Shown here in pieces: positions 1-64,000 of a stretch of DNA of 64,000 nt. The translations under genes were made by a program, and so were the position numbers. The notes beneath the pieces were generated by a model. It had not been told where the DNA came from. It was given only the letters and a program-made list of their open reading frames with translations, and ran no database searches. Every line of letters starts with the position of its first letter. Within the stretch, counting starts at the first letter, position 1. This stretch comes from Miscanthus floridulus (taxonomy: Eukaryota > Streptophyta > Magnoliopsida > Poales > Poaceae). Location: contig NC_089584.1 in assembly GCF_019320115.1 (NCBI RefSeq), positions 56,540,852 to 56,604,851 on the forward strand, in the 5' to 3' direction.

Positions 1-2
1 GC

Positions 3-611
3 TTTCTAGATTGCTACTCTGGTTATCAGCAGATCACGCTGAAGGAAGAAGACCAGGTCAAGACATCTTTCATCACACCCTCACACCCTTCGGCACCTAC
101 TACTACACGACCATGTCCTTCGGACTCCAAAATGCAGGCATGACTTATCAAAGAGCCATCTAGTGCTGTCTCAAGGACCAAATCAGGAAGAATGTCGAAG
201 CCTACATCAATGATGTGGTAGTTAAGTCCAGGACTGCCTACTCCCTCATCGCCGACCTCACCACAATTTTGAAAGCATTGAACAGTGTACCGATGGAAGC
301 TAAATCCCACCAAGTGTATTTTTGGTGTTCCAGTCTGGTATACTGCTAGGTAACACCATCAGTCATCGTGGCATCAAAGCCAACCCAAAGAAGATAGTGG
401 CAATGACCAACATGAAGCTACCGACCTGCGTCAAAGATGTCTAGAAGCTAACAGGGTGCATGGCGGCTTTAAGTCATTTCATATCCCGCCTAGGCTAAAA
501 GGGACTCCCCTTCTTCAAGCTACTTAAAGCTTAAGAGAAATTCATCTGGTCGAAGGATGCTGACAAGGCATTCACTGAGCTCAAGCAGTTCCTCACCACA
601 CCTCCAATCAT
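3..611 (+). pseudogene. pol: E1 pol, reverse transcriptase fragment (decayed)
   Basis: Frame 3 reads FLDCYSGYQQITLKEEDQ and continues with KTSFITP, a typical gypsy reverse transcriptase core. After a small insertion near 88-96 that shifts the frame, the reading goes on with TTMSFGLQNAG and TYQRAI. The catalytic motif reads YINDVVVKS at about 203-229 instead of YxDD, so the first catalytic Asp (codon 209-211) is Asn. A TAG replaces a Gln codon near 161. The later part (about 303-590) matches the connection region, including a GIKANPKKI motif at about 370-400. The domain is cut at 611 by the TRIM and resumes at 1343. Family assignment is firm and the copy is clearly dead. Confidence 0.85.
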
Positions 612-884
612 TGTAACGTCCCGCCTCTCCGAGGTCGGGCCCGCTTACATCTGGCAGCTTCTCTAGGATATAGACTGCCCTCACAGACCAACACAGGTCT
701 TTTCTGCGCACTTTGTCCTCACTCGTGCGCACCCAGGAAGAACTTCCTGGTCGGTCACCCATTGCTCCAGGCCATGCACGCTTAACCACGGAGTTATATG
801 CAGATGGGCTTCCGGAAAAGAAGTTGCAACTTATTGGTATGAGTATCCTATTAATCCTATTAAGCCCTAGGCCGGGATGTTACA
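612..884 (-). repeat. TRIM 3' LTR (273 bp)
   Basis: The left-hand copy in the window is the 3' LTR, because the element lies on the - strand. It is 24 bp longer than the other copy: it carries a stretch near 771-804 that is missing from the 249-bp copy, and there are a few point differences elsewhere. Confidence 0.92.
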
Positions 885-898
885 TCCTCACCCCCTTA
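885..898 (-). other. TRIM polypurine tract
   Basis: On the - strand the sequence AAGGGGGTGAGGA lies directly before the TG that opens the 3' LTR. This is the expected plus-strand primer of an LTR retroelement and fixes the orientation. Confidence 0.8.
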
Positions 899-1073
899 AG
901 AGATCAACGTCCTCGTCGATCAATCCCAAGCCAAGAGCATCCTCTCTTGGCCACGTCCGTGTGTCCAAAGCCAGCGCATGTGCCATGCTGTGTGACCACA
1001 CCGGATCCACACCAGCCATGCGTACCATGCCTGCGCAACTACGACACACACGCCCGTGAAACCACGAGAGTCA

Positions 1074-1085
1074 GCTCTGATACCA
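1074..1085 (-). other. TRIM primer-binding site (initiator tRNA-Met type)
   Basis: On the - strand the sequence TGGTATCAGAGC starts three bases after the end of the 5' LTR. It is the standard complement of the 3' end of initiator methionine tRNA used by many plant LTR elements. Confidence 0.9.
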
Positions 1086-1088
1086 TTC

Positions 1089-1337
1089 TGTAACGTCCCG
1101 CCTCTCTGAGGCCGGGCCCGCTTACATCTGGCAGCTTCTCTAGGACATAGACTACCCTCATAGACCAACATAGGTCTTTTCTGCGCACTTTGTCCTCACT
1201 CGTGCGCACCCGGGAAGAACTTCCCGGTCGGTCACCCATCGCTCCAGGCTTTGCAGATGGGCTTCTGGAAAAGAAGTTGCAACTTATTGGTATGAGTATC
1301 CTATTAATCCTGTTAAGCCCTGGGCCAGGATGTTACA
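1089..1337 (-). repeat. TRIM 5' LTR (249 bp)
   Basis: The right-hand terminal repeat, read on the - strand. It is near-identical to 612-884 except for a 24-bp gap and scattered substitutions. Its outer end abuts the ATCAT target duplication at 1338-1342. Confidence 0.92.
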
Positions 1338-1342
1338 ATCAT

Positions 1343-2165
1343 GACCGCCCCCCAAAAGGATGGGACCCTACTAATCTACATCGCAGCGACCAACTAGGTT
1401 GTTAGCACCTGCCATCATCATTGAGTGAGAAGAGGCCTAGCCATGCATACAAAGTCGAGCGCCCAGTCTAACTTCATTAGCAAGGTCTTAAGTGAGTCTA
1501 AGACTAGCTAGCCGCAACTCCAAAAGCTACTATACACCATCTTGTCACATCCCAGAAGCTCCTCCACTACTTCAATGCCTACCACATAACGGTAGTCATA
1601 GACTACCATCTCAGGTACATTCTCCACAATAAGGAAGCCAATGGCTACATCATCAAATGGGTGGTCAAGCTAGGCACCTATGCCACTGATTTTAGGCTCC
1701 GCCACACTGATCAAGTCACAAGCACTCGACTGATTTCATCATCCGGGTGGACGGATATGCAGACTCCTATCTCAGGTCGACCACCCTCGAGCACTAGACC
1801 ATGTACTTCGATGGATCTCTCAACCTTGACTGTGCTAGGGTAGGCATATATTTCATCTCACCATAAGGGGATAAGCTTCGCTATGTCCTTTGCCTACACT
1901 TCCCAACATCCAATAAAACCACTGAATATGAAGCGGTGCTTTATGGTCTCTGTATAGCTATCGAGCTTAGCATTAAATGCCTCTAGGTGTATAGTGACTC
2001 TGTACTCATAATCAATCAGCTCAACAAAGACTGGAATTGCACCAACAAGAAGATGTACATTTACTACACCACGATAAGAAAATTAGAAGACAAGTTCTAT
2101 GGCATCGAATACCACCACATCGTCTAGGCTAAGCAGCTGATGAGCTATCAAAGATAGGATCAACC
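1343..2165 (+). pseudogene. pol: E1 pol, RNase H and second (Tat-type) RNase H, decayed
   Basis: Directly after the TRIM the E1 frame resumes with the MTAPQKDGTLLIYIAATN motif of a gypsy RNase H (1341-1394). It is followed by HAYKVERPV and, near 1600-1690, HNKEANGYIIKWVVKLGT. A second RNase H begins at about 1797 with MYFDGSLNL and includes NKTTEYEAVLYGLCIAIEL and VYSDSVLIINQLNKDWNC at about 1915-2040, which is the extra RNase H found in the Tat lineage. Several TAG stops stand where Gln or Trp is expected (for example near 1395 and 1986), and there are frameshifts near 1730-1800. It is not translatable as one protein. Confidence 0.82.
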
Positions 2166-2379
2166 TAGGCTAACATTCTAGCCAGAGTGTTCATCTAGGA
2201 CCTTGTAGCTCCTTCCATCAAGCAGGAACAAGAATCCATTGAAGAAAAACCACCTGTTGAGCAGATAGTTGCAATGGCCCTTGGTCCTAGCAGCGATTGG
2301 AGACAACCTTTCATCAGGTATCTAACCACTGTAGACATCCTAGCTGACAACATATAGAGAGAACACCTTACCCACCATA

Positions 2380-3453
2380 GTAAGCACTATGTCCTCGTTG
2401 ATGGGAAGTTGTATCATAGAAACGCTAAAGGTGAGCTACTACTAAAGTGTGTCTCCATGGAAGAAGGCGAGAAGTTACTCAACGAGATCCACTGCTGGCA
2501 CATGTTGAAGCCCTTGTTTGCCAGTGTGAGAACTGCAAGTTCTTTGCTAAACAAATCCACTTCTAGGCTCATGTCTTGCAAATGATCCCTGTGTTGTGGC
2601 CCTCTGCATGTTGGGGACTGGATATGATTGGACAATTCAAGCCTACACTAGGAGGTTTATGCTGGGTGTATGTCTGCATTGACAAATTCTCTACGTGGAT
2701 CGCATACAAACCCCTAGTCTATGCTACAACAAAGAAGGTAGCTGAGCTACTTGATGACATCATCCACCAGTTTGGTCTGCCGAATAGCATCATCACTGAC
2801 CTTGGGTCCATGTTCACCAGCAGTGACTTCTAGGATTTCTACGACAAAAGATGCGTCTCAGTCAAGTATGTCTCCGTGGCACACCCAAGGGCCAATAGCT
2901 AAGTCGAGCGCGCCAACGGCATGATCCTAGATCCATTAAAGAAATGACTCTACGAGAAGGAACAGAAGCACCCAAGAAAATGGCTCAAGGAACTACCGGC
3001 CGTTGTCTAGGGACTAAGGACCTAGCCTAGTCTTAACATTGACATCTCCCTATACTATATGGTTTTTGGCTCTAAGGCTATATTGCCTGCTGATGTGCCT
3101 TCTGAGCTCCTAGGGTAGAGAACTATAATGAGGAGAACTCCATCTAGGCTTGGCTTGTTGAACTAGATAGCCTAGAAGAGGAACATCTAGTCACCTGTGT
3201 TTGGATGGCAAAATACCTCAACGTCCTATGCAAATACTACAACCACAATGTCAATGACCAATTCTTCATGGTCCGAGATTTAGTACTCCACAGGAAACAG
3301 AAGATAGATGGGATGCACAAGCTCTCCTCACCTTGGGAAGGCCCCCTTCATCGTCAAGGTGGTTACCCAACCCGATTCCCATAGACTATGTGACATGGAC
3401 AAGAGGGATGTCCCAAATTCTTGGCCCATCGACCTACTTAGACGTTTCTACCC
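2380..3453 (+). pseudogene. pol: E1 pol, integrase (decayed)
   Basis: Reads as a Tat-type integrase: the N-terminal part has KLYHRNAKGELLLKCVS (about 2407-2457). The core includes CWGLDMIGQFKPTLGG at 2606-2653 and IDKFSTWIAYKPLV at about 2678-2720, then HQFGLPNSIITDLGS near 2766-2810. The YVSVAHPRAN motif is at about 2867-2897 and ERANGMILD at about 2906-2932. The C-terminal end reads PWEGP near 3329 and WPIDLLRRFYP at 3423-3455, the usual end of pol in this lineage. TAG stops replace Trp or Gln at several places (for example 2831-2833 and 2900). No chromodomain follows, as expected for Tat. The frame is broken, so this is a pseudogene. Confidence 0.83.
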
Positions 3454-4430
3454 TTAAGCATTCACTCCAAAAGATATGTACCTTTAATATTTGAGCATTC
3501 AATAAAGAGTTTTACACTGATCTCTCCATATTGTTCTCTCCATGCTGAGTGCTTCTAATTCTATGCTCAATGTCTTAAAGATGATATGCCACCTACGTTC
3601 CATGCAAATACTTGAACAAACACGTTGAAGCTCAGACGCCTCCAGAGTCGACCCTATCTCTGACCTCTCCCTACACGTGCATGAGCGTTCGTCCTCTACA
3701 TCATGGGTGGTCGGCAATGGTTCCATAGTGATGCCCTATTTCTTCCCACACTGCACATGGTCCCTGTGCCATGCAGTCACGGATAATAGGCCTAGCTAAG
3801 GCTGGGGACTTAGCTATACACTTCTGTTTGGATAGTTTATATCAAATATAAACACAAACATATAGTAACTGCATGTGCTCCAAAAACATTGCCAGATATT
3901 CAACAAGAGTTTTTTTTCTAAAAACTCTACCTGAGCACTACTCTCCCACTCACCAAACAGCTTCAACATCTTTCGGCCAACCTCTTTGCCGACTCCTCTG
4001 CGTCGTCCTCTAGCTTAGGTGATTTTATCCATGTTCGTGCCCTACGCATATCCACTCACCACCCACTAGAGATCCACCAAAGGATAATGAGACTTTAGCT
4101 ATGTGAGTGCGTGGACAATGGCTCCATGGGTCATGCTACAGCATGAACTCCTTGAAGTCCATCCACACCAGTCCGACAACGATCCACGACCGATCGGTGC
4201 GGCCTACCACCGGGCAGTCAGTCCTCCCTTGGGATGCTCTAGATGGCACATTCTAGCATAGGCTAGATCCCATGATCATCAGTCTCTAGCTTATCATCTT
4301 GAGTCTTTACCTACTCCATGAGCACTTGGAATTATGCTTGAGACTAATGTCGATACTATGCAAATGACACAGCTATATGTTGAACACATGCCTCAGGCCA
4401 CACAAGTTAAAACTACATAAAAACACTCAC
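3454..4430. other. E1 post-pol non-coding region
   Basis: Between the end of integrase and the antisense ORF I see no supported gene. Short ORFs on either strand (for example 3499-3726 on the - strand) match nothing I know. A run of T and A near 3910-3925 and several TAG-rich stretches suggest decayed untranslated sequence of the Tat element. Confidence 0.6.
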
Positions 4431-7240
4431 GGCAAAGGTCTTCAATGGCCTTGTTAGCCCTCTCCACCACTTTCTCCTTCATGTCTAGAAGCTGGTTGAT
4501 AGCTTCCTGGGATAGGCTAAACTCCATCTCCAATGCTGCGCACAATAGACAGACATGTCCACAACACTGAATAACAGCAGAGCAAAATTCTGATCCAAAC
4601 CTTTTTCCTGATCAGCGCTATGGCCAAGCTACTCAGCCATCGACTGGCCCTCAACTTCCATTTGCTAACGCTCCTTCTCCAATGCCAGAACCTTCACCTC
4701 TAGGTCCTCCCTATGGTGGTGCTCTCGGAGTAGGCACGCCTAGAGGTCATTCACCAATGTTTGCAAACTCTTATTCTCCTCTAGTACTAGGGTCATCTCC
4801 TCCAACTGCCACCGGCGCTGCTTGGACACCTTCATCACATTCTGTAGAGGACAAATGGATTAATAGACTGTGCTCTTAAGGGACAAAAAAGATCTCTTCA
4901 AGCTTACCTCAATATGGCCAATCATTAACATCAAATCAGCCCTCAGCTTCTTTGTTTCCAATGCTCACCGCCCATTCCTCTAGCATCTCAAACTCTTTGC
5001 CATGCTAAATTACCATATGAAGAAGTTGGGGTGGTGAGGTGGGCTCCCGCACTATCTCTTCGACCTCAATGGCGGCCACCAGCATAGGTGACCTCCTCGG
5101 CTATAGCCATGCTCGGATAGGGTGTCCAAGCGCCGCATTCGCCATCGTCGCCACGTGTTCAGTAACCACTAGGTGGCCCTCGCACCTGCACCAGCTTAGC
5201 GCATCACCTATGGGCTCCAGTACTTGCTCTAGCAAGGCCACTTGATGTCACCACCGCATCTCACATCCCATCCACACTAGGATCACCCTTGTCGTGCAAC
5301 CCATCGCTAGGCGATGCCGGTACAGCTATCGAGGGCTCTCCCATAGTAGGGTCGGTCGGCCCTACAACTATTGATTGTTCCAAGGTAGGGGCAACTAGAT
5401 CTGCTCTTGTCTATGTTGGGTCAGCGGGAGGAGCCACTGGCTCTCCCGCATGCCTTTTGTCGCTACCAGCCAATGGCTGCAGTTCCTCCATTGACTCTGT
5501 GCTTCAACAAGCAACATTACGTTAAAGCAAACTACCCTACCAAAGCAACATACCAAGTAAACAAGGTACTTACAATTGTGACTCCCATTACGTTGCTCAA
5601 AACTAGTGCCCCCACCTGCTACCCGTCGGCCTAGTACCCAAACCACTCGGCATCTCGACCACCGCTGCTGGAGTTGTCTGCATAGTCTTGGGGACTACGG
5701 TGGCCACATGTGCTATTACCACAGGGGGTCTAACTATGATCTTGGGGGTTTCAGTAGCTGCTCGGGCTATTGATGTTGGCACCACACAAGTCATCACCAC
5801 TGATGACGCTCAAACACTGCTGGGCTGCCATGGCCATGGCTTGCCGTGTCCGTCGCATCTCGTGGGTCTCCACTCTAGCTGGCACGATTAGTGGTGGCAT
5901 TGTGTTCATCAGAGATGGTGGTGCTGCCAACCCAACATCATCCGATGAGCTTGAAACCACCATTTGCCATCTTTGGGGGTGAGCGTGAGCGCCGATGTTC
6001 ATCGGCCGCTCTTCTTAATGGGACGATCTTGCCATCTTCCTTCTCTTCAGGAATGGCTCCACGCTAGTGGGCCACTTCCCCTAAAGTTTCTCATAGACAT
6101 CTGGTGTCTGCTCACATCTGTCTTTGTCATCATTGTCAACTGAGCTATCCCTACTAGCCTCTGAGCTAGCTCGATGCTGGGGACTGCTCAGCTGGGCATC
6201 TACACCCCTTAGCCAATCCATCGATGACATGGCTAAGAAGTAAGCTGCTCGGTCCTACCCATGGATCTTCAAGAGCACAAATGAGTACATCGCAACAAAA
6301 AGGAATTAGGACAAACTAATACAAAGACTCTTACCTCTAGTGGGAGGTTCCCAACACTTAAGGCCCTCTACTGGTTGTCAACTTTGTGGTGCCCTATGAG
6401 GTTGAACAACACCCCAATCTGTTGCTTGACTTACTCTCTGTCAATTGGCTTGGGCACCTCTCGGGTCCTATCAGTATCCTGCCAAAATTCATATGTAGGA
6501 CCGACATCACTGAAAAGTAAAGTTCATCGCCACTATGACCCCATCTACTCTCCTTTGGTCAATTAACACCAAGAGCTCCCTCACTTGCTCCATTCCACTG
6601 GCACTAGGTCTCTTCGACCACCTGGCGTTACTCACGGGAATCTAATCAATGTTGAATGCCACATAATGTTCCTCTTGTGGCGTATAGACCCATCGCTGTG
6701 CCCAATACTTCATGTTTGTGTTCAATGGGGTAGCGATGTACTACCCAACCATCCCATCCCATAGCTGCAAGTATGCGCTACCCACAACCATAGATCCAGA
6801 TCCCCCATGAGACTTCAAATAGAAAAAGTGGTGGAAGAGATCAAAATGTGGGAGAATGCCAAGATAGGCTTCACAAAAATGGATGAAGACAAAAATGTGT
6901 AGGATAGAGCTCAGGTCCTAGATTGCAAAGACTAATGGCGTAATACTCAATCAATCCATAGAGGAATGGATGGATCAGAATGCAAAATCCGTGATAGAAA
7001 TAATCTTCAAACACGACCAATTCATCACTGCGGGGGGTTGGAAAGCTCTCATCATGAGCAGGATGCCATCCTACCATCACCCTATCCAACAGCACACCAT
7101 CCACCACCAACTGGTTGAGCACCGCCTCGTTGATGATAGAGCTCACCCATTCCTCGGTGTGATTGAGCTCATGCGATGCCATGCTAGAGCTGATGTGGCT
7201 TCTCTTGGGCGTCATCTCACTAATTTGAGGAAAGGTGCGA
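4431..7240 (-). pseudogene. E1 antisense ORF with a 'putative gypsy type transposon' domain (decayed)
   Basis: Read right to left. The 5' part (6871-7215) encodes a domain with VFEDYFYHGFCILIHPFLYG and a following LCNLGPELYP, the pattern of the plant family catalogued as putative gypsy type transposon (Pfam PF04195, by recall). Further on (about 6340-6500) it reads FWQDTDRTREVPKPIDRE and LFNLIGHH, then a possible splice donor near 6333. The 3' part (about 4600-4900) is rich in Glu, Leu and Lys with heptad-like spacing (LEEMTLVLEENKSLQTLVN), a coiled coil. Many TAG stops interrupt it. Such antisense ORFs between pol and 3' LTR are known in Tat-lineage elements of grasses and their function is unknown. 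Exon limits are approximate. Confidence 0.65.
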
Positions 7241-7619
7241 GATTACGAGCTTGTAGTTGCTTAGATGGCAGAGCAGTTGCCAGATGATGTGGTGCAGGCA
7301 CAAGGTAGAAGACGAAGAGGCGATAACAAGGTGGAGAATGTGCGCCAGAACTAAGGCACTCTATAATGGTTCAACCCCTGACCCTTTGCCTACTAGGGAT
7401 TTTGGGAAAATGCACCTGACCCGCCGCATTCCCTCTCGAAACTGTCGCATGCTGATGGGCCACCAAATGAGCAAGGTGGGCCGCAATGTTAAATTGTGTT
7501 GAATGCAGAACGATGAAACAAATCACCAGACTAGCACTAGGTCAATGGAATTCGTTATGCATCTATGCCAAGATATTTTTCCTAGACCCTACTATATGCT
7601 TTCTTCATCATCTTCCTGC

Positions 7620-7920
7620 AGGCTTGGGGACTAAGTGTGTATACTTCACCTTGTGGTGAATGTACTAGTTCACTGATTACTCGATCTTTCGGCAATGATG
7701 TGGACTGCATATTTTTCTTTGACCCTACTACAAGATTCCGTCATCATCTTCTAATAGGCTTAGGGACTACATTGTTTACAATGCACCTTGCGGTGCACGT
7801 ACTTTTTCTTATTCATGGTATTTTGACTCCATCAAGTCTCCACCTATGCTCTACCCTGATGACCAAGTTGTTAGGACCATCGCAATTGGCACTTAAGTGT
7901 GTACACTTCACTGACCAAGA
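7620..7920 (+). repeat. Diverged tandem repeats before the E1 3' LTR
   Basis: A unit of roughly 130-145 bp recurs with decay. GGGGACTAAGTGTGTATAC followed by TTCACCTTGTGGTGAATG is at about 7625-7663. A related GGGACTACATTGTTTACAAT then GCACCTTGCGGTGCACGTAC is at about 7762-7801, and a third partial copy (TTAAGTGTGTACACTTCACT) is near 7893-7912. Each has a small hairpin (CACCTTGTGGTG or GCACCTTGCGGTGC). The position fits the repeat-rich 3' untranslated region of Tat elements. Confidence 0.55.
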
Positions 7921-7994
7921 CTTCAAAATTTTTACTTGAGCTCCTTACATCCTTATGGCAAACCACGACTTCGAGTGAGTCTAAGCTTGATGCC

Positions 7995-8100
7995 TAGTTA
8001 AACTGCTCGAACGTATGTCTCTACTGCTCGAACACCCACTTTGATAGCTCGAGCGCTCGTTCGAAACTGCTCGGACACTTGCTTGAACAACTTGGCCCCT
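7995..8100 (+). repeat. Clustered CTCGAAC-type short repeats in the E1 3' region
   Basis: The motif CTGCTCGAAC and close variants (GCTCGAGCGCTCG, CTGCTCGGACAC, GCTTGAAC) occurs five to six times within about 100 bp (about 7999-8090). This is local repetition inside the Tat 3' region with no coding potential; role unknown. Confidence 0.5.
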
Positions 8101-8207
8101 TTTTGAATTGGTCAGAAGACTGATCCTAATGAGTTGCTGCAAGTTGGACAACTCAGATGGACGCAAGATAGTATTGCTCGATGGATGCAAGGTGCTCAGG
8201 GACTAGC

Positions 8208-8682
8208 TGTGGGGGTATGACTCCTAGTACCCGCAAGGCTCCACATGGGCTAAGTAGCTAGGGGAGGTCTAGCCCACAAGACAACGCCTCGCAAAGTATG
8301 CCATAGCACAACTGTGCTTCACAAGGCAACATGAAGATCCATGGTGATCTACAAAATCTACTCAGATATGATAGATATTGTACAATCTATACCTTCCTAT
8401 CTTTTAAACCAGTCAGAATGGAAATAACAGATCTATAACCCTACCCCCAACCTATATAAGGTAGGTAGGGACCCCCCCGTTGTTCTCATCTAAACACACG
8501 CAATACAATCCACAAAGACACAAGATGTAGGGTATTACATCAAGACGGTGGCCAGAACCTATCTATCATTGTCTCTTGCATTTTGTGTCACCATCCATTT
8601 CCCTCACACGCACCACCACCGATTTATCTACCACCATGGGCATACCCCACTGGTAGACTTGCAGACTAGATTTTCGTTGACC
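8208..8682 (+). repeat. E1 3' LTR (Tat type, about 475 bp)
   Basis: Starts TGTGGGGGTATGACTCC directly after a purine-rich AGGGACTAGC, which is the usual polypurine tract and LTR junction of grass Tat elements. The end near GTTGACC (about 8682) is placed by resemblance, since the 5' LTR is outside the window. The stretch carries a TATA box and a pyrimidine-rich segment downstream, as expected for a promoter-bearing LTR. Confidence 0.75.
8453..8460 (+). promoter_or_regulatory. TATA box in the E1 LTR
   Basis: TATATAAG lies in the middle of the LTR, followed by GTAGGTAGGGACCCCCCC and a CA-rich start-site region. This is the normal LTR promoter layout for the lineage. Activity is not shown. Confidence 0.6.
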
Positions 8683-10031
8683 CCTACCTTGCTATTCTAA
8701 TACCATTCCTTGTTACCCTTTTAGTAGCATAAGTTAGTATGCTTGGCCTCGCTTAGTGATAAGCAGTCGAAGTGGTGATTTCATCATTTGTAATTGTTCC
8801 TTACTCAAGAAATATCCTAAGAGCTTAATAATGAATAATATTTTAACTAGAGACTGAATGGGACATGGGTTGTGTCTCTGGTGGTTAAGCCGATAGGTTT
8901 ACCTAGTTATGCTTGTCCCGTCTATGTCAGTTGAGGACTTGTACCATTGTAGACCTATTATGAGTCAAGACATTGTAGTACTGTCTACATACTCCGTTAA
9001 ACCAAACACCTCAAATATTCCATTATGTGAAGAGACAATTGTGCACTAGCCATGGGAGATGGTGAGAGTAGCGTGCACACATCCTATGAATCCAATAGGA
9101 GTGATGCATGGAGGTGGAGTACTGTGCTTTTGGGTAGCATAGACCTGGTTCATGTTTTGGAGGATCCGAGTGAGGGCTGATATATGTAGGTTCAAGACCG
9201 GTTCATAGACCTGCATATGTCAGGGTGGTAAGGAAACCCCAGCTAGGCCCAATTGATTTGAAATGTTGTTGCTTCATGGAGAAGAAGACTCGATTCTCTA
9301 CTATACATTATAGTTAATAACTAAAACATTAGTTCTATGTTTATGAGATGGAATGATAAAGAAGTGATTGACTTAGATCAGGTGCAAACTGGATACTTAT
9401 AATAGTTAACTTGAGCTAAAACATCAAAAGTAAGGATCAATTATTAGTAAGCTTTTCTACAAAAGTTAATCTTGATTCTTGCTATAGGCTTACCTTGATT
9501 CCCCATAAGCCTGCATATCCTTGGAGTCTTTCCTTTTCATCGGTTAAGTCTTCTTGAGTACCTTTGTACTCAGGGTTTGTTAAACCCTTATTCTAGGTGA
9601 GCCGCATGAGTAGTTAAGCTTTTGCCCTGCTACATGATGGTCCTGGAGGAGTCCCAATAGTAGAGTAGTTGTTCTGCACCCTTGGGTAGAGGTGAACTTC
9701 TTTTGATTATAGTATAAGTGGTACTTCTTTTGCTACCCCACTGTCTGGATGGCTAAAACTTATGGTTTGTAATAACTAATAAATGGGTTGTCAACTTATG
9801 GTTTGTAAGACTTCCGCTAATTACTCTGATATAATATATTTGTACAACTATTGTAATATCGTAATGCTTCCTATGATGTATCCTGCTCAAAAAGGTAAAT
9901 GTGGATGATTCGGGGTTCCTCGAGGACACCCGACAGACTACCGAAGTTGTCTGTCTCCCATGTGTAGTAGTCAGAAGTCTAAAGGACAATGATAGGCACA
10001 TGTGGGCCATATAACTTGGGCGGTTCTGCCA
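8683..10031 (+). repeat. E2 5' LTR, right-hand part
   Basis: Non-coding AT-rich sequence that ends GCGGTTCTGCCA directly before a primer-binding site, so it is the downstream part of a 5' LTR. The stretch near 9908-10000 (GGGTTCC then GACTACCGAAGTTGTCTGTC) is typical of the R/U5 region of Tekay-type chromovirus LTRs. The left border with E1 is abrupt, so E1 may have inserted into this LTR. The 3' LTR of E2 is outside the window, so the full length is unknown. Confidence 0.65.
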
Positions 10032-10035
10032 TAGC

Positions 10036-10047
10036 TGGTATTAGAGC
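10036..10047 (+). other. E2 primer-binding site
   Basis: TGGTATTAGAGC, one base away from the standard TGGTATCAGAGC initiator tRNA-Met complement, four bases after the LTR end at 10031. The change is a C to T substitution. Confidence 0.8.
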
Positions 10048-10167
10048 ATGTCATTACAGAGTGTTGTAGTATTAGTTTACAAAACTTCAAAATTAACTAT
10101 GCAAAATAATTTCAAGTCCAATTTGGTCAAAAAGACTACTTCTGACTCATCCTTATGCTTTCTTAGG

Positions 10168-10960
10168 ATGCCTCGTGGAGTGCCATTCGTCATGACCATG
10201 GTTGAAGGGACTAAAGGGTTTCCAGCTATGCTATGGGAGCTCATGTGGCATTCTAACTTCTACGCACCAGAGTATTTTGTCTACACAACTCAAATAGGTC
10301 TCCAATCTTGTAGAATGTTACACCAGTGTTCTACTACATCCCTGTCTCTTGATCGGTCCACCAGAAAGATCTCACATCTTTTCTAGAATTGGAAGGTCTC
10401 CTCAAGATACAATCCAAGCCTATGCTTATAGTTCCTTTACCAGTCTTAGACGCAGATACTCAAAGCTTAACTATTCCTACACCTTTGCCTACTTCCCTTA
10501 CCGAGTCATCCAAAGTCTAAATGAAGTCATATTCCCACATCCTGAACATGAGGATGATACCCAGAGCTATAGGATGTCTGAGCTTATTCGAGCTCTAGAT
10601 GTCTCATACCGATGCCTTACCTTGTAGTTAAACACATCTCGAAGGTGTTGGGAGACATGAATGCAGAGTTAGAAAATCTTCGCAACCGCCGCTCATATCC
10701 ATCCATTGAGATAGGAGCACCCCATGTTTTTTACCCCAATAGACATTTTACTAGAAATTTACCTACACCTAGTCATTCGAGGAGAGCGCCATCCTATCCT
10801 TCTTTAGCATAACCTGCTATGCACCCCTAAGTGAACTAAGAGAGGCTATGGGAGAGCTAGGAAACCTTACCCATCCTGAAGCACCAGGAGATACCAGGTC
10901 ATCCTATCTTCTATAATCTTCCTGCTTTTCCCATTGTCGTTTCACATGTTATCCATATGA
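10168..10960 (+). pseudogene. E2 orf0: extra ORF between primer-binding site and gag (decayed)
   Basis: Begins with MPRGVPFVMTMVEG right after a pyrimidine-rich stretch ending in TTAG, which looks like a splice acceptor. The N-terminal part (LWELMWHSNFYAPEYFVYTTQI) resembles the corresponding ORF of E3 and E6. Reading then shifts frame near 10305-10330 and again near 10450. Later fragments (VLGDMNAELENLRNRR near 10648-10695, ELREAMGELGNLTHPE near 10834-10880) look like a coiled coil. Position and domain order match the extra ORFs of the other chromoviruses in this window. Function unknown. The copy is broken and limits are approximate. Confidence 0.55.
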
Positions 10961-11279
10961 TCATGAGGGTGGATGATACCCTTAGAAGAAGTTATGTAAA
11001 GTGGGATATCATGTTTAATATTGCCCTATGTTGTAAAACTTTAGTGTGGTGCTAAATGTTTGTGTAATATGTTAAATTAAGCAACAAAGTTATGTAAATA
11101 GGTTTGTAGTAATCATAAGACTATTCATACATCATGTCATTTAGAATCTTTAATTACCTTCCTATTCACAAGTAGTTTGGGGTTGAGTAAGTTGCCAATC
11201 CTTGTTCATGCTACCTTATCCTGTGTAATTTTACGTATTTGTGAAATCCGATAACTAAAGGTCACTATATTTCTATAGA
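10961..11279. other. E2 spacer between orf0 and gag
   Basis: AT-rich sequence with no supported ORF or structural feature; interpreted as untranslated spacer between the extra ORF and gag. Confidence 0.55.
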
Positions 11280-12248
11280 ATGAGGACTCATACTAGAACC
11301 ACTGATACACCTAGCTCCTCATGTGGTCATGCTGCCACACCCCCACCTAATCTACCACTAGCACCCACTCTTGCCGATGCTATGGCTACCTTGATAAACC
11401 TTAGTGCCGATAATGCCTGCATCCTCTAGGAAATAGCCTAGGCTAGAGAGCCTGCTCCTCAAGGTCAATAGGATCCACATGCAAATAACACATATGCCCA
11501 CTTCCTCAAAACCATCCTCCTGTGTTCTTTCAAGATGATGAACCACTAGAGGTAGATGATTGGCTATGTACCATTGAACAAAAACTTGGCTTAATCCACT
11601 GCGGTCATGTCAAAAAACCCTATTCGCTACACACCAGCTCTAGGGCCCTACAAGCGCCTGGTGGGCAAACTCCTTGCAACCCACCCTATGGGACATTAGG
11701 TTCTATGGGCTAACTTTCGCATCGCTTTTCAGGCTCACGATGTCCCAGTGGGTGTAATGGCAATGAAGTTGGAACAATTTCTCAAGTTACAGTAGGGAAA
11801 TCTAAGTGTGATGGAGTATTTGGCCTAGTTCAATCATTTATCTTAGTATGCTTCAGAACATGTTAGTACCAATGCTAAGAAAAAGCAGTGGTCCCCTTTT
11901 CTAAAGATGCAGACCGCTTGTTCCACTATTGTTTATCATGAGAACATTAATATTGCTATTTCTTATGAAGAGATGAATCATCTACACAAGGAGGCGAACA
12001 AAAGGAAGCATGTCCATGTGGGATTCTCTGGTGGTAGTAATCAATGCTAGAGGTTTGTGTATCAACCTGGCCATCATCCTTCTTATCGTCCACCTTAGGA
12101 ACACGGCCAGCAGCAGTCATTTGTCCGATCCGCTGCAACTTCTTCCCATCAACGCTAGTCGAATGCCACTAGTATTTGTCCCAACAACCCACCAAACAAT
12201 ACTAACCTCCCATGTTATAACTATGAAAAAGTTGGGCACTTTTCTTGA
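11280..12248 (+). pseudogene. gag: E2 gag (5' part), interrupted by E3
   Basis: The start is placed at ATG 11280. The N-terminus is Pro/Ala/Thr rich (about 60 residues), then LADAMATLINLSADNA. After a one-base frameshift near 11510 the retrotransposon gag core reads VFFQDDEPLEVDDWLCTIEQ (11523-11576), with the conserved E-A/V-D-D-W-L motif. Later the frame changes again and reads HDVPVGVMAMKLEQFL (about 11738-11785) and LQQGNLSVMEYLAQFNHLS with stops at Gln codons. A zinc knuckle begins CYNYEKVGHFS (about 12209-12245), and at 12249 E3 interrupts it. The rest of gag continues at 63268. It would have been capsid/nucleocapsid protein; now broken. Confidence 0.8.
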
Positions 12249-12253
12249 GAGTG
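12249..12253. repeat. E3 target-site duplication, left copy (GAGTG)
   Basis: GAGTG here matches GAGTG at 63268-63272 on the other side of E3. Joining the flanks rebuilds the E2 gag zinc-knuckle reading, which supports both ends of E3. Confidence 0.8.
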
Positions 12254-12920
12254 TGAAATGATCTTGATTTCCTCAAAGGGAGATCCATAGATTCGAAGTA
12301 TAATGTGATAGTCCTAGGTGATCATGCCATCACATTATCAAATAACAGTTGATATCATAGTCATACATCGAATACCTATTTTAAAGAGAGTACAAATAGC
12401 AAGGTTTACTCATTATTACATCACCACTTGGTGGAATCACTCAGAGCATGCAACATCCAGAACAACATCAAGTAGAAAGGTAGCGGACGTCAACTCCATC
12501 TTCTCAACCAAACTTGAGCGTAGGAACAAGACCTCTAATCCTCCCAATTGTCTCTCTGGTAGTCGTACATGGGCTCAAAACCTATCAAACAATTACTAGT
12601 ATGATTGGTACTAGCAACTGGCTTCCACCCTAAGCTTTGCATTTGCTTTGTGGTAGTGGAATGCAATGTAGTTTCCTATGCAAGTATAATAATAATATTT
12701 CATCAAGTTTTAACCCATCTCATCCACATGTTCTCCCATCCCATCACACACATCTCACCACTCTTGCACTCCCCAGGCGATAAGGGCGACTCCCACTCGT
12801 ACCTTGCCTCATCGGCCAAAGCCAGAAACCAACACAAGAACCTAAGGGGAGAGAAGAAAGGACTCCACTCACTAATCAAGAGAAGCATAGGTCATAGGAA
12901 TGTCCATATCTGAGGATGCA

Positions 12921-12934
12921 GCTATATATATAGA
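12921..12934 (-). promoter_or_regulatory. Possible TATA box in the E3 LTR
   Basis: A run CTATATATATAG lies about 670 bp before the transcriptional 3' end of the LTR. In the other LTR copy (near 60622) one base differs (TATATGTATAG). Position is plausible for an LTR promoter, but AT runs are common and no start-site evidence is available. Confidence 0.3.
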
Positions 12935-14567
12935 TTGATCAACTCGGCAGAGCATGTACACCTAGAACCACAAGATCACCATCATCAGCGGTGCCCCACC
13001 TAGGCTTATACCGGGCTACCATTCGACCGGTGCGATGCCACCCTACCACTCAGCCTTAGGCCACACCTAAGTCCACCAAAACACTGAGACTATGAGACAT
13101 AGTATCAGGCCCTAGAGGTCACTATGCTGTCTTAGGAGGGTGTGGGCCAAACACTCATACCTTCCTACACTATCCACTTCCAACCTAGTAGTAGTGGAAC
13201 TGTCCTAGATGGTCAACATCCGTCCCCCACCAATTCAGGGATGAGTGGCATGCACATAGGGTCCTATGATCTGGTTCTCTCGACATACCAGTCCTTAGGG
13301 GATAGGATCGGATATCTTCTCAAAGGGGATAACCAACACCCCATGCCTCGATGGTACCTCCATCCTAGGGCTTCATCCCATAAAGACACTCTACCCTAGG
13401 ATCTCCTCATCTCACATGCACCCGCCATAGGTACCACTCGTAGGGGATGCCTAGGTCACACCCCCTGGCAAGACTCATCCAATGACTCATCATAAGATCC
13501 TACCCGATCAACTCTACCCTCACCACACACCCAAAACGCACGCCAAAATGTCCTCGATTGTTACCACATTACCAGCACCCAGTGCCTTAACCACTCACAT
13601 ACAATCCTCCACCAAGCATCACATCACAGATATAATGCATAGTAGAAGTAGTAGCAAGTAAGTAAGCGAGTATCTAACCTAATAGTGGGTATGTAGGGGT
13701 ATAAGTTGCGATAAGGTAATGGCTCACAAGCAATTCTACCATGCAACCTATCGTAGATCATTTGCATAAAAGTAAAGCACTAGCATCTACATTAAAGCAT
13801 GTCTAATAGGATTATACGAGGTTGGGTGGGACATGCCACCTAGCAGGTCGTCTCCAAGCTCCTCGGTGTAGTTAGGTTTGTGCTCCTCAGTCTGTGGCTC
13901 CTTTGGGTCTATCCAACGAGACATATAGCCATGATAAGCGACTCCTATAGATGATCACAAAGAAGCAACAAAAATTCAAAAGATCCAAATGCACTCAAAC
14001 ACAATCCTATGACGTAGAGCTCATTTTTAGAAAAAATTGGGCACTGGTTTAATATTTTTCTGAGGTCGTATGAATTTTCTAAGTTTAAATCATTTTTTGA
14101 AAAAAGAAAAGAAATGGAAAATCCTGGTGCGGACATGGGCCGAGTCAACGGTCAGTGTTGACCGATTAATGGTCAATGTTTACTAGGCCTTGCCTAGTCT
14201 CAGTGGGCTGAGTCATGGGATGGATATGCGTCGGGTTTGGCTGGTCTCGGCCGGGCCGGCCCAGACACGTATCAGACGCATAGGCAGCCACGTGGCGCAA
14301 GCGGGCTGCTACTGGCCTCGGTCCATGAGTGCTGGTCCATGGTGGATGATGCCATGTAGGTCCATGGACTATAGGCACAGTTCATGGTGGACCACATCCA
14401 CCTTTCCCTCTTCTCCCTTTGGCTCATGGTGTGCTAGGTGCACATGTGTCTAGGCGAAGGGGCGTGGCTGCCTCCCCCTCTCCTCTGTTTCTCATGGCAG
14501 TGCTCTCACCAGTGGCGAGCTTGGCTATTCACACTCTCGGATGGCTCGATAGGGTCGCTAGGAGGCT

Positions 14568-14572
14568 CTATG
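14568..14572. repeat. E4 target-site duplication, left copy (CTATG)
   Basis: CTATG is repeated exactly at 30942-30946, immediately outside the other end of E4. Confidence 0.9.
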
Positions 14573-17500
14573 TGTAACACCCTAGGTGTTTGGCTTCCAC
14601 AAAATTGCATTTCATCTCATAAACATATGCATCATCCATGTCACCATGCCATTATTACTAAAACATACATATGCAACTTTCGCAAATTCTGTTGTTTCAT
14701 ACTTGATTGCTTATGAATGGTAGTAGTGCAACATGTGAATGTAACATGAGTTTCTCATACCTTGAAACATGGCAACATGGTAGGAATGTGGCAAGTTAAG
14801 CTTGCAACAAAAGTAATGCAACATGTGAAACATGGAATTGCAACAATTGAGTGAATTGATTGTTTTATGCTTCATCACATGTGATCATTACAAATTGGTA
14901 TAACAATTGTCTAAAGTGGTTGATCATGGTCTAATACACCTTAACTACACTTAGGGTAATTGTTTGGACATTGTTCATGTAGATCAAAATGACAAAATTG
15001 CCCTTAAGTGGAGGTTTGACTTGAAATGACCCCTAGAGTGCCACTATTTGACTGATTCAAAAGACCAACTTAGAGACTTTGCATGGCTGTGCACTCTTTA
15101 CCAAAGTTGTAGCTAATTTATCAAGGAACAAAAGTTGTTTGATGATCATCTCATGAAAAAGGATAGAACATGCTCAAACATGGCCCACAAGTCAGAATTC
15201 CATGCTGATTTCACACTTGGAAAAGATTCTAAGTCCTAACTGTATTTTCAGTTTGATTGAGCCACCTTTGGCTTGATGTAACTTCTGATCCATGGCGAAT
15301 TAGATGATGGTCCTTGAAAAGAAATTGTAGATGGATGGTAGACCTACATTTTTCATGTACACAGTTTTTGAATTGGATCAATCGTTTAGCCGTATTGACA
15401 CGTTGAAGTCGCGCTGTCAGTCATAGTCATCAAACTCTGAATCGAAATTTCAGAAAATCGTCAGTGCTCACTGTGGCCGACCGATGTAGGAGCTGCTCGC
15501 CATGTGGTGCACTTGAAATGACCCCTAGAGTGCCACTATTTGACTGATTCAAAAGACCAACTTAGAGACTTTGCATGGCTGTGCACTCTTTACCAAAGTT
15601 GTAGCTAATTTATCAAGGAACAAAAGTTGTTTGATGATCATCTCATGAAAAAGGATAGAACATGCTCAAACATGGCCCACAAGTCAGAATTCCATGCTGA
15701 TTTCACACTTGGAAAAGATTCTAAGTCCTAACTGTATTTTCAGTTTGATTGAGCCACCTTTGGCTTGATGTAACTTACACCTTAACTACACTTAGGGTAA
15801 TTGTTTGGACATTGTTCATGTAGATCAAAATGACAAAATTGCCCTTAAGTGGAGGTTTGACTTGAAATGACCCCTAGAGTGCCACTATTTGACTGATTCA
15901 AAAGACCAACTTAGAGACTTTGCATGGCTGTGCACTCTTTACCAAAGTTGTAGCTAATTTATCAAGGAACAAAAGTTGTTTGATGATCATCTCATGAAAA
16001 AGGATAGAACATGCTCAAACATGGCCCACAAGTCAGAATTCCATGCTGATTTCACACTTGGAAAAGATTCTAAGTCCTAACTGTATTTTCAGTTTGATTG
16101 AGCCACCTTTGGCTTGATGTAACTTCTGATCCATGGCGAATTAGATGATGGTCCTTGAAAAGAAATTGTAGATGGATGGTAGACCTACATTTTTCATGTA
16201 CACAGTTTTTGAATTGGATCAATCGTTTAGCCGTATTGACACGTTGAAGTCGCGCTGTCAGTCATAGTCATCAAACTCTGAATCGAAATTTCAGAAAATC
16301 GTCAGTGCTCACTGTGGCCGACCGATGTAGGAGCTGCTCGCCATGTGGTGCACATGCTCTGCCGATGCCACCACGTCGCGCGTCTGCGCTCTAGAAGAAC
16401 GCCAATGCCTGCTCGATGCACTCGCCTGCTCCATTTGCTTCTCCTTCGCCTTCACCGCGCGCAGCACCGAGCCGCTGCAGCTCCACCACTGCCGGCAGAG
16501 CTTCGCCCTTGCCTAGCTCATGCCCTTTGCAAAAATGTGTTGCCTAGTTTGCCCAGAGCCTCGCCGTGATCCCCTCTACCACCTCCACCGTTCAATCGAG
16601 TCAATTGAGTCTTGGTGAGCGGGTGTTCGTCAATTCTTCCACCGCCGCCATGGCTGACCTCGCCGGAGTTGGCGCTCCATGCGGCCAACTGTCCTCACGC
16701 CCTTGCCATCCCTTCTCTCCCTTGCACTAGGTGATGTGGATGCTACTGATGCTCATAGGGTCAACCGATAGGGCCAGGACACAATAGTCTCGCCGGAGCC
16801 GGCCATGCCGTGGCCGTGCGCCGCCATGGTCGTCACCACCCCTAGTAGCCGCAGCAATAGCATCGATTGAGGGCACTGCTAGATGCGCACGGATGAGGTG
16901 AACATCGTAGTACTGCTGGACTCGCTGGAGGAGTCACCGGCGACAAGCTTTGCCGCCACCCTTTTCTTCCTCCCCTGTATCTCTCACTGACGCGCGGGCC
17001 CCTTTTGTCAGTCGTCGATGCTGAGGCGGGAGCCAGCCTGGGCTGCGCTGTTCTGGGCCACGCTAGCGTCGCTTGCGCATGCGCTGTGGGCCACCGAATC
17101 TATTCGGGCCGGCCCTAGCAAGTAGAGTTAGGATTCAAATTCATTTTTGGTTTTATTCTTTTCATAGATTTGTGTATAGATTCAAAAATATGTATCTCCT
17201 AGTTGGTAGCTTCAAATGATGTGGTTCCAATTTTGCTGAGTTCATGATAATGTCTAGTTTATATTAAAAATATGAGTTATGCCATGTTCTGTTATGAAAA
17301 TGGGAGTTTCTATTTATCTCTTTTAATCATGCAAGAAATAGGAGTAATTATATCTTTTTCTATGTAGCTCCAAATGGCATGAAATTTTTATGGTGTATTG
17401 CTCATATCACGAATACCTTGTAGTTAAATTTTTATATATTTTGGACACTATATGTAGGAGATAGAAAATTCTCTTGTTTGCATGGATGGATCTTGTGTGA

Positions 17501-20099
17501 ATTTTCATAATTTTTCTATAGATCCAGTAAGGGTAAAATTTGGTGAGTGCTGTTCTTATGCTAGAATGATACTAGGAAAAATAAGAAATCTATTGCTTGA
17601 CACTTTTCAATAGGGTTTCCTAATTATGCTCAAAATAGACATGCCACCTGTTATTTTGGATACAGCAAGTTCTGCTTGCCCAATGGCTTTGAAATTTTTA
17701 TGGTAGTCTATGTGAAGCATGAGATAGCTACTAGAATTTTTGTAGATTTTTCTGAATAGTTTTACTATATATTGCTTTAATCACCTAATTAACTAAATAA
17801 ATTTGAAAAGGATATTAAATAATTTATTTAGAAGTTGGCACTATACTTTCTAATGTTTCTCTAGTATGCAAAACATGTTGGTAAACTTGGTTTGGTCCAA
17901 TTATGCTTTTGCATCATCATTAAATAATTAAGTTAGTAACCCTGTCATTCTGGACAGATTCTAGGTTTACTGAAATTCGAATAGGTTAACGTAAGAATCA
18001 TGCTTTGATGTTTACAAATGATTTGTAGAGAATTTCATAAGCTTTCCAGAATGTCCTCTTGCAAGTCATTTGAATTTATAGAACTCTGGTTATGATTGAA
18101 TTAAGGAACTACTCGTTGCATGTAAAACCTTAACTTTGATTTAAGTATGCCTTTACTATTTCTAAGTTGTGGTAATGTTCCTAGGTGTTAGGCCTTTAAC
18201 TGAAGATGAGCACCATTATCTTAGGTTATGCAAGTTAGGTAAGTAGATCTCGTTCTTCAAGTTTAGTAGATACATGTTTTAAAGTGATTTGAATAGAGCT
18301 ATTCTAAATCGGTAAACGAGTGTCCAGTGATGTTTTCGTTAAACATTTACTGTGGATCATTCATCATGACCATCATGTCATTCCTTATGCATCCATGATA
18401 TTTATCTTGTGCATCGGCATGCAATAGGTGTACCAGAGGGTGTGACACTGCTGGAATTCGAAGGAACGGAGCGAGCAGCAGCAGCCGACACCGGAGGTTC
18501 AGGAGGTGCAGCCTTCAGGAGAAGTGCCAGACGAGGTCACCAGTTGAGTGCCCGGATCACCGTCCAGTGCAACTTTGTGAAAGGCTAGCCCCGGAGCATA
18601 TTAAGCCTCCTAATTTCCTGAAATGCAGTTAAAGTATTATTGTTACATATATATATTGTTGCATTAAGTTTAGGTGTTGGATGCAAACACTTACTGCATT
18701 GGTTATCCAATCCCTTGTCCTAGATATTGATACCCTGAATCCCATGTAGCTTAGGCTCGTGTAGTGCTTAGCCCTGCTTAAACACGGTAGAAGTCAGGTG
18801 ATTTCCTGTCACCTGCGAGATATAGGAAGATACATATGGCACGGTTGGCTATATTTGCTATCAGTGGAAAAGAACCAGTCTTAATTTGAAATGAAGACCT
18901 GGACGGAGGCTTGCCGGTTTGCTAGTGACTCCGTCTGTGTCGATTAAGGACTGAATCTTGGAGCCTTTCCTAGTTCATGTTGAACGCATGCCTCTCTCTT
19001 AGTTGGCCGTGTCTGAAGACCGACCATGAAGCCGAGTAGCTCACCTCAGGCCGGGAGTCGATAAGTATAAAGTATGCCTCGGAAGGGAGCCGTAGGCGTG
19101 AGTCCAAGGGCAGGTGATTTAAAAGTCCTGATCGTCCTGGCAGAAGGGTAATCCCTAGAGCGCTGGCGCTGATCGAACCCACGGAATTTGGTTCCTAGTT
19201 GTCCCAAAGGTGACCCATGGCTACCCTTGCTAAGTATGCCAGGGTGAGAGTTAGGAATACCCCCTCAGCTGAGTTGTAATTCGATTCGAGTCACCGTCTC
19301 TCCCTGGTTAGTGAGAACTTGACGGGCTTATCTCCAAAGTAGATACACTAAATAACCTAATGGTTCGGAAATGATGATATGATGATGACAGCCTTATTAT
19401 ACCTGCTATGGTTAATATTGATTGCTCCTAATAAGTGAGTGCTCTAGTACAGGTGCTAATCTAGTGGACAGGTAAATGATGATAAGCTTAATGCTAAGTT
19501 TAAATTGGTTACTATATTCATAAGCTCTTTTTATGCAACTTGTGTCAAGCTAGCCCACCTCATAAGCCTTGCATGATCCTTGGTGTCTTTTATTTCTGGT
19601 TTTGACAGGGTAAGTCTAGCTGAGTACCTTCTCAGTACTCAGGGTTTATCTCCCACCTGTTGCAGATGACCAGTTCTACTTTGGTTGCTGCAAGTACTGC
19701 CTTCTCCTAGCTAGGGGATGAAGACTAGACCATTGGGCGTAGGTCTCTACTAGTTCTCGTACCTGATGATGCTTTTGTGGGACATGACTCAGACTTGGCA
19801 ATGTATTTGAAAACTATGAAGTTATGTACTAAACTATGTTGCTTCCGCACATTGAACTTGGTTTGTAATATTTTATTTGAACTCTGATGGATGTAATCCG
19901 AATGCTACTTGTGAAATGTTGTAACGAATGATTGTGTTGTGTTGAATCACTATGGTCCTTGGTTTGTATGTCGAAAGTTGGTTGAAATCCTTCGTGATTT
20001 CTGGACTACCGGGATTTTGGGAGCTTAAGTACAGGAATTTGATCACTTCAGTGATTGTTTTTGTACTTACGTTCTTATGATTTGGTCGGTTCAGTTATA
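14573..20099 (+). repeat. E4 5' LTR (5,527 bp, with an internal 841-bp duplication)
   Basis: Begins TGTAACACCCTAGGTGTTTGG and ends GGTTCAGTTATA before the primer-binding site. It is 856 bp longer than the 3' LTR because a block at 14936-16352 is partly triplicated (listed separately). The rest is collinear with 26271-30941, with few substitutions. It holds a GC-rich part (about 16320-17120), then a long AT-rich part, and near the end the CGGTAGAAGTCAGGTGATTT segment shared with other chromovirus LTRs here. The small ORFs in the GC-rich part also occur in the other LTR and look non-coding. Confidence 0.92.
14936..16352 (+). repeat. Nested segmental duplication in the E4 5' LTR (order U-V-W-V-U-V-W)
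   Basis: Three segments can be defined: U (84 bp, 14936-15019), V (265 bp, 15020-15284) and W (227 bp, 15285-15511). The LTR reads U V W, then V again (15512-15776), then U V W again (15777-16352). The 3' LTR has U V W only once (from about 26634). The V copies appear identical to each other, while the 3' LTR copy has small differences, so the event happened after insertion or in the immediate parent copy. An assembly artefact cannot be excluded from sequence alone. Confidence 0.9.
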
Positions 20100-20101
20100 G
20101 C

Positions 20102-20113
20102 TGGCATCAGAGC
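20102..20113 (+). other. E4 primer-binding site
   Basis: TGGCATCAGAGC two bases after the LTR end. It differs from the standard initiator tRNA-Met complement TGGTATCAGAGC by one base (T to C). A related variant, TAGCATCAGAGC, is found in E6. Confidence 0.85.
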
Positions 20114-20853
20114 AAGATTCGACACTAAACATGTCATTTGTGTATTTAAAACAAAAGTATTTGTGAAAATCCTAAATTAAATACTAAGTATTACCAGTGG
20201 TCATATCCCTTATGCCCAAATAAGGACTATTAGGTGGCTTATTAAAGTACTAACTTGGGGTTTCCTACTTGTTTCTGTTTCGTCATCCATACAGCGTGCT
20301 ATGGTATGGATGCCATCCGCTTGGGTGGTAATGTATGGATCAAATACCTCTACGCTCTGGTAAGTGGGAGTTGTGAGAGCATGACCGTCCAATCATCGGT
20401 CTAGGGGAGAGTAGTTGTGGTTGCTCGCATACTTACATGTTCGATCATGTATCTATGAGAGTACTTAAATGTGGGTATCTCTAACGGGTAGCTATGATAC
20501 TAGAATATATACATCGGGGGATGTATGTATGAAAGTATTTAGTTCACTACTTACTTTACATGCATTTTGGGAAATTATTGGGCTGAAATGAAATTTTCTG
20601 CAGGTACACTAACAACGTATCGTTGTAGATCGACTAGCTACCGTATACGAGAGAACGTATGTATGCCACCGTATATTTCGCTAGCCTTGAAATTTTTCTA
20701 GGTTTGTGAGGACGTACGAATCGTGCATGCATCATGTTCAAGCATACATGGCATTTCTTGCATTACTCTCTCCTTTAAAATTGATGGTCCCGACTAATTA
20801 AATTTCGTATCCCTTAAATGATTCTCCCCTTACGTTGCAACTTTTTGCTACAG
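20114..20853. other. E4 leader between primer-binding site and orf0
   Basis: Untranslated leader with no supported gene. It ends in the pyrimidine-rich stretch CTTTTTGCTACAG directly before the orf0 ATG, which looks like an intron acceptor. Palindromic-looking GTATACGAGAGAACGTATG lies near 20643. Confidence 0.55.
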
Positions 20854-21450
20854 ATGGCATGCACGAAACTCACTGCTCGCAAGTCCGCTAGAGGCAGGGC
20901 GCCTTGTCACCGTTTAGCTCCTTGTGAGCCCCGTCCTGAGCCTACTAAGGCAGAAAGGCTGAGGGCAAAGCTGGCCCGGGTGACTGCTGAGAGGAATGCG
21001 GCTCAGCACCGTTTGGAGCAAGTAACACAGGAATGGGACCAAGAGACCCTGGAGGTTTAGAGGTTGATAGTTGCTCACTACAACTATGAACGCATGTTGA
21101 TTCATGTGATGAATCAACAGAATGAAGCCTGGCATGAAGAGAATGTGTTGAGAGCGCAACAGGTGGAGCTAGAGCAGCAGTTGGCAGTTGCCAAAGAGTA
21201 TAATGACCATCTCCATGAGGAGGTTCACCTGTTACATAATCAGCTTCACCCTCTCCTGCCACCTAATGATGAGAATGACAATGAGGATGAGATGGGCTCT
21301 GGTGTCATCATGGCTGAAGGTGATGATGACATGGAGGTCAATGGACCTGAGGACGTTCCACCTGATGAGGAGGAAGATGAGGAGTTAGAGCTTGCTAGTT
21401 ATGAAGATGGAGGAGAGATCTTCGACACTGACTCCGAGGACGATGCGTAG
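20854..21450 (+). pseudogene. E4 orf0: histone H3-tail-like N-terminus, coiled coil and acidic tail
   Basis: The predicted protein is about 198 residues, with one in-frame TAG at 21058-21060 (after residue 68). The ATG at 20854 was chosen because ACAGATGGC is shared with orf0 of E3 and E6; an in-frame ATG at 20818 would add 12 residues. After the Met it reads ACTKLTARKS, against ARTKQTARKS of histone H3. T3, K4, T6, A7, R8, K9, S10, G13, A15, P16, L20 and A21 agree with H3 numbering. Residues about 30-140 are rich in Glu, Leu, Arg and Gln with heptad character (coiled coil). A VHLLHNQLHPLLPP segment follows, and the last 50 residues are dominated by Asp and Glu. The coiled-coil end and acidic tail match E6 orf0; the N-terminus does not. 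Function is unknown; a chromatin-reader decoy is an inference. Confidence 0.75.
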
Positions 21451-21893
21451 TTTAGCTTACTACTTAGCTAATGCACTAGAGCTAATCTTTTGTTGATCCT
21501 CATGCATGAACGAGTAGCTTTGTAATAAGTTAATCGTTGGGATGTAATATCGAACCCTATGTTACCCTTGATGTAAGTTTGGAACCTCTATGGCTTGGAT
21601 GTAACCTATCGAATGAGTTATGCTCCACGTATGTGAGCTTTTGACGAATTCCGTCTTTACGGTCTATAGATCTCGTTGTTGGTTAAGTTCATCGCATTAC
21701 TGTGTCAATTGACACGCTTGATGAGTTGTGTGATTGTGATGAATGATTGTGCCTCTATTGATTATATAAATGCATTCTCTCCAATGGAATCAGTTTGGCA
21801 TAATTATACAATTCATCTACAAAAGTTTCCACATCGTCAGTGCTCATTGGCTATATCTTTGCAGATGGCTTATAACCTTCATCACGTCGTAGC
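21451..21893. other. E4 spacer between orf0 and gag
   Basis: No supported gene. It contains ATATCTTTGCAG at 21854-21865 just before an ATG, again like a splice acceptor, but that ATG (21866) is not in the gag frame. Confidence 0.5.
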
Positions 21894-22886
21894 ATGGGAG
21901 ATGAGGAACAACCACCTCCTCCACCGCCCACACCAGCTGAGCTAATGCAGACAGTTGTTGAAAGTTAGCGCATGCTAGCTAAGGCGATGCGCCATATGGC
22001 TAACCGTGATGACTGACATGTCTGCCAGGGACCCGAGCCGAACCTGTATAGCAGCTTTAAGGACTTCATGGACATAAAGCCTCCTATCTTTCATGAGGCA
22101 GAAGAACCATTACAAGCTAATGAATGGTTGAGCATGATAGAGCAAAGATTTGTATTGCTCCGATTGACAGAAGGTATGAAGGCTTCGTATGCAGGACACC
22201 AGCTCTAAGGCCCTGCAGGCATCTGGTAGACCCATCATAGGACCACCTTCCCTGCTAACGTTGAGATAGTTTGGGACTAGTTCCAGACAGCCTTCCGGGG
22301 ACACTTTATCCCTCCTAGTCTCATGGCCATTAAGCATACCAAGTTTATGAAGCTAACCCAAGGCAACAAGAGTCTTAATGAATACCTCCTAGGCATTCAA
22401 CAACCTAGCAAGGTATGCTCCTAGAGTTTGTTGATACTGACGCCAAAAGAATAGCTAGCTTCAAGAGGGGACTTTCCCCTAAACTGATGAAGTCTATGGG
22501 CAACTGTAAGTGTGTCACCTTCAATGAGTTTATCAGTGACACCCTGACTCAGGAGAACAATGATAAGATATATGCTACTTCCAAGACCCGTAAAAGAAAC
22601 TTTGAGGCAGGTGCTTCTCAGTCCAAAGCACCAGTGGTATCCAAGACCCAGTATCATCCACCCAATGCTAATGTTCGGTACTGCCCACCTCAGAAGAAGA
22701 ACCAAGCTAAAACTAGTTTCCGCAAGGGGTACACAATTTCCTTGCCAAAGAATACCTCTAGGCAGGGTAGCTCTAATGTCCCGCCAGCAAACAGGCCATG
22801 CTAGGAACTGTAATCAGCCTGGTCACTAGGCTAATAAGTGTCCCTATCCTTCCAAGCAGAATGCTCAGGGAAACGTCCGTCAGGGG
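21894..22886 (+). pseudogene. gag: E4 gag (capsid/nucleocapsid), broken
   Basis: The start is placed at ATG 21894, followed by a Pro-rich N-terminus (GDEEQPPPPPPTP). The retrotransposon gag core reads FHEAEEPLQANEWLSMIEQR at 22090-22149 and later FRGHFIPPSLMAIKHTKFMK (about 22296-22355), then LNEYL. Stops lie at about 21967, 22012, 22207 and 22228, and a frameshift near 22395. After that ORF 22415-22804 carries FVDTDAKRIASFKRGLSPKL and a basic C-terminal part. The zinc knuckle at about 22802-22843 reads RNCNQPGH, a TAG, then ANKC: the first Cys is replaced by Ala. Gag packages the RNA; this copy is unlikely to do so by itself. Confidence 0.83.
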
Positions 22887-23480
22887 CATGTTCACTACAC
22901 TACTATGGAGGAAATTTCTGCTGGTGAAGTGGTCACCGCTGGTAAGTTCCTTGTTAATGATCACCCTGTAAGTTGTGCTCTTTGATTTGGGTGCTTCGCA
23001 TTCCTTTGTGAGTTCTACTTTTGTGTCTATGCATAAGATGAATGTGATTACAATTGTTAAGGGTGGTTATTGTATTAGTGCTGCTGGAAATAATATCCTT
23101 ACTAACCAAGTAGTTAAAGATGTAAAGATTGAGATTGGGGATCAAGAGTTCCTTATGGATCTTGTAGTTCTACCGGGGGTAGGAATTGATGTAATCCTAG
23201 GAATGAAGTGGATGAGTGGGAATGGAGTGTTCATCGATACATCAACCCGTGTGGTAATGTTGAGGGATCCTGTGGATAAAAAGGGTTTTCTAGTGCAGTT
23301 ACCTCATGATATCTCTATCCACAATACAGCCAATGCTACCCTAGCTAAAGCCATTGAAGATATACCGGTTGTCTGTGAGTTTCCAGATGTCTTCCCTGAT
23401 GACTTGCCTGGATTACCTCCGGACCGTGATGTAGAATTCAAGATAGAACTCAGTTCCGAGTATGGCTCCTATTTCTCAAA
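22887..23480 (+). pseudogene. pol: E4 protease region of pol
   Basis: Reads VHYTTMEEISAGEVVTAGKF at 22888-22947, then shifts frame near 22972 and continues as ORF 22975-23490. The active-site motif is [11 protein letters not shown], where the family has D-S-G-A: the catalytic Asp is kept but the Ser is Leu. [11 protein letters not shown] at about 23185-23217 is the second conserved loop (ILGMxWL/M), and the end of the domain reads [20 protein letters not shown] (23380-23439), the classic linker to reverse transcriptase. A frameshift near 23455-23465 moves into the next frame. Confidence 0.85.
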
Positions 23481-24330
23481 GGCCCCATAGAATGCCGCCC
23501 AATGAGTTGGTTGAGCTGAAGAGTCAGTTGAATGAGCTATTAAAGAAAGGTTTGATTCGGCCTAGTTCTTCTCCTTGGGGTTGCCCGGCTATATTTGTGA
23601 AGAAGAAGGATGAGTCTCTACGCATGTGCATGGATTATCGCCCCCTTAATGCTGTTACCATCAAGAACAAATACCCTCTTCCTCGCATCGATATTCTGTT
23701 TGATCAGCTCTCCAAAGCTAAGGTATTCTCCAAGATCAATTTGAGGTCTGGTTACCATCAGATCAAAATTCGTCCTGAAGATATACCTAAGACAACTTTC
23801 TCTACTCGTTATGGCTTGTTCGAATACCTTGTCATGTCCTTTGGGTTGACAAATGCTCCGGCACACTTTATGTACCTGATGAATTCAGTATTCATGCCGG
23901 AACTGGACAAGTTCGTTGTCGTGTTCATTGATGATATCCTTGTTTATTCTCTGAATAAAGAAGAGCATGCTGAACATCTGAGAATTGTTTTAACTCGGTT
24001 ACATGACAACCAGCTTTACGCTAAGTTCAGCAAGTGTGAATTCTGGTTGAACAAGATACCTTTCCTAGGTCATGTGTTATCTGGTGATGGAATTTCGGTT
24101 GACCCTACTAAGGTGCAAGAAGTCCTAGAGTGGAAGGCACCTACTACGGTCATAGAAGTCCAAAGTTTCCTGGGTTTGGCTGGCTACTATCATCGCTTTA
24201 TCCCGGATTTCTCAAAAATCGCCAAGCCCATGACTCGACTACTTCAAAAAGATGAGAAGTTTGTGTGGACTCCGAAGTGTGAAGAGGCTTTCCACACTTT
24301 ACGGACCTTACTAACCTCTGCTCCTGTATT
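23462..24330 (+). pseudogene. pol: E4 reverse transcriptase
   Basis: Open over its whole length. It contains [20 protein letters not shown] at 23611-23670, [20 protein letters not shown] at 23740-23799 and [20 protein letters not shown] from 23797. The catalytic motif FIDDILVYS at 23924-23950 has both Asp codons present. KFSKCEFWL and [15 protein letters not shown] follow. The Ile codon before the first Asp is ATT, so no CpG overlaps it. This is a gypsy reverse transcriptase of the Tekay chromovirus type that copies element RNA into DNA. The domain itself looks functional; its connection to gag and protease is broken by frameshifts. Confidence 0.9.
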
Positions 24331-24720
24331 GGCACAACCTGACATCGAGAAGCCTTTTGATGTCTACTGTGATGCATATGGCACCGGTTTGGGGTGTGTT
24401 CTTATGCAGGAGGGCCGGGTCATTGCTTATGCTTCGCGCTAGCTTCGAAAACATGAAGTCAACTATCCTACCCATGACTTAGAGCTAGCCGCGGTTGTTC
24501 ATGCCCTAAAGATTTGGAGACATTACTTGCTGGGTAATGTGTGCAACATCTATACTGACCATAAAAGTCTCAAGTACATCTTTACTCAACTCGAGTTGAA
24601 CATGCATCAACGACGATGGTTAGAATTGATCAAAGACTACAACCTTCAAGTGCACTACCATCCTGGCAAGGCAAATGTGGTTGCTGATGCCTTAAGCATA
24701 AAGGCCCATTGCAATTCCTT
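24331..24720 (+). pseudogene. pol: E4 RNase H
   Basis: Follows reverse transcriptase in the same frame: [20 protein letters not shown] (24351-24410), [10 protein letters not shown], then a TAG at 24440-24442 where the family has Gln. Reading continues in frame with [45 protein letters not shown] and [20 protein letters not shown] (24620-24680). The family motif CDAS reads CDAY. It degrades RNA in the RNA/DNA hybrid. One stop codon interrupts it. Confidence 0.87.
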
Positions 24721-24779
24721 AGTTAGTGAAGACTTTCATCTAGCACACCTCCTTCATCCTGTAGTACTCCACAATATCA

Positions 24780-25882
24780 CTGTGGATTGCTCTCTTAGAA
24801 GTCGAATTATCGAACTCCAGAAGACTGATGTGGGTGTGTTTCATATCAAGCGAAAGATGAAAGATCAAGAGACCAAGCACTTTAGGGTCGATGATAAAGG
24901 AATTCTCTGGTTTAATGATAGGCTTGTGGTACCCAAAGACAAAGAACTTAGAAATCAAATTATGGCTGAAGCCCATTCTTCTAAATTGTCCATCCATCCT
25001 AGTAGCAGTAAAATGTATCAAGATCTCAAGCTGTATTATTGGTGGACCAAGATGAAGAAAGAAATCATAGCCTACATGGCAAGGTGCGATAACTATTGCA
25101 GAGTCAAGGCTATTCACATGAGGCCTAGAGTATTGCAGCCACTCTCTATTCCTGGCTGGAAGTGGGAAGAAATTAGCATGGATTTTATTGTTGGACTACC
25201 CACTACCAAAAAGGGTTGTGATTCCATCTGGGTTATCGTAGATCGTCTAACTAAATCTGCTCACTTTATTCCGGTCAAGTATACCTATCACCCTCACAAT
25301 TATGCTGAGATTTACTTTTCAACAAGTGGTACGTCTCCATGGTGTACCCAAATCCATTGTTTCTGATAGAGGACCGCTAGTTCACAGGCTCGCTTTTGGG
25401 AGTGCTTACATCAGAATCTTGGCACTCATCTAATCCGTAGTTCTGCCTATCATCCGCAAACATCAGGACATACTGAGCGTGTTAATCAAGTTCTTGAAGA
25501 CATGCTTAGAGCTTGTCTTATCTCTTGCAAAGGCTCTTGGGAGGACTGGTTACCTCTCGCTGAATTCTCTTATAACAACAGTTATCAAGAGAGTATCAAA
25601 ATGGCTCCTTTTGAAGCTCTTTATGGCCGCAAGTGTAGAACTCCTTTGAACTGGGTGGAACCCGGAGAAAGAAGATTCTATGGTATTGACTTTGTAAAAG
25701 AAGCCGAAGAGCAAGTCCGAACTATACAGAAGAATATGACTGCCGCTCAGGCTAGACAAAAGAGCTATGCTGATAAGAGAAGAAAACCTATTAAGTTTGA
25801 AGTAGGTGATCATGTTTATTTGAAGGTATCCCCTATGAAAGGAGTAAAACGTTTTGGAATCAAAAGGAAGCTTGAGCCTTGA
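24780..25882 (+). pseudogene. pol: E4 integrase
   Basis: The zinc-binding HHCC domain is visible: [20 protein letters not shown], then [20 protein letters not shown] at about 25042-25101. The catalytic core starts [20 protein letters not shown] (25178-25237). The second Asp region (SDRGP) is at about 25360-25375, after a frameshift near 25325-25340 and beside stops. The Glu region (HTERVNQVLEDMLRAC) is at about 25468-25515. GSWEDWLPLAEFSYNNSYQ and FEALYGRKCRTPLNWVEPGE follow. A TGA at 25880 replaces the Arg of the usual LxPRYVGPY motif. Integrase inserts the DNA copy into the host chromosome. Confidence 0.87.
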
Positions 25883-26275
25883 TATGTTGGACCTTACCGC
25901 ATTATCGAGAAAAGTGGAAGAGTAGCATATAAACTCGATCTACCACGTGAAATGGGAGCTATATTCCCGGTATTCCACGTGTCCCAGCTAAAGAAGTGTC
26001 TTCGTATTCCCGAGGAAAGAATAGCAACGAGGAGAATCGAATTGAAATCTGATCTTTCTTATGAGGAGAAGCCCATGCAGGTTCTGGATACTCAAGAACA
26101 AGTGACTCGTACGCGAGTAGTTAAGTTATACAAGGTAGTTTGGAGTAATCATTGTGAACGGGATGCAACATGGGAGCGGGAAGATTATCTAAAGGAAAAT
26201 TATCCGGCTTTCTATATTAAATGGTACGCTTTCCAAATCTCAGGACAAGATTTTTCTAAGGGGGGAGGGCTGTAA
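25883..26275 (+). pseudogene. pol: E4 pol C-terminus with chromodomain-like tail
   Basis: In frame after the TGA at 25880: YVGPYRIIEKSGRVAYKLDL, GAIFPVFHVSQLKKCLRIPE (25955-26014), then VVKLYKVVWSNHCERDATWE (26119-26178) and REDYLKENYPAF. The last part is the variant chromodomain-like tail of Tekay-type integrases, which in chromoviruses is thought to steer integration toward particular chromatin. The stop codon TAA (26273-26275) is supplied by the first bases of the 3' LTR (TGTAA), so the reading frame runs through the polypurine tract. Confidence 0.85.
26257..26270 (+). other. E4 polypurine tract
   Basis: TAAGGGGGGAGGGC directly before TGTAACACC of the 3' LTR. E6 has a close match (AAGGGGAGGGGC) at its own junction. 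Confidence 0.9.
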
Positions 26276-29200
26276 CACCCTAGGTGTTTGGCTTCCACAA
26301 AATTGCATTTCATCTCATAAACATATGCATCATCCATGTCACCATGCCATTATTACTGAAACATACATATGCAACATTCGCAAATTCTGTTATTTCATAC
26401 TTGATTGCTTATGAATGGTAGTAGTGCAACATGTGAATGTAACATGAGTTTCTCATACCTTGAAACATGGCAACATGGTAGGAATGTGGCAAGTTAAGCT
26501 TGCAACAAAAGTAATGCAACATGTGAAACATGGAATTGCAACAATTGAGTGAATTGATTGTTTTATGCTTCATCACATGTGATCATTACAAATTGGTATA
26601 ACAATTGTGTAAAGTGGTTGATCATGGTCTAATACACCTTAACTACACTTAGGGTAATTGTTTGGACATTGTTCATGTAGATCAAAATGACAAAATTGCC
26701 CTTAAGTGGAGGTTTGACTTGAAATGACCCCTAGAGTGCCACTATTTGACTAATTCAAAAGACCAACTTAGAGACTATGCATGGCTGTGCACTCTTTACC
26801 AAAGTTGTAGCTAATTTATCAAGGAACAAAAGTTGTTTGATGATCATCTCATGAAAAAGGATAGAACATGCTCAAACATGGCCCACAAGTCAGAATTCCA
26901 TGCTGATTTCACACTTGGAAAAGATTCTAAGTCCTAACTGTATTTTCAGTTTGATTGAGCCACCTTTGGCTTGATGTAACTTCTGATCCATGGCGAATTA
27001 GATGATGGTCCTTGAAAATAAATTGTAGATGGATGGTAGACCTACATTTTTCATGTACACAGTTTTTGAATTGGATCAATCGTTTAGCCGTATCGACACG
27101 TTGAAGTCGCGCTGTCAGTCATAGTCATCAAACTCTGAATCGAAATTTCAGAAAATCGTCAATGCTCACTGTGGCCGACCGATGTAGGAGCTGCTCGCCG
27201 CGTGGTGCACATGCTCTGCCGATGCCACCACATCGCGCGTCTGCGCTCTAGAAGAATGCCAATGCCTGCTCGATGCACTCGCCTGCTCCATTTGCTTCTC
27301 CTTCGCCTTCACCGCGTGCAGCGCCGAGCCGCTGCAGCTCCACCACTGCCGGCAGAGCTTCGCCCTCGCCTAGCTCATGCCCCTTTGCAAAAATGTGTTT
27401 CCTAGTTTGCCCAGAGCCTCGCCGTGATCCCCTCTACCACCTCCACCGTTCAATCGAGTCAATTGAGTCTTGGTAAGCGGGTGTTCGTCAATTCTTCCAC
27501 CGCCGCCATGGCTGACCTCATCGGAGTTGGCGCTCCATGCGGCCAACTATCCTCACGCCCTTGCCATCCCTTCTCTCCCTTGCGCTAGGTGCTGTGGACG
27601 CTACTGATGCTCGTAGGGTCAACCGATAGGGCCAGGACGCAGTAGTCTCGCCGGAGCCGGCCATGTCGTGGCCGTGTGCCGCCATGGTCGTCACCACCCC
27701 TAGTAGCCGCAGCAATAGCATTGATTGAGGGCACCGCTAGATGCGCACAGATGAGGTGAACATCGTAGTACTACTAGACTCGCCGGAGGAGTCACCGGCG
27801 ACGAGCTTTGCCGCCGCCCTTTTCTTCCTCCCCTGTTTCTCTCGCTGACGCGCGGGCCCCTTTTGTCAGTCGTCGATGCTGAGGCGGGAGCAAGCCTGGG
27901 CTGCGCCATTCTAGGCCACACTGGCATCACTTGCGCATGCGCTGTGGGCCGCCGGATCTGTTCGGGCTGGCCCAACAAGTAGAGTTAGGATTCAAATTCA
28001 TTTTTGGTTTTATTCTTTTCACAGATTTGTGTATAGATTCAAAAATATGTATCTCCTAGTTGGTAGCTTCAAATGATGTGGTTCCAATTTTGCTGAGTTC
28101 ATGATAATGTCTAGTTTATACTAAAAATATGAGTTGTGCCATGTTCTGTTATGAAAATGGGAGTTTCTATTTATCCCTTTTAATCATGCAAGAAATAGGG
28201 GTAATTATATCTTTTTCTATGTAGCTCCAAATGGCATGAAATTTTTATGGTGTATTGCTCATATCATGAGTAGCTTGTAGTTAAATTTTTATATATTTTG
28301 GACACTGGATGTAGGAGATAGAAAATTCTCTTGTTTGCATGGATGGATCTTGTGTGAATTTTCATAATTTTTCTATAGATCCAGTAAGGGTAAAATTTGG
28401 TGAGTGCTGTTCTTATGCTAGAATGATACTAGGAAAAATAAGAAATCTGTTGCTTGACACTTTTCAATAGGGTTTCCTAATTATGCTCAAAATAGACATG
28501 CCACCTATTATTTTGGATACAGCAAGTTATGCTTGCCCAATGGCTTTGAAATTTTTATGGTAGTCTATGTGAAGCATGAGATAGCTACTGGAATTTTTGT
28601 AGATATTTCTGAATAGTTTTACTATATATTGCTTTAATCACCTAATTAACTAAATAAATTTGAAAAGGATATTAAATAATTTATTTAGAAGTTGGCACTA
28701 TACTTTCTAATGTTTCTCTAGTATGCAAAACATGTTGGTAAACTTGGTTTGGTCCAATTATGCTTTTGCATCATCATTAAATAATTAAGTTAGTAACCCT
28801 ATCATTCTGGACAGATTCTAGGTTTACTAAATTCGATTGGTTAACGTAAGAATCATGCTTTGATGTTTACAAATGATTTGTAGAGAATTTCATAAGCTTT
28901 CCAGAATGTCCTCTTCCAAGTCATTTGAATTTATAGAACTCTGGTTATGATTGAATTAAGGAACTACTCGTTGCATGTAAAACCTTAACTTTGATTTAAG
29001 TATGCCTTTACTATTTCTAAGTTGTGGTAATGTTCCTAGGTGTTAGGCCTTTAACTGAAGATGAGCACCTTTATCTTAGGTTATGCAAGTTAGGTAAGTA
29101 GATCTCGTTCTTCAAGTTAATGTAGATACATGTTTTAAAGTGATTTGAATAGAGCTATTCTAAATCGGTAAACGAGTGTCCAGTGATGTTTTTGTTAAAC

Positions 29201-30941
29201 ATTTACTGTGGTTCATTCATCATGAGCATCATGTCATTCCTATGCATCCATGATATTTATCTTGTGCATTGGCATGCAATAGGTGTACCAGGAGGGTGTG
29301 ACACTACTGGAATTTCGAGGAACCGAGCGAGCAGCAGCAGCCGACACCAGGAGGTTCAGGAGGTGCAGCCTTCAGGAGAAGTGCTAGACGAGGTCGCCGT
29401 TGAGTGCCCGGATCACCGTTCTGTGCAACTTTGTGAAAGGCAAGCCTCGGAGCATGTTAAGCCTCCTAATTTCCGAAATGTAGTTAAAGTATTATTGTTA
29501 CATATATATATTGTTGCATTAAGTTTAGGTGTTGGATGCAAACACTTGCTGCATTGGTTATCCAATCCTTATCTAGATATTGATACCATGAATCCCATGT
29601 AGCTTAGGCTCGTGTAGTGCTTAGCCCTGCTTAAACACGGTAGAAGTCAGGTGATTTCCTGTCACCTGCGAGATATAGGAAGATACATATGGCACGTTTG
29701 GCTATATTTGCTATCGTGGAAAAGAACCAGTCTTAATTTGAAATGAAGACTGGATGGAGGCTTGCCGGTTTGCAGTGACTCCGTCTGTGTCGATTAAGGA
29801 CTGAATCTTGGAGCCTTTCCTGTTCATGTTGAATGCATGCCTCTCTCTTAGTTGGCCATGTCTGAAGACCGACCACGAAGCCGAGTAGCTCACCTCAGGC
29901 TAGGAGTCGATAAGTATAAAGTACGCCTCGGAAGGGAGCCATAGGCGTGAGTCCAAGGGTAGGTGATTTAAAAGTCCTGATTGTCCTGGTAGAAGGGTAA
30001 TCCCTGAGAGCGCTGGCGCTGATCGAACCCGCGAATTTGGTTCCTGAGTTGTCCCAAAGGTGACCCACGGCTACCCTTGCTAAGTATGCCAGGGTGAGAG
30101 TTAGGAATACCCCCTCAGCTGAGTTGTAATTCGATTCGAGTCGCCGTCTCTCTCGGTTAGTGAGAACTTGACGGGCTTATCTCCAAAGTAGATACACTAA
30201 ATAACCTAATGGTTTGGAAATGATGATATGATGATGACAGCCTTATTATACCTGCTATGGTTAATATTGATTGCTCCTAATAAGTGAGTGCTCTAGTACA
30301 GGTGCTAATCTAGTGGACAGGTAAATGATGATAAGCTTGATGCTAAGTTTAAATTGGTTACTATATTCATAAGCTCTTTTATGCAACTGTGTCAAGCTAG
30401 CCCACCTCATAAGCCTTGCATGATCCTTGGTGTCTTTTATTTCTAGTTTTGATGGGTAAGTCTAGCTGAGTACCTTCTCGTACTTAGGGTTTATCTCCCA
30501 CCTGTTGCAGATGACCAGTTCTACTTTGGTTGCTGCAAGTACTGCCTTCTCCTAGCTAGGGATGAAGACTAGACCATTGGGCGCGGTCTCTACTAGTTCT
30601 CGTACCTGATGATGCTTTTGTGGGACATGACTCAGACTTGGCAATGTATTTGAAAACTATGAAGTTATGTACTAAACTATGTTGCTTCCACACATTCGAA
30701 CTTGGTTTGTAATATTTTATTTGATCTCTGATGGATGTAATCTGAATGCTACTTATGAAATGTTGTAACGAATGATGTGTTGTGTTGAATCACTATGGTC
30801 TTGGTTTGTATGTTGAAAGTTGGTTGAAATCCTTCATGATTTCTAGACTACCGGGATTATGGGAGCTTAAGTATAGGAATTTGATCACTTTAGTGATTGT
30901 TTTTGTACTTATGTTCTTATGATTTGGTCGGTTCTATTACA
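26271..30941 (+). repeat. E4 3' LTR (4,671 bp)
   Basis: Begins TGTAACACCCTAGGTGTTTGG and ends CGGTTCTATTACA beside CTATG (30942-30946). It is collinear with the 5' LTR apart from the single U-V-W block and small indels. Contains the same GC-rich and AT-rich parts and no supported gene. Confidence 0.92.
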
Positions 30942-30946
30942 CTATG

Positions 30947-32648
30947 GCTTCATGAGCTCATGGTGAGCTCGCTGGTGGGCCAAAGGCGGTGGATGGCGGA
31001 TGGCATAGGCCCAACGATGGGGGCCCTATAGTGCATCTTGATAGCTCTAGCGAGCTTCGCTGGCTTCCGCACGCTCCGGTGAACGCATTAGCGGCTCCAA
31101 ACATGATGACTAGGGCTTGACTAAGGTGGGCCATTGTAGCAGTGGCATGGCTTTGGTGGCAGACGACGGCGAGGGGGCTACAACTTCAATCAGGGCTTAA
31201 AGTGGCCCATTTCCCTCAATTGGGATCACAGGGAGGCTGGTCGACTCGACGACAGTGACCATACAACATGGTAGAGTCTGCACCATGACAGTGCACACGG
31301 TGGAACTCTAGCAAGCTCATGGCTAGGACAAAGTAGGGTAAGGCAAGAGTTTTCCATTCATCTAGCTACACAACGAGCTACGCTGAGTGACGACGAAGCT
31401 CATCGGCCACTCCTTACGCCGCGAGGCTGTCGGGATCAGGTGAGATCATAGTGGTGGCATGGGAGGCGTGTGTCTCTAGTGAGGTAGAACACGGCCAATG
31501 GCTCTTGGGGGTCTCCTTCCCCTTCTACCTAATGCTTGTTGTGTCCCTTGGTGAGGCCAAGCTCGCCAAGGCACTCGTCCTACCTCTACCGGCCCAAGGT
31601 GGCCAAAACCTGGCGGCAGCAAGGGTGGCATCAGCCATGGCGACCATACGATGCACCATGAGGGCACACCAGCATACCCAAGCATCCAAGGCTTGGCAAG
31701 GCTAGGTTCTTGGTCATGTACGTGTGTGCGTGTTTGCCGTGCATCATATTGGAAAAAAGGGTGGCCATTGGCCCTCCCAAGGGGAGAACACGGTGGCACG
31801 ACTTGACACATCCACAGCAGCAAGCATCGAAGAGCGATATCAGGGCTCACCATGGTGGTAAGGTTGGTGGTACGGTGGACAGTTGAGGCCGTGGCAAGGT
31901 GGTGCAGTGCCATGCCGAGCAGCTATGGCGAGGAATACAATCAAGTGACATCTTCTCTAGCGGTGGCTCCTCGGCGGTAGCGGCGTGGTCGTCCACCTTC
32001 TCCTTCCCTCCTCTCGATGTAGGTGTGTGGCTAGTGAAACCACTAGTGGCAATACGGTCTTGGAAGGGCGCTAGGGCACCGAGCGTGACCTTTTATAGGG
32101 AGCTCGCGACCATGGTGGTGGCGAACAGTGGATGGAGGGAAAGGGGGCACGTGGAGGGCAATCAAGGTCTCCGACTTAGGGTTTTAGGGAGCAGAGGTGA
32201 GCCTGGTTGCCTTAGCGCTCCCATTTACATGCGGTGGTCGATCAATGGCAGGTATGGTGGTGGCAGGCACGCTGTGAGGGGGCGCATGCCATGGTGCTCA
32301 TGTCAGTGGTAGGCAGGCACTAGCTGGGGTAGGTGGTGACATGGGCTCATTGATTTGGTGGACATCTGCATGCATATAGGCAAGGGTAGGGGCATGGATG
32401 GCTAGGACGATGAGTGGTGTGGCATGACATAGTGCTCTGCTTCAGCTTAAGCAGAGAGGGGAGCAGGGTAGGGGATGATAGGTGGGGTTGGGTAGTCAAA
32501 GGTAGATAGAGAGGGCGACATGGGTGCGGGCACGACACGGGCCATTGCTTGGCTGGCTTAGCCTCACACGGGTGCGAGCGCATGAGTGGGGGGTGTGGAC
32601 GCGGTGCTAGGCCGCGGCACGGGCAAAGTAGGCTGGTGCGGTGTGGGT
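30947..32648 (-). repeat. E3 3' LTR, segment 2
   Basis: Continues the E3 LTR after E4: GGCTTCATGAGCTCATGGTG here equals the sequence at about 62294-62313 of the other E3 LTR. GC-rich, rich in GGTGG and CATGG. About 31060-32270 has no counterpart in the other LTR, which seems to have lost about 1.1-1.2 kb. ORFs such as 31451-31705 and 31899-32312 are long because the region is GC-rich and are not supported as genes. Confidence 0.8.
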
Positions 32649-35600
32649 TGTAACACCCTCGGTGTTATGCATGCACTTAACCTTGACATTGCATGATCAC
32701 AATCATCATTGAGCATTCATGATCATAAGCATCCATGAGCATGAATGTGCATGAGCATCTCAATTGCTATACCTTGTTAAGCTTATATTTCATGTGTTTT
32801 ACTAATTACCTTACTTAAGTTAGAGTTTATGTGGAACCAATGTATGAAATGTGTGTGGAACCTTGGGAACACCTTAAACATGTTTAGAATAGTATAAGGA
32901 ACAACTTTGGTATTCATGTCCAGGGTTAGTTTAGTTTCTAAGTCATTGGTATGGTGAATGACATCATGTTAAAGTGCCATGTTTGACCTAGTTTGAACTA
33001 TATCATAGAGTCTTTTCATGGCAGTGAACCGTTAAGCAAAGTTGTAGTATTTGAGTAGAGGAACAACTTTTATTTTTGGGTCATGGACTAATTCAGTGCA
33101 TAGCTTAGTCATTTTGAGCTCACAAAAATCAACAATTCACTGTATTGCAACACTTATAAAATTTTCTAAGTATTGTTGGTTCATAGTTTCTCGGGCTCAA
33201 CTTTGAGATGATATTACTCGGTATTGGTTGAGAATTGGAACTTGATCCTTTAATAGAAATTGTAGATGGTATGTAGGTCTACAACTTTTCTTTAGATAGT
33301 TTTCGCTATTGAGCCACGGTTTAGGAGTTTTAGCGCTGTGAAGTCGCACTGTCAGGCCGGTACCGGAGCTCTGCTGATGTAACTGAATTGCGTCTATAGT
33401 GCCAACCGTCGTCAGGCGTTGAGCGCCGCGTGGAGGCCGCGCGTCACCGCCGGGCCACTCAGCCAGGCCACGTCGGGCTCCAGCACGCCACCACACGCCC
33501 ACGCTCACTAGTGACGCTCCTGGACTCTCATTTCCCTATTTCGCCTTTGCCTTCCCACAACATCCGCAGCCGCTCCATAGCAGCGCCGCCATCGCCATTG
33601 CTGGCTGCCTTGCTTCGCTTGTGCTCGTGACGCTCCTCCATCACCGCCATAGCTTCATCGAACTCCCACCCACCACCACACCCACAGTTGCTTGCTAGCC
33701 ATGCCCGGTAAGCTGCCACGCCGCGCGCGGACCTCATCGTGTTCCACCGCCGCATTTTGTCGTCGTGGCCGCACCATCTCCAACCACCTCCAGTCATGAT
33801 AATTGGTGCTCTAGAACTTCGTCGCAGGTAGTAACTCGGTGTATCTCTTGATTGAATTTTCTTGGTCAGCTCTGGCATCTCGCTGCCGTCCCGATCCGCT
33901 GCACCGCAATGGCCACCGCCGTCGTCCTTAGCTCCTGCAATAGGACAGATTAGATAGCTCAACGTATGCGCAAGGTCTCTGTGATCACGGTAGTACCGGT
34001 GATGTCGCCGGAAAACTCACCATCGGCGAACTCCGAGCGAGCTGCATCGAGCAGTGCCGCCTCCCCTGTTTTTCGGTCACTGACGTGTGGGCCCCTCTAA
34101 TGCGTGGACCCCGTTTGTCAGCGACTGTGGATTGAAGGATAGTTCATTTTTTCAGGTTTGAATGCCTACATTGGAAAACCATAAGTGGAGTTTTAGAGGT
34201 CCAATTTTGGGGAAACAAATTTTGTTGTGTTCCTTAGTATGTGTAGTTTTTTATAAAATATGAAATATACAGTTTCTTATATTTTTCTTGGTGATTAAAA
34301 TGTATTTAAATAAATGCTTTTTGAATGTTAGTAAACTTGTAAAATGGATATCTTGAGCTAGAAAAGTGATAAAATTGTGATTCCAATTTTGTGGGTCTTG
34401 TGTTGACATGCTCTAGCTAGGGAAAATAATAAACTTGCTGTGAACTAGGTTTTGAATAGGGTCTTTCTATTTATCTAGTAATTAATGGTATTTTCTAAGG
34501 AAAATTGTAAGGATAAAAATATACAACATATTGATATGCAAATCTTTGTACAGTAGTATGACACTATTATGATGCTAGGAAAAATATATAATCTATTGCT
34601 TGACACTTTTCTATAGGGTTTACTATTTTCACTAAAATGGACCTTGCTAGCTTGTCATTTTTGTAAAGGATGTTATACATGTTAAAATGGTATGAAACTT
34701 TTACAGTAGTCTATTGAGAGCACTTGTAAGCCACTGTATTTTTCTGAGAATTTATCATGCACATTGGGTATATGTTTATTATTTAACCTAATTATCTAAT
34801 TAAATTGATAAAGGCATTTAAATGAATAGTTTGGGATTGGACATTATGTTTTCTTGAGTGTATTTGGTGTCCTTGAACTGTTGGTTTGCTTTGTGAGGTC
34901 AAATTTGGAATGTTTATATGCAATAGAAATATCGTTGCTTTATAATTCGGATTAGAAGGGTTTTCAGACAGATTTTGTGGTTTGGGAGGTTGCCTATGGA
35001 AAATAATGTTTGCTGTAGAAATGGTTAATAACAAAGTTGTATATAACTTCTTCATCTACCTTGTGTTAAAATTTTAGGGCAATAGGCCAAAGGGTTTAGG
35101 AGTTATAGCTGTTTAAAGTTAGTATTCCAAAATGCTTGCTCTCTGGAATGTCTGGACAGCACTGGCTTGATTGCAATGTTTTGGTTAGGATAGAATGTGA
35201 ATTAGCTTTTGGTGATTTAATAAGAGTTGTAGAAAATTTTATAAGATTTCCAGAAAGTCCAAGATCATAGCATTTGGCTAAGTATAACTTCAGTTATGAT
35301 GTAAACATGTAACTGCCATGTGTAGTTTAGACATTGCATTGTGTGAAATTGGTAAGTAGATTGAGAAGAGATATGCACCTACTCAATTAGTATGGAGTTA
35401 GCATTGTTATTATTTTGCTACTAAACATCATTATCGCAGCATGCACCTATCCATATCACATCCTCTGTGATCCTTCTTATGCATTCATGAGACTTACTTA
35501 TGCATATGCATGCAATAGGTGCCACCGTGGAGATCATGCTAGTGGAGCTCGATGTCGATCCACAGGAGAACCAGGAAGTTTAGCACCTGGAGGTTCCCTA

Positions 35601-37188
35601 AGAAGGAGAGCCTGAAGCCAATCACCTTCCCATGTGCCCCGATCACCAGCCTTCAACGATCGTGAAAGGCAAGCCCCGGAGCATTATAAGCCTCCCTATT
35701 TTATTAATGTCACTTAAAGTTATTCGTATTGCTGCATTACGTGACAGGAGTTGTTTGGAAACACTTGTTGCATATTACCTTCCTTGCACCAGAAATATCT
35801 ACCATGAATCCTATTTAAGTCCAGGAACATTTATCATGCTTAGCTCGGCTTAGACCGGTAGAAGTCGGGTGATTTCCTAGTCACCTATGAGCTATAGGTG
35901 ATAACTTGATCACGGTTGGCCATATGGTGCTATCGTGGAAAATAACCTGGTATTGTTGAATAAATGGAGACCGGACAGGAGTCTTATATGTGGTATGGTA
36001 GTGATTCCGTCTGTGTCATTTAAGGACCGGCCGTTGGAGGTTTATCTTGTCATGTTGAATGCAGCCTCTCACATAGTTGGCTGGATAAGTCATTCCGACC
36101 ACGAAGCCGAGTAGCTCAACTCAGGCCGGGACCACGGGCGGTAAAAGTGCACATCCTGGAGGTAGTAAGGATGTGCGGAGAGCCAATGGCATAAGCCCAA
36201 GGGTGGGTTAGAGTCCCGATCACCCTTGGCAGATTAGTTGTATCTTTGAGGGTGCGGTGTGGCGCTGGTCGTACCCACGATTGTACCTGAGTTGTACCAA
36301 AGGTGACCTAAGGCGACTAATGATCTAGTCTGTCTAGGTGTGTGTTAGGAATAATTCCCCAGCTAGGTAGGAATCGATTTGAATCACCGTCTCTCCCGGA
36401 TAGTGAGAACTTGATAGGAGTACACTTCATCATAGTAAATGATGGAAATGATAGGAATGATGGAAATGATGGTTATGAGATTATTCAAGAACTCAACTAG
36501 ATATGGTTATTATTGTGATGACTTAATGGTACCAACATGTTTGGCATAGGATAGTTGCTAATCTAGTATGAGATAGGATTAATAACTGGTGATTCACAAT
36601 TCAAGAGATATTTGATAACTTATGCTTTTTCTGCAAATAATGTCTACCAGCTCTACTTATAAAGCCTTGCATACTCCTTGGTGTCTTAATATATTAGTTG
36701 GACGGGTAAGTCTAGCTGAGTTCATTCTCATACTTAGGGTTTTATTCCCATTGTTATAGATAATGTTATGTTTCTCGGCTACTGCAAGAACTATCTTGCT
36801 CCTGTAGTGGATGAGGACTAGGACCATGGGCAATGGTCATTCTATATATCATCTCACCCCTTGTGCTTTTGGTTGGAGATGACTATGACACTAGCTTTGT
36901 ATTAAACTACATGTGGTGTTGATGTTAAACTACTTTGCTTCCGCTACATTCAAACTTGGTTTGTAATAATTATTCGAATTATGATGTATGAGACATATTT
37001 GTGAACTGTGATGTAACATGTGATGGGTTGTGTTGAATCTCTACAATCTTGGTTTGTATGTTGGTTGTTTGAGATCCTTCATGATTTCGTTGGACTACCG
37101 GGTTTATATGGGCTCAAGTATGACAGTTTGATCATTTCGGTGATTGCTATTGTACTTGTGCTCTTATAAATTGGATGGTTCTGTGACA
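32649..37188 (+). mobile_element. E5: solo LTR of the E6 type (4.5 kb)
   Basis: Starts TGTAACACCCTCGGTGTTATG and ends GGTTCTGTGACA, the same ends as the E6 LTRs (whose left copy ends TGTGACA when read on its own strand). Internal matches to the E6 LTRs occur along the whole length, for example the antisense 87-codon ORF at 34792-35055 and the ACCGGTAGAAGTCGGGTGATT stretch near 35851. No primer-binding site, polypurine tract or coding region follows, so this is a solo LTR left by recombination. The flanking 5 bp do not match (TGGGT and GCGAC). Confidence 0.82.
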
Positions 37189-37665
37189 GCGACGTAGGGC
37201 CATGGCGGGTGATGTGGGCTAGCGGGGCTAGGCGCGCGGGCTGCTGCTGCTAGGCTTCTTTCTTTTTTCTATTTCTTTCCCCTTTTCTAATTCCTTTTCT
37301 ATTTCTACTTCTATTTCCACAGTACAATTAGGGCTCCTATGCATGAATACATGTCTTGCCAACATGTACACACCCTAGTGGGGCCCGCTAGAGGTCATCT
37401 AGGGCTTTAGGGTCCATGGCAAAGGTTTTGCAACACACACATAATTTATTTAAAAAGGTTGGATTGATTTTATTACATCACATAAAATCATGAAGAAGCA
37501 ACTCACAAGTTGAATTAAATGCAAAATGCTCGACCATGCTAACTTGGTTATACTTGTGCAACTACATGGGTGGTTTCCTAGTATTCACACTCACCATGCA
37601 TGGGTTTTGTTAGAAAAATTTTTATGTTCAGATTTTTGGGTCATTGGAAAACATGGGTTGTTATA
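37189..37665 (-). repeat. E3 3' LTR, segment 3
   Basis: Last piece of the left LTR of E3 in window order, which is its transcriptional 5' end. It matches about 62793-63267, including TTATTTAAAAAGGTTGGATT and the end GGTTGTTATA. Next to it lies the polypurine tract of E3. On the - strand the LTR therefore starts TATAACAACC rather than the usual TG. Confidence 0.83.
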
Positions 37666-37677
37666 GTCCTCCCCATC
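37666..37677 (-). other. E3 polypurine tract
   Basis: On the - strand GATGGGGAGGAC directly precedes TATAACAACC of the LTR. This marks the end of the E3 internal region. Confidence 0.75.
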
Positions 37678-39080
37678 ATAGGAATCTCGTCCCAAGATTT
37701 AAGGTGAGATGTATCTTTGAAAGAAATAGGGGTAAAGCATCCGAAGTTCTGATACTTTCTCCCAAGTGGCTTCTCGTTCTATGTGATTGCTCCACTGAAC
37801 CTTGCACTTAGGTATGATCGTGCTTCTAGTTTCCTTCTCGGCTCTATTGAGTGTTTGTATCGGGTGCTCCTTGTACTCTAGAGTGTCCTATATATCAAGT
37901 GCCGCCGTAGGTACTTGCTCATCTGGTAGGTTCAAGCACTTGCATAGTTGAGATACATGAAACACTAGGTGCATTCCAGTCAATTCCTCAGGTAGTTCTA
38001 GCTCTGAGGCTAGCTTGCCAACTCTATAAGTTCAGTAAGGTCCTACATACGTTGGCACCAACTTCCCTTTCACATGGAACCTGATGGTGCCTCAAAGTGA
38101 GGAGACTTTGAGATAAACATAGTCCCCAACTTTGAACTCAAGGTCTCTTCGCCTTTTATCTGCGTAACTCTTCTATCGGCTTTGAGCGATTCTCAAATTC
38201 TCTCGCACTTGGGCTACTCCTTCCTCATCATCCTTGATCTTTGGGGGCCAAAGAAGGATCTCTCCCTAACTTCTAACCATATCAGAGGGGTCCTACACTT
38301 CCTCCCATAGAAGGCCTCAAATGGTGACATCTTGAGACTAGCCTGATAGCTGTTGTTGTAAGAGAACTTTGCATGTGGCAAACTCTTCTCCCAATTAGAC
38401 CCATATTTTAGAACACAAGCTCAGAGCATATCCTCCATGATCAGATTCACTCTCTCAGTCTACCCATCTATCTATGGGTGGTAAGCAGTGCTATAATCTA
38501 GTCGAGTCCCGAATGCCTTATGGATACTCTTCTAGAACTTGGACACATATTGCATCCCTCCATCCGACACTATAGTTCATAGGGGCTCTGTGAAGCCTAA
38601 GAATGCTATCTACATAAAGATCTACGAGCTTTTTAGTTATTTAGTCATTCCTCACAGCTATGAATTGAGCTACGTTAGTCAATCTATCAACAATTACCTA
38701 GATCGAGTCATGGCCTTTTGGGGTTCGAGGTAAACCCACTATAAAGTCCATGGATACACTTTCCCACTACCACATCAGAACAACTAACAGCTTCAATAGT
38801 CCTGCTGGTCTTTGGTGTTCGGCCTTGATCCTATTGTAGATGTGGCAACGCGCGACATGCCCTGCAATATTAGCTTTCATATTCTTCCACCAGAAGAGCT
38901 TCTTCAAGTTGGTATACATCTTGGTACTTCCTAGGTGGATACAATACTTAGAGTCATGATCCATGGCTAGGATCTCCTCTGTCAAGGCTATGTCAGAGGG
39001 TAAACAGATTCTATCATTGTACTAGTACACTCTCTGTTCATGTTCTCTAAACTTAGGACACTTGCCTAGCTTCATGAGCT
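37668..39080 (-). pseudogene. pol: E3 pol, integrase with chromodomain-like tail (decayed)
   Basis: Read right to left. The zinc-binding part is in 38767-38985: [20 protein letters not shown] then [20 protein letters not shown]. After several stops the core and C-terminal parts read HAKFSYNNSYQASLKMSPFE at about 38310-38370 and FEAFYGRKCRTPLIWLEV. LVFHVSQLCKCLNLPDEQ lies near 37920-37975 and IPKCKVQWSNHIEREATWE at about 37763-37820, the chromodomain-like tail. The frame runs on to SYDGEDYNNP across the polypurine tract into the LTR, as pol of E4 does. Many TAG stops make it non-functional. Confidence 0.8.
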
Positions 39081-39144
39081 CTTGAATTTCCTAAATTTTG
39101 GGGCATTCTTGATGGGCTTTATGGATTAGATCTTCAAGATTATA

Positions 39145-40570
39145 CTACACTCGAAACTTATTTAGCATTCCCTTCGATAGCATTTCGAATTGAAGGTCCT
39201 CCAACTCTTGACTTAGCTCTAGTGGTATGGCTTCTACCATCAGGCTATGGCAATAGCTCTTATGGCTTAGGGCATCTACAACTACATTGGCTTTCCCTAG
39301 TTGATAGTGTATCTCTAGGTTATAGTCCTTAATCAACTCTAGCCATCGGCGCTGTCTCATGTTTAGATCCTCCTGAGTGAAAAATTACTTAGACACTTAT
39401 GATCGGTGTAGATGTCACATTTGTTCCCGATTAGATAGTGTCTCCAAAACTTTAGGGCATGCACAATGGTTGCAATCTCAAGATCATGGTTAGGGTAGCG
39501 TTGCTCATGGTCCTTTAGCTGACGGGAAGCATAAGCTATAAATCTCCCACTTTGCATCAGAACACAGCCGAGTCCCTGTCTGGATGCATCACAATAGACC
39601 ACAAAGTCTTGCTGAATGTCAGGGAATGCTAACATAGGAGTGGTAGTAAGCTTCTGTTTCAAGGTCTGGAAGCTTTGCTCGCACTCGATCGTCCACTCAA
39701 ACTCATTGGTCTTCTTCAGAAGGTTGGTCATCGACTTGGCTATCTTGGAAAAGTTCTCAATGAAGTAGCGGTAACATCCTGCCAACCCAAGGAGACTCCA
39801 GATTTCAGTCGTATTGCGGGGTTGTTCCCATTCTTTTATAGCTTCTATCTTGGCGGGATCAACAGCTACTCCCTCAACAGTGAGAATGTGACCTAATAAA
39901 GTCACTTCTTCAAGCCAAAATTTGCACTTACTGAACTTGGTGTACAGCTGATTCTACCTTAGCTTCTCCAGCACTACCCTCAGATGCTGCTCATGTTCTT
40001 CTGCAGTGGCTGAATAGAGAAGAATGTCATTGATAAATACCCCCACAAACTTATCCAACTCTTCCATGAACACCTTGTTCATCATATCCATGAAGTTGGC
40101 GGGGCATTGGTGAGTCCAAAAGACACAATGGTGAGCTCATACGACCCATACCTAGTGACAAAGGCTGTATTGGGAATGTCCTCAGTCCTGATCTTCATCT
40201 GATGGTACCATGATCGGAGATCAATCTTAGAAAAGAACTTGGCATTCCTCAGCTGGTCTAGTAGATCATCTATCCTTGGCAGTGGGTACTTGTTCTTCAT
40301 AGTCATGCCATTCAAGTTCCGATAGTCAATGCACATCCTCATGGAACCATCCTTCTTCTTCACAAACAAGATAGGGGAACCCTAGGGTGAAGCACTGGGC
40401 CCAATGTACCCCTTGTCAGATAACTCCCTAAGCTGTTTCTTGAGTTCCTCCCGCTCATTGATAGACATGCGGTAGGGACTCTTAGCAATAGGTCCCATAC
40501 CAGGCAAAAGGTCGATCACAAACTCCACATCATGATCAGGTGGCATACCTGGCAACTCTTTGGGGAACAC
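39145..40570 (-). pseudogene. pol: E3 pol, reverse transcriptase and RNase H (decayed)
   Basis: Begins FPKELPGMPPDHDVEFVIDL at about 40570-40510, then [20 protein letters not shown] (from 40366), [20 protein letters not shown] and [10 protein letters not shown]. The catalytic motif reads FINDILLYS at about 40037-40011, so the first Asp is Asn (codon 40029-40031). Downstream ORF 39363-39905 carries [40 protein letters not shown] and YTDHK; RNase H continues in 39145-39360 after a frameshift ([14 protein letters not shown]). It has stops, frameshifts and a dead catalytic site. Confidence 0.83.
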
Positions 40571-41133
40571 ATCAGGTTACTCACATACTATGGGCACCTC
40601 CTCAACTGACTTGGCTTCCAAGGTGCACAACATGGAAACTGTCCTGCCAAGGTTGGGCTCGCATCAGATTACGTGACCACTCAGGTGTGTTATCTCCACA
40701 TACCGTGGTGAGCAAGATATTACTCCCTTGTGTTGAGTCAGCCAATCCATCCCTAGTATGACAACCAGTCCATCAGAGGGAAGCAAGGTAAGATTGGCTA
40801 GAAAGGGGTGACCCTCAATGGTGATGTTCACTCCCTAACCTCTCTTGGTGCATCTGATGTTGCCCAAAGATGAACTAGTGTCTATGGGCACTCTTCATGG
40901 AGTTATGGGTAGGTTATGAACTTGTGCAAACTTGATAGACACAAATGAATTTGTAGCACCAGAATCAAATAGCACTATAGCCTTAGACCCGTGCACTAAA
41001 AACATACCGTAAAACATGTCGGGGGTGTTCAAGGCATCCTCCATGGTCAGGTGGGTGAGACAACCATGGGTTGGTCCCATGGTGGGCTTGTGTGGCGCAC
41101 CCTAAACAGAAGCCTGTCTCACTAGGATCGGAG
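40571..41133 (-). pseudogene. pol: E3 pol, protease region (decayed)
   Basis: Runs from the E6 insertion point leftward. ORF 40895-41080 reads FLVHGSKAIVLFDSGATNSF followed by VSIKFAQVHNLP, the retroviral-type protease with its D-S-G-A active site kept. After it come several stops and fragments up to the FPKELPG linker. The start was continuous with the gag zinc knuckle at 57042 before E6 inserted: across the TAGGG target the frame reads NATLP from the gag side and TPI from this side. Confidence 0.8.
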
Positions 41134-41138
41134 TAGGG
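41134..41138. repeat. E6 target-site duplication, left copy (TAGGG)
   Basis: TAGGG is repeated at 57037-57041, directly outside the other end of E6. Confidence 0.9.
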
Positions 41139-44100
41139 TGTCACAGAACCGACCAATTTATAAGAGTACAAGTACAATGGCAGCCCGCAAGCGGTTGCAC
41201 TGTTATACTTGAACCCATATAAACCCGGTAGTCCGTCGAGTACCATGATGGGCCTTGATAAACAATTTACAACAACCAAGATCGTACATGATTCAACATA
41301 CATGTCACATATTACATAAAGTTCACAGATACATTTCCATCATTAGAGTATGAAATAGAGTTATTACAAACCGAGTTTGATAGATAAAAGCGGAAGCAAA
41401 TTAAGTTTTGAAGGTAAAGTTTCCAACATAGTTTAATACAGTGCCAAAATATGATCACAATCCACAAAAGCAAGTAGAGGGATTAATAAAGAAGCCTGCC
41501 CAAGGCTTACTCCTCATCCACAGCGGGATAAAAGCAACTCTTGCAATAACCATGATACACAGTGCCATCTACAATAATAGGAAATAAAACCCTGAGTACG
41601 AGAAGGTACTCAGCTAGACTTACCCATCATAACCAGAAATAAAATGACTCCAAGGATCAAGCAAGGCTGTATAAGTGGAGATAGCTTGACAACATTTTGC
41701 ATAAAAGCGTTTAACTCAGTTATACAATTATAGTTCCGTTATCAAGTTAATTATAACTATCCATCTCTAAATTAGCAACAATCCTATGCCAAACATGTAG
41801 TATATCATTTTAAAAGCATACAATAGTAACCATAGCCGGTATTATAATTCCATATTCATTCGAACCATCATGTTCAATAACACAGTTACTACGATGCTGG
41901 GACTAGCCAAGTTTCTCACTATCCGTGAGAGACGACGATTCGAATCGATTTCAACCAGCTGGGAATTTATTCCTAACACAAATCCAGGCAGACCAGATCA
42001 TTAGTCGCCTTAGGTCACCTTTGGTACAACTTGGTTACACATTTCGTGGGTTCGTACTGCGCCGCACAATTGGGGACACCAAATGCCAGGACATTCAGGA
42101 CTACCCTGCCCTTGGGCTCAGCTTGGCTCCCTACAAGGAGCGCACAACAGAACAGGACCTGGCCTAAGTTGAGCTACTCGGCTTTGCGGTCGAAACGAGT
42201 TATTCGGCCAGCTAAGTGATAGGCATGCGTTCAATCTTGTCAGAAGCGCCAACAACGGTACAATCCTTAATCAGCACAGACGGAATCACATGAGTCAACC
42301 TACGCATAGACTCCACCCGGCCTTGATTTTTCTTTTACCCCATTGTTCTGTTCCACGATAGCAAATATAGCCAACCGTGCCTCGGTATCCACCTATATCT
42401 CGCAGGTGACAGGAAATCACCCGACTTCTACCGGTCTAAGCATAGCTAAGCATATATTCGATCCTGGACCTACACAGGGTTACGGTGTATATATCTGGAC
42501 AAGGAATTTATATGCATCAAGTGGTTCCATTCAACTCTTATAACCTAATGCAGCAATCATAAGAACTGAAGTAATCATTTGTAAAATATTGGGAGACTTA
42601 GAATGCTCCAGGGCTTGCCTTTCAGAAAGGATGTGGGGTGGTGATCAGGGCACTCTGGAAGCTCTTCTGGGTTCTGCTCCTCACCTTCAGGAGCTGCGGT
42701 TTGAGGATTCTCCTGCTGGTCCCCTCCCTCTACTTCGTCGAACTCCAGCAACATTATTTCTTCCTCCGATCCTAGATGCATGAATATGGCATAAGGTATT
42801 GCGAATGTATATATGTTGACAAGTATAGTCGCATGATATGTGATGAATGCATTCTTGTATGTATTCTTAATATCATGGTGCTGAAGTAATAACAACTATA
42901 TCGTGTTTTCCTGAGTATGTGCATATCTCTTCTTAATTATTTAGTTAACTACTTCAACAATTCATGTACCACACTACAAACAGCAGATACTTATTTTACT
43001 CATAACTGAAGTTCTACTTATCCAAATGTGGTGACCTTGGACTTTCTGGAAAGCTTATAAAATTGCCTACAACTCTTATTTAATCACTAAAAGCTACTTC
43101 ACAATTTATCTTAACAAAAATAGACAAGCAACCCAGTACTGTCCAGAAATTCCAGAGAGCAAGCAATTCGGAAATACTAACTTTGAACAGCTATAACTCC
43201 TAAACTCTTTGGACTATTGCTCTGAAATTTTAACACAAGATACATGAAGAAGTTTTCTACAACTTTGTTATTAACCATTTTTACAGAAAACACCATTGTT
43301 ACTATGCAACATACCAAACTACCAAATATGTCTGAAAACCCACTCAATTTGAATTATAAAGCAACAATACTTCTACTCCATATAAGTATTCAAAATTTGA
43401 CAACACAAAGTCTACCAATAGTGCAAGCCTACCAAATACACTCAAGAAAACATAATGGTAAAGCCCAAGATATTTATTTAAATGCCTTTATCATTTTATT
43501 TAGATACTTAGGTTAAATAATAAACCTATACTAAATGTGTAACATAAGTTCTAAAAAATTTACAGTGCCTTACTAATGCTACCAAAAGACTATTATAAAA
43601 GTTTCATGCTATTTTACCAAGTAGAACATTCTATATAAAAATGACAAGACAAAAAGGCTTACAATAGAAAAAATAGAAAACCCTAGTGAAAAGTGTCAAG
43701 CAGCAGATTTTATATTTTTCTTATCATCCATATGGTACTAGGATAACCTCCAACAAATTTCATGAATATTGGATTCATAAATAATTTATAAAAATTCATA
43801 CAAGGATTACCTATTTATAAAAGAAAAATGTATAACTGCAAATCTATACTTGCACTGATCCTCAAATTCTGACCAGAGCTCATACATGTCAAAAACAGCT
43901 AACCACAAAAAAATCATAATTTTTGGAGCACAGGAACTCTAGATATAAAATAAATAAATTTGCAGGCACTCAAAAACACATTTCAAGTTTTAATTTAAAT
44001 CTTCTAAAAATTCTACTACAAGTGTCAAGATTATATTTTTCCTAAATACTACACTTCCTAAGGAACACTACCAAATTTATTTCATAATTTTTAAAGCTAC

Positions 44101-45732
44101 ATAGCCCAACTTATCAAATTTCAAAGATTGTACCAAATCTATAAACAAATGACCTATCCTATTTTCACCTGTCGCTAACAGCTGGGTCCCACCTGACAGT
44201 GGACCCCACATGTCAGTGACATAGAAGTAGAGCAGCGGCGCTGTTCGATACTGCGCGGCCACGGCTCGTCGATGGCGAGCTTCGCCAGTGATGACATCTA
44301 CACATCATGACCCCCACGAACCTAGCGCACCGATTGAGCTACTTGGTTGGGCCTCCCGCCGGCGCTAATGACGACGGCGGCGACCATGGTGGCTTGGTGG
44401 AGTTGGACAATGGCACAATGCTGGCGGAGGCCATGGCGGCTCAACCTAAAGCTCAGACGAGCATCAATGAACTACGGTGAACCTATGGCACGCTCTATCG
44501 TGGCATGCGGTGGTCGAAGTTGGCTAGACCACGGTGATGGAGTGTGGCGGAGGAGCAACGACGAGGTCTGCACGGCGAAACGGCTTACCGAGTGTGGCTA
44601 GGGAAATGATTGCGGGCGTGGCGTGACCGCGGGGATCATGGAGGAGCTACTACGAAGGCAATTGGGCGATGAGGCATGAGCTTGCACTAGCTATGGCGAC
44701 GGCAGAGGTAGGGAATAGCTCGGCTGCTGCTGCGGTACTTCGGCCGACGATGGAGGAGGCAGAAAAATGGAAATGGCGAGTGCGGCTTAGTGTGGGCGGG
44801 TGCTGGGGGTGTTAAGGCACGCGCTGGCCTGGCTTGGCCGCACGGGGCAGGGTGCCAGTGATGCACGGCCATGCCTGCCTCCACATGGCGTGCGACCTCT
44901 GCCGGTGTCAGCCACTAAAGAAAGGGGATTCAGTTCGTCAGTTAAGCAATGGTAATGCCTGACAGCATACATTGGTGACGTTCATTCGCTTAAACTATGA
45001 AGTATTAGTGTACACTATCTAAACAAAAGTGGTAGCTCTATGTACCAGTTACATTTGTTCTTAAAGGATCATGCTCCAACTCTCAACCAAAACCGAGTTA
45101 GATCATCTCCAAGTTAGCTCGTCAGACTGTACAACATCTTAGACTTAGAAAAATTGCTAAGTGTTGAAAATGTTGATTTGCTGATTCTTGTGAACCAAAT
45201 TCAAGCATGTTAGGAGCTAAACCAGTCAATGACCCAAAAATAAAAGTTGTTCCTCTTGCCAAACACTACAACTTTTCTTTAGTGACCACCTCCATGAAAG
45301 GTCTCTAGCATATAGTTCAAACTTGGTCAAACATGTCACATTCAAATGATGGTATACATTCAAACTAGGACTTAATGACCTATTTACCCCTAACCATGAA
45401 TATCAAAGTTGTTCATAATGATACTCTAAACATTTTTAAGCTAATTCCAAGATCACACAATCATTTCTTGCATTGGTCACTCATAGGGCTATCTAGGTCA
45501 ACACATGTAACATTACATAAGTGCTTGATCATGTTTTTATGACTCATATCAACCAATTACATGTATACACTCATGATCATATGCATATACACATGGAAAC
45601 ATGAAATAATAAGAAATGTTGCACATGTTTCAATCTCTTGTTTCATGTGTAAATGCTTACATATGAATGCTTGATGCTCATGCTCATGCTATGCAAGTCA
45701 AGTTATGCAAGGCTAACACCTAGGGTGTTACA
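41139..45732 (-). repeat. E6 3' LTR (4,594 bp)
   Basis: On the + strand it starts TGTCACAGAACC and ends CCTAGGGTGTTACA. It is collinear with 52390-57036 apart from small indels, among them a 53-bp gap near 45530. The - strand sequence opens TGTAACACCCTAGGTGTTAG. It carries a small + strand ORF (43244-43516) that is also open in the other LTR copy and, reversed, in E5. Confidence 0.92.
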
Positions 45733-45745
45733 GCCCCTCCCCTTA
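45733..45745 (-). other. E6 polypurine tract
   Basis: On the - strand AAGGGGAGGGGC directly precedes TGTAACACC of the 3' LTR. Confidence 0.9.
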
Positions 45746-45747
45746 TA

Positions 45748-46584
45748 AAAATCTCATCCCGAGATTTGCAAGACCTACCATTCTTGGAAAAAGGTAGGAT
45801 AAACCTCTCGTAAATAATCCTCTCGTTCCCACATAGTATCTTGTTCACTGTGATTGTTCTACACCACCTTATAGAACTTAATGATCTTACTCCGTGTTAC
45901 TCTGTCCATCTCTTCTAACACTCGGATTAGCTTTTCTTCATAGGTCAAATCCGATTGAAGCTGTACGTTGGTGGGTGCAATAGCTTCTTCCGGTACACAA
46001 AGACATTTCTTCAACTGAGAAACATGGAAGACATCAAATATTGCACTCATCTCTGGTGGAAGTTGTAGCTTATAAGCAACATTCCCCTTTCGTTCTAGAA
46101 TCTTGTATGGCCCTACATATCTAGGCGAAAGCTTCTTTTTCATTCCAAATCTCTTCACCCCTTTCATGGGTGATACCTTCAAGTATATATAGTCACCCAC
46201 TTCAAAAGTCAGTGGTCTTCTTCTATTATTAGCATGACTCTTTTGTCTCAATTGAGCTGCCTTCATATGCTGTTGGATAACATGCACTTGCTCTTCAGCT
46301 TTATTGACAAAGTCAATACCAAAGTATCTCCTTTCACTGGGCTCAATCCAATTCAATAGAGTTCTACATTTTCTGCCGTACAAAGCTTCAAATGGAGCCA
46401 TCTTGATACTTGCTTGATAACTATTGTTGTAGGAGAATTCAGCTAAAGGTAACCATTTCTCCCACGACTCTTTTGAAGATATAACATAAGCTCTTAGCAA
46501 ATCTTCCAAGATTTGGTTCACTTGATCCGTCTGTCCTGAAGTTTGTGGATGATATGCCGAACTTCTAATTAGCTTAGTTCCCAA
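45748..46584 (-). pseudogene. pol: E6 pol, integrase C-terminal half and chromodomain-like tail
   Basis: ORF 45859-46584 starts at MGTKLIRSSAYHPQTSGQTD (from 46584) with the region around the catalytic Glu (QVNQILEDLLRAY). It goes on with WEKWLPLAEFSYNNSYQ, FEALYGRKCRTLLNWIEPSE, SPRYVGPYKILERKGNVAYK and FDVFHVSQLKKCLCVPEE. A stop after KFYKVV (at 45859) cuts the chromodomain-like tail; the frame beyond still reads NNHSEQDTMWEREDYL. The upstream half of integrase is in another frame, separated by a one-base change in a run of T near 46603-46608. Confidence 0.87.
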
Positions 46585-47146
46585 AGCCTGGTGTAAGTGC
46601 TCCCAAAAAATGAGCTATGAACTGTGGTCCTCGATCTGAGATTATGGTCCTAGGTACTCCATGTAGTCTCACGATATGAGAAACATACAGCTCATCGTAT
46701 TTCCCAACTATATACCTTGTGTTCATGGGTATAAAATGTGCGGACTTGGTGAGACGATCTACAATAACCCATATTGAATCATGACCTTGCAGTGTCATCG
46801 GAAGGCCTGTGATAAAGTCCATACTAATTTCTTCCCATTTCCAACCTAGAATAGGCAATGGCTGAAGTAATCTGGCAGATTTCATATGAACAGCTTTTAC
46901 TCTGCTGCAGTTGTCGCACCGAGCGACATAGGCTGCGATTTCTTTCTTCATCTTAGTCCACCGAAAATAGGTTTTCAAATCTTGGTACATCTTGCTACTA
47001 CCTGGATGAATAGACAATTTGGATGAATAAGTTTCATCTAAAATTTGATTTCTAAGCTCACGGTCTTTTGGTACCACAAGTCGGTCCTCAAACCATAACA
47101 CACCTCTTTCGTCCAATCTGAAATGCTTGGTTTCTTGCTCTTGCAT
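46574..47146 (-). pseudogene. pol: E6 pol, integrase N-terminal half
   Basis: Starts MQEQETKHFRLDERGVLWFE and contains the zinc-binding motif: [20 protein letters not shown], then [20 protein letters not shown] (His, His, Cys, Cys present). The catalytic core has SMDFITGLPMTLQGHDSIWV and later TIISDRGPQFIAHF, so both Asp residues are kept. The frame is lost just before the Glu region, which lies in the overlapping ORF ending at 46584. Confidence 0.88.
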
Positions 47147-47708
47147 TTTTCTCTTGATGTGACTTATACCTACATCTGTCTGCTACAGCTCTTTGATTTT
47201 GCTCTCAAGTGAACAACTGATAGTGATGTTGTGCAGTACAACAGGATGTAACAAATTGAATCCATCTTCTAACAAAGCTTCCCTAGTGTTACAATGAGAC
47301 TTTCGACTAAGTGCATTGGCTATTTCTCAGATGGTAGTGCACTTCCAAATTATAGTCCTTAATCAGCTCTAGCCATCTTCGTTGTCTCATATTCAGCTCT
47401 GGTTGGGTAAAGATATACTTGAGACTTTTGTGGTCAGTATATATATGACATACATTGCCCAACAAATAATGTCTCCATATCTTTAATGCATGAACAACTG
47501 CTGCAAGTTCTAAATCATGCGTGGGGTAGTTAACTTCATGCTTTCTCAATTGCCGAGAAGCATATGCAATAACTCTTCCTTCTTGCATAAGCACACACCC
47601 CAAACCTATACCTGATGCATCACAAAATACATCGAAAGGCTTCTCAATGTTGGGTTGTGCTAAGATAGGCGTTGTAGTTAACAGAGTTCTAAGGGTGTGA
47701 AAAGCTGC
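47147..47708 (-). pseudogene. pol: E6 pol, RNase H
   Basis: Includes [20 protein letters not shown] (about 47650-47590), [60 protein letters not shown] and [15 protein letters not shown], then a break near 47312. The CDAS motif and the D of YTDHK are present. A stop at 47709-47711 separates it from reverse transcriptase, and the linker to integrase holds further stops. Confidence 0.85.
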
Positions 47709-48452
47709 TTAACATTCTGGTGTCCATTTGTACTTCTCATCTTTCTGAAGTAGTCTGGTCATGGGCTTAGCTATCTTTGAGAAATCTGGAATGAAATGAT
47801 AATAATATCCTGCTAACCCTAGAAAACTCTGAACTTCATGAACCGAAGTCAGGGCTTTCCAATCCATGACCTCTTGTACTTTTGATGGGTCTACGGAGAT
47901 TCCATCTCTTGATAAGATATGACCTAAGAAAGGTACTTTACTCAACCAAAATTCACACTTGCTAAATTTTGCATAAAGCTTATACTCCCTCAATCTAGAT
48001 AAAACAATCCTCAGATGCTCTTCATGATCTGACCCATTTTCTAAATAAATCAATATATCATTGATAAACATGACCACGAACTTGTCAAGCTCGGGCATGA
48101 ATACCGAATTCATCAGGTACATAAAGTAGGCATGAGCATTTGTTAGTCCGAAAGACATAACCAAATACTCATATAAGCCGTACCTAGTAGAGAAAGCAGT
48201 TTTAGGTATGTCCTCTAGCTTGATCTTTATCTGATGATAGCCTAATCTCAAGTCAATTTTGAAGAATACCTTTGCCTTTGCCAGCTGATCGAACAAGATA
48301 TCGATGCAAGGCAATGGGTATTTGTTCTTGATGGTTACAGCATTGAGTGGACTGTAATCTACACACATTCTCAGTGACTTGTCCTTCTTTTTCACAAACA
48401 AGGCTAGACATCCCCACGGAGATGAGCTAGGTTGGATAAGACCCTTGTCCAA
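47709..48452 (-). pseudogene. pol: E6 pol, reverse transcriptase
   Basis: Open over 247 codons: [80 protein letters not shown] and the catalytic motif FINDILIYL at about 48068-48042. The first catalytic Asp is Asn (codon 48060-48062). [19 protein letters not shown] follows. Apart from the catalytic change the fold looks well kept, so the copy is close to its active ancestor but should not polymerise DNA. Confidence 0.9.
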
Positions 48453-48486
48453 TAGATCCTATAACTGAATCTTAAGTTCTGCTAAC

Positions 48487-49128
48487 TCATTTGGTGGCAT
48501 TATATACAGGCCTTCTTGAGATAGGTGCCGTACCTGGCACTAACTCAATCTTAAATTCCACATCCCTATCAGGTGGTAAACCTGGTAATTCCTCTGGAAA
48601 TACATCCGGAAACTCACAAACCACGGGGATATCACAAAGGGTGGTGGTTTGGATAGCACAAGCTAAATGTTGGAGTTCAAAATCTCGGGAGAGTGGTACT
48701 AGAAAAGCATTCTGTCCCTTGGGTTCCCTCAACATAATAGGACGAGTGCTAGTATCAATGAGAACACCATGATCCTTCATCCAATTCATGCCTAATATTA
48801 CACTTATCGATAACCCGGGCAATATTATCAAATCTGTTGTATACTCCCTCCCCTGTATGGAGATGAGCACATTTTTTACTATCTTATTTGTAGAAATAGT
48901 AGCCCCTACTGAACTTATATTATAACCCCCTTTGCTTACTTCAATTATTTCCTGATCATGTCTAGATGCAAATGCTTGACTCATAAATGAATGAGAAGCT
49001 CCTGAATCAAATAAAACAACAGTGGGATGTTTGTTGACAAGAAACATACCAGCCATGACAACTTCTCCAGCGGGCACTTCCTCAACAGTTGTATAATGCA
49101 TGTATCCCAGATGTGCCCTCGTATTCAC
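48487..49128 (-). pseudogene. pol: E6 pol, protease region
   Basis: ORF of 213 codons: [40 protein letters not shown] with the D-S-G-A active site intact, [20 protein letters not shown] as the second loop, and the linker [20 protein letters not shown]. Directly upstream comes the gag zinc knuckle with one stop between. The end (near 48490) loses the frame before reverse transcriptase. Confidence 0.88.
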
Positions 49129-50143
49129 CTGCCTCTAATTGTTCTGATTTTGGTTGCCATTCTTCTTTGGGTGGGGGCATTCCTTGGACCAATGCCCCAC
49201 TTGATTACAGTTGAAACAGGGCTGATTACTCCTAAGTCCTATGGAGCTCCCCTGACTGCCATTTCCTTTTGGTAAGGCAATAGTGAATGCCTTACGGAAT
49301 GCTTTCTGAGGCCTGGTGTTCTGAGCTTTAGGTGGTGGAGGCCTAAACTTGGGTGCAGGTGGACGGAATTGTGGCCTAGCTGTGATAGGCGCTCTGGACT
49401 ATGATGATCCAGAGGCACCTGCCTCGAATGCCCTCTTGCGACCCTTAGCCATAGCATGCATGTTGTTATGATTTTCCTAGGTTAGAGCATCACTAATAAA
49501 CTTGTTATAGGAGGTGCACTTAGAAATGGCCATGGTCTTCATTAGTTTGGTGCCTAAACCCCACTTGAAGCTCTCTATCTTCTTCTCCTCGGTATCCACA
49601 AAACCTAGAGCATACCTGAACAGATTGTTGAATGCGTGCATATATTCTGTGAGGGTCTTTGTTCCCTGAGTGAGCCTCATAAATTTAGCCACTTTCATGC
49701 GCATTAGGCCCGGGGGAATATGATGCCCCTGAAAAGCCAACTTGAACTGCTCCCATGTCACTCACGCATTAGCAGGTAGAGATGACAAGAAATGTGCCCA
49801 CCAGATCCCTACTGGTCCTTGCAGCTGGTGAGAAGCATACTCAGCCTTTAGATGCTCGGTGACCCTTAGCAGATGAAACTTCTGCTCAATGGTGTTGAGC
49901 CACTCGTCAGCCTATAGTGGTTCCTCAGCCACCTTAAAGATAGCAGGCTTTGTATCCAGAAATTCCTTGAATGTACTATGCTAATTTGGCTCGGCCCCTT
50001 TGTTGCTGCGGGTGGCCATGAGCGGTGTTCTACGTGATGAGGCATAGAGCTTCTTCCATTGTCCTTTGGCTCCCTAAGAATTGGGCAAAGAACTCCTGAG
50101 CGGACGGCGGTGGTGGTGGTGGTAAGTCATCACCGTTGCCATC
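49129..50143 (-). pseudogene. gag: E6 gag (capsid/nucleocapsid)
   Basis: Read right to left: a Pro-rich N-terminus near 50130-50100 with no in-frame ATG visible, then FKVAEEPL and ADEWLNTIEQKFHLLRVTEH at about 49945-49860. The ORF 49477-49761 follows (WEQFKLAFQGHHIPPGLMRM, then LTQGTKTLTEYMHAFNNLF). After a stop near 49477 comes a basic segment and ORF 49239-49457. The zinc knuckle CFNCNQVGHWSKEC at about 49225-49184 has all four metal ligands, unlike E4. Stops near 49915, 49760, 49477 and 49400 break the frame. Confidence 0.85.
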
Positions 50144-50587
50144 CTAGGCTAGCTACTAGCTCATGCACGGGTGCACGTCATTTGCGAAGTTGCAACAATA
50201 AGCGATTATTGGTTGATGCCACAAGATTGCAGATGAATTTATAATCAGGCCAAACTGAAATTACTGGAGACAAGCTCATATTCATATAATAAAAATAGAG
50301 GCATAATAATTCATTCTCGCAACATGTCACCACCAATTTGATCACTTATTGGACTCATAGCAGCATTAATACTCAAATCATGAGCTCAGATAAATCAACT
50401 GGAATTAGCAGTTTAACCGAACATGCGATAGTCATGCAAATAACAATATTACATGATAGTTCAAATCACCAACACCAAACTCAAACTACAGGTCCATTAC
50501 ATAACCAACGATGATACATTAAGTACTTCTACTAAGTACTATGTGATCTAATCCTCGTCATGATCACCATTGAGGTCAGAGATAAGA
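50144..50587. other. E6 spacer between orf0 and gag
   Basis: No supported gene; untranslated spacer, as in E4. Confidence 0.55.
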
Positions 50588-51621
50588 TCATCTCCTTCCT
50601 CCAGGCTCCACCTCTTCCTCTTCCTCGTCCTCATCATCATCTTCTTCCATATTTGGACCATCTTCTTCCCCATCCAAGATTGGGTTCAACTGGTTGTTCA
50701 AATAGTGCACTTCTTGCTGAAGGTTCATTACTTGAAGTTGAGCCTGTGCAAGCTGCTGACAGTAAGCCCCTTTCAGCACAGGTTCTAGGGCATTACTCAT
50801 GTCGCGGTGCCTATCTCGCTCTATCCTTATTATAGCGACATGGTTTTCTGCTACATCACACTGACGTCTAGCTATGGACACCTTCGCACAGGCGGTCTCC
50901 AACTGCTCCTGTAGTCCTACAAGTACTGCTTGATCATTAGCTCTAGCTTCTTGAGCTGCTACCCTCTGCTGATCCACTTGGTCCATTTGGGCATGAAGAG
51001 TGCCCAAAGCTACATAGGCTTGGTCAGATTCCCATCGAGCTTTACTTGCGGCTTTCTTTTGCTTGCGCACACACTTCTTGAGCTTATGCTGTGTGGCTTC
51101 AGCTCTCATGAGTTTGTCCATGCAGGTGGTGTATGATTCCTGCCAGAAATCCCTGGTGTCTTGGCGTGCACAAAACATCTTCATCACCAGTAAACGTTGC
51201 ACTCATGGAGGGACTAGAGCTATTTGCTCGCTCATCCTGATCTCTGATCAATGCATTTTGGTTGCGTTGTTCCCATATTGTGGTGGACGGATCCACTCAA
51301 GGAAACATACTCGCTGCACTACTAGTAAGTGCATCTCCATGCTGTTGGCAGATTTGCCTCAAAACCTCAAAGGCCACAACTTGGGCAGCCTCCCAAGGAG
51401 TCTTCCCTTCCGATTCTGCCTTCCACTCCTGCCAGAAGGGCGGTTGTGTGCGGGCTAGGTATAGTGAGTCGCACCTCGTACCATGGTTGTCCTTCCAAGT
51501 ACTCTTCAATCCAATGATAAAGGGGCGGTTCATGGTACCCCACAAAGTGCAGCACTCTCCACAATAGGGTAGGTGTTCTAAAAACCATCAGGAAATTCTC
51601 ACATCCAACTGGTCCTGCCAT
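50588..51621 (-). pseudogene. E6 orf0: N-terminal domain, coiled coil and acidic tail
   Basis: Read right to left from ATG 51619-51621, preceded by GGTACAG, again acceptor-like. The N-terminal part reads LLWRVLHFVGYHEPPLYHWI and EEYLEGQPWYEVRLTIP (ORF 51367-51642). After a frameshift the next piece is FWQEWKAESEGKTPWEAAQV then VAFEVLRQICQQHGDALTSS. A third piece follows (VDPSTTIWEQRNQNALIRDQ). Finally ORF 50588-51202 holds a long coiled coil (many Ala, Gln, Glu, Arg) with LQQEVHYLNNQLNPILDGEE and an Asp/Glu-rich end. The end matches orf0 of E4. The N-terminal domain resembles orf0 of E2 and E3 and has no histone-like tail. About 340 residues if frames were joined; function unknown. Confidence 0.75.
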
Positions 51622-52373
51622 CTGTACCATCAACATGTGCAACTTTGTGAGACAATGCCATAATGGATTAGAGTTACATAACTGAGTAAGAAATTTATAA
51701 GGGGAGGAACAATGTAATTATTTGAATGATAATTATCATGATGCATGCCCGTTCCGTATGTCCTCACAAACTTAGGAAAAATTGTTTCTAATGGTAGAAA
51801 TGGTGGCATACATACGTTCTCTCATATATGGCGTAACTAGTTGAGCTACACGTTTCATTGTTAGTGTACCTGCATAAAATTTCATTTTAGCCAAAACCCA
51901 TAAGTAAATATGCAGAATGTAAATCTAAATACTTCCATATATGTGTAGCCCACACATATATTTCCGTATCAAGCTACCCGATAACAGTTTAAACCCACAA
52001 TTAAATACTACCACATACACATGGAAGCATGCATACATAGCCATACCAAAGCTAACTCTCCCTGACCGCATGCTCACATCTTGCGGTCATGCCACTCATC
52101 ATTTTACCTTGGCGTAGAGGCATTTGATCCATACATTACCATTCAAGTGAATGGCATCCATACAATAGCACGCCGTATGGATGACGAAGTAAAAAACCCC
52201 ATGTTAGTACTTAAATAGCCACCTAATAGTCCTTAATTTGGGCATAAGGAAAGTGATCATTAGGCACACTTTAGATTTCAAATGCCTATTTATATAGCTA
52301 TTAGTTGCTAGAAAAGGTTTTGGAAAACAAAAACTTTTGTTTTAAATACACATGTGACAATTAATGTTGAACC
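51622..52373. other. E6 leader between primer-binding site and orf0
   Basis: Untranslated leader of E6 with no supported gene. Parts resemble the E4 leader, for example the stretch around 52090-52215 against 20215-20390. Confidence 0.55.
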
Positions 52374-52386
52374 TTGCTCTGATGCT
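52374..52386 (-). other. E6 primer-binding site
   Basis: On the - strand TAGCATCAGAGC begins a few bases after the 5' LTR end at 52390. It differs at two positions from the standard TGGTATCAGAGC. E4 has TGGCATCAGAGC and also continues with AAG. Confidence 0.78.
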
Positions 52387-52389
52387 AGC

Positions 52390-55300
52390 TGTCGCAGAAC
52401 CAACCAATTTATAAGAGTACAAGTACAATGGCAGCCCGCAAGCGGTTGCACTGTTATACTTGAACCCATATAAACCCGGTAGTCCATCGAGTACCACGAC
52501 GGGCCTCGATAAATAATTTACAACAACCAAGATCGGACATGATTCAACATACATGTCACATATTACATAAAGTTCACATATACATTTCCATCATCAGAGT
52601 ATTAAGCAAATTTATTACAAACCGAGTTTGATAGATAAAAGCGGAAGCAAATTAAGTTTTGAAGGTAAAGTTTCCAACATAGTTTAATACAGTGCCGAAA
52701 TACGATCATAGTCCACAAAAGCAAGTAGAGGGATTAATAAAGAAGCCTGCCCAAGGCTTACTCCTCATCCACAGCGGGATAAAAGCAACTCTTGCAATAA
52801 CCATGATACACTAGTGCCATCTACAACAATGGGAAATAAAACCCTAAGTACGAGAAGGTACTCAGCTAGACTTACCCTGTCATAACCAAAAATAAAATGA
52901 CTCAAGGATCATGCAAGGCTGTATAAGTGGAGATAGCTTAACAACATTTTGCATAAAAGCGATTAACTCAGTTATACACTTATAGTTCCGTTATCAAATT
53001 ATTATAACTATCCATCTCTAAATTAGCAACTATCCTATGCCAAACATGTAGTATATCATTTTAAAAGCATACAATAGTAACCATAGCCGGTATTGTAATT
53101 CCATATTCATTCGAACCATCCTGTTCCATAACATAGTTACTACGATGCTGGGACTAGCCAAGTTTCTCACTATCCGGGAGAGACGGCGATTCAAATCGAT
53201 TTCAACCAGCTAGGAATTTATTCCTAACACAAACCAACGCAGACCAGATCATTAGTCGCCTTAGGTCACCTTAGGTACAACTCGGGTACACATTTCGTGG
53301 GTTTGTACCGCGCTGCACAATCGGGGACACCAAATGCCAAGACATTTAGGACTACCCTACCCTTGGGCTTAGTTTGGCTCCCTGCAAGGAGGCACACAAC
53401 AGAATGGGACCTGGCCTGAGTTGAGCTACTTGGCTTCGTAGTTCGAAATGAGTTATCCAGCCAGCTAAGTGATAGGCATGTGTTCAATCTTGTCAGAAGC
53501 GCCAACAACGGTATGGTCCTTAATCGGCACATGACAGAATCACATGAGTCAACCTACGCATATACTTCGCCTGGCCTTGATTTTTCTTTTACCCCTTGGT
53601 TCTGTTCCATGATAGCAAATATAGCCAACCGTGCCCCGGTATCCACCTATATCTCGTAGGTGATACGAAATCACCCGACTTCTACCGGTCTAAGCATGGC
53701 TAAGCATATATTCGATCCTGGACCTACATAGGGTTACGGTGTATATATTTGGACAAGGAATTTATATGCATCAAGTGGTTCCATTCAACTCTTATAACCT
53801 AATGCAGCAATCAAAAGAACTGAAGTAATCATTTGTAAAATATTGGGAGACTTAGAATGCTCCGGGGCTTGCCTTTCAAAAAGGACGTGGGGCGGTGATC
53901 AGGGCACTCCGAAAGCTCTTCTGGGTTCTGCTCCTTGCCTTCGGGAGCTGCAGTTTGAGGATTCTCCTGCTGGTCCCCTCCCTCTACTTTATCGAACTCC
54001 AGGAATGTTATTTCTTCCGATGATCCTAGATGCATGAATATGGCATAAGGTATTGCGAATGTATATATGTTGACCAGTATAGTCGCATGATATGTGATGA
54101 ATGAATTCTTTTATGTATTCTTAATATCATGGTGCTGAAGTAATAACAAGTGTATCGTGTTTTCCTGAGTATGTGCATATCTCTTCTTAATTATTTAGTT
54201 AACTACTTCAACAATTCATGTACCACACTACAAAACAGCAGCTACTTATTTTACTCATAACTGAAGTTCTACTTATCCAAATGTGGTGATCTTGGACTTT
54301 CTGGAAAGCTTATAAAATTGGCTACAACTGTTATTTAATCACCAAAAGCTACTTCACAATTTATCTTAATGAAAACAGACAAGCAACCCAGTGCTGTCCA
54401 GAAATTCCAGAGAGCAAGCAATTCGGAAATACTAACTTTGAACAGCTATAACTCCTAAACTCTTTGGCCTATTGCTCTGAAATTTTAACGCAAGATACAT
54501 GAAGAAGTTTTCTACAACTTTGTTATTAACCATTTTTACAGCAAACACCATTGTTACGATGCTACATACTAAACTACCAAATCTGTCCGAAAACCCACTC
54601 AATTCGAATTATAAAGCAACAATACTTCTACTTCATATAAGTATTCAAAATTTGACAACACAAAGTCTACCAACAGTGCAAGCCTACCAAATACACTCAA
54701 GAAAACATAATGGTAAAGCCCTAGATATTTATTTAAATGCCTTTATCATTTTATTTAGATACTTAGGTTAAATAATAAACCTATACTAAATGTGTAACAT
54801 AAATTCTCAAAAATTTACAGTGCCTTACTAATGCTACCAAAAGACTACTGTAAAAGTTTTATTCTAGGTTACCAAGTAGAACATTCTATATAAAAATGAC
54901 AAGACAGAAAGGCTTACAATAGCAAAAATAGAAAACCCTGGTGAAATGTGTCAAGCAACAGATTTTATATTTTCCTTATCATCCATATGGTGCTAGGATA
55001 ACCTCCAACAAATTTCATGAATATTGGATTCATAAATAATTTATAAAAATTCATACAAAGATTACCTATTTATAAAAGAAAAATCTATAACTACAAATCT
55101 ATACATGCACTGATCCTCAAATTTTTACCAGAGCTCATACATGTCAAGAATAGCGTACCACAAAAATTTCATAATTTTTGGAGCACAGGAACTCTAGATA
55201 TAAAATAAACAATTTTGCAGGCATTCAAAAACAAATTTCAAGTTTCAATTTAAATCTTCCGAAAATTCTACTGCAAGTGTCAAGATTATATTTTTCCTAA

Positions 55301-57036
55301 ATACTACACTTCCTAAGGAACACTACCAAATTTATTTCACAATTTTTGAGGCTACATAGCCCAACTTATCAAATTTCAAAAATTATACCAAATCTGTAAA
55401 CCTATGACCTATCCTATTTTCACTAGTCATTGACAGCTGGGTCCCGCCTGACGGTGGACCCCACACATCAGTGACACAGAAGCAGAGCAGCGGCGCTGTT
55501 CGATACTGCATGGCCATGGCTCGTTAATGGCGAGCTTCGCCGGCGATGACATCTACACATCATGACCCCATGACCTAGCGCACCAATTGAGCTACTTGGT
55601 TGGGCCTCCCGCCGGTGCTAGTGACGACGGCGGCGACCATGGTGGCTCGGCAGAGCTGGACAATGGTGCAACGCCAGCGGAGGCCATGATGGCTCAACCT
55701 AAAGCTTAGGACTGAGCATCAATGAACTACGGTGAACCTATGGCATGCTTTATCATGGCACGCGATGGTCGGAGTTGGCTGGACAACGGTGATGGAGTGT
55801 GGCGGAGGAGCAATGGCGAGGTCCGCATGGCGAAATGGCATACCGAGCGTGGCTAGGGAAACGATTGTGGACGCGGCATGATGACGAGATCATGGAGGAG
55901 CTATTGCGGTGGTAATTGGGCGATGAGGCGTGAGCTTGCGCTAGCTATGGTGATGGCGGAGGTGGGGAACAGCTCGTTTGCTGCTGTAGTACTTCGACCG
56001 GCGATGGAGGAGGTAGAAAAATTGAAATGGCGAGTGCGGCTTAGTGCGGGTGGGTGCTGGGGCAGTTAAGGCGCGCGCTGGCCTAGCTTGGCCGCATGGG
56101 GTAGGGTGCCGGTGATGCGTGGCCATGCCTGCCTCCACGCAGTGCGTGAGCTCTGCCGGTGTTGGCCACTGAAGAACGGCAATTCAGTTCAGTCAGTTAA
56201 GCAATGGTAATGCCTGACAACATACATTGGTGACGTTCATTCGCTTAAACCTTGAAGTATCAGTGTACACTATCTAAACAAAAGTGGTAGCTCTATGTAC
56301 TAGTTACATTTGTTCTTAAAGGATCATGCTCCAACTCTCAACCAAAACTGAGTTAGATCATCTCTAAGTTAGCTCGTCAGACTGTACAACATCTTAGACT
56401 TAGAAAAATTGCTAAGTGTTGAAAATGTTGATTTGCTGATTCTTGTGAGCCAAATTCAAGCATGTTAGGAGCTAAACCAGTCAATGACCGAAAAATAAAA
56501 GTTGTTCCTCTTGCCAAACACTACAACTTTGCTTTAGTGACCACCTCCATGCATGGTCTCTAGCACATAGTTCAAACTTGGTCAAACATGTCACATTCAA
56601 ATGATGGTATACATTCAAACTAGGACTTAATGACCTATTTACCCCTAACCATGAATATCAAAGTTGTTCATAATGATACTCTAAACATGTTTAAGCTAAT
56701 TGCAAGATCACACAATCATTTCATGCATTGGTCACTCATAGGGCTATCCAGGTCAACACATGTAACATTACTTAAGTGCTTGATCATGAAAGGTGACCTT
56801 CATGAACAATGTTCCGTTTGCTATCCTAAGTGTTGCTAACATGTTTTTGTGACTCATATCAACCAATTACATGTATACACTCATGATCATATGCATATAC
56901 ACATGGAAACATGAAATAATAAGAAATGTTGCACATGTTTCAATCTCCTGTTTCAAGTGTAAATGCTTATATATGAATGCTTGATGCTCATGCTATGCAA
57001 GTCAAGTTATGCAAGGCTAACACCTAGGGTGTTACA
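52390..57036 (-). repeat. E6 5' LTR (4,647 bp)
   Basis: Same ends as the 3' LTR (TGTCGCAGAACC on the left, GTGTTACA on the right). It carries 53 bp near 56790-56842 that the other copy lacks. ORFs 54499-54771 and 53843-54037 mirror those of the other LTR and are not supported as host genes. Confidence 0.92.
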
Positions 57037-57041
57037 TAGGG

Positions 57042-58166
57042 AGTGTAGCATTCTTCATGGCGTAGTCAGCGACCTTGTGGCCTGGCTAACCATAGCCAAA
57101 GCAAGTGAAGGGCATGCTTCCTGTGGCGGTAGGCGCAGCGGTCTTCCATGTGCTAGGGCCCTGAGCAGGGCAGATCAGAGTGGGGTAGTGGTAGTTGGCC
57201 ATGTGGGTACCTCCTCCATGGCTCGAAGCAGGTGTGGCTCCCTAGGTTCTTGCTATGAAGGCATGTGAGCACGTGGCCTCTAAGATGCTAGGGCACAAGA
57301 GGAGCTCTCGAACCAGTGCTTCTTCTCCTTGTAGAGGGCATCAGCCTCTAGACAATCCCTTTCCATCACCAGGACCTTGTTAATCATGTCCTAGAGGGTG
57401 TAGCAGGTATGACCCAAGAGAGCCACCTTGAGGCATGTGTTCAGACCCTTCTTTAAGAAGTACATCTTTTTATTCTCAGAGTCTATCTCACTAAGAGTGT
57501 ACCTCATCATGCGAGTGAAGTGGTTGGCGTACTCTTGGATCTTCTGGGATCCCTAGGAAATGTTGTAGAACTCTTCCACTTTGGAATCAATCATGCCCTG
57601 GAGCACATGGTGCTCAAGGAAGGTTTCTACAAACTCCTCCCATGAGATGTGCATGGGTCATTGTGGGTGTCACAGTAGCTATCCCACCACACATGTGTAG
57701 TGTGAGTGAGCTGGTGGGCTATGACTCCAACACACTCCTCGTCGGAGCAAGTGATTAGATCTAGCTTCTTCTCCATCTCATGTAGCTAGTCCTCGGCGGC
57801 AATGGGGACATCATCCAACCTATCAAAGGTAGGGGGGCTCAGCTTGACAAAACCCTCCAACTTCCTCTAATAGTCATTGGGCAGTCCCCTATTATGGCGC
57901 AACAACCCCTTAGCCAGTGTCTCCATGAGACATGTCTAGCAGTCCATCACCTCAGATAGGAGTGCTGGTGGGGGTGGATCATCAATGCCCCTAGGTGGAG
58001 CATCATCAACCCTAGGCTAGGTTGCGCCTGCCTCCTCCAGGATGGGGTCCTCCATGTGCTGCTCTCTAGCAAGCGGTACCTCCTCCTCGAGGTTGAGGGC
58101 AGTGCGAGCGATAGCGCGTCCTCTTCCATGCCCATGGCCATGACCACGACCATGGCCAACGGGCAT
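57042..58166 (-). pseudogene. gag: E3 gag (capsid/nucleocapsid), decayed
   Basis: Read right to left. The start is placed at ATG 58164-58166, where it reads MPVGHGRGHGHGHGRGRAIA, a Gly/His/Arg-rich N-terminus, then EEVPLAREQHMEDPILEEAG. Later KLSPPTFDRLDDVPIAAED is followed by LHEMEKKLDLITCSDEECVG with a TAG at the conserved Trp of the DW motif. FLEHHVLQGMIDSKVEEFY and QEYANHFTRMMRYTLSEID fit the retrotransposon gag core. The zinc knuckle near 57124-57083 reads CFGYG, a TAG, then PGHKVADY: two of the four ligands are lost. E6 interrupts it immediately downstream. Confidence 0.78.
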
Positions 58167-58559
58167 GGGCGATGGAGAGCGACGGTTCAGGTGTTTTGAG
58201 TGGTGACACAAAATCTTTGCTGTAAATGTTAGGTTACATGTTATTATTAAGTGGATAGATGATTTATTTAGCAATTCAATTAATAATTTAATTCTAGCCA
58301 TACACTCAAACAAAGAAGCAGGAACATCCACAAGAAGCATTAAGATCCAATCATTCATTACATGAGTTTATTACATGGCGATGTCTCTAGCAGCTACACT
58401 AGAAACTCATGGGGAATTGCACTACACGTAGGTAGGCTACAAAAGAGGGACATTCTACTCTACTCCTAAAAGTGAGTCATGTCTCATAGCCACATAGGGC
58501 TCATCATCAACACTTTGACTACTACATTATTAGAGCATCACTAGGAAGCTAACTCTAAC
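58167..58559. other. E3 spacer between orf0 and gag
   Basis: No supported gene. The open frame upstream of the gag ATG (to 58358) reads into non-conserved AT-rich sequence. Confidence 0.5.
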
Positions 58560-59748
58560 TAGGTGGTGGTGAAGTGCTAGCATCCATCGCTTGGAGCTCT
58601 ACATCGATGCAGTGCATCCTTGAGATGTACTCCAGGGCCTCCCCCAACTGCTTGGTCTTTAGGGCCTCAAGGTAGTGCTTCGAAGGGCATGCCTTTAGAT
58701 TGAGCTTAGTGGGCTCAACCTAGAAGGACTCCTTACGTGGCCTCTTGCGTGACTCAGGTAGTAGGAACTTCTACATCTTCTTAAACAACTTGACTCACCT
58801 GATGTCGCCGTCAACCCATGCCTGGCTTATCCTATCTGCCCTATCCTTCTAGAACTCTATGTACTTCATGTACACAATAAGGTGGCACTAGTTGTGAGCG
58901 GTGTTAACGCTCGACTAAACAACCTCCCTCTCCAACATGTTGCAATGGCTCTCTAGCATCATCTTCCTAAAACCATACCTCTTCTCCATCTCGATGTGGT
59001 CACTCAGGCATCTCTTCTTGTGCTCGAGGGCATCCTCAAGCTCAAGCACCTTGCAGTCTAAGTAGACATTGTGGAGCCCAAGGTCTCTAGCCTTGTCTCT
59101 TAGATCTGCAATCTCCTCCTTCAGCTTGCTCTCACGTGCCTTGTAGTAGGCCTCCATGCGGTCATAGCCCTCACACTCCACACGGATGGCCTCCTTGAGT
59201 ACTTCCTTCTTCTGCTCTTCCTCTAGGAAGGCCACGTTAACCTAGAATAGCATGTCCTGGTACCAATGGTTCTATGACTCAACCTCCATGATGTACCTGT
59301 CCTGGCAAAGAATGTACTATTTAGACACCTAATGGCATGGGCACTCCTCGACGTCGATAGTCTGCTTAGCGATCAAGACTTGCATCCTAGTACTCTGGGT
59401 AAGGTCCAAGGCTTGGGGAAGCAAGTGGTACGGTCCCCTCCTGAGGTACTCATGGGCATCACATATAACGTGGCGAAGGGCCCAATGCGAAACGGACTAA
59501 ACACAAGCTATGATGGAGGTCTCCACCTATAGCTCCTAGAAGGCATGTAGCTCTGGCATGGTCTCACTTGTAGGAACCTTGATGTGGATGATGATGTGGC
59601 CCTATAGTCCATTGGGTCTAGGCTCGCCATGACAGACATACTTGACCTGCTCAGTAGGGACACCAAGCTCCTCAAGAACATCGTAGAGCATCTGAGCAAA
59701 ACATCGGTAGCTCAGACCGTCAATGGGAAGCTCAACTGCTGGTGCCAT
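58560..59748 (-). pseudogene. E3 orf0: extra ORF before gag with a coiled coil (decayed)
   Basis: Starts at ATG 59746-59748, preceded by TTTACAG. The N-terminal part reads MAPAVELPIDGLSYRCFAQM and LYDVLEELGVPTEQVKYVC, resembling the N-terminal domain of E6 orf0. After stops and shifts, ORF 58915-59235 encodes a clear coiled coil: FLEEEQKKEVLKEAIRVECE, KARESKLKEEIADLRDKARD, LDCKVLELEDALEHKKRCLS. The C-terminal part near 58690-58580 (HYLEALKTKQLGEALEYISR) has no acidic tail. Same position as the ORFs in E2, E4 and E6. Function unknown; broken by several TAG stops. Confidence 0.65.
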
Positions 59749-59904
59749 CTGTAAATCAGTCCATAAAAAGGGAATCATCAGACTAGAAAAAGATAAGCCA
59801 TGCATAAAAAGATGTAAGGTTGGTACATCTAACCGAAGAAGGCAAGTTCCACTCCTATTTCTATCGTCCAATCCTAAGGGGCTCGACCATGGGTTAAGTA
59901 TGAC

Positions 59905-59917
59905 TCTGATACCAAAC
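59905..59917 (-). other. E3 primer-binding site
   Basis: On the - strand GTTTGGTATCAGAGTC follows the LTR end: TGGTATCAGAG is the initiator tRNA-Met complement. This marks the 5' side of the E3 internal region. Confidence 0.82.
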
Positions 59918-62900
59918 TAAAATGATCCTGATTTCCTTGAACGGAAATCCATAGATTTGAAGTATAATGTGATGGTCCTAGGTGATCATCCCATCACATT
60001 ATCAAATAACAGTTGATATCACAGTCATACATTGAATACCTATTTTAAAGAGAGTACAAATAGCAAGGTTTACTCATTATTATATCACCACTTGGCAGAA
60101 TCACTCAAAGCATGCAGCATCTAGAATAGCATCAAGTAGAAAGGTAGCGAATGTTGACTCCATCTTCTCAACCGAACTTGAGTGGAGGAATAAGACCTAT
60201 GATCCTCCTAATTGTGTCCCTAGTAGTCGAACTAGGGCTCAGAACCTGTCAAACAATTACCAGTATGATTTGTACTAGCAACTGGCTCCCACCCTATACT
60301 TTGTTTTAGCTTTGTGGTAGTGGAATGCAAGGGTAGAGCAAAAGACCTATTTGTGGCTGTAGTTTCCTATGCGAGTATGTCAAGTTTTAATAATAATAAT
60401 TCATCAAGTTTTAACCCATCTCATCCACACATTCTCCCATCCCATCACACACATCTCACCACTCTTGCACTCTTTAGGTGACAAGGATGACTCCCCCTTA
60501 TACCTTGCCTCATCGGCCAAAGCTGGAAATCAACACAAGAACCTAGGGGGAGAGAAGAAATGACTCCACTCACTAATCAAGGGAAGCGTAGGTCATAGGA
60601 ATGTCCATATCCGAGGACATGGCTATATGTATAGATTGATCAACTCTATAGAGTGTGTATACCTAGAACCACAAGATCACCATCATTGGTGGTGCCCCTG
60701 CCTAGGCTGATACCAGGGCTACCATCCAATTGTTGTGATGCCACCGTACCACTTAGCCCTGGGTCACCTCAGAGGGTGTGCACACTATGCTATCTTAGGA
60801 GGGTGTGCGCACATGCCCATACCTCCCTACACTATCCACTTCTAGCCTAGTAGTAGTGGCACCATCCTAGCTAGTCAGCATCTGTCTCCTGCCCATTTAG
60901 GGATGAGTGGCATGCATGTAGGGTCCTATGATCTGGTTCTCTCGAACATACTAGTCCTTAGGGGATCGGACAGGATATCTTCTTAAAGGGGATAACCAAC
61001 ACCCTGTGTCTCGATGGCACCTCCATCCTGAGGCTTCATCCCACAAACACATTCCACCCTAGGATCTCCTCATCTCACATGCACCCGCCATAGGTACCAC
61101 TCATAGGGGATGACCAGGTCACATCCCCTAGCAAGACTCATCCAACAACTCATCATAAGATCCTGCCCAATCGACTCTACCCTCACCACACACACAAAAT
61201 GCATGCCTTGATCTCCTCAGTTGTTACCACATTACCGACACCTAGTTCCTTAACAACTCACATACAATCCTCCACCAAGCATCACATCACTAGATATAAT
61301 TCATAGTTTAAGTAGTAGCAAGTAAGTAAGCGAAGTGTCTAACCTAATTGCGGGTGTGTAGGGTATAGGTTGCGACAAGGGAATGGCTCACAAGCAATTC
61401 TACCATGCAACCTATCATAGATCATTTGCATAATAGTAAAGCACTAGCATCTACATTGTAGCATTTCTAATAGGATTCTATGAGGTTGGGTGGGATGTGG
61501 CACCTGGCATCTTATCTCCAAGATCCTTAGTGTAGTCGAGGTCGAGGTCGAGCTCCTCAGTCTATGGCATTCTCCAGGGTATGTCAAACTGAGATATATA
61601 GCTACTGATAAGCGACTCCTATAGATGATCACAAAGAAGCAATAGAAATTCAAAAGATCCAAATGCACTCAAACATAAGCATTTGACGTAGAGCTCATTT
61701 TTAGAAAAATTTGGGCACTGGTTTCATATTTTTCTGAGCTCGTATGAATTTTCTAAGTTTAAAACATTTTCTAAAAAAGAAAAAGAAATGGAAAATCCTA
61801 GTGCTAACACTGTGGTGGCTTCCGATTGGGCGAGGCGGATCCAATCACTGATAGGTGGGGCATGGGTTCAATGGTTAGCGCTGATTGGTCAGTGTTGACT
61901 GGGCCTTGACTGGGCTCAGTGGGCTGGGTCATGGGCCAGATATGGGTCGAGTTAGGCCGAGCTAGGTCGGGCTAGCTTAGACACGTGTCAGGCACTGCTA
62001 GGCGGCCATGTGGCATAAGCGGGCCGCTAATAGGCTCGGTCCATGAGGGCTAGTCCATGGTAGACTGCCACCGTGCGGGTCTGTGGACCGTAGGAATGGT
62101 CCTGTAGTGGACCGCGTCCACCTTTCCCTCTTCTCCCTTCGGCTCATGGTGCAGCTGGGTGGATGTGGGTCCAGGCAAAGTGGCTCAACTGCCTCCCCCT
62201 CTCCTCTGTTTCTCATGGCAGCACTCTCACCGGCAGCAAGCTTAGCTATTCTCGCTCTAGGGTAGGCTCGACAGGGTCACTTGGAGGCTCTACTGGCTTC
62301 ATGAGCTCATGGTGAGCTCGCTGGTGGGCCAAAGGTGGCTCCTTGGTGCCTCTAGTGCCTAGCATAGGCTCAATGATAGATGGTGGCAGCACAGGTTTTG
62401 ATGGGGGCCCAACTGATGCATTTGGATAGCTCCAAGGAGGGTAGCTGGTGAGGGGCATAGGCCATGGCGCTCGTGTCAGTGGCAGGTGAGCGCTAGCTAG
62501 GGTAGCTGGTGGCGCGAATCATCGACATGGCGGGCATCTATGCATGTATGGTCAAAGGTAGGGGCATGGATGGCTGGGACACCGAGCGACGCGGCGCGGT
62601 GCCTCTGCTTCGGCTTAAGAAGATAGGGGAGCGGTGTTGGATATGATAGTTGGGTTTGGGTTGTCAGTGGCAGAGACAGAGGGCGACATAGGCACGGGCG
62701 CAACATGGGCGCAGGCGCGCATGCTGGGGTGGGGGTGTGGACACGGTGTTGGTACACAACGCGGATGAAGCAGGCTATCTCGATATGGGCATGACGCTGG
62801 GCCGTGGTGAGCGACATGGGCCGGCCGGGCTAGGCGTGTGCGCTACTGCTGCTGTTGGGCTTCTTTCCTTTTATTTTTTTCCCATTTTCTAAGTGCTTTT

Positions 62901-63267
62901 CTATTTTTATTTCTATTTCCAGACTACACCTAGGGCTCCTATGCATGTATACATGTGTTGCCAACATGTATACACCCTAGTGGGGCCTACTAGAGTTCAT
63001 CTAGGGCTTTAGGGTCCAAGCCAAAGGTTTGGCAACATACACACACAATTTATTTAAAAAGGTTGGATTGATTTTATTACATCACATAAAATCATGAAGA
63101 AGCAACTCACAAGTTGAATTAAATGCAAAATGCCCAACCATGCTAACTTGGTTCTACTTGTGCAACTACATGGGCAGTTTCCTCATATGCACACTCACCA
63201 TGCATGGCATTTGTTAGAAAAAATTTAAGTTTAGATTTTTGGGTTATTGAAAACCTAGGTTGTTATA
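59918..63267 (-). repeat. E3 5' LTR (3,350 bp)
   Basis: Unbroken copy of the E3 LTR. The ends match 12254 and 37665 and the outer end abuts GAGTG (63268-63272). It lacks about 1.1-1.2 kb present at 31060-32270 in the left LTR. It serves as the empty-site reference that proves E4 and E5 are insertions. Confidence 0.87.
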
Positions 63268-63444
63268 GAGTGTCGTATTCCTAGATAGAACAATAGTCCC
63301 ATGCCACCCATGAATTAGTAAAATAATAATCCCTCAGCAGGGTAATCAGCAGAATGCTCAAAAGAAAGGACTTGGTCCAAAAATAGGTCGAGTTCATTAT
63401 ATTCAGGGTGAGGCTATTCTAGAAGGTGAACCTATCGTGATGGG
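63268..63444 (+). pseudogene. gag: E2 gag-pol, continuation after E3
   Basis: After the GAGTG duplication the E2 gag frame resumes with ECR (end of the zinc knuckle), an Asn-rich stretch with stops, then a segment ending GRVHYIQGEAILEGEPIVMG (about 63387-63444). That is the usual junction of nucleocapsid and protease in Tekay-type elements. It is cut at 63444 by the LTR of E7. Together with 11280-12248 it gives one gag reading. Confidence 0.78.
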
Positions 63445-64000
63445 TGTAACACCCCTGGGTGTTAGTCACTGAGTTGAGCAGTGAATTTGGACTCAATGGG
63501 GATGTCAAATGATGATCATGAACTTGGTTCACAATATTGGAATAATTTCATTAAGTTTGGAATTTAAAAAGTTACACGAAATGTTAAGTGTCTCCTTGCT
63601 TGAATTGCCATGTCAAGTGAATGGAAATATGTGAGTTCAATGAAACCTCACAACCTTGACCAAACAACTCTAATTAAACTCATGAACAAAAGTTATGAAG
63701 GGTTCATATTGAGCAGGTGTCAAGAAAATGCTTCAATGGATCAAAAAGGATAATTTAATCTTTATCGTGATGCTGCTTTGACCAAGATGAAACTATGATT
63801 TTGGGCCCAGATATAAAGTTTGACTTTAAATAAAAGTTGAAGTTTTAAGTTATGTGTAGCAAACTTTGTTTTAGGGCCAAGATCTAAATCAGCCTGTAGC
63901 TTAGTCAAGCTGAGGCCTCAAAACTGAACCTAGTGCTATTTTAGATCTCGAAATTTTGGCCAAGTCTGGGTTAACTAAAAACTAAATTTTTAGTTTCATG
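63445..64000 (+). mobile_element. E7: start of another LTR retrotransposon or solo LTR
   Basis: Starts TGTAACACCCCTGGGTGTTAG, the same class of LTR end as E4, E5 and E6, directly inside the E2 protease frame. The rest of the window (AT-rich, no ORF of note) is LTR interior, including a stretch on effects such as AAAGTTATGAAGGG that is not matched by the other LTRs here, so it is a different family. The right end and target duplication lie outside the window; the 5 bp before it are ATGGG. Confidence 0.7.

Follow-up and report, generated by a model that had tools for sequence, protein, structure and literature searches.

A histone H3 tail-like head on the orf0 protein of a giant-LTR, Tekay-like retrotransposon family in Miscanthus floridulus

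The E4 element and its orf0

In the window, i.e. the whole stretch of 64,000 nucleotides of Miscanthus floridulus DNA that was analysed, an LTR retrotransposon designated E4 carries an additional open reading frame, orf0, upstream of gag, the beginning of which resembles the tail of histone H3. Its features are the following:

14568-14572 and 30942-30946: target duplication of E4, 5 bp, CTATG
14573..30941, + strand: E4, LTR retrotransposon with orf0, Tekay-like
14573..20099, + strand: 5' LTR, 5527 bp, with an internal duplication inside, end set by eye
20102..20113, + strand: primer binding site, TGGCATCAGAGC
20818..20853, + strand: 12-codon in-frame extension upstream of orf0 (MILPLRCNFLLQ in many relatives)
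20854..21450, + strand: orf0 frame, 198 codons plus stop, broken by TAG at 21058-21060 (codon 69)
20854..20925, + strand: H3-tail-like head of orf0, codons 1-24
20947..21255, + strand: predicted coiled coil, one long helix, with limits (residues 32-134) transferred from the relative P0015 (AlphaFold2 on relatives)
21256..21447, + strand: acidic, predicted disordered C-terminal part of orf0
21865..21867, + strand: ATG taken as the presumed gag start, after a second acceptor-like CTTTGCAG
23462..24442, + strand: reverse transcriptase and start of RNase H (Pfam)
24602..25366, + strand: integrase zinc-binding region (Pfam)
25883..26260, + strand: integrase C-terminus, an SH3-like domain and then a degenerate chromodomain-like tail (Pfam and reading)
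26271..30941, + strand: 3' LTR, 4671 bp

Pfam matches in E4 are to RVT_1, RNase H, integrase zinc-binding and Tf2-type SH3 domains, with the reverse transcriptase preceding the integrase as in Ty3/gypsy elements, and the extra open reading frame 5' of gag together with LTRs longer than 3 kb, as in Retrosat2, is the arrangement of Tekay elements with orf0; E4 belongs to a large family of giant-LTR, Tekay-like retrotransposons. The primer binding site is presumably of the initiator Met tRNA type. With LTR pieces 96.6, 98.8 and 99.2% identical, the element is young; its reverse transcriptase, RNase H and integrase regions are spread over several broken frames and the window copy looks dead. The 5' LTR exceeds the 3' LTR by about 850 bp owing to the internal duplication, which has related copies at 14935, 15427 and 15776 (within 14573-15776).

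In rice, Retrosat2, RIRE3 and RIRE8 likewise have long LTRs and an extra open reading frame before the main one, an orf0 of unknown function (PMC3485330), and Retrosat-2 has been placed in Tekay (PMC6317226). The rice orf0s differ from that of E4 in that enzyme activities were inferred for them and no H3-like head is described, the word "histone" having 0 occurrences in the main text available (PMC3485330); they are set apart here by description, not by sequence.

Resemblance to histone H3 and its retention among copies

As the initial annotation had claimed, translation at 20854 opens with H3-like residues and begins MACTKLTARKSARGRAPCHRLAP; ungapped and anchored on the Met, 13 of the 21 residues that follow (H3 numbering 1-21) are those of histone H3. 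A chance resemblance was rejected, or at least weakened, by permutation, by comparison with PDB sequences and by tblastn within the window. When residues 1-23 of orf0 were permuted, none of 500,000 permutations reached the 13 identities of the window copy (maximum 11), and against the 16 identities of the family majority residues 0 of 500,000 were as high (maximum 11). With the H3 tail as tblastn query, the orf0 head was the best place in the 64-kb window, at E 0.002, the next being at E 1.4. In phmmer searches of PDB sequences, the 36-residue window peptide gave weak E-values (best 0.017) and 111 matches up to E 10, and the 60 listed among them were all H3 chains or peptides; the intact relative P0015 reached 3.2e-4 with 132 matches, the 60 listed being all H3, H3 variants or H3 peptides, one of them named Cse4. 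The resemblance of orf0 to the H3 tail is confirmed.

Judging from its relatives, the window orf0 is a decayed member of the family, and copies that have decayed less resemble H3 more closely. When the interrupted frame was used as protein query, with X in place of the stop, 203 hits had E values of 0.01 or less and 120 of them were listed; the N-terminus is present in 30 of these 120, with K4 in 30/30, K9 in 29/30, S10 in 30/30 and K14 replaced by R in 30/30, and the other 90 start later in the protein and speak neither for nor against the head. Better-kept relatives have 16 of 21 residues identical to H3, MARTK[R/L]TARKSAGGRAPRHRLAP, as does each of the full-length head-bearing clusters with at least 28 member sequences (P0004, P0005, P0006 and P0015), while a fifth large cluster, P0109, which is cut short, has 14/21. 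The more divergent homologues P0018 and P0095 also keep the head. Their T11 and Q19 were considered as signs of a more H3-like ancestry, an idea dropped since CpG decay yields both steps, TCC-GCT to TCC-ACT and CGG to CAG. No relative was found in the viral contigs and genome contigs searched.

CpG decay from Arg also accounts for Cys2 and Cys17 of the window copy, and the proposal that both are CpG-type steps is borne out by 38 sister copies, in which the codon of residue 2 is Arg in 28 and TGC in 10, and that of residue 17 is Arg in 26, TGT in 6 and CAT in 6. In these 38 copies, the codons of which were listed, each loss at R2, R8, R17, T3 or A15 amounts to a single C-to-T or G-to-A step at CpG.

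The genome searched amounts to 2.68 Gb in 19 chromosome-sized contigs (85 to 231 Mb). A 240-base DNA query gave 40 scored matches among 1262 first-look candidates, the P0018 protein 150 scored of 10,424 candidates and the head-free query P0027 150 scored of 10,849, these candidate numbers not being copy numbers. Each of the 150 scored P0018 matches begins at query residue 1 to 4, and the head is present in 30/30 of the loci fetched with this query. From the 150 places scored with P0027, 20 outside the earlier lists were sampled and their upstream DNA was fetched: the head was found in 20/20 of these new copies and the start Met in 19, the defects consisting of replaced first codons in L128, a frame shift just after the head in L120 and a stop inside the head in L132. 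Headless family members, which were to speak against the earlier proposal, were thus looked for in the sampled copies, including by a head-free search, and none was found. One genome copy, L131, has 17/21 identities.

Residue counts were taken over 66 copies, left from 70 loci (L001-L070) once L021 and L034, both shifted in frame within the head, L010, whose frame shifts past codon 52, and L043, which is the place already counted as L005, had been removed. An H3-like peptide with the K4 and K9 context is kept in these relatives, the counts of H3-identical residues, out of 66, being:

A1 64, R2 40, T3 51, K4 66, T6 64, A7 62
R8 56, K9 66, S10 65, G12 56, G13 65, A15 48
P16 66, R17 43, L20 66, A21 66

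Position 5 is L in 47, R in 15, H in 3 and C in 1, and H3 residues are replaced at K14 (R in 64), K18 (H in 65), T22 (P in 66) and K23 (R in 52), K14, K18 and K23 being acetylation sites in H3. In a single copy of the 66, L009, codon 15 encodes Lys at H3 position 14, its AAG being one G-to-A step from the usual AGG.

Origin, constraint and translation start

Host H3 genes were located by a genome search with H3 and ten intron-bearing loci were fetched. In nine of them (L101-L109, which we take to be of H3.3 type), the first coding exon counts exactly 24 codons (72 nt) and ends in AAG with GT next, and the tenth, L110, has one extra base. The likeness of orf0 to H3 stops at codon 22 to 24, near the end of such an exon, and it is this coincidence that suggests exon capture. 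The ATG of L101-L105 comes directly after a T-rich stretch with AG at its end, as in orf0 (CTACAG then ATG).

At the DNA level, 68 heads (L005 entering twice, also as L043) were compared with 37 of 40 H3 loci (L092, L093 and L095 being below the match limit), the 11 loci of the intron class including L098, whose H3 match is continuous, and both L099 and L108, which are one gene; the median best identity to an H3 exon was 48/72 for this class vs. 47 for intronless H3. As to codon sharing, with p values uncorrected for picking the best gene, the best copy (L005 with L101) shares 10/16 codons where 6.1 are expected, 534 of 20,000 draws being as high (p 0.03); four other copies with their best intron-class gene gave 1597 to 4252 of 20,000 (p 0.08-0.21), and the same five copies with their best intronless H3 gene 415 to 1804 of 20,000 (p 0.02-0.09). 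In these five copies, the intron-bearing class is not favoured over intronless H3.

The head would probably descend from a host H3 gene rather than arise by convergence, perhaps by way of an intron-bearing H3 gene and its first coding exon of 24 codons. Capture would be the simplest account of 16 ungapped identities, the DNA comparison being at most weakly suggestive of descent. A basic N-terminus that came to resemble H3 by convergence or chance would suit a DNA likeness to host H3 exons that is barely above the amino-acid expectation, but 16/21 ungapped, Met-anchored identities unmatched in 500,000 permutations and PDB matches that are, as listed, all H3 or H3 variants make it very improbable.

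Regarding constraint, pairwise comparison of the 66 copies gives a pN/pS of 0.68 for head codons 2-22 (0.45 without CpG-type differences), 0.76 for the 16 H3-identical codons (0.64) and 0.45 for orf0 codons 25-58 (0.38). Of 60 resamplings with 25 copies each, 36 gave a non-CpG pN for the head below that of codons 25-58, and in the 38 copies nearest the window pN/pS is 0.72 in the head vs. 0.61 in codons 34-58. No extra constraint on the H3-identical codons was found over the 66 copies, where they are not below the rest of orf0. Neutral evolution of the head had been named as a finding that would undo the earlier proposal; the codons show neither clear neutrality nor any special constraint (0.68/0.45 vs. 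0.45/0.38), and, as far as such ratios tell, orf0 looks constrained as a whole with the H3-like positions not singled out. The K4 and K9 codons are protected because they are without CpG. A count of residues, with non-CpG-type changes in 3/480 cells of H3-identical columns vs. 137/2647 in the coil, had seemed to indicate strong constraint and was rejected because the residues that make up the head are favoured by the changes it lists as CpG-type and the DNA test shows no extra constraint. Besides, nine head codons picked afterwards (pN/pS 0.16) vs. R2, R8 and R17 (7.99) were left unused, both values following from CpG content.

These ratios bear on the idea that the captured H3 fragment merely hitch-hikes in a young amplifying family, without H3-related function. 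The youth of E4 (LTR pieces 96.6-99.2% identical) agrees with it, as do head and H3-identical values that are not low (0.68 and 0.76) and a lower non-CpG head pN in only 36 of 60 resamplings; however, the non-CpG head value of 0.45 lies near the 0.38 of codons 25-58, which fits an orf0 constrained as a whole, and the head is kept in the more divergent P0018 and P0095. We regard such hitch-hiking as unlikely.

The position of the tail within the protein depends on the start. An in-frame ATG lies 12 codons upstream (20818 in the window) in 68/69 copies, 40 of these having been found with a query that includes it, as well as in 30/30 protein-chosen copies and in 17/20 of the head-free sample; since this ATG is nearly universal, the tail may be internal rather than N-terminal. 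The initial annotation had taken a downstream start as a refutation: a candidate alternative start does exist, yet it lies upstream, 12 codons off, and not downstream. The extension has a pN/pS of 0.46 (0.18 without CpG-type differences), as if coding, which would fit translation. Non-CpG diversity at bases -36 to -20 is 0.014 vs. 0.040-0.053 further upstream in 67 copies, and 0.021 vs. 0.032-0.055 in 30 copies chosen without that stretch, and constraint on the extension is possible.

The end of the extension, TTTTTGCTACAG, resembles a 3' splice acceptor and abuts the orf0 ATG; the AG before the H3-like Met is kept in 67/69 copies, and a TAG stands just before this Met in 8/69. CAG before ATG is not special to the head because it also precedes the presumed gag ATG (21857-21869, a perfect acceptor-like CTTTGCAG) and the ATG of an E6-type orf0, in L111. 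Spliced subgenomic mRNAs are possible. Either the H3-like Met would follow a used splice acceptor, or the tail would be preceded by MILPLRCNFLLQ, in which case the tail would lose readers that depend on a free Ala1, though not necessarily K9 readers.

Protein architecture and possible roles

In the AlphaFold2 prediction for P0015 with 17 relatives, residues 1-31 are without secondary structure, a single helix spans residues 32-134 (103 residues, pLDDT mostly >90) and the acidic rest is unstructured; orf0 may dimerise. The earlier description of a head joined to a coiled coil and an acidic region is upheld by this prediction: in contrast to histone H3, in which K14, K18 and K23 are not replaced, the tail of orf0 leads into a long helix and then an acidic end, with no histone fold in the AlphaFold2 prediction and no Pfam histone match. 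Pfam gave nothing above the cut-off on the head-bearing proteins and the E6 N-terminal part, and Foldseek against the PDB returned 1 match only, at E 8.

Another element of the window, E6, provides a related orf0:

50588..51184, - strand: part of E6 orf0, with only the end-of-coil motif common with E4 orf0

Over this motif, E6 orf0 and the E4-type P0015 agree at 13 of 22 positions, with an E value of 2e-6 calculated for one comparison. The frame of the E6-type copy L112 stays open upstream, into a different domain, with MAAPVGCENF and about 150 residues before the coil, and L111 has the same MAAPVGCENF start, with breaks. The N-terminal heads differ between related orf0s, and the claim that E6 differs from E4 in this respect holds in these two copies. 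The E6-type orf0 frames of L111 and L112 reach up to 421 aa.

With regard to function, orf0 could serve as a multivalent bait for host enzymes and readers of free K4 and methylatable K9, candidate targets being SUVH-type methyltransferases and AGDP1- or SHH1-type readers; the bait would blunt silencing of the element or redirect the bound proteins. We put this role forward tentatively, as rather less than probable. In the available text of PMC6208443, AGDP1 contacts A1, R2, K4, A7, R8 and dimethylated K9 of H3, without specific contact to T3, Q5, T6 or S10; the usual residues of the family are those of H3 at every contacted site and, within 1-10, only position 5 differs. This match, seen after the fact, would be in keeping with a bait aimed at readers that take K4 free and K9 methylated; it may also be compatible with other readers, with import or with targeting. 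The K14, K18 and K23 replacements would fit a tail that is not acetylatable there.

Targeting would require that the captured tail, once methylated, bind heterochromatin readers or the chromodomain of the element's own integrase, thereby steering integration intermediates. The chromodomain-like integrase end of E4 and a predicted long helix that suits complexes would agree with this, as would type II chromodomains whose partner is unidentified in the available text of PMC6317226. In the group II chromodomains that Tekay elements have, however, the methyl-lysine cage lacks its first residue and, as a rule, its third according to the accessible part of PMC3350952; at the integrase end of E4, ATWERE can be read (a TWE motif is described there for group II), and the Pfam Chromo match is only E 0.087, below the cut-off. 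The initial suggestion that orf0 might be captured by its own integrase is weakened by both points. The orf0 of E6-type relatives (two copies) furthermore has no H3-like head, and targeting appears quite unlikely.

The tail of H3 is a cargo signal for importins, and the head could accordingly be a nuclear import or nucleic-acid-binding tail that gives orf0 nuclear entry, K4/K9 chemistry being irrelevant. It is indeed basic and predicted disordered, with K14, K18 and K23 mostly replaced by R, H and R; yet any basic stretch would serve, and T6 (64), A7 (62), S10 (65), G13 (65) and P16, L20 and A21 (66 each) are kept in the 66 copies though unneeded, which renders this function improbable.

Histone mimicry by pathogens also proceeds via short motifs of the ARKS type. 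Like orf0, adenovirus protein VII is a parasite protein with a likeness to a histone, resembling histones in what is available of PMC12937675, whereas orf0 differs from pathogen mimics in that some 21 residues align with the H3 tail and the protein, at or close to whose start they lie, is that of a retrotransposon. VANC of Arabidopsis is a transposon-encoded anti-silencing protein; it differs from orf0 in being sequence-specific for its DNA targets, and H3 mimicry is not mentioned in the available text (PMC5735166). No description of an H3 tail in a retrotransposon protein was found in the literature covered, which is narrow, and novelty is provisional.

The best explanation taken as a whole, i.e. 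a family orf0 that joins a copy of the H3 tail to a coiled coil and an acidic end, descends from host H3 and acts as a bait, seems to us evenly balanced between right and wrong. Its most detailed form is rather unlikely to hold at every step: the first H3 coding exon would have been captured and turned into a decoy, with coiled-coil orf0 presenting tails without acetylatable K14, K18 and K23, with K9 methylated and K4 free, titrating or redirecting AGDP1, SHH1 and the SUVH/CMT loops and aiding multiplication of the family.

For the orf0 of these grass elements, to which no obvious function is given in the available text of PMC3485330, the histone-tail head is a concrete lead that can be tested. 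The loss of K14, K18 and K23 with K4 and K9 kept leads to precise predictions for peptide binding and methylation. The head would be an instance of a transposon appropriating part of the same substrate through which the host silences it.
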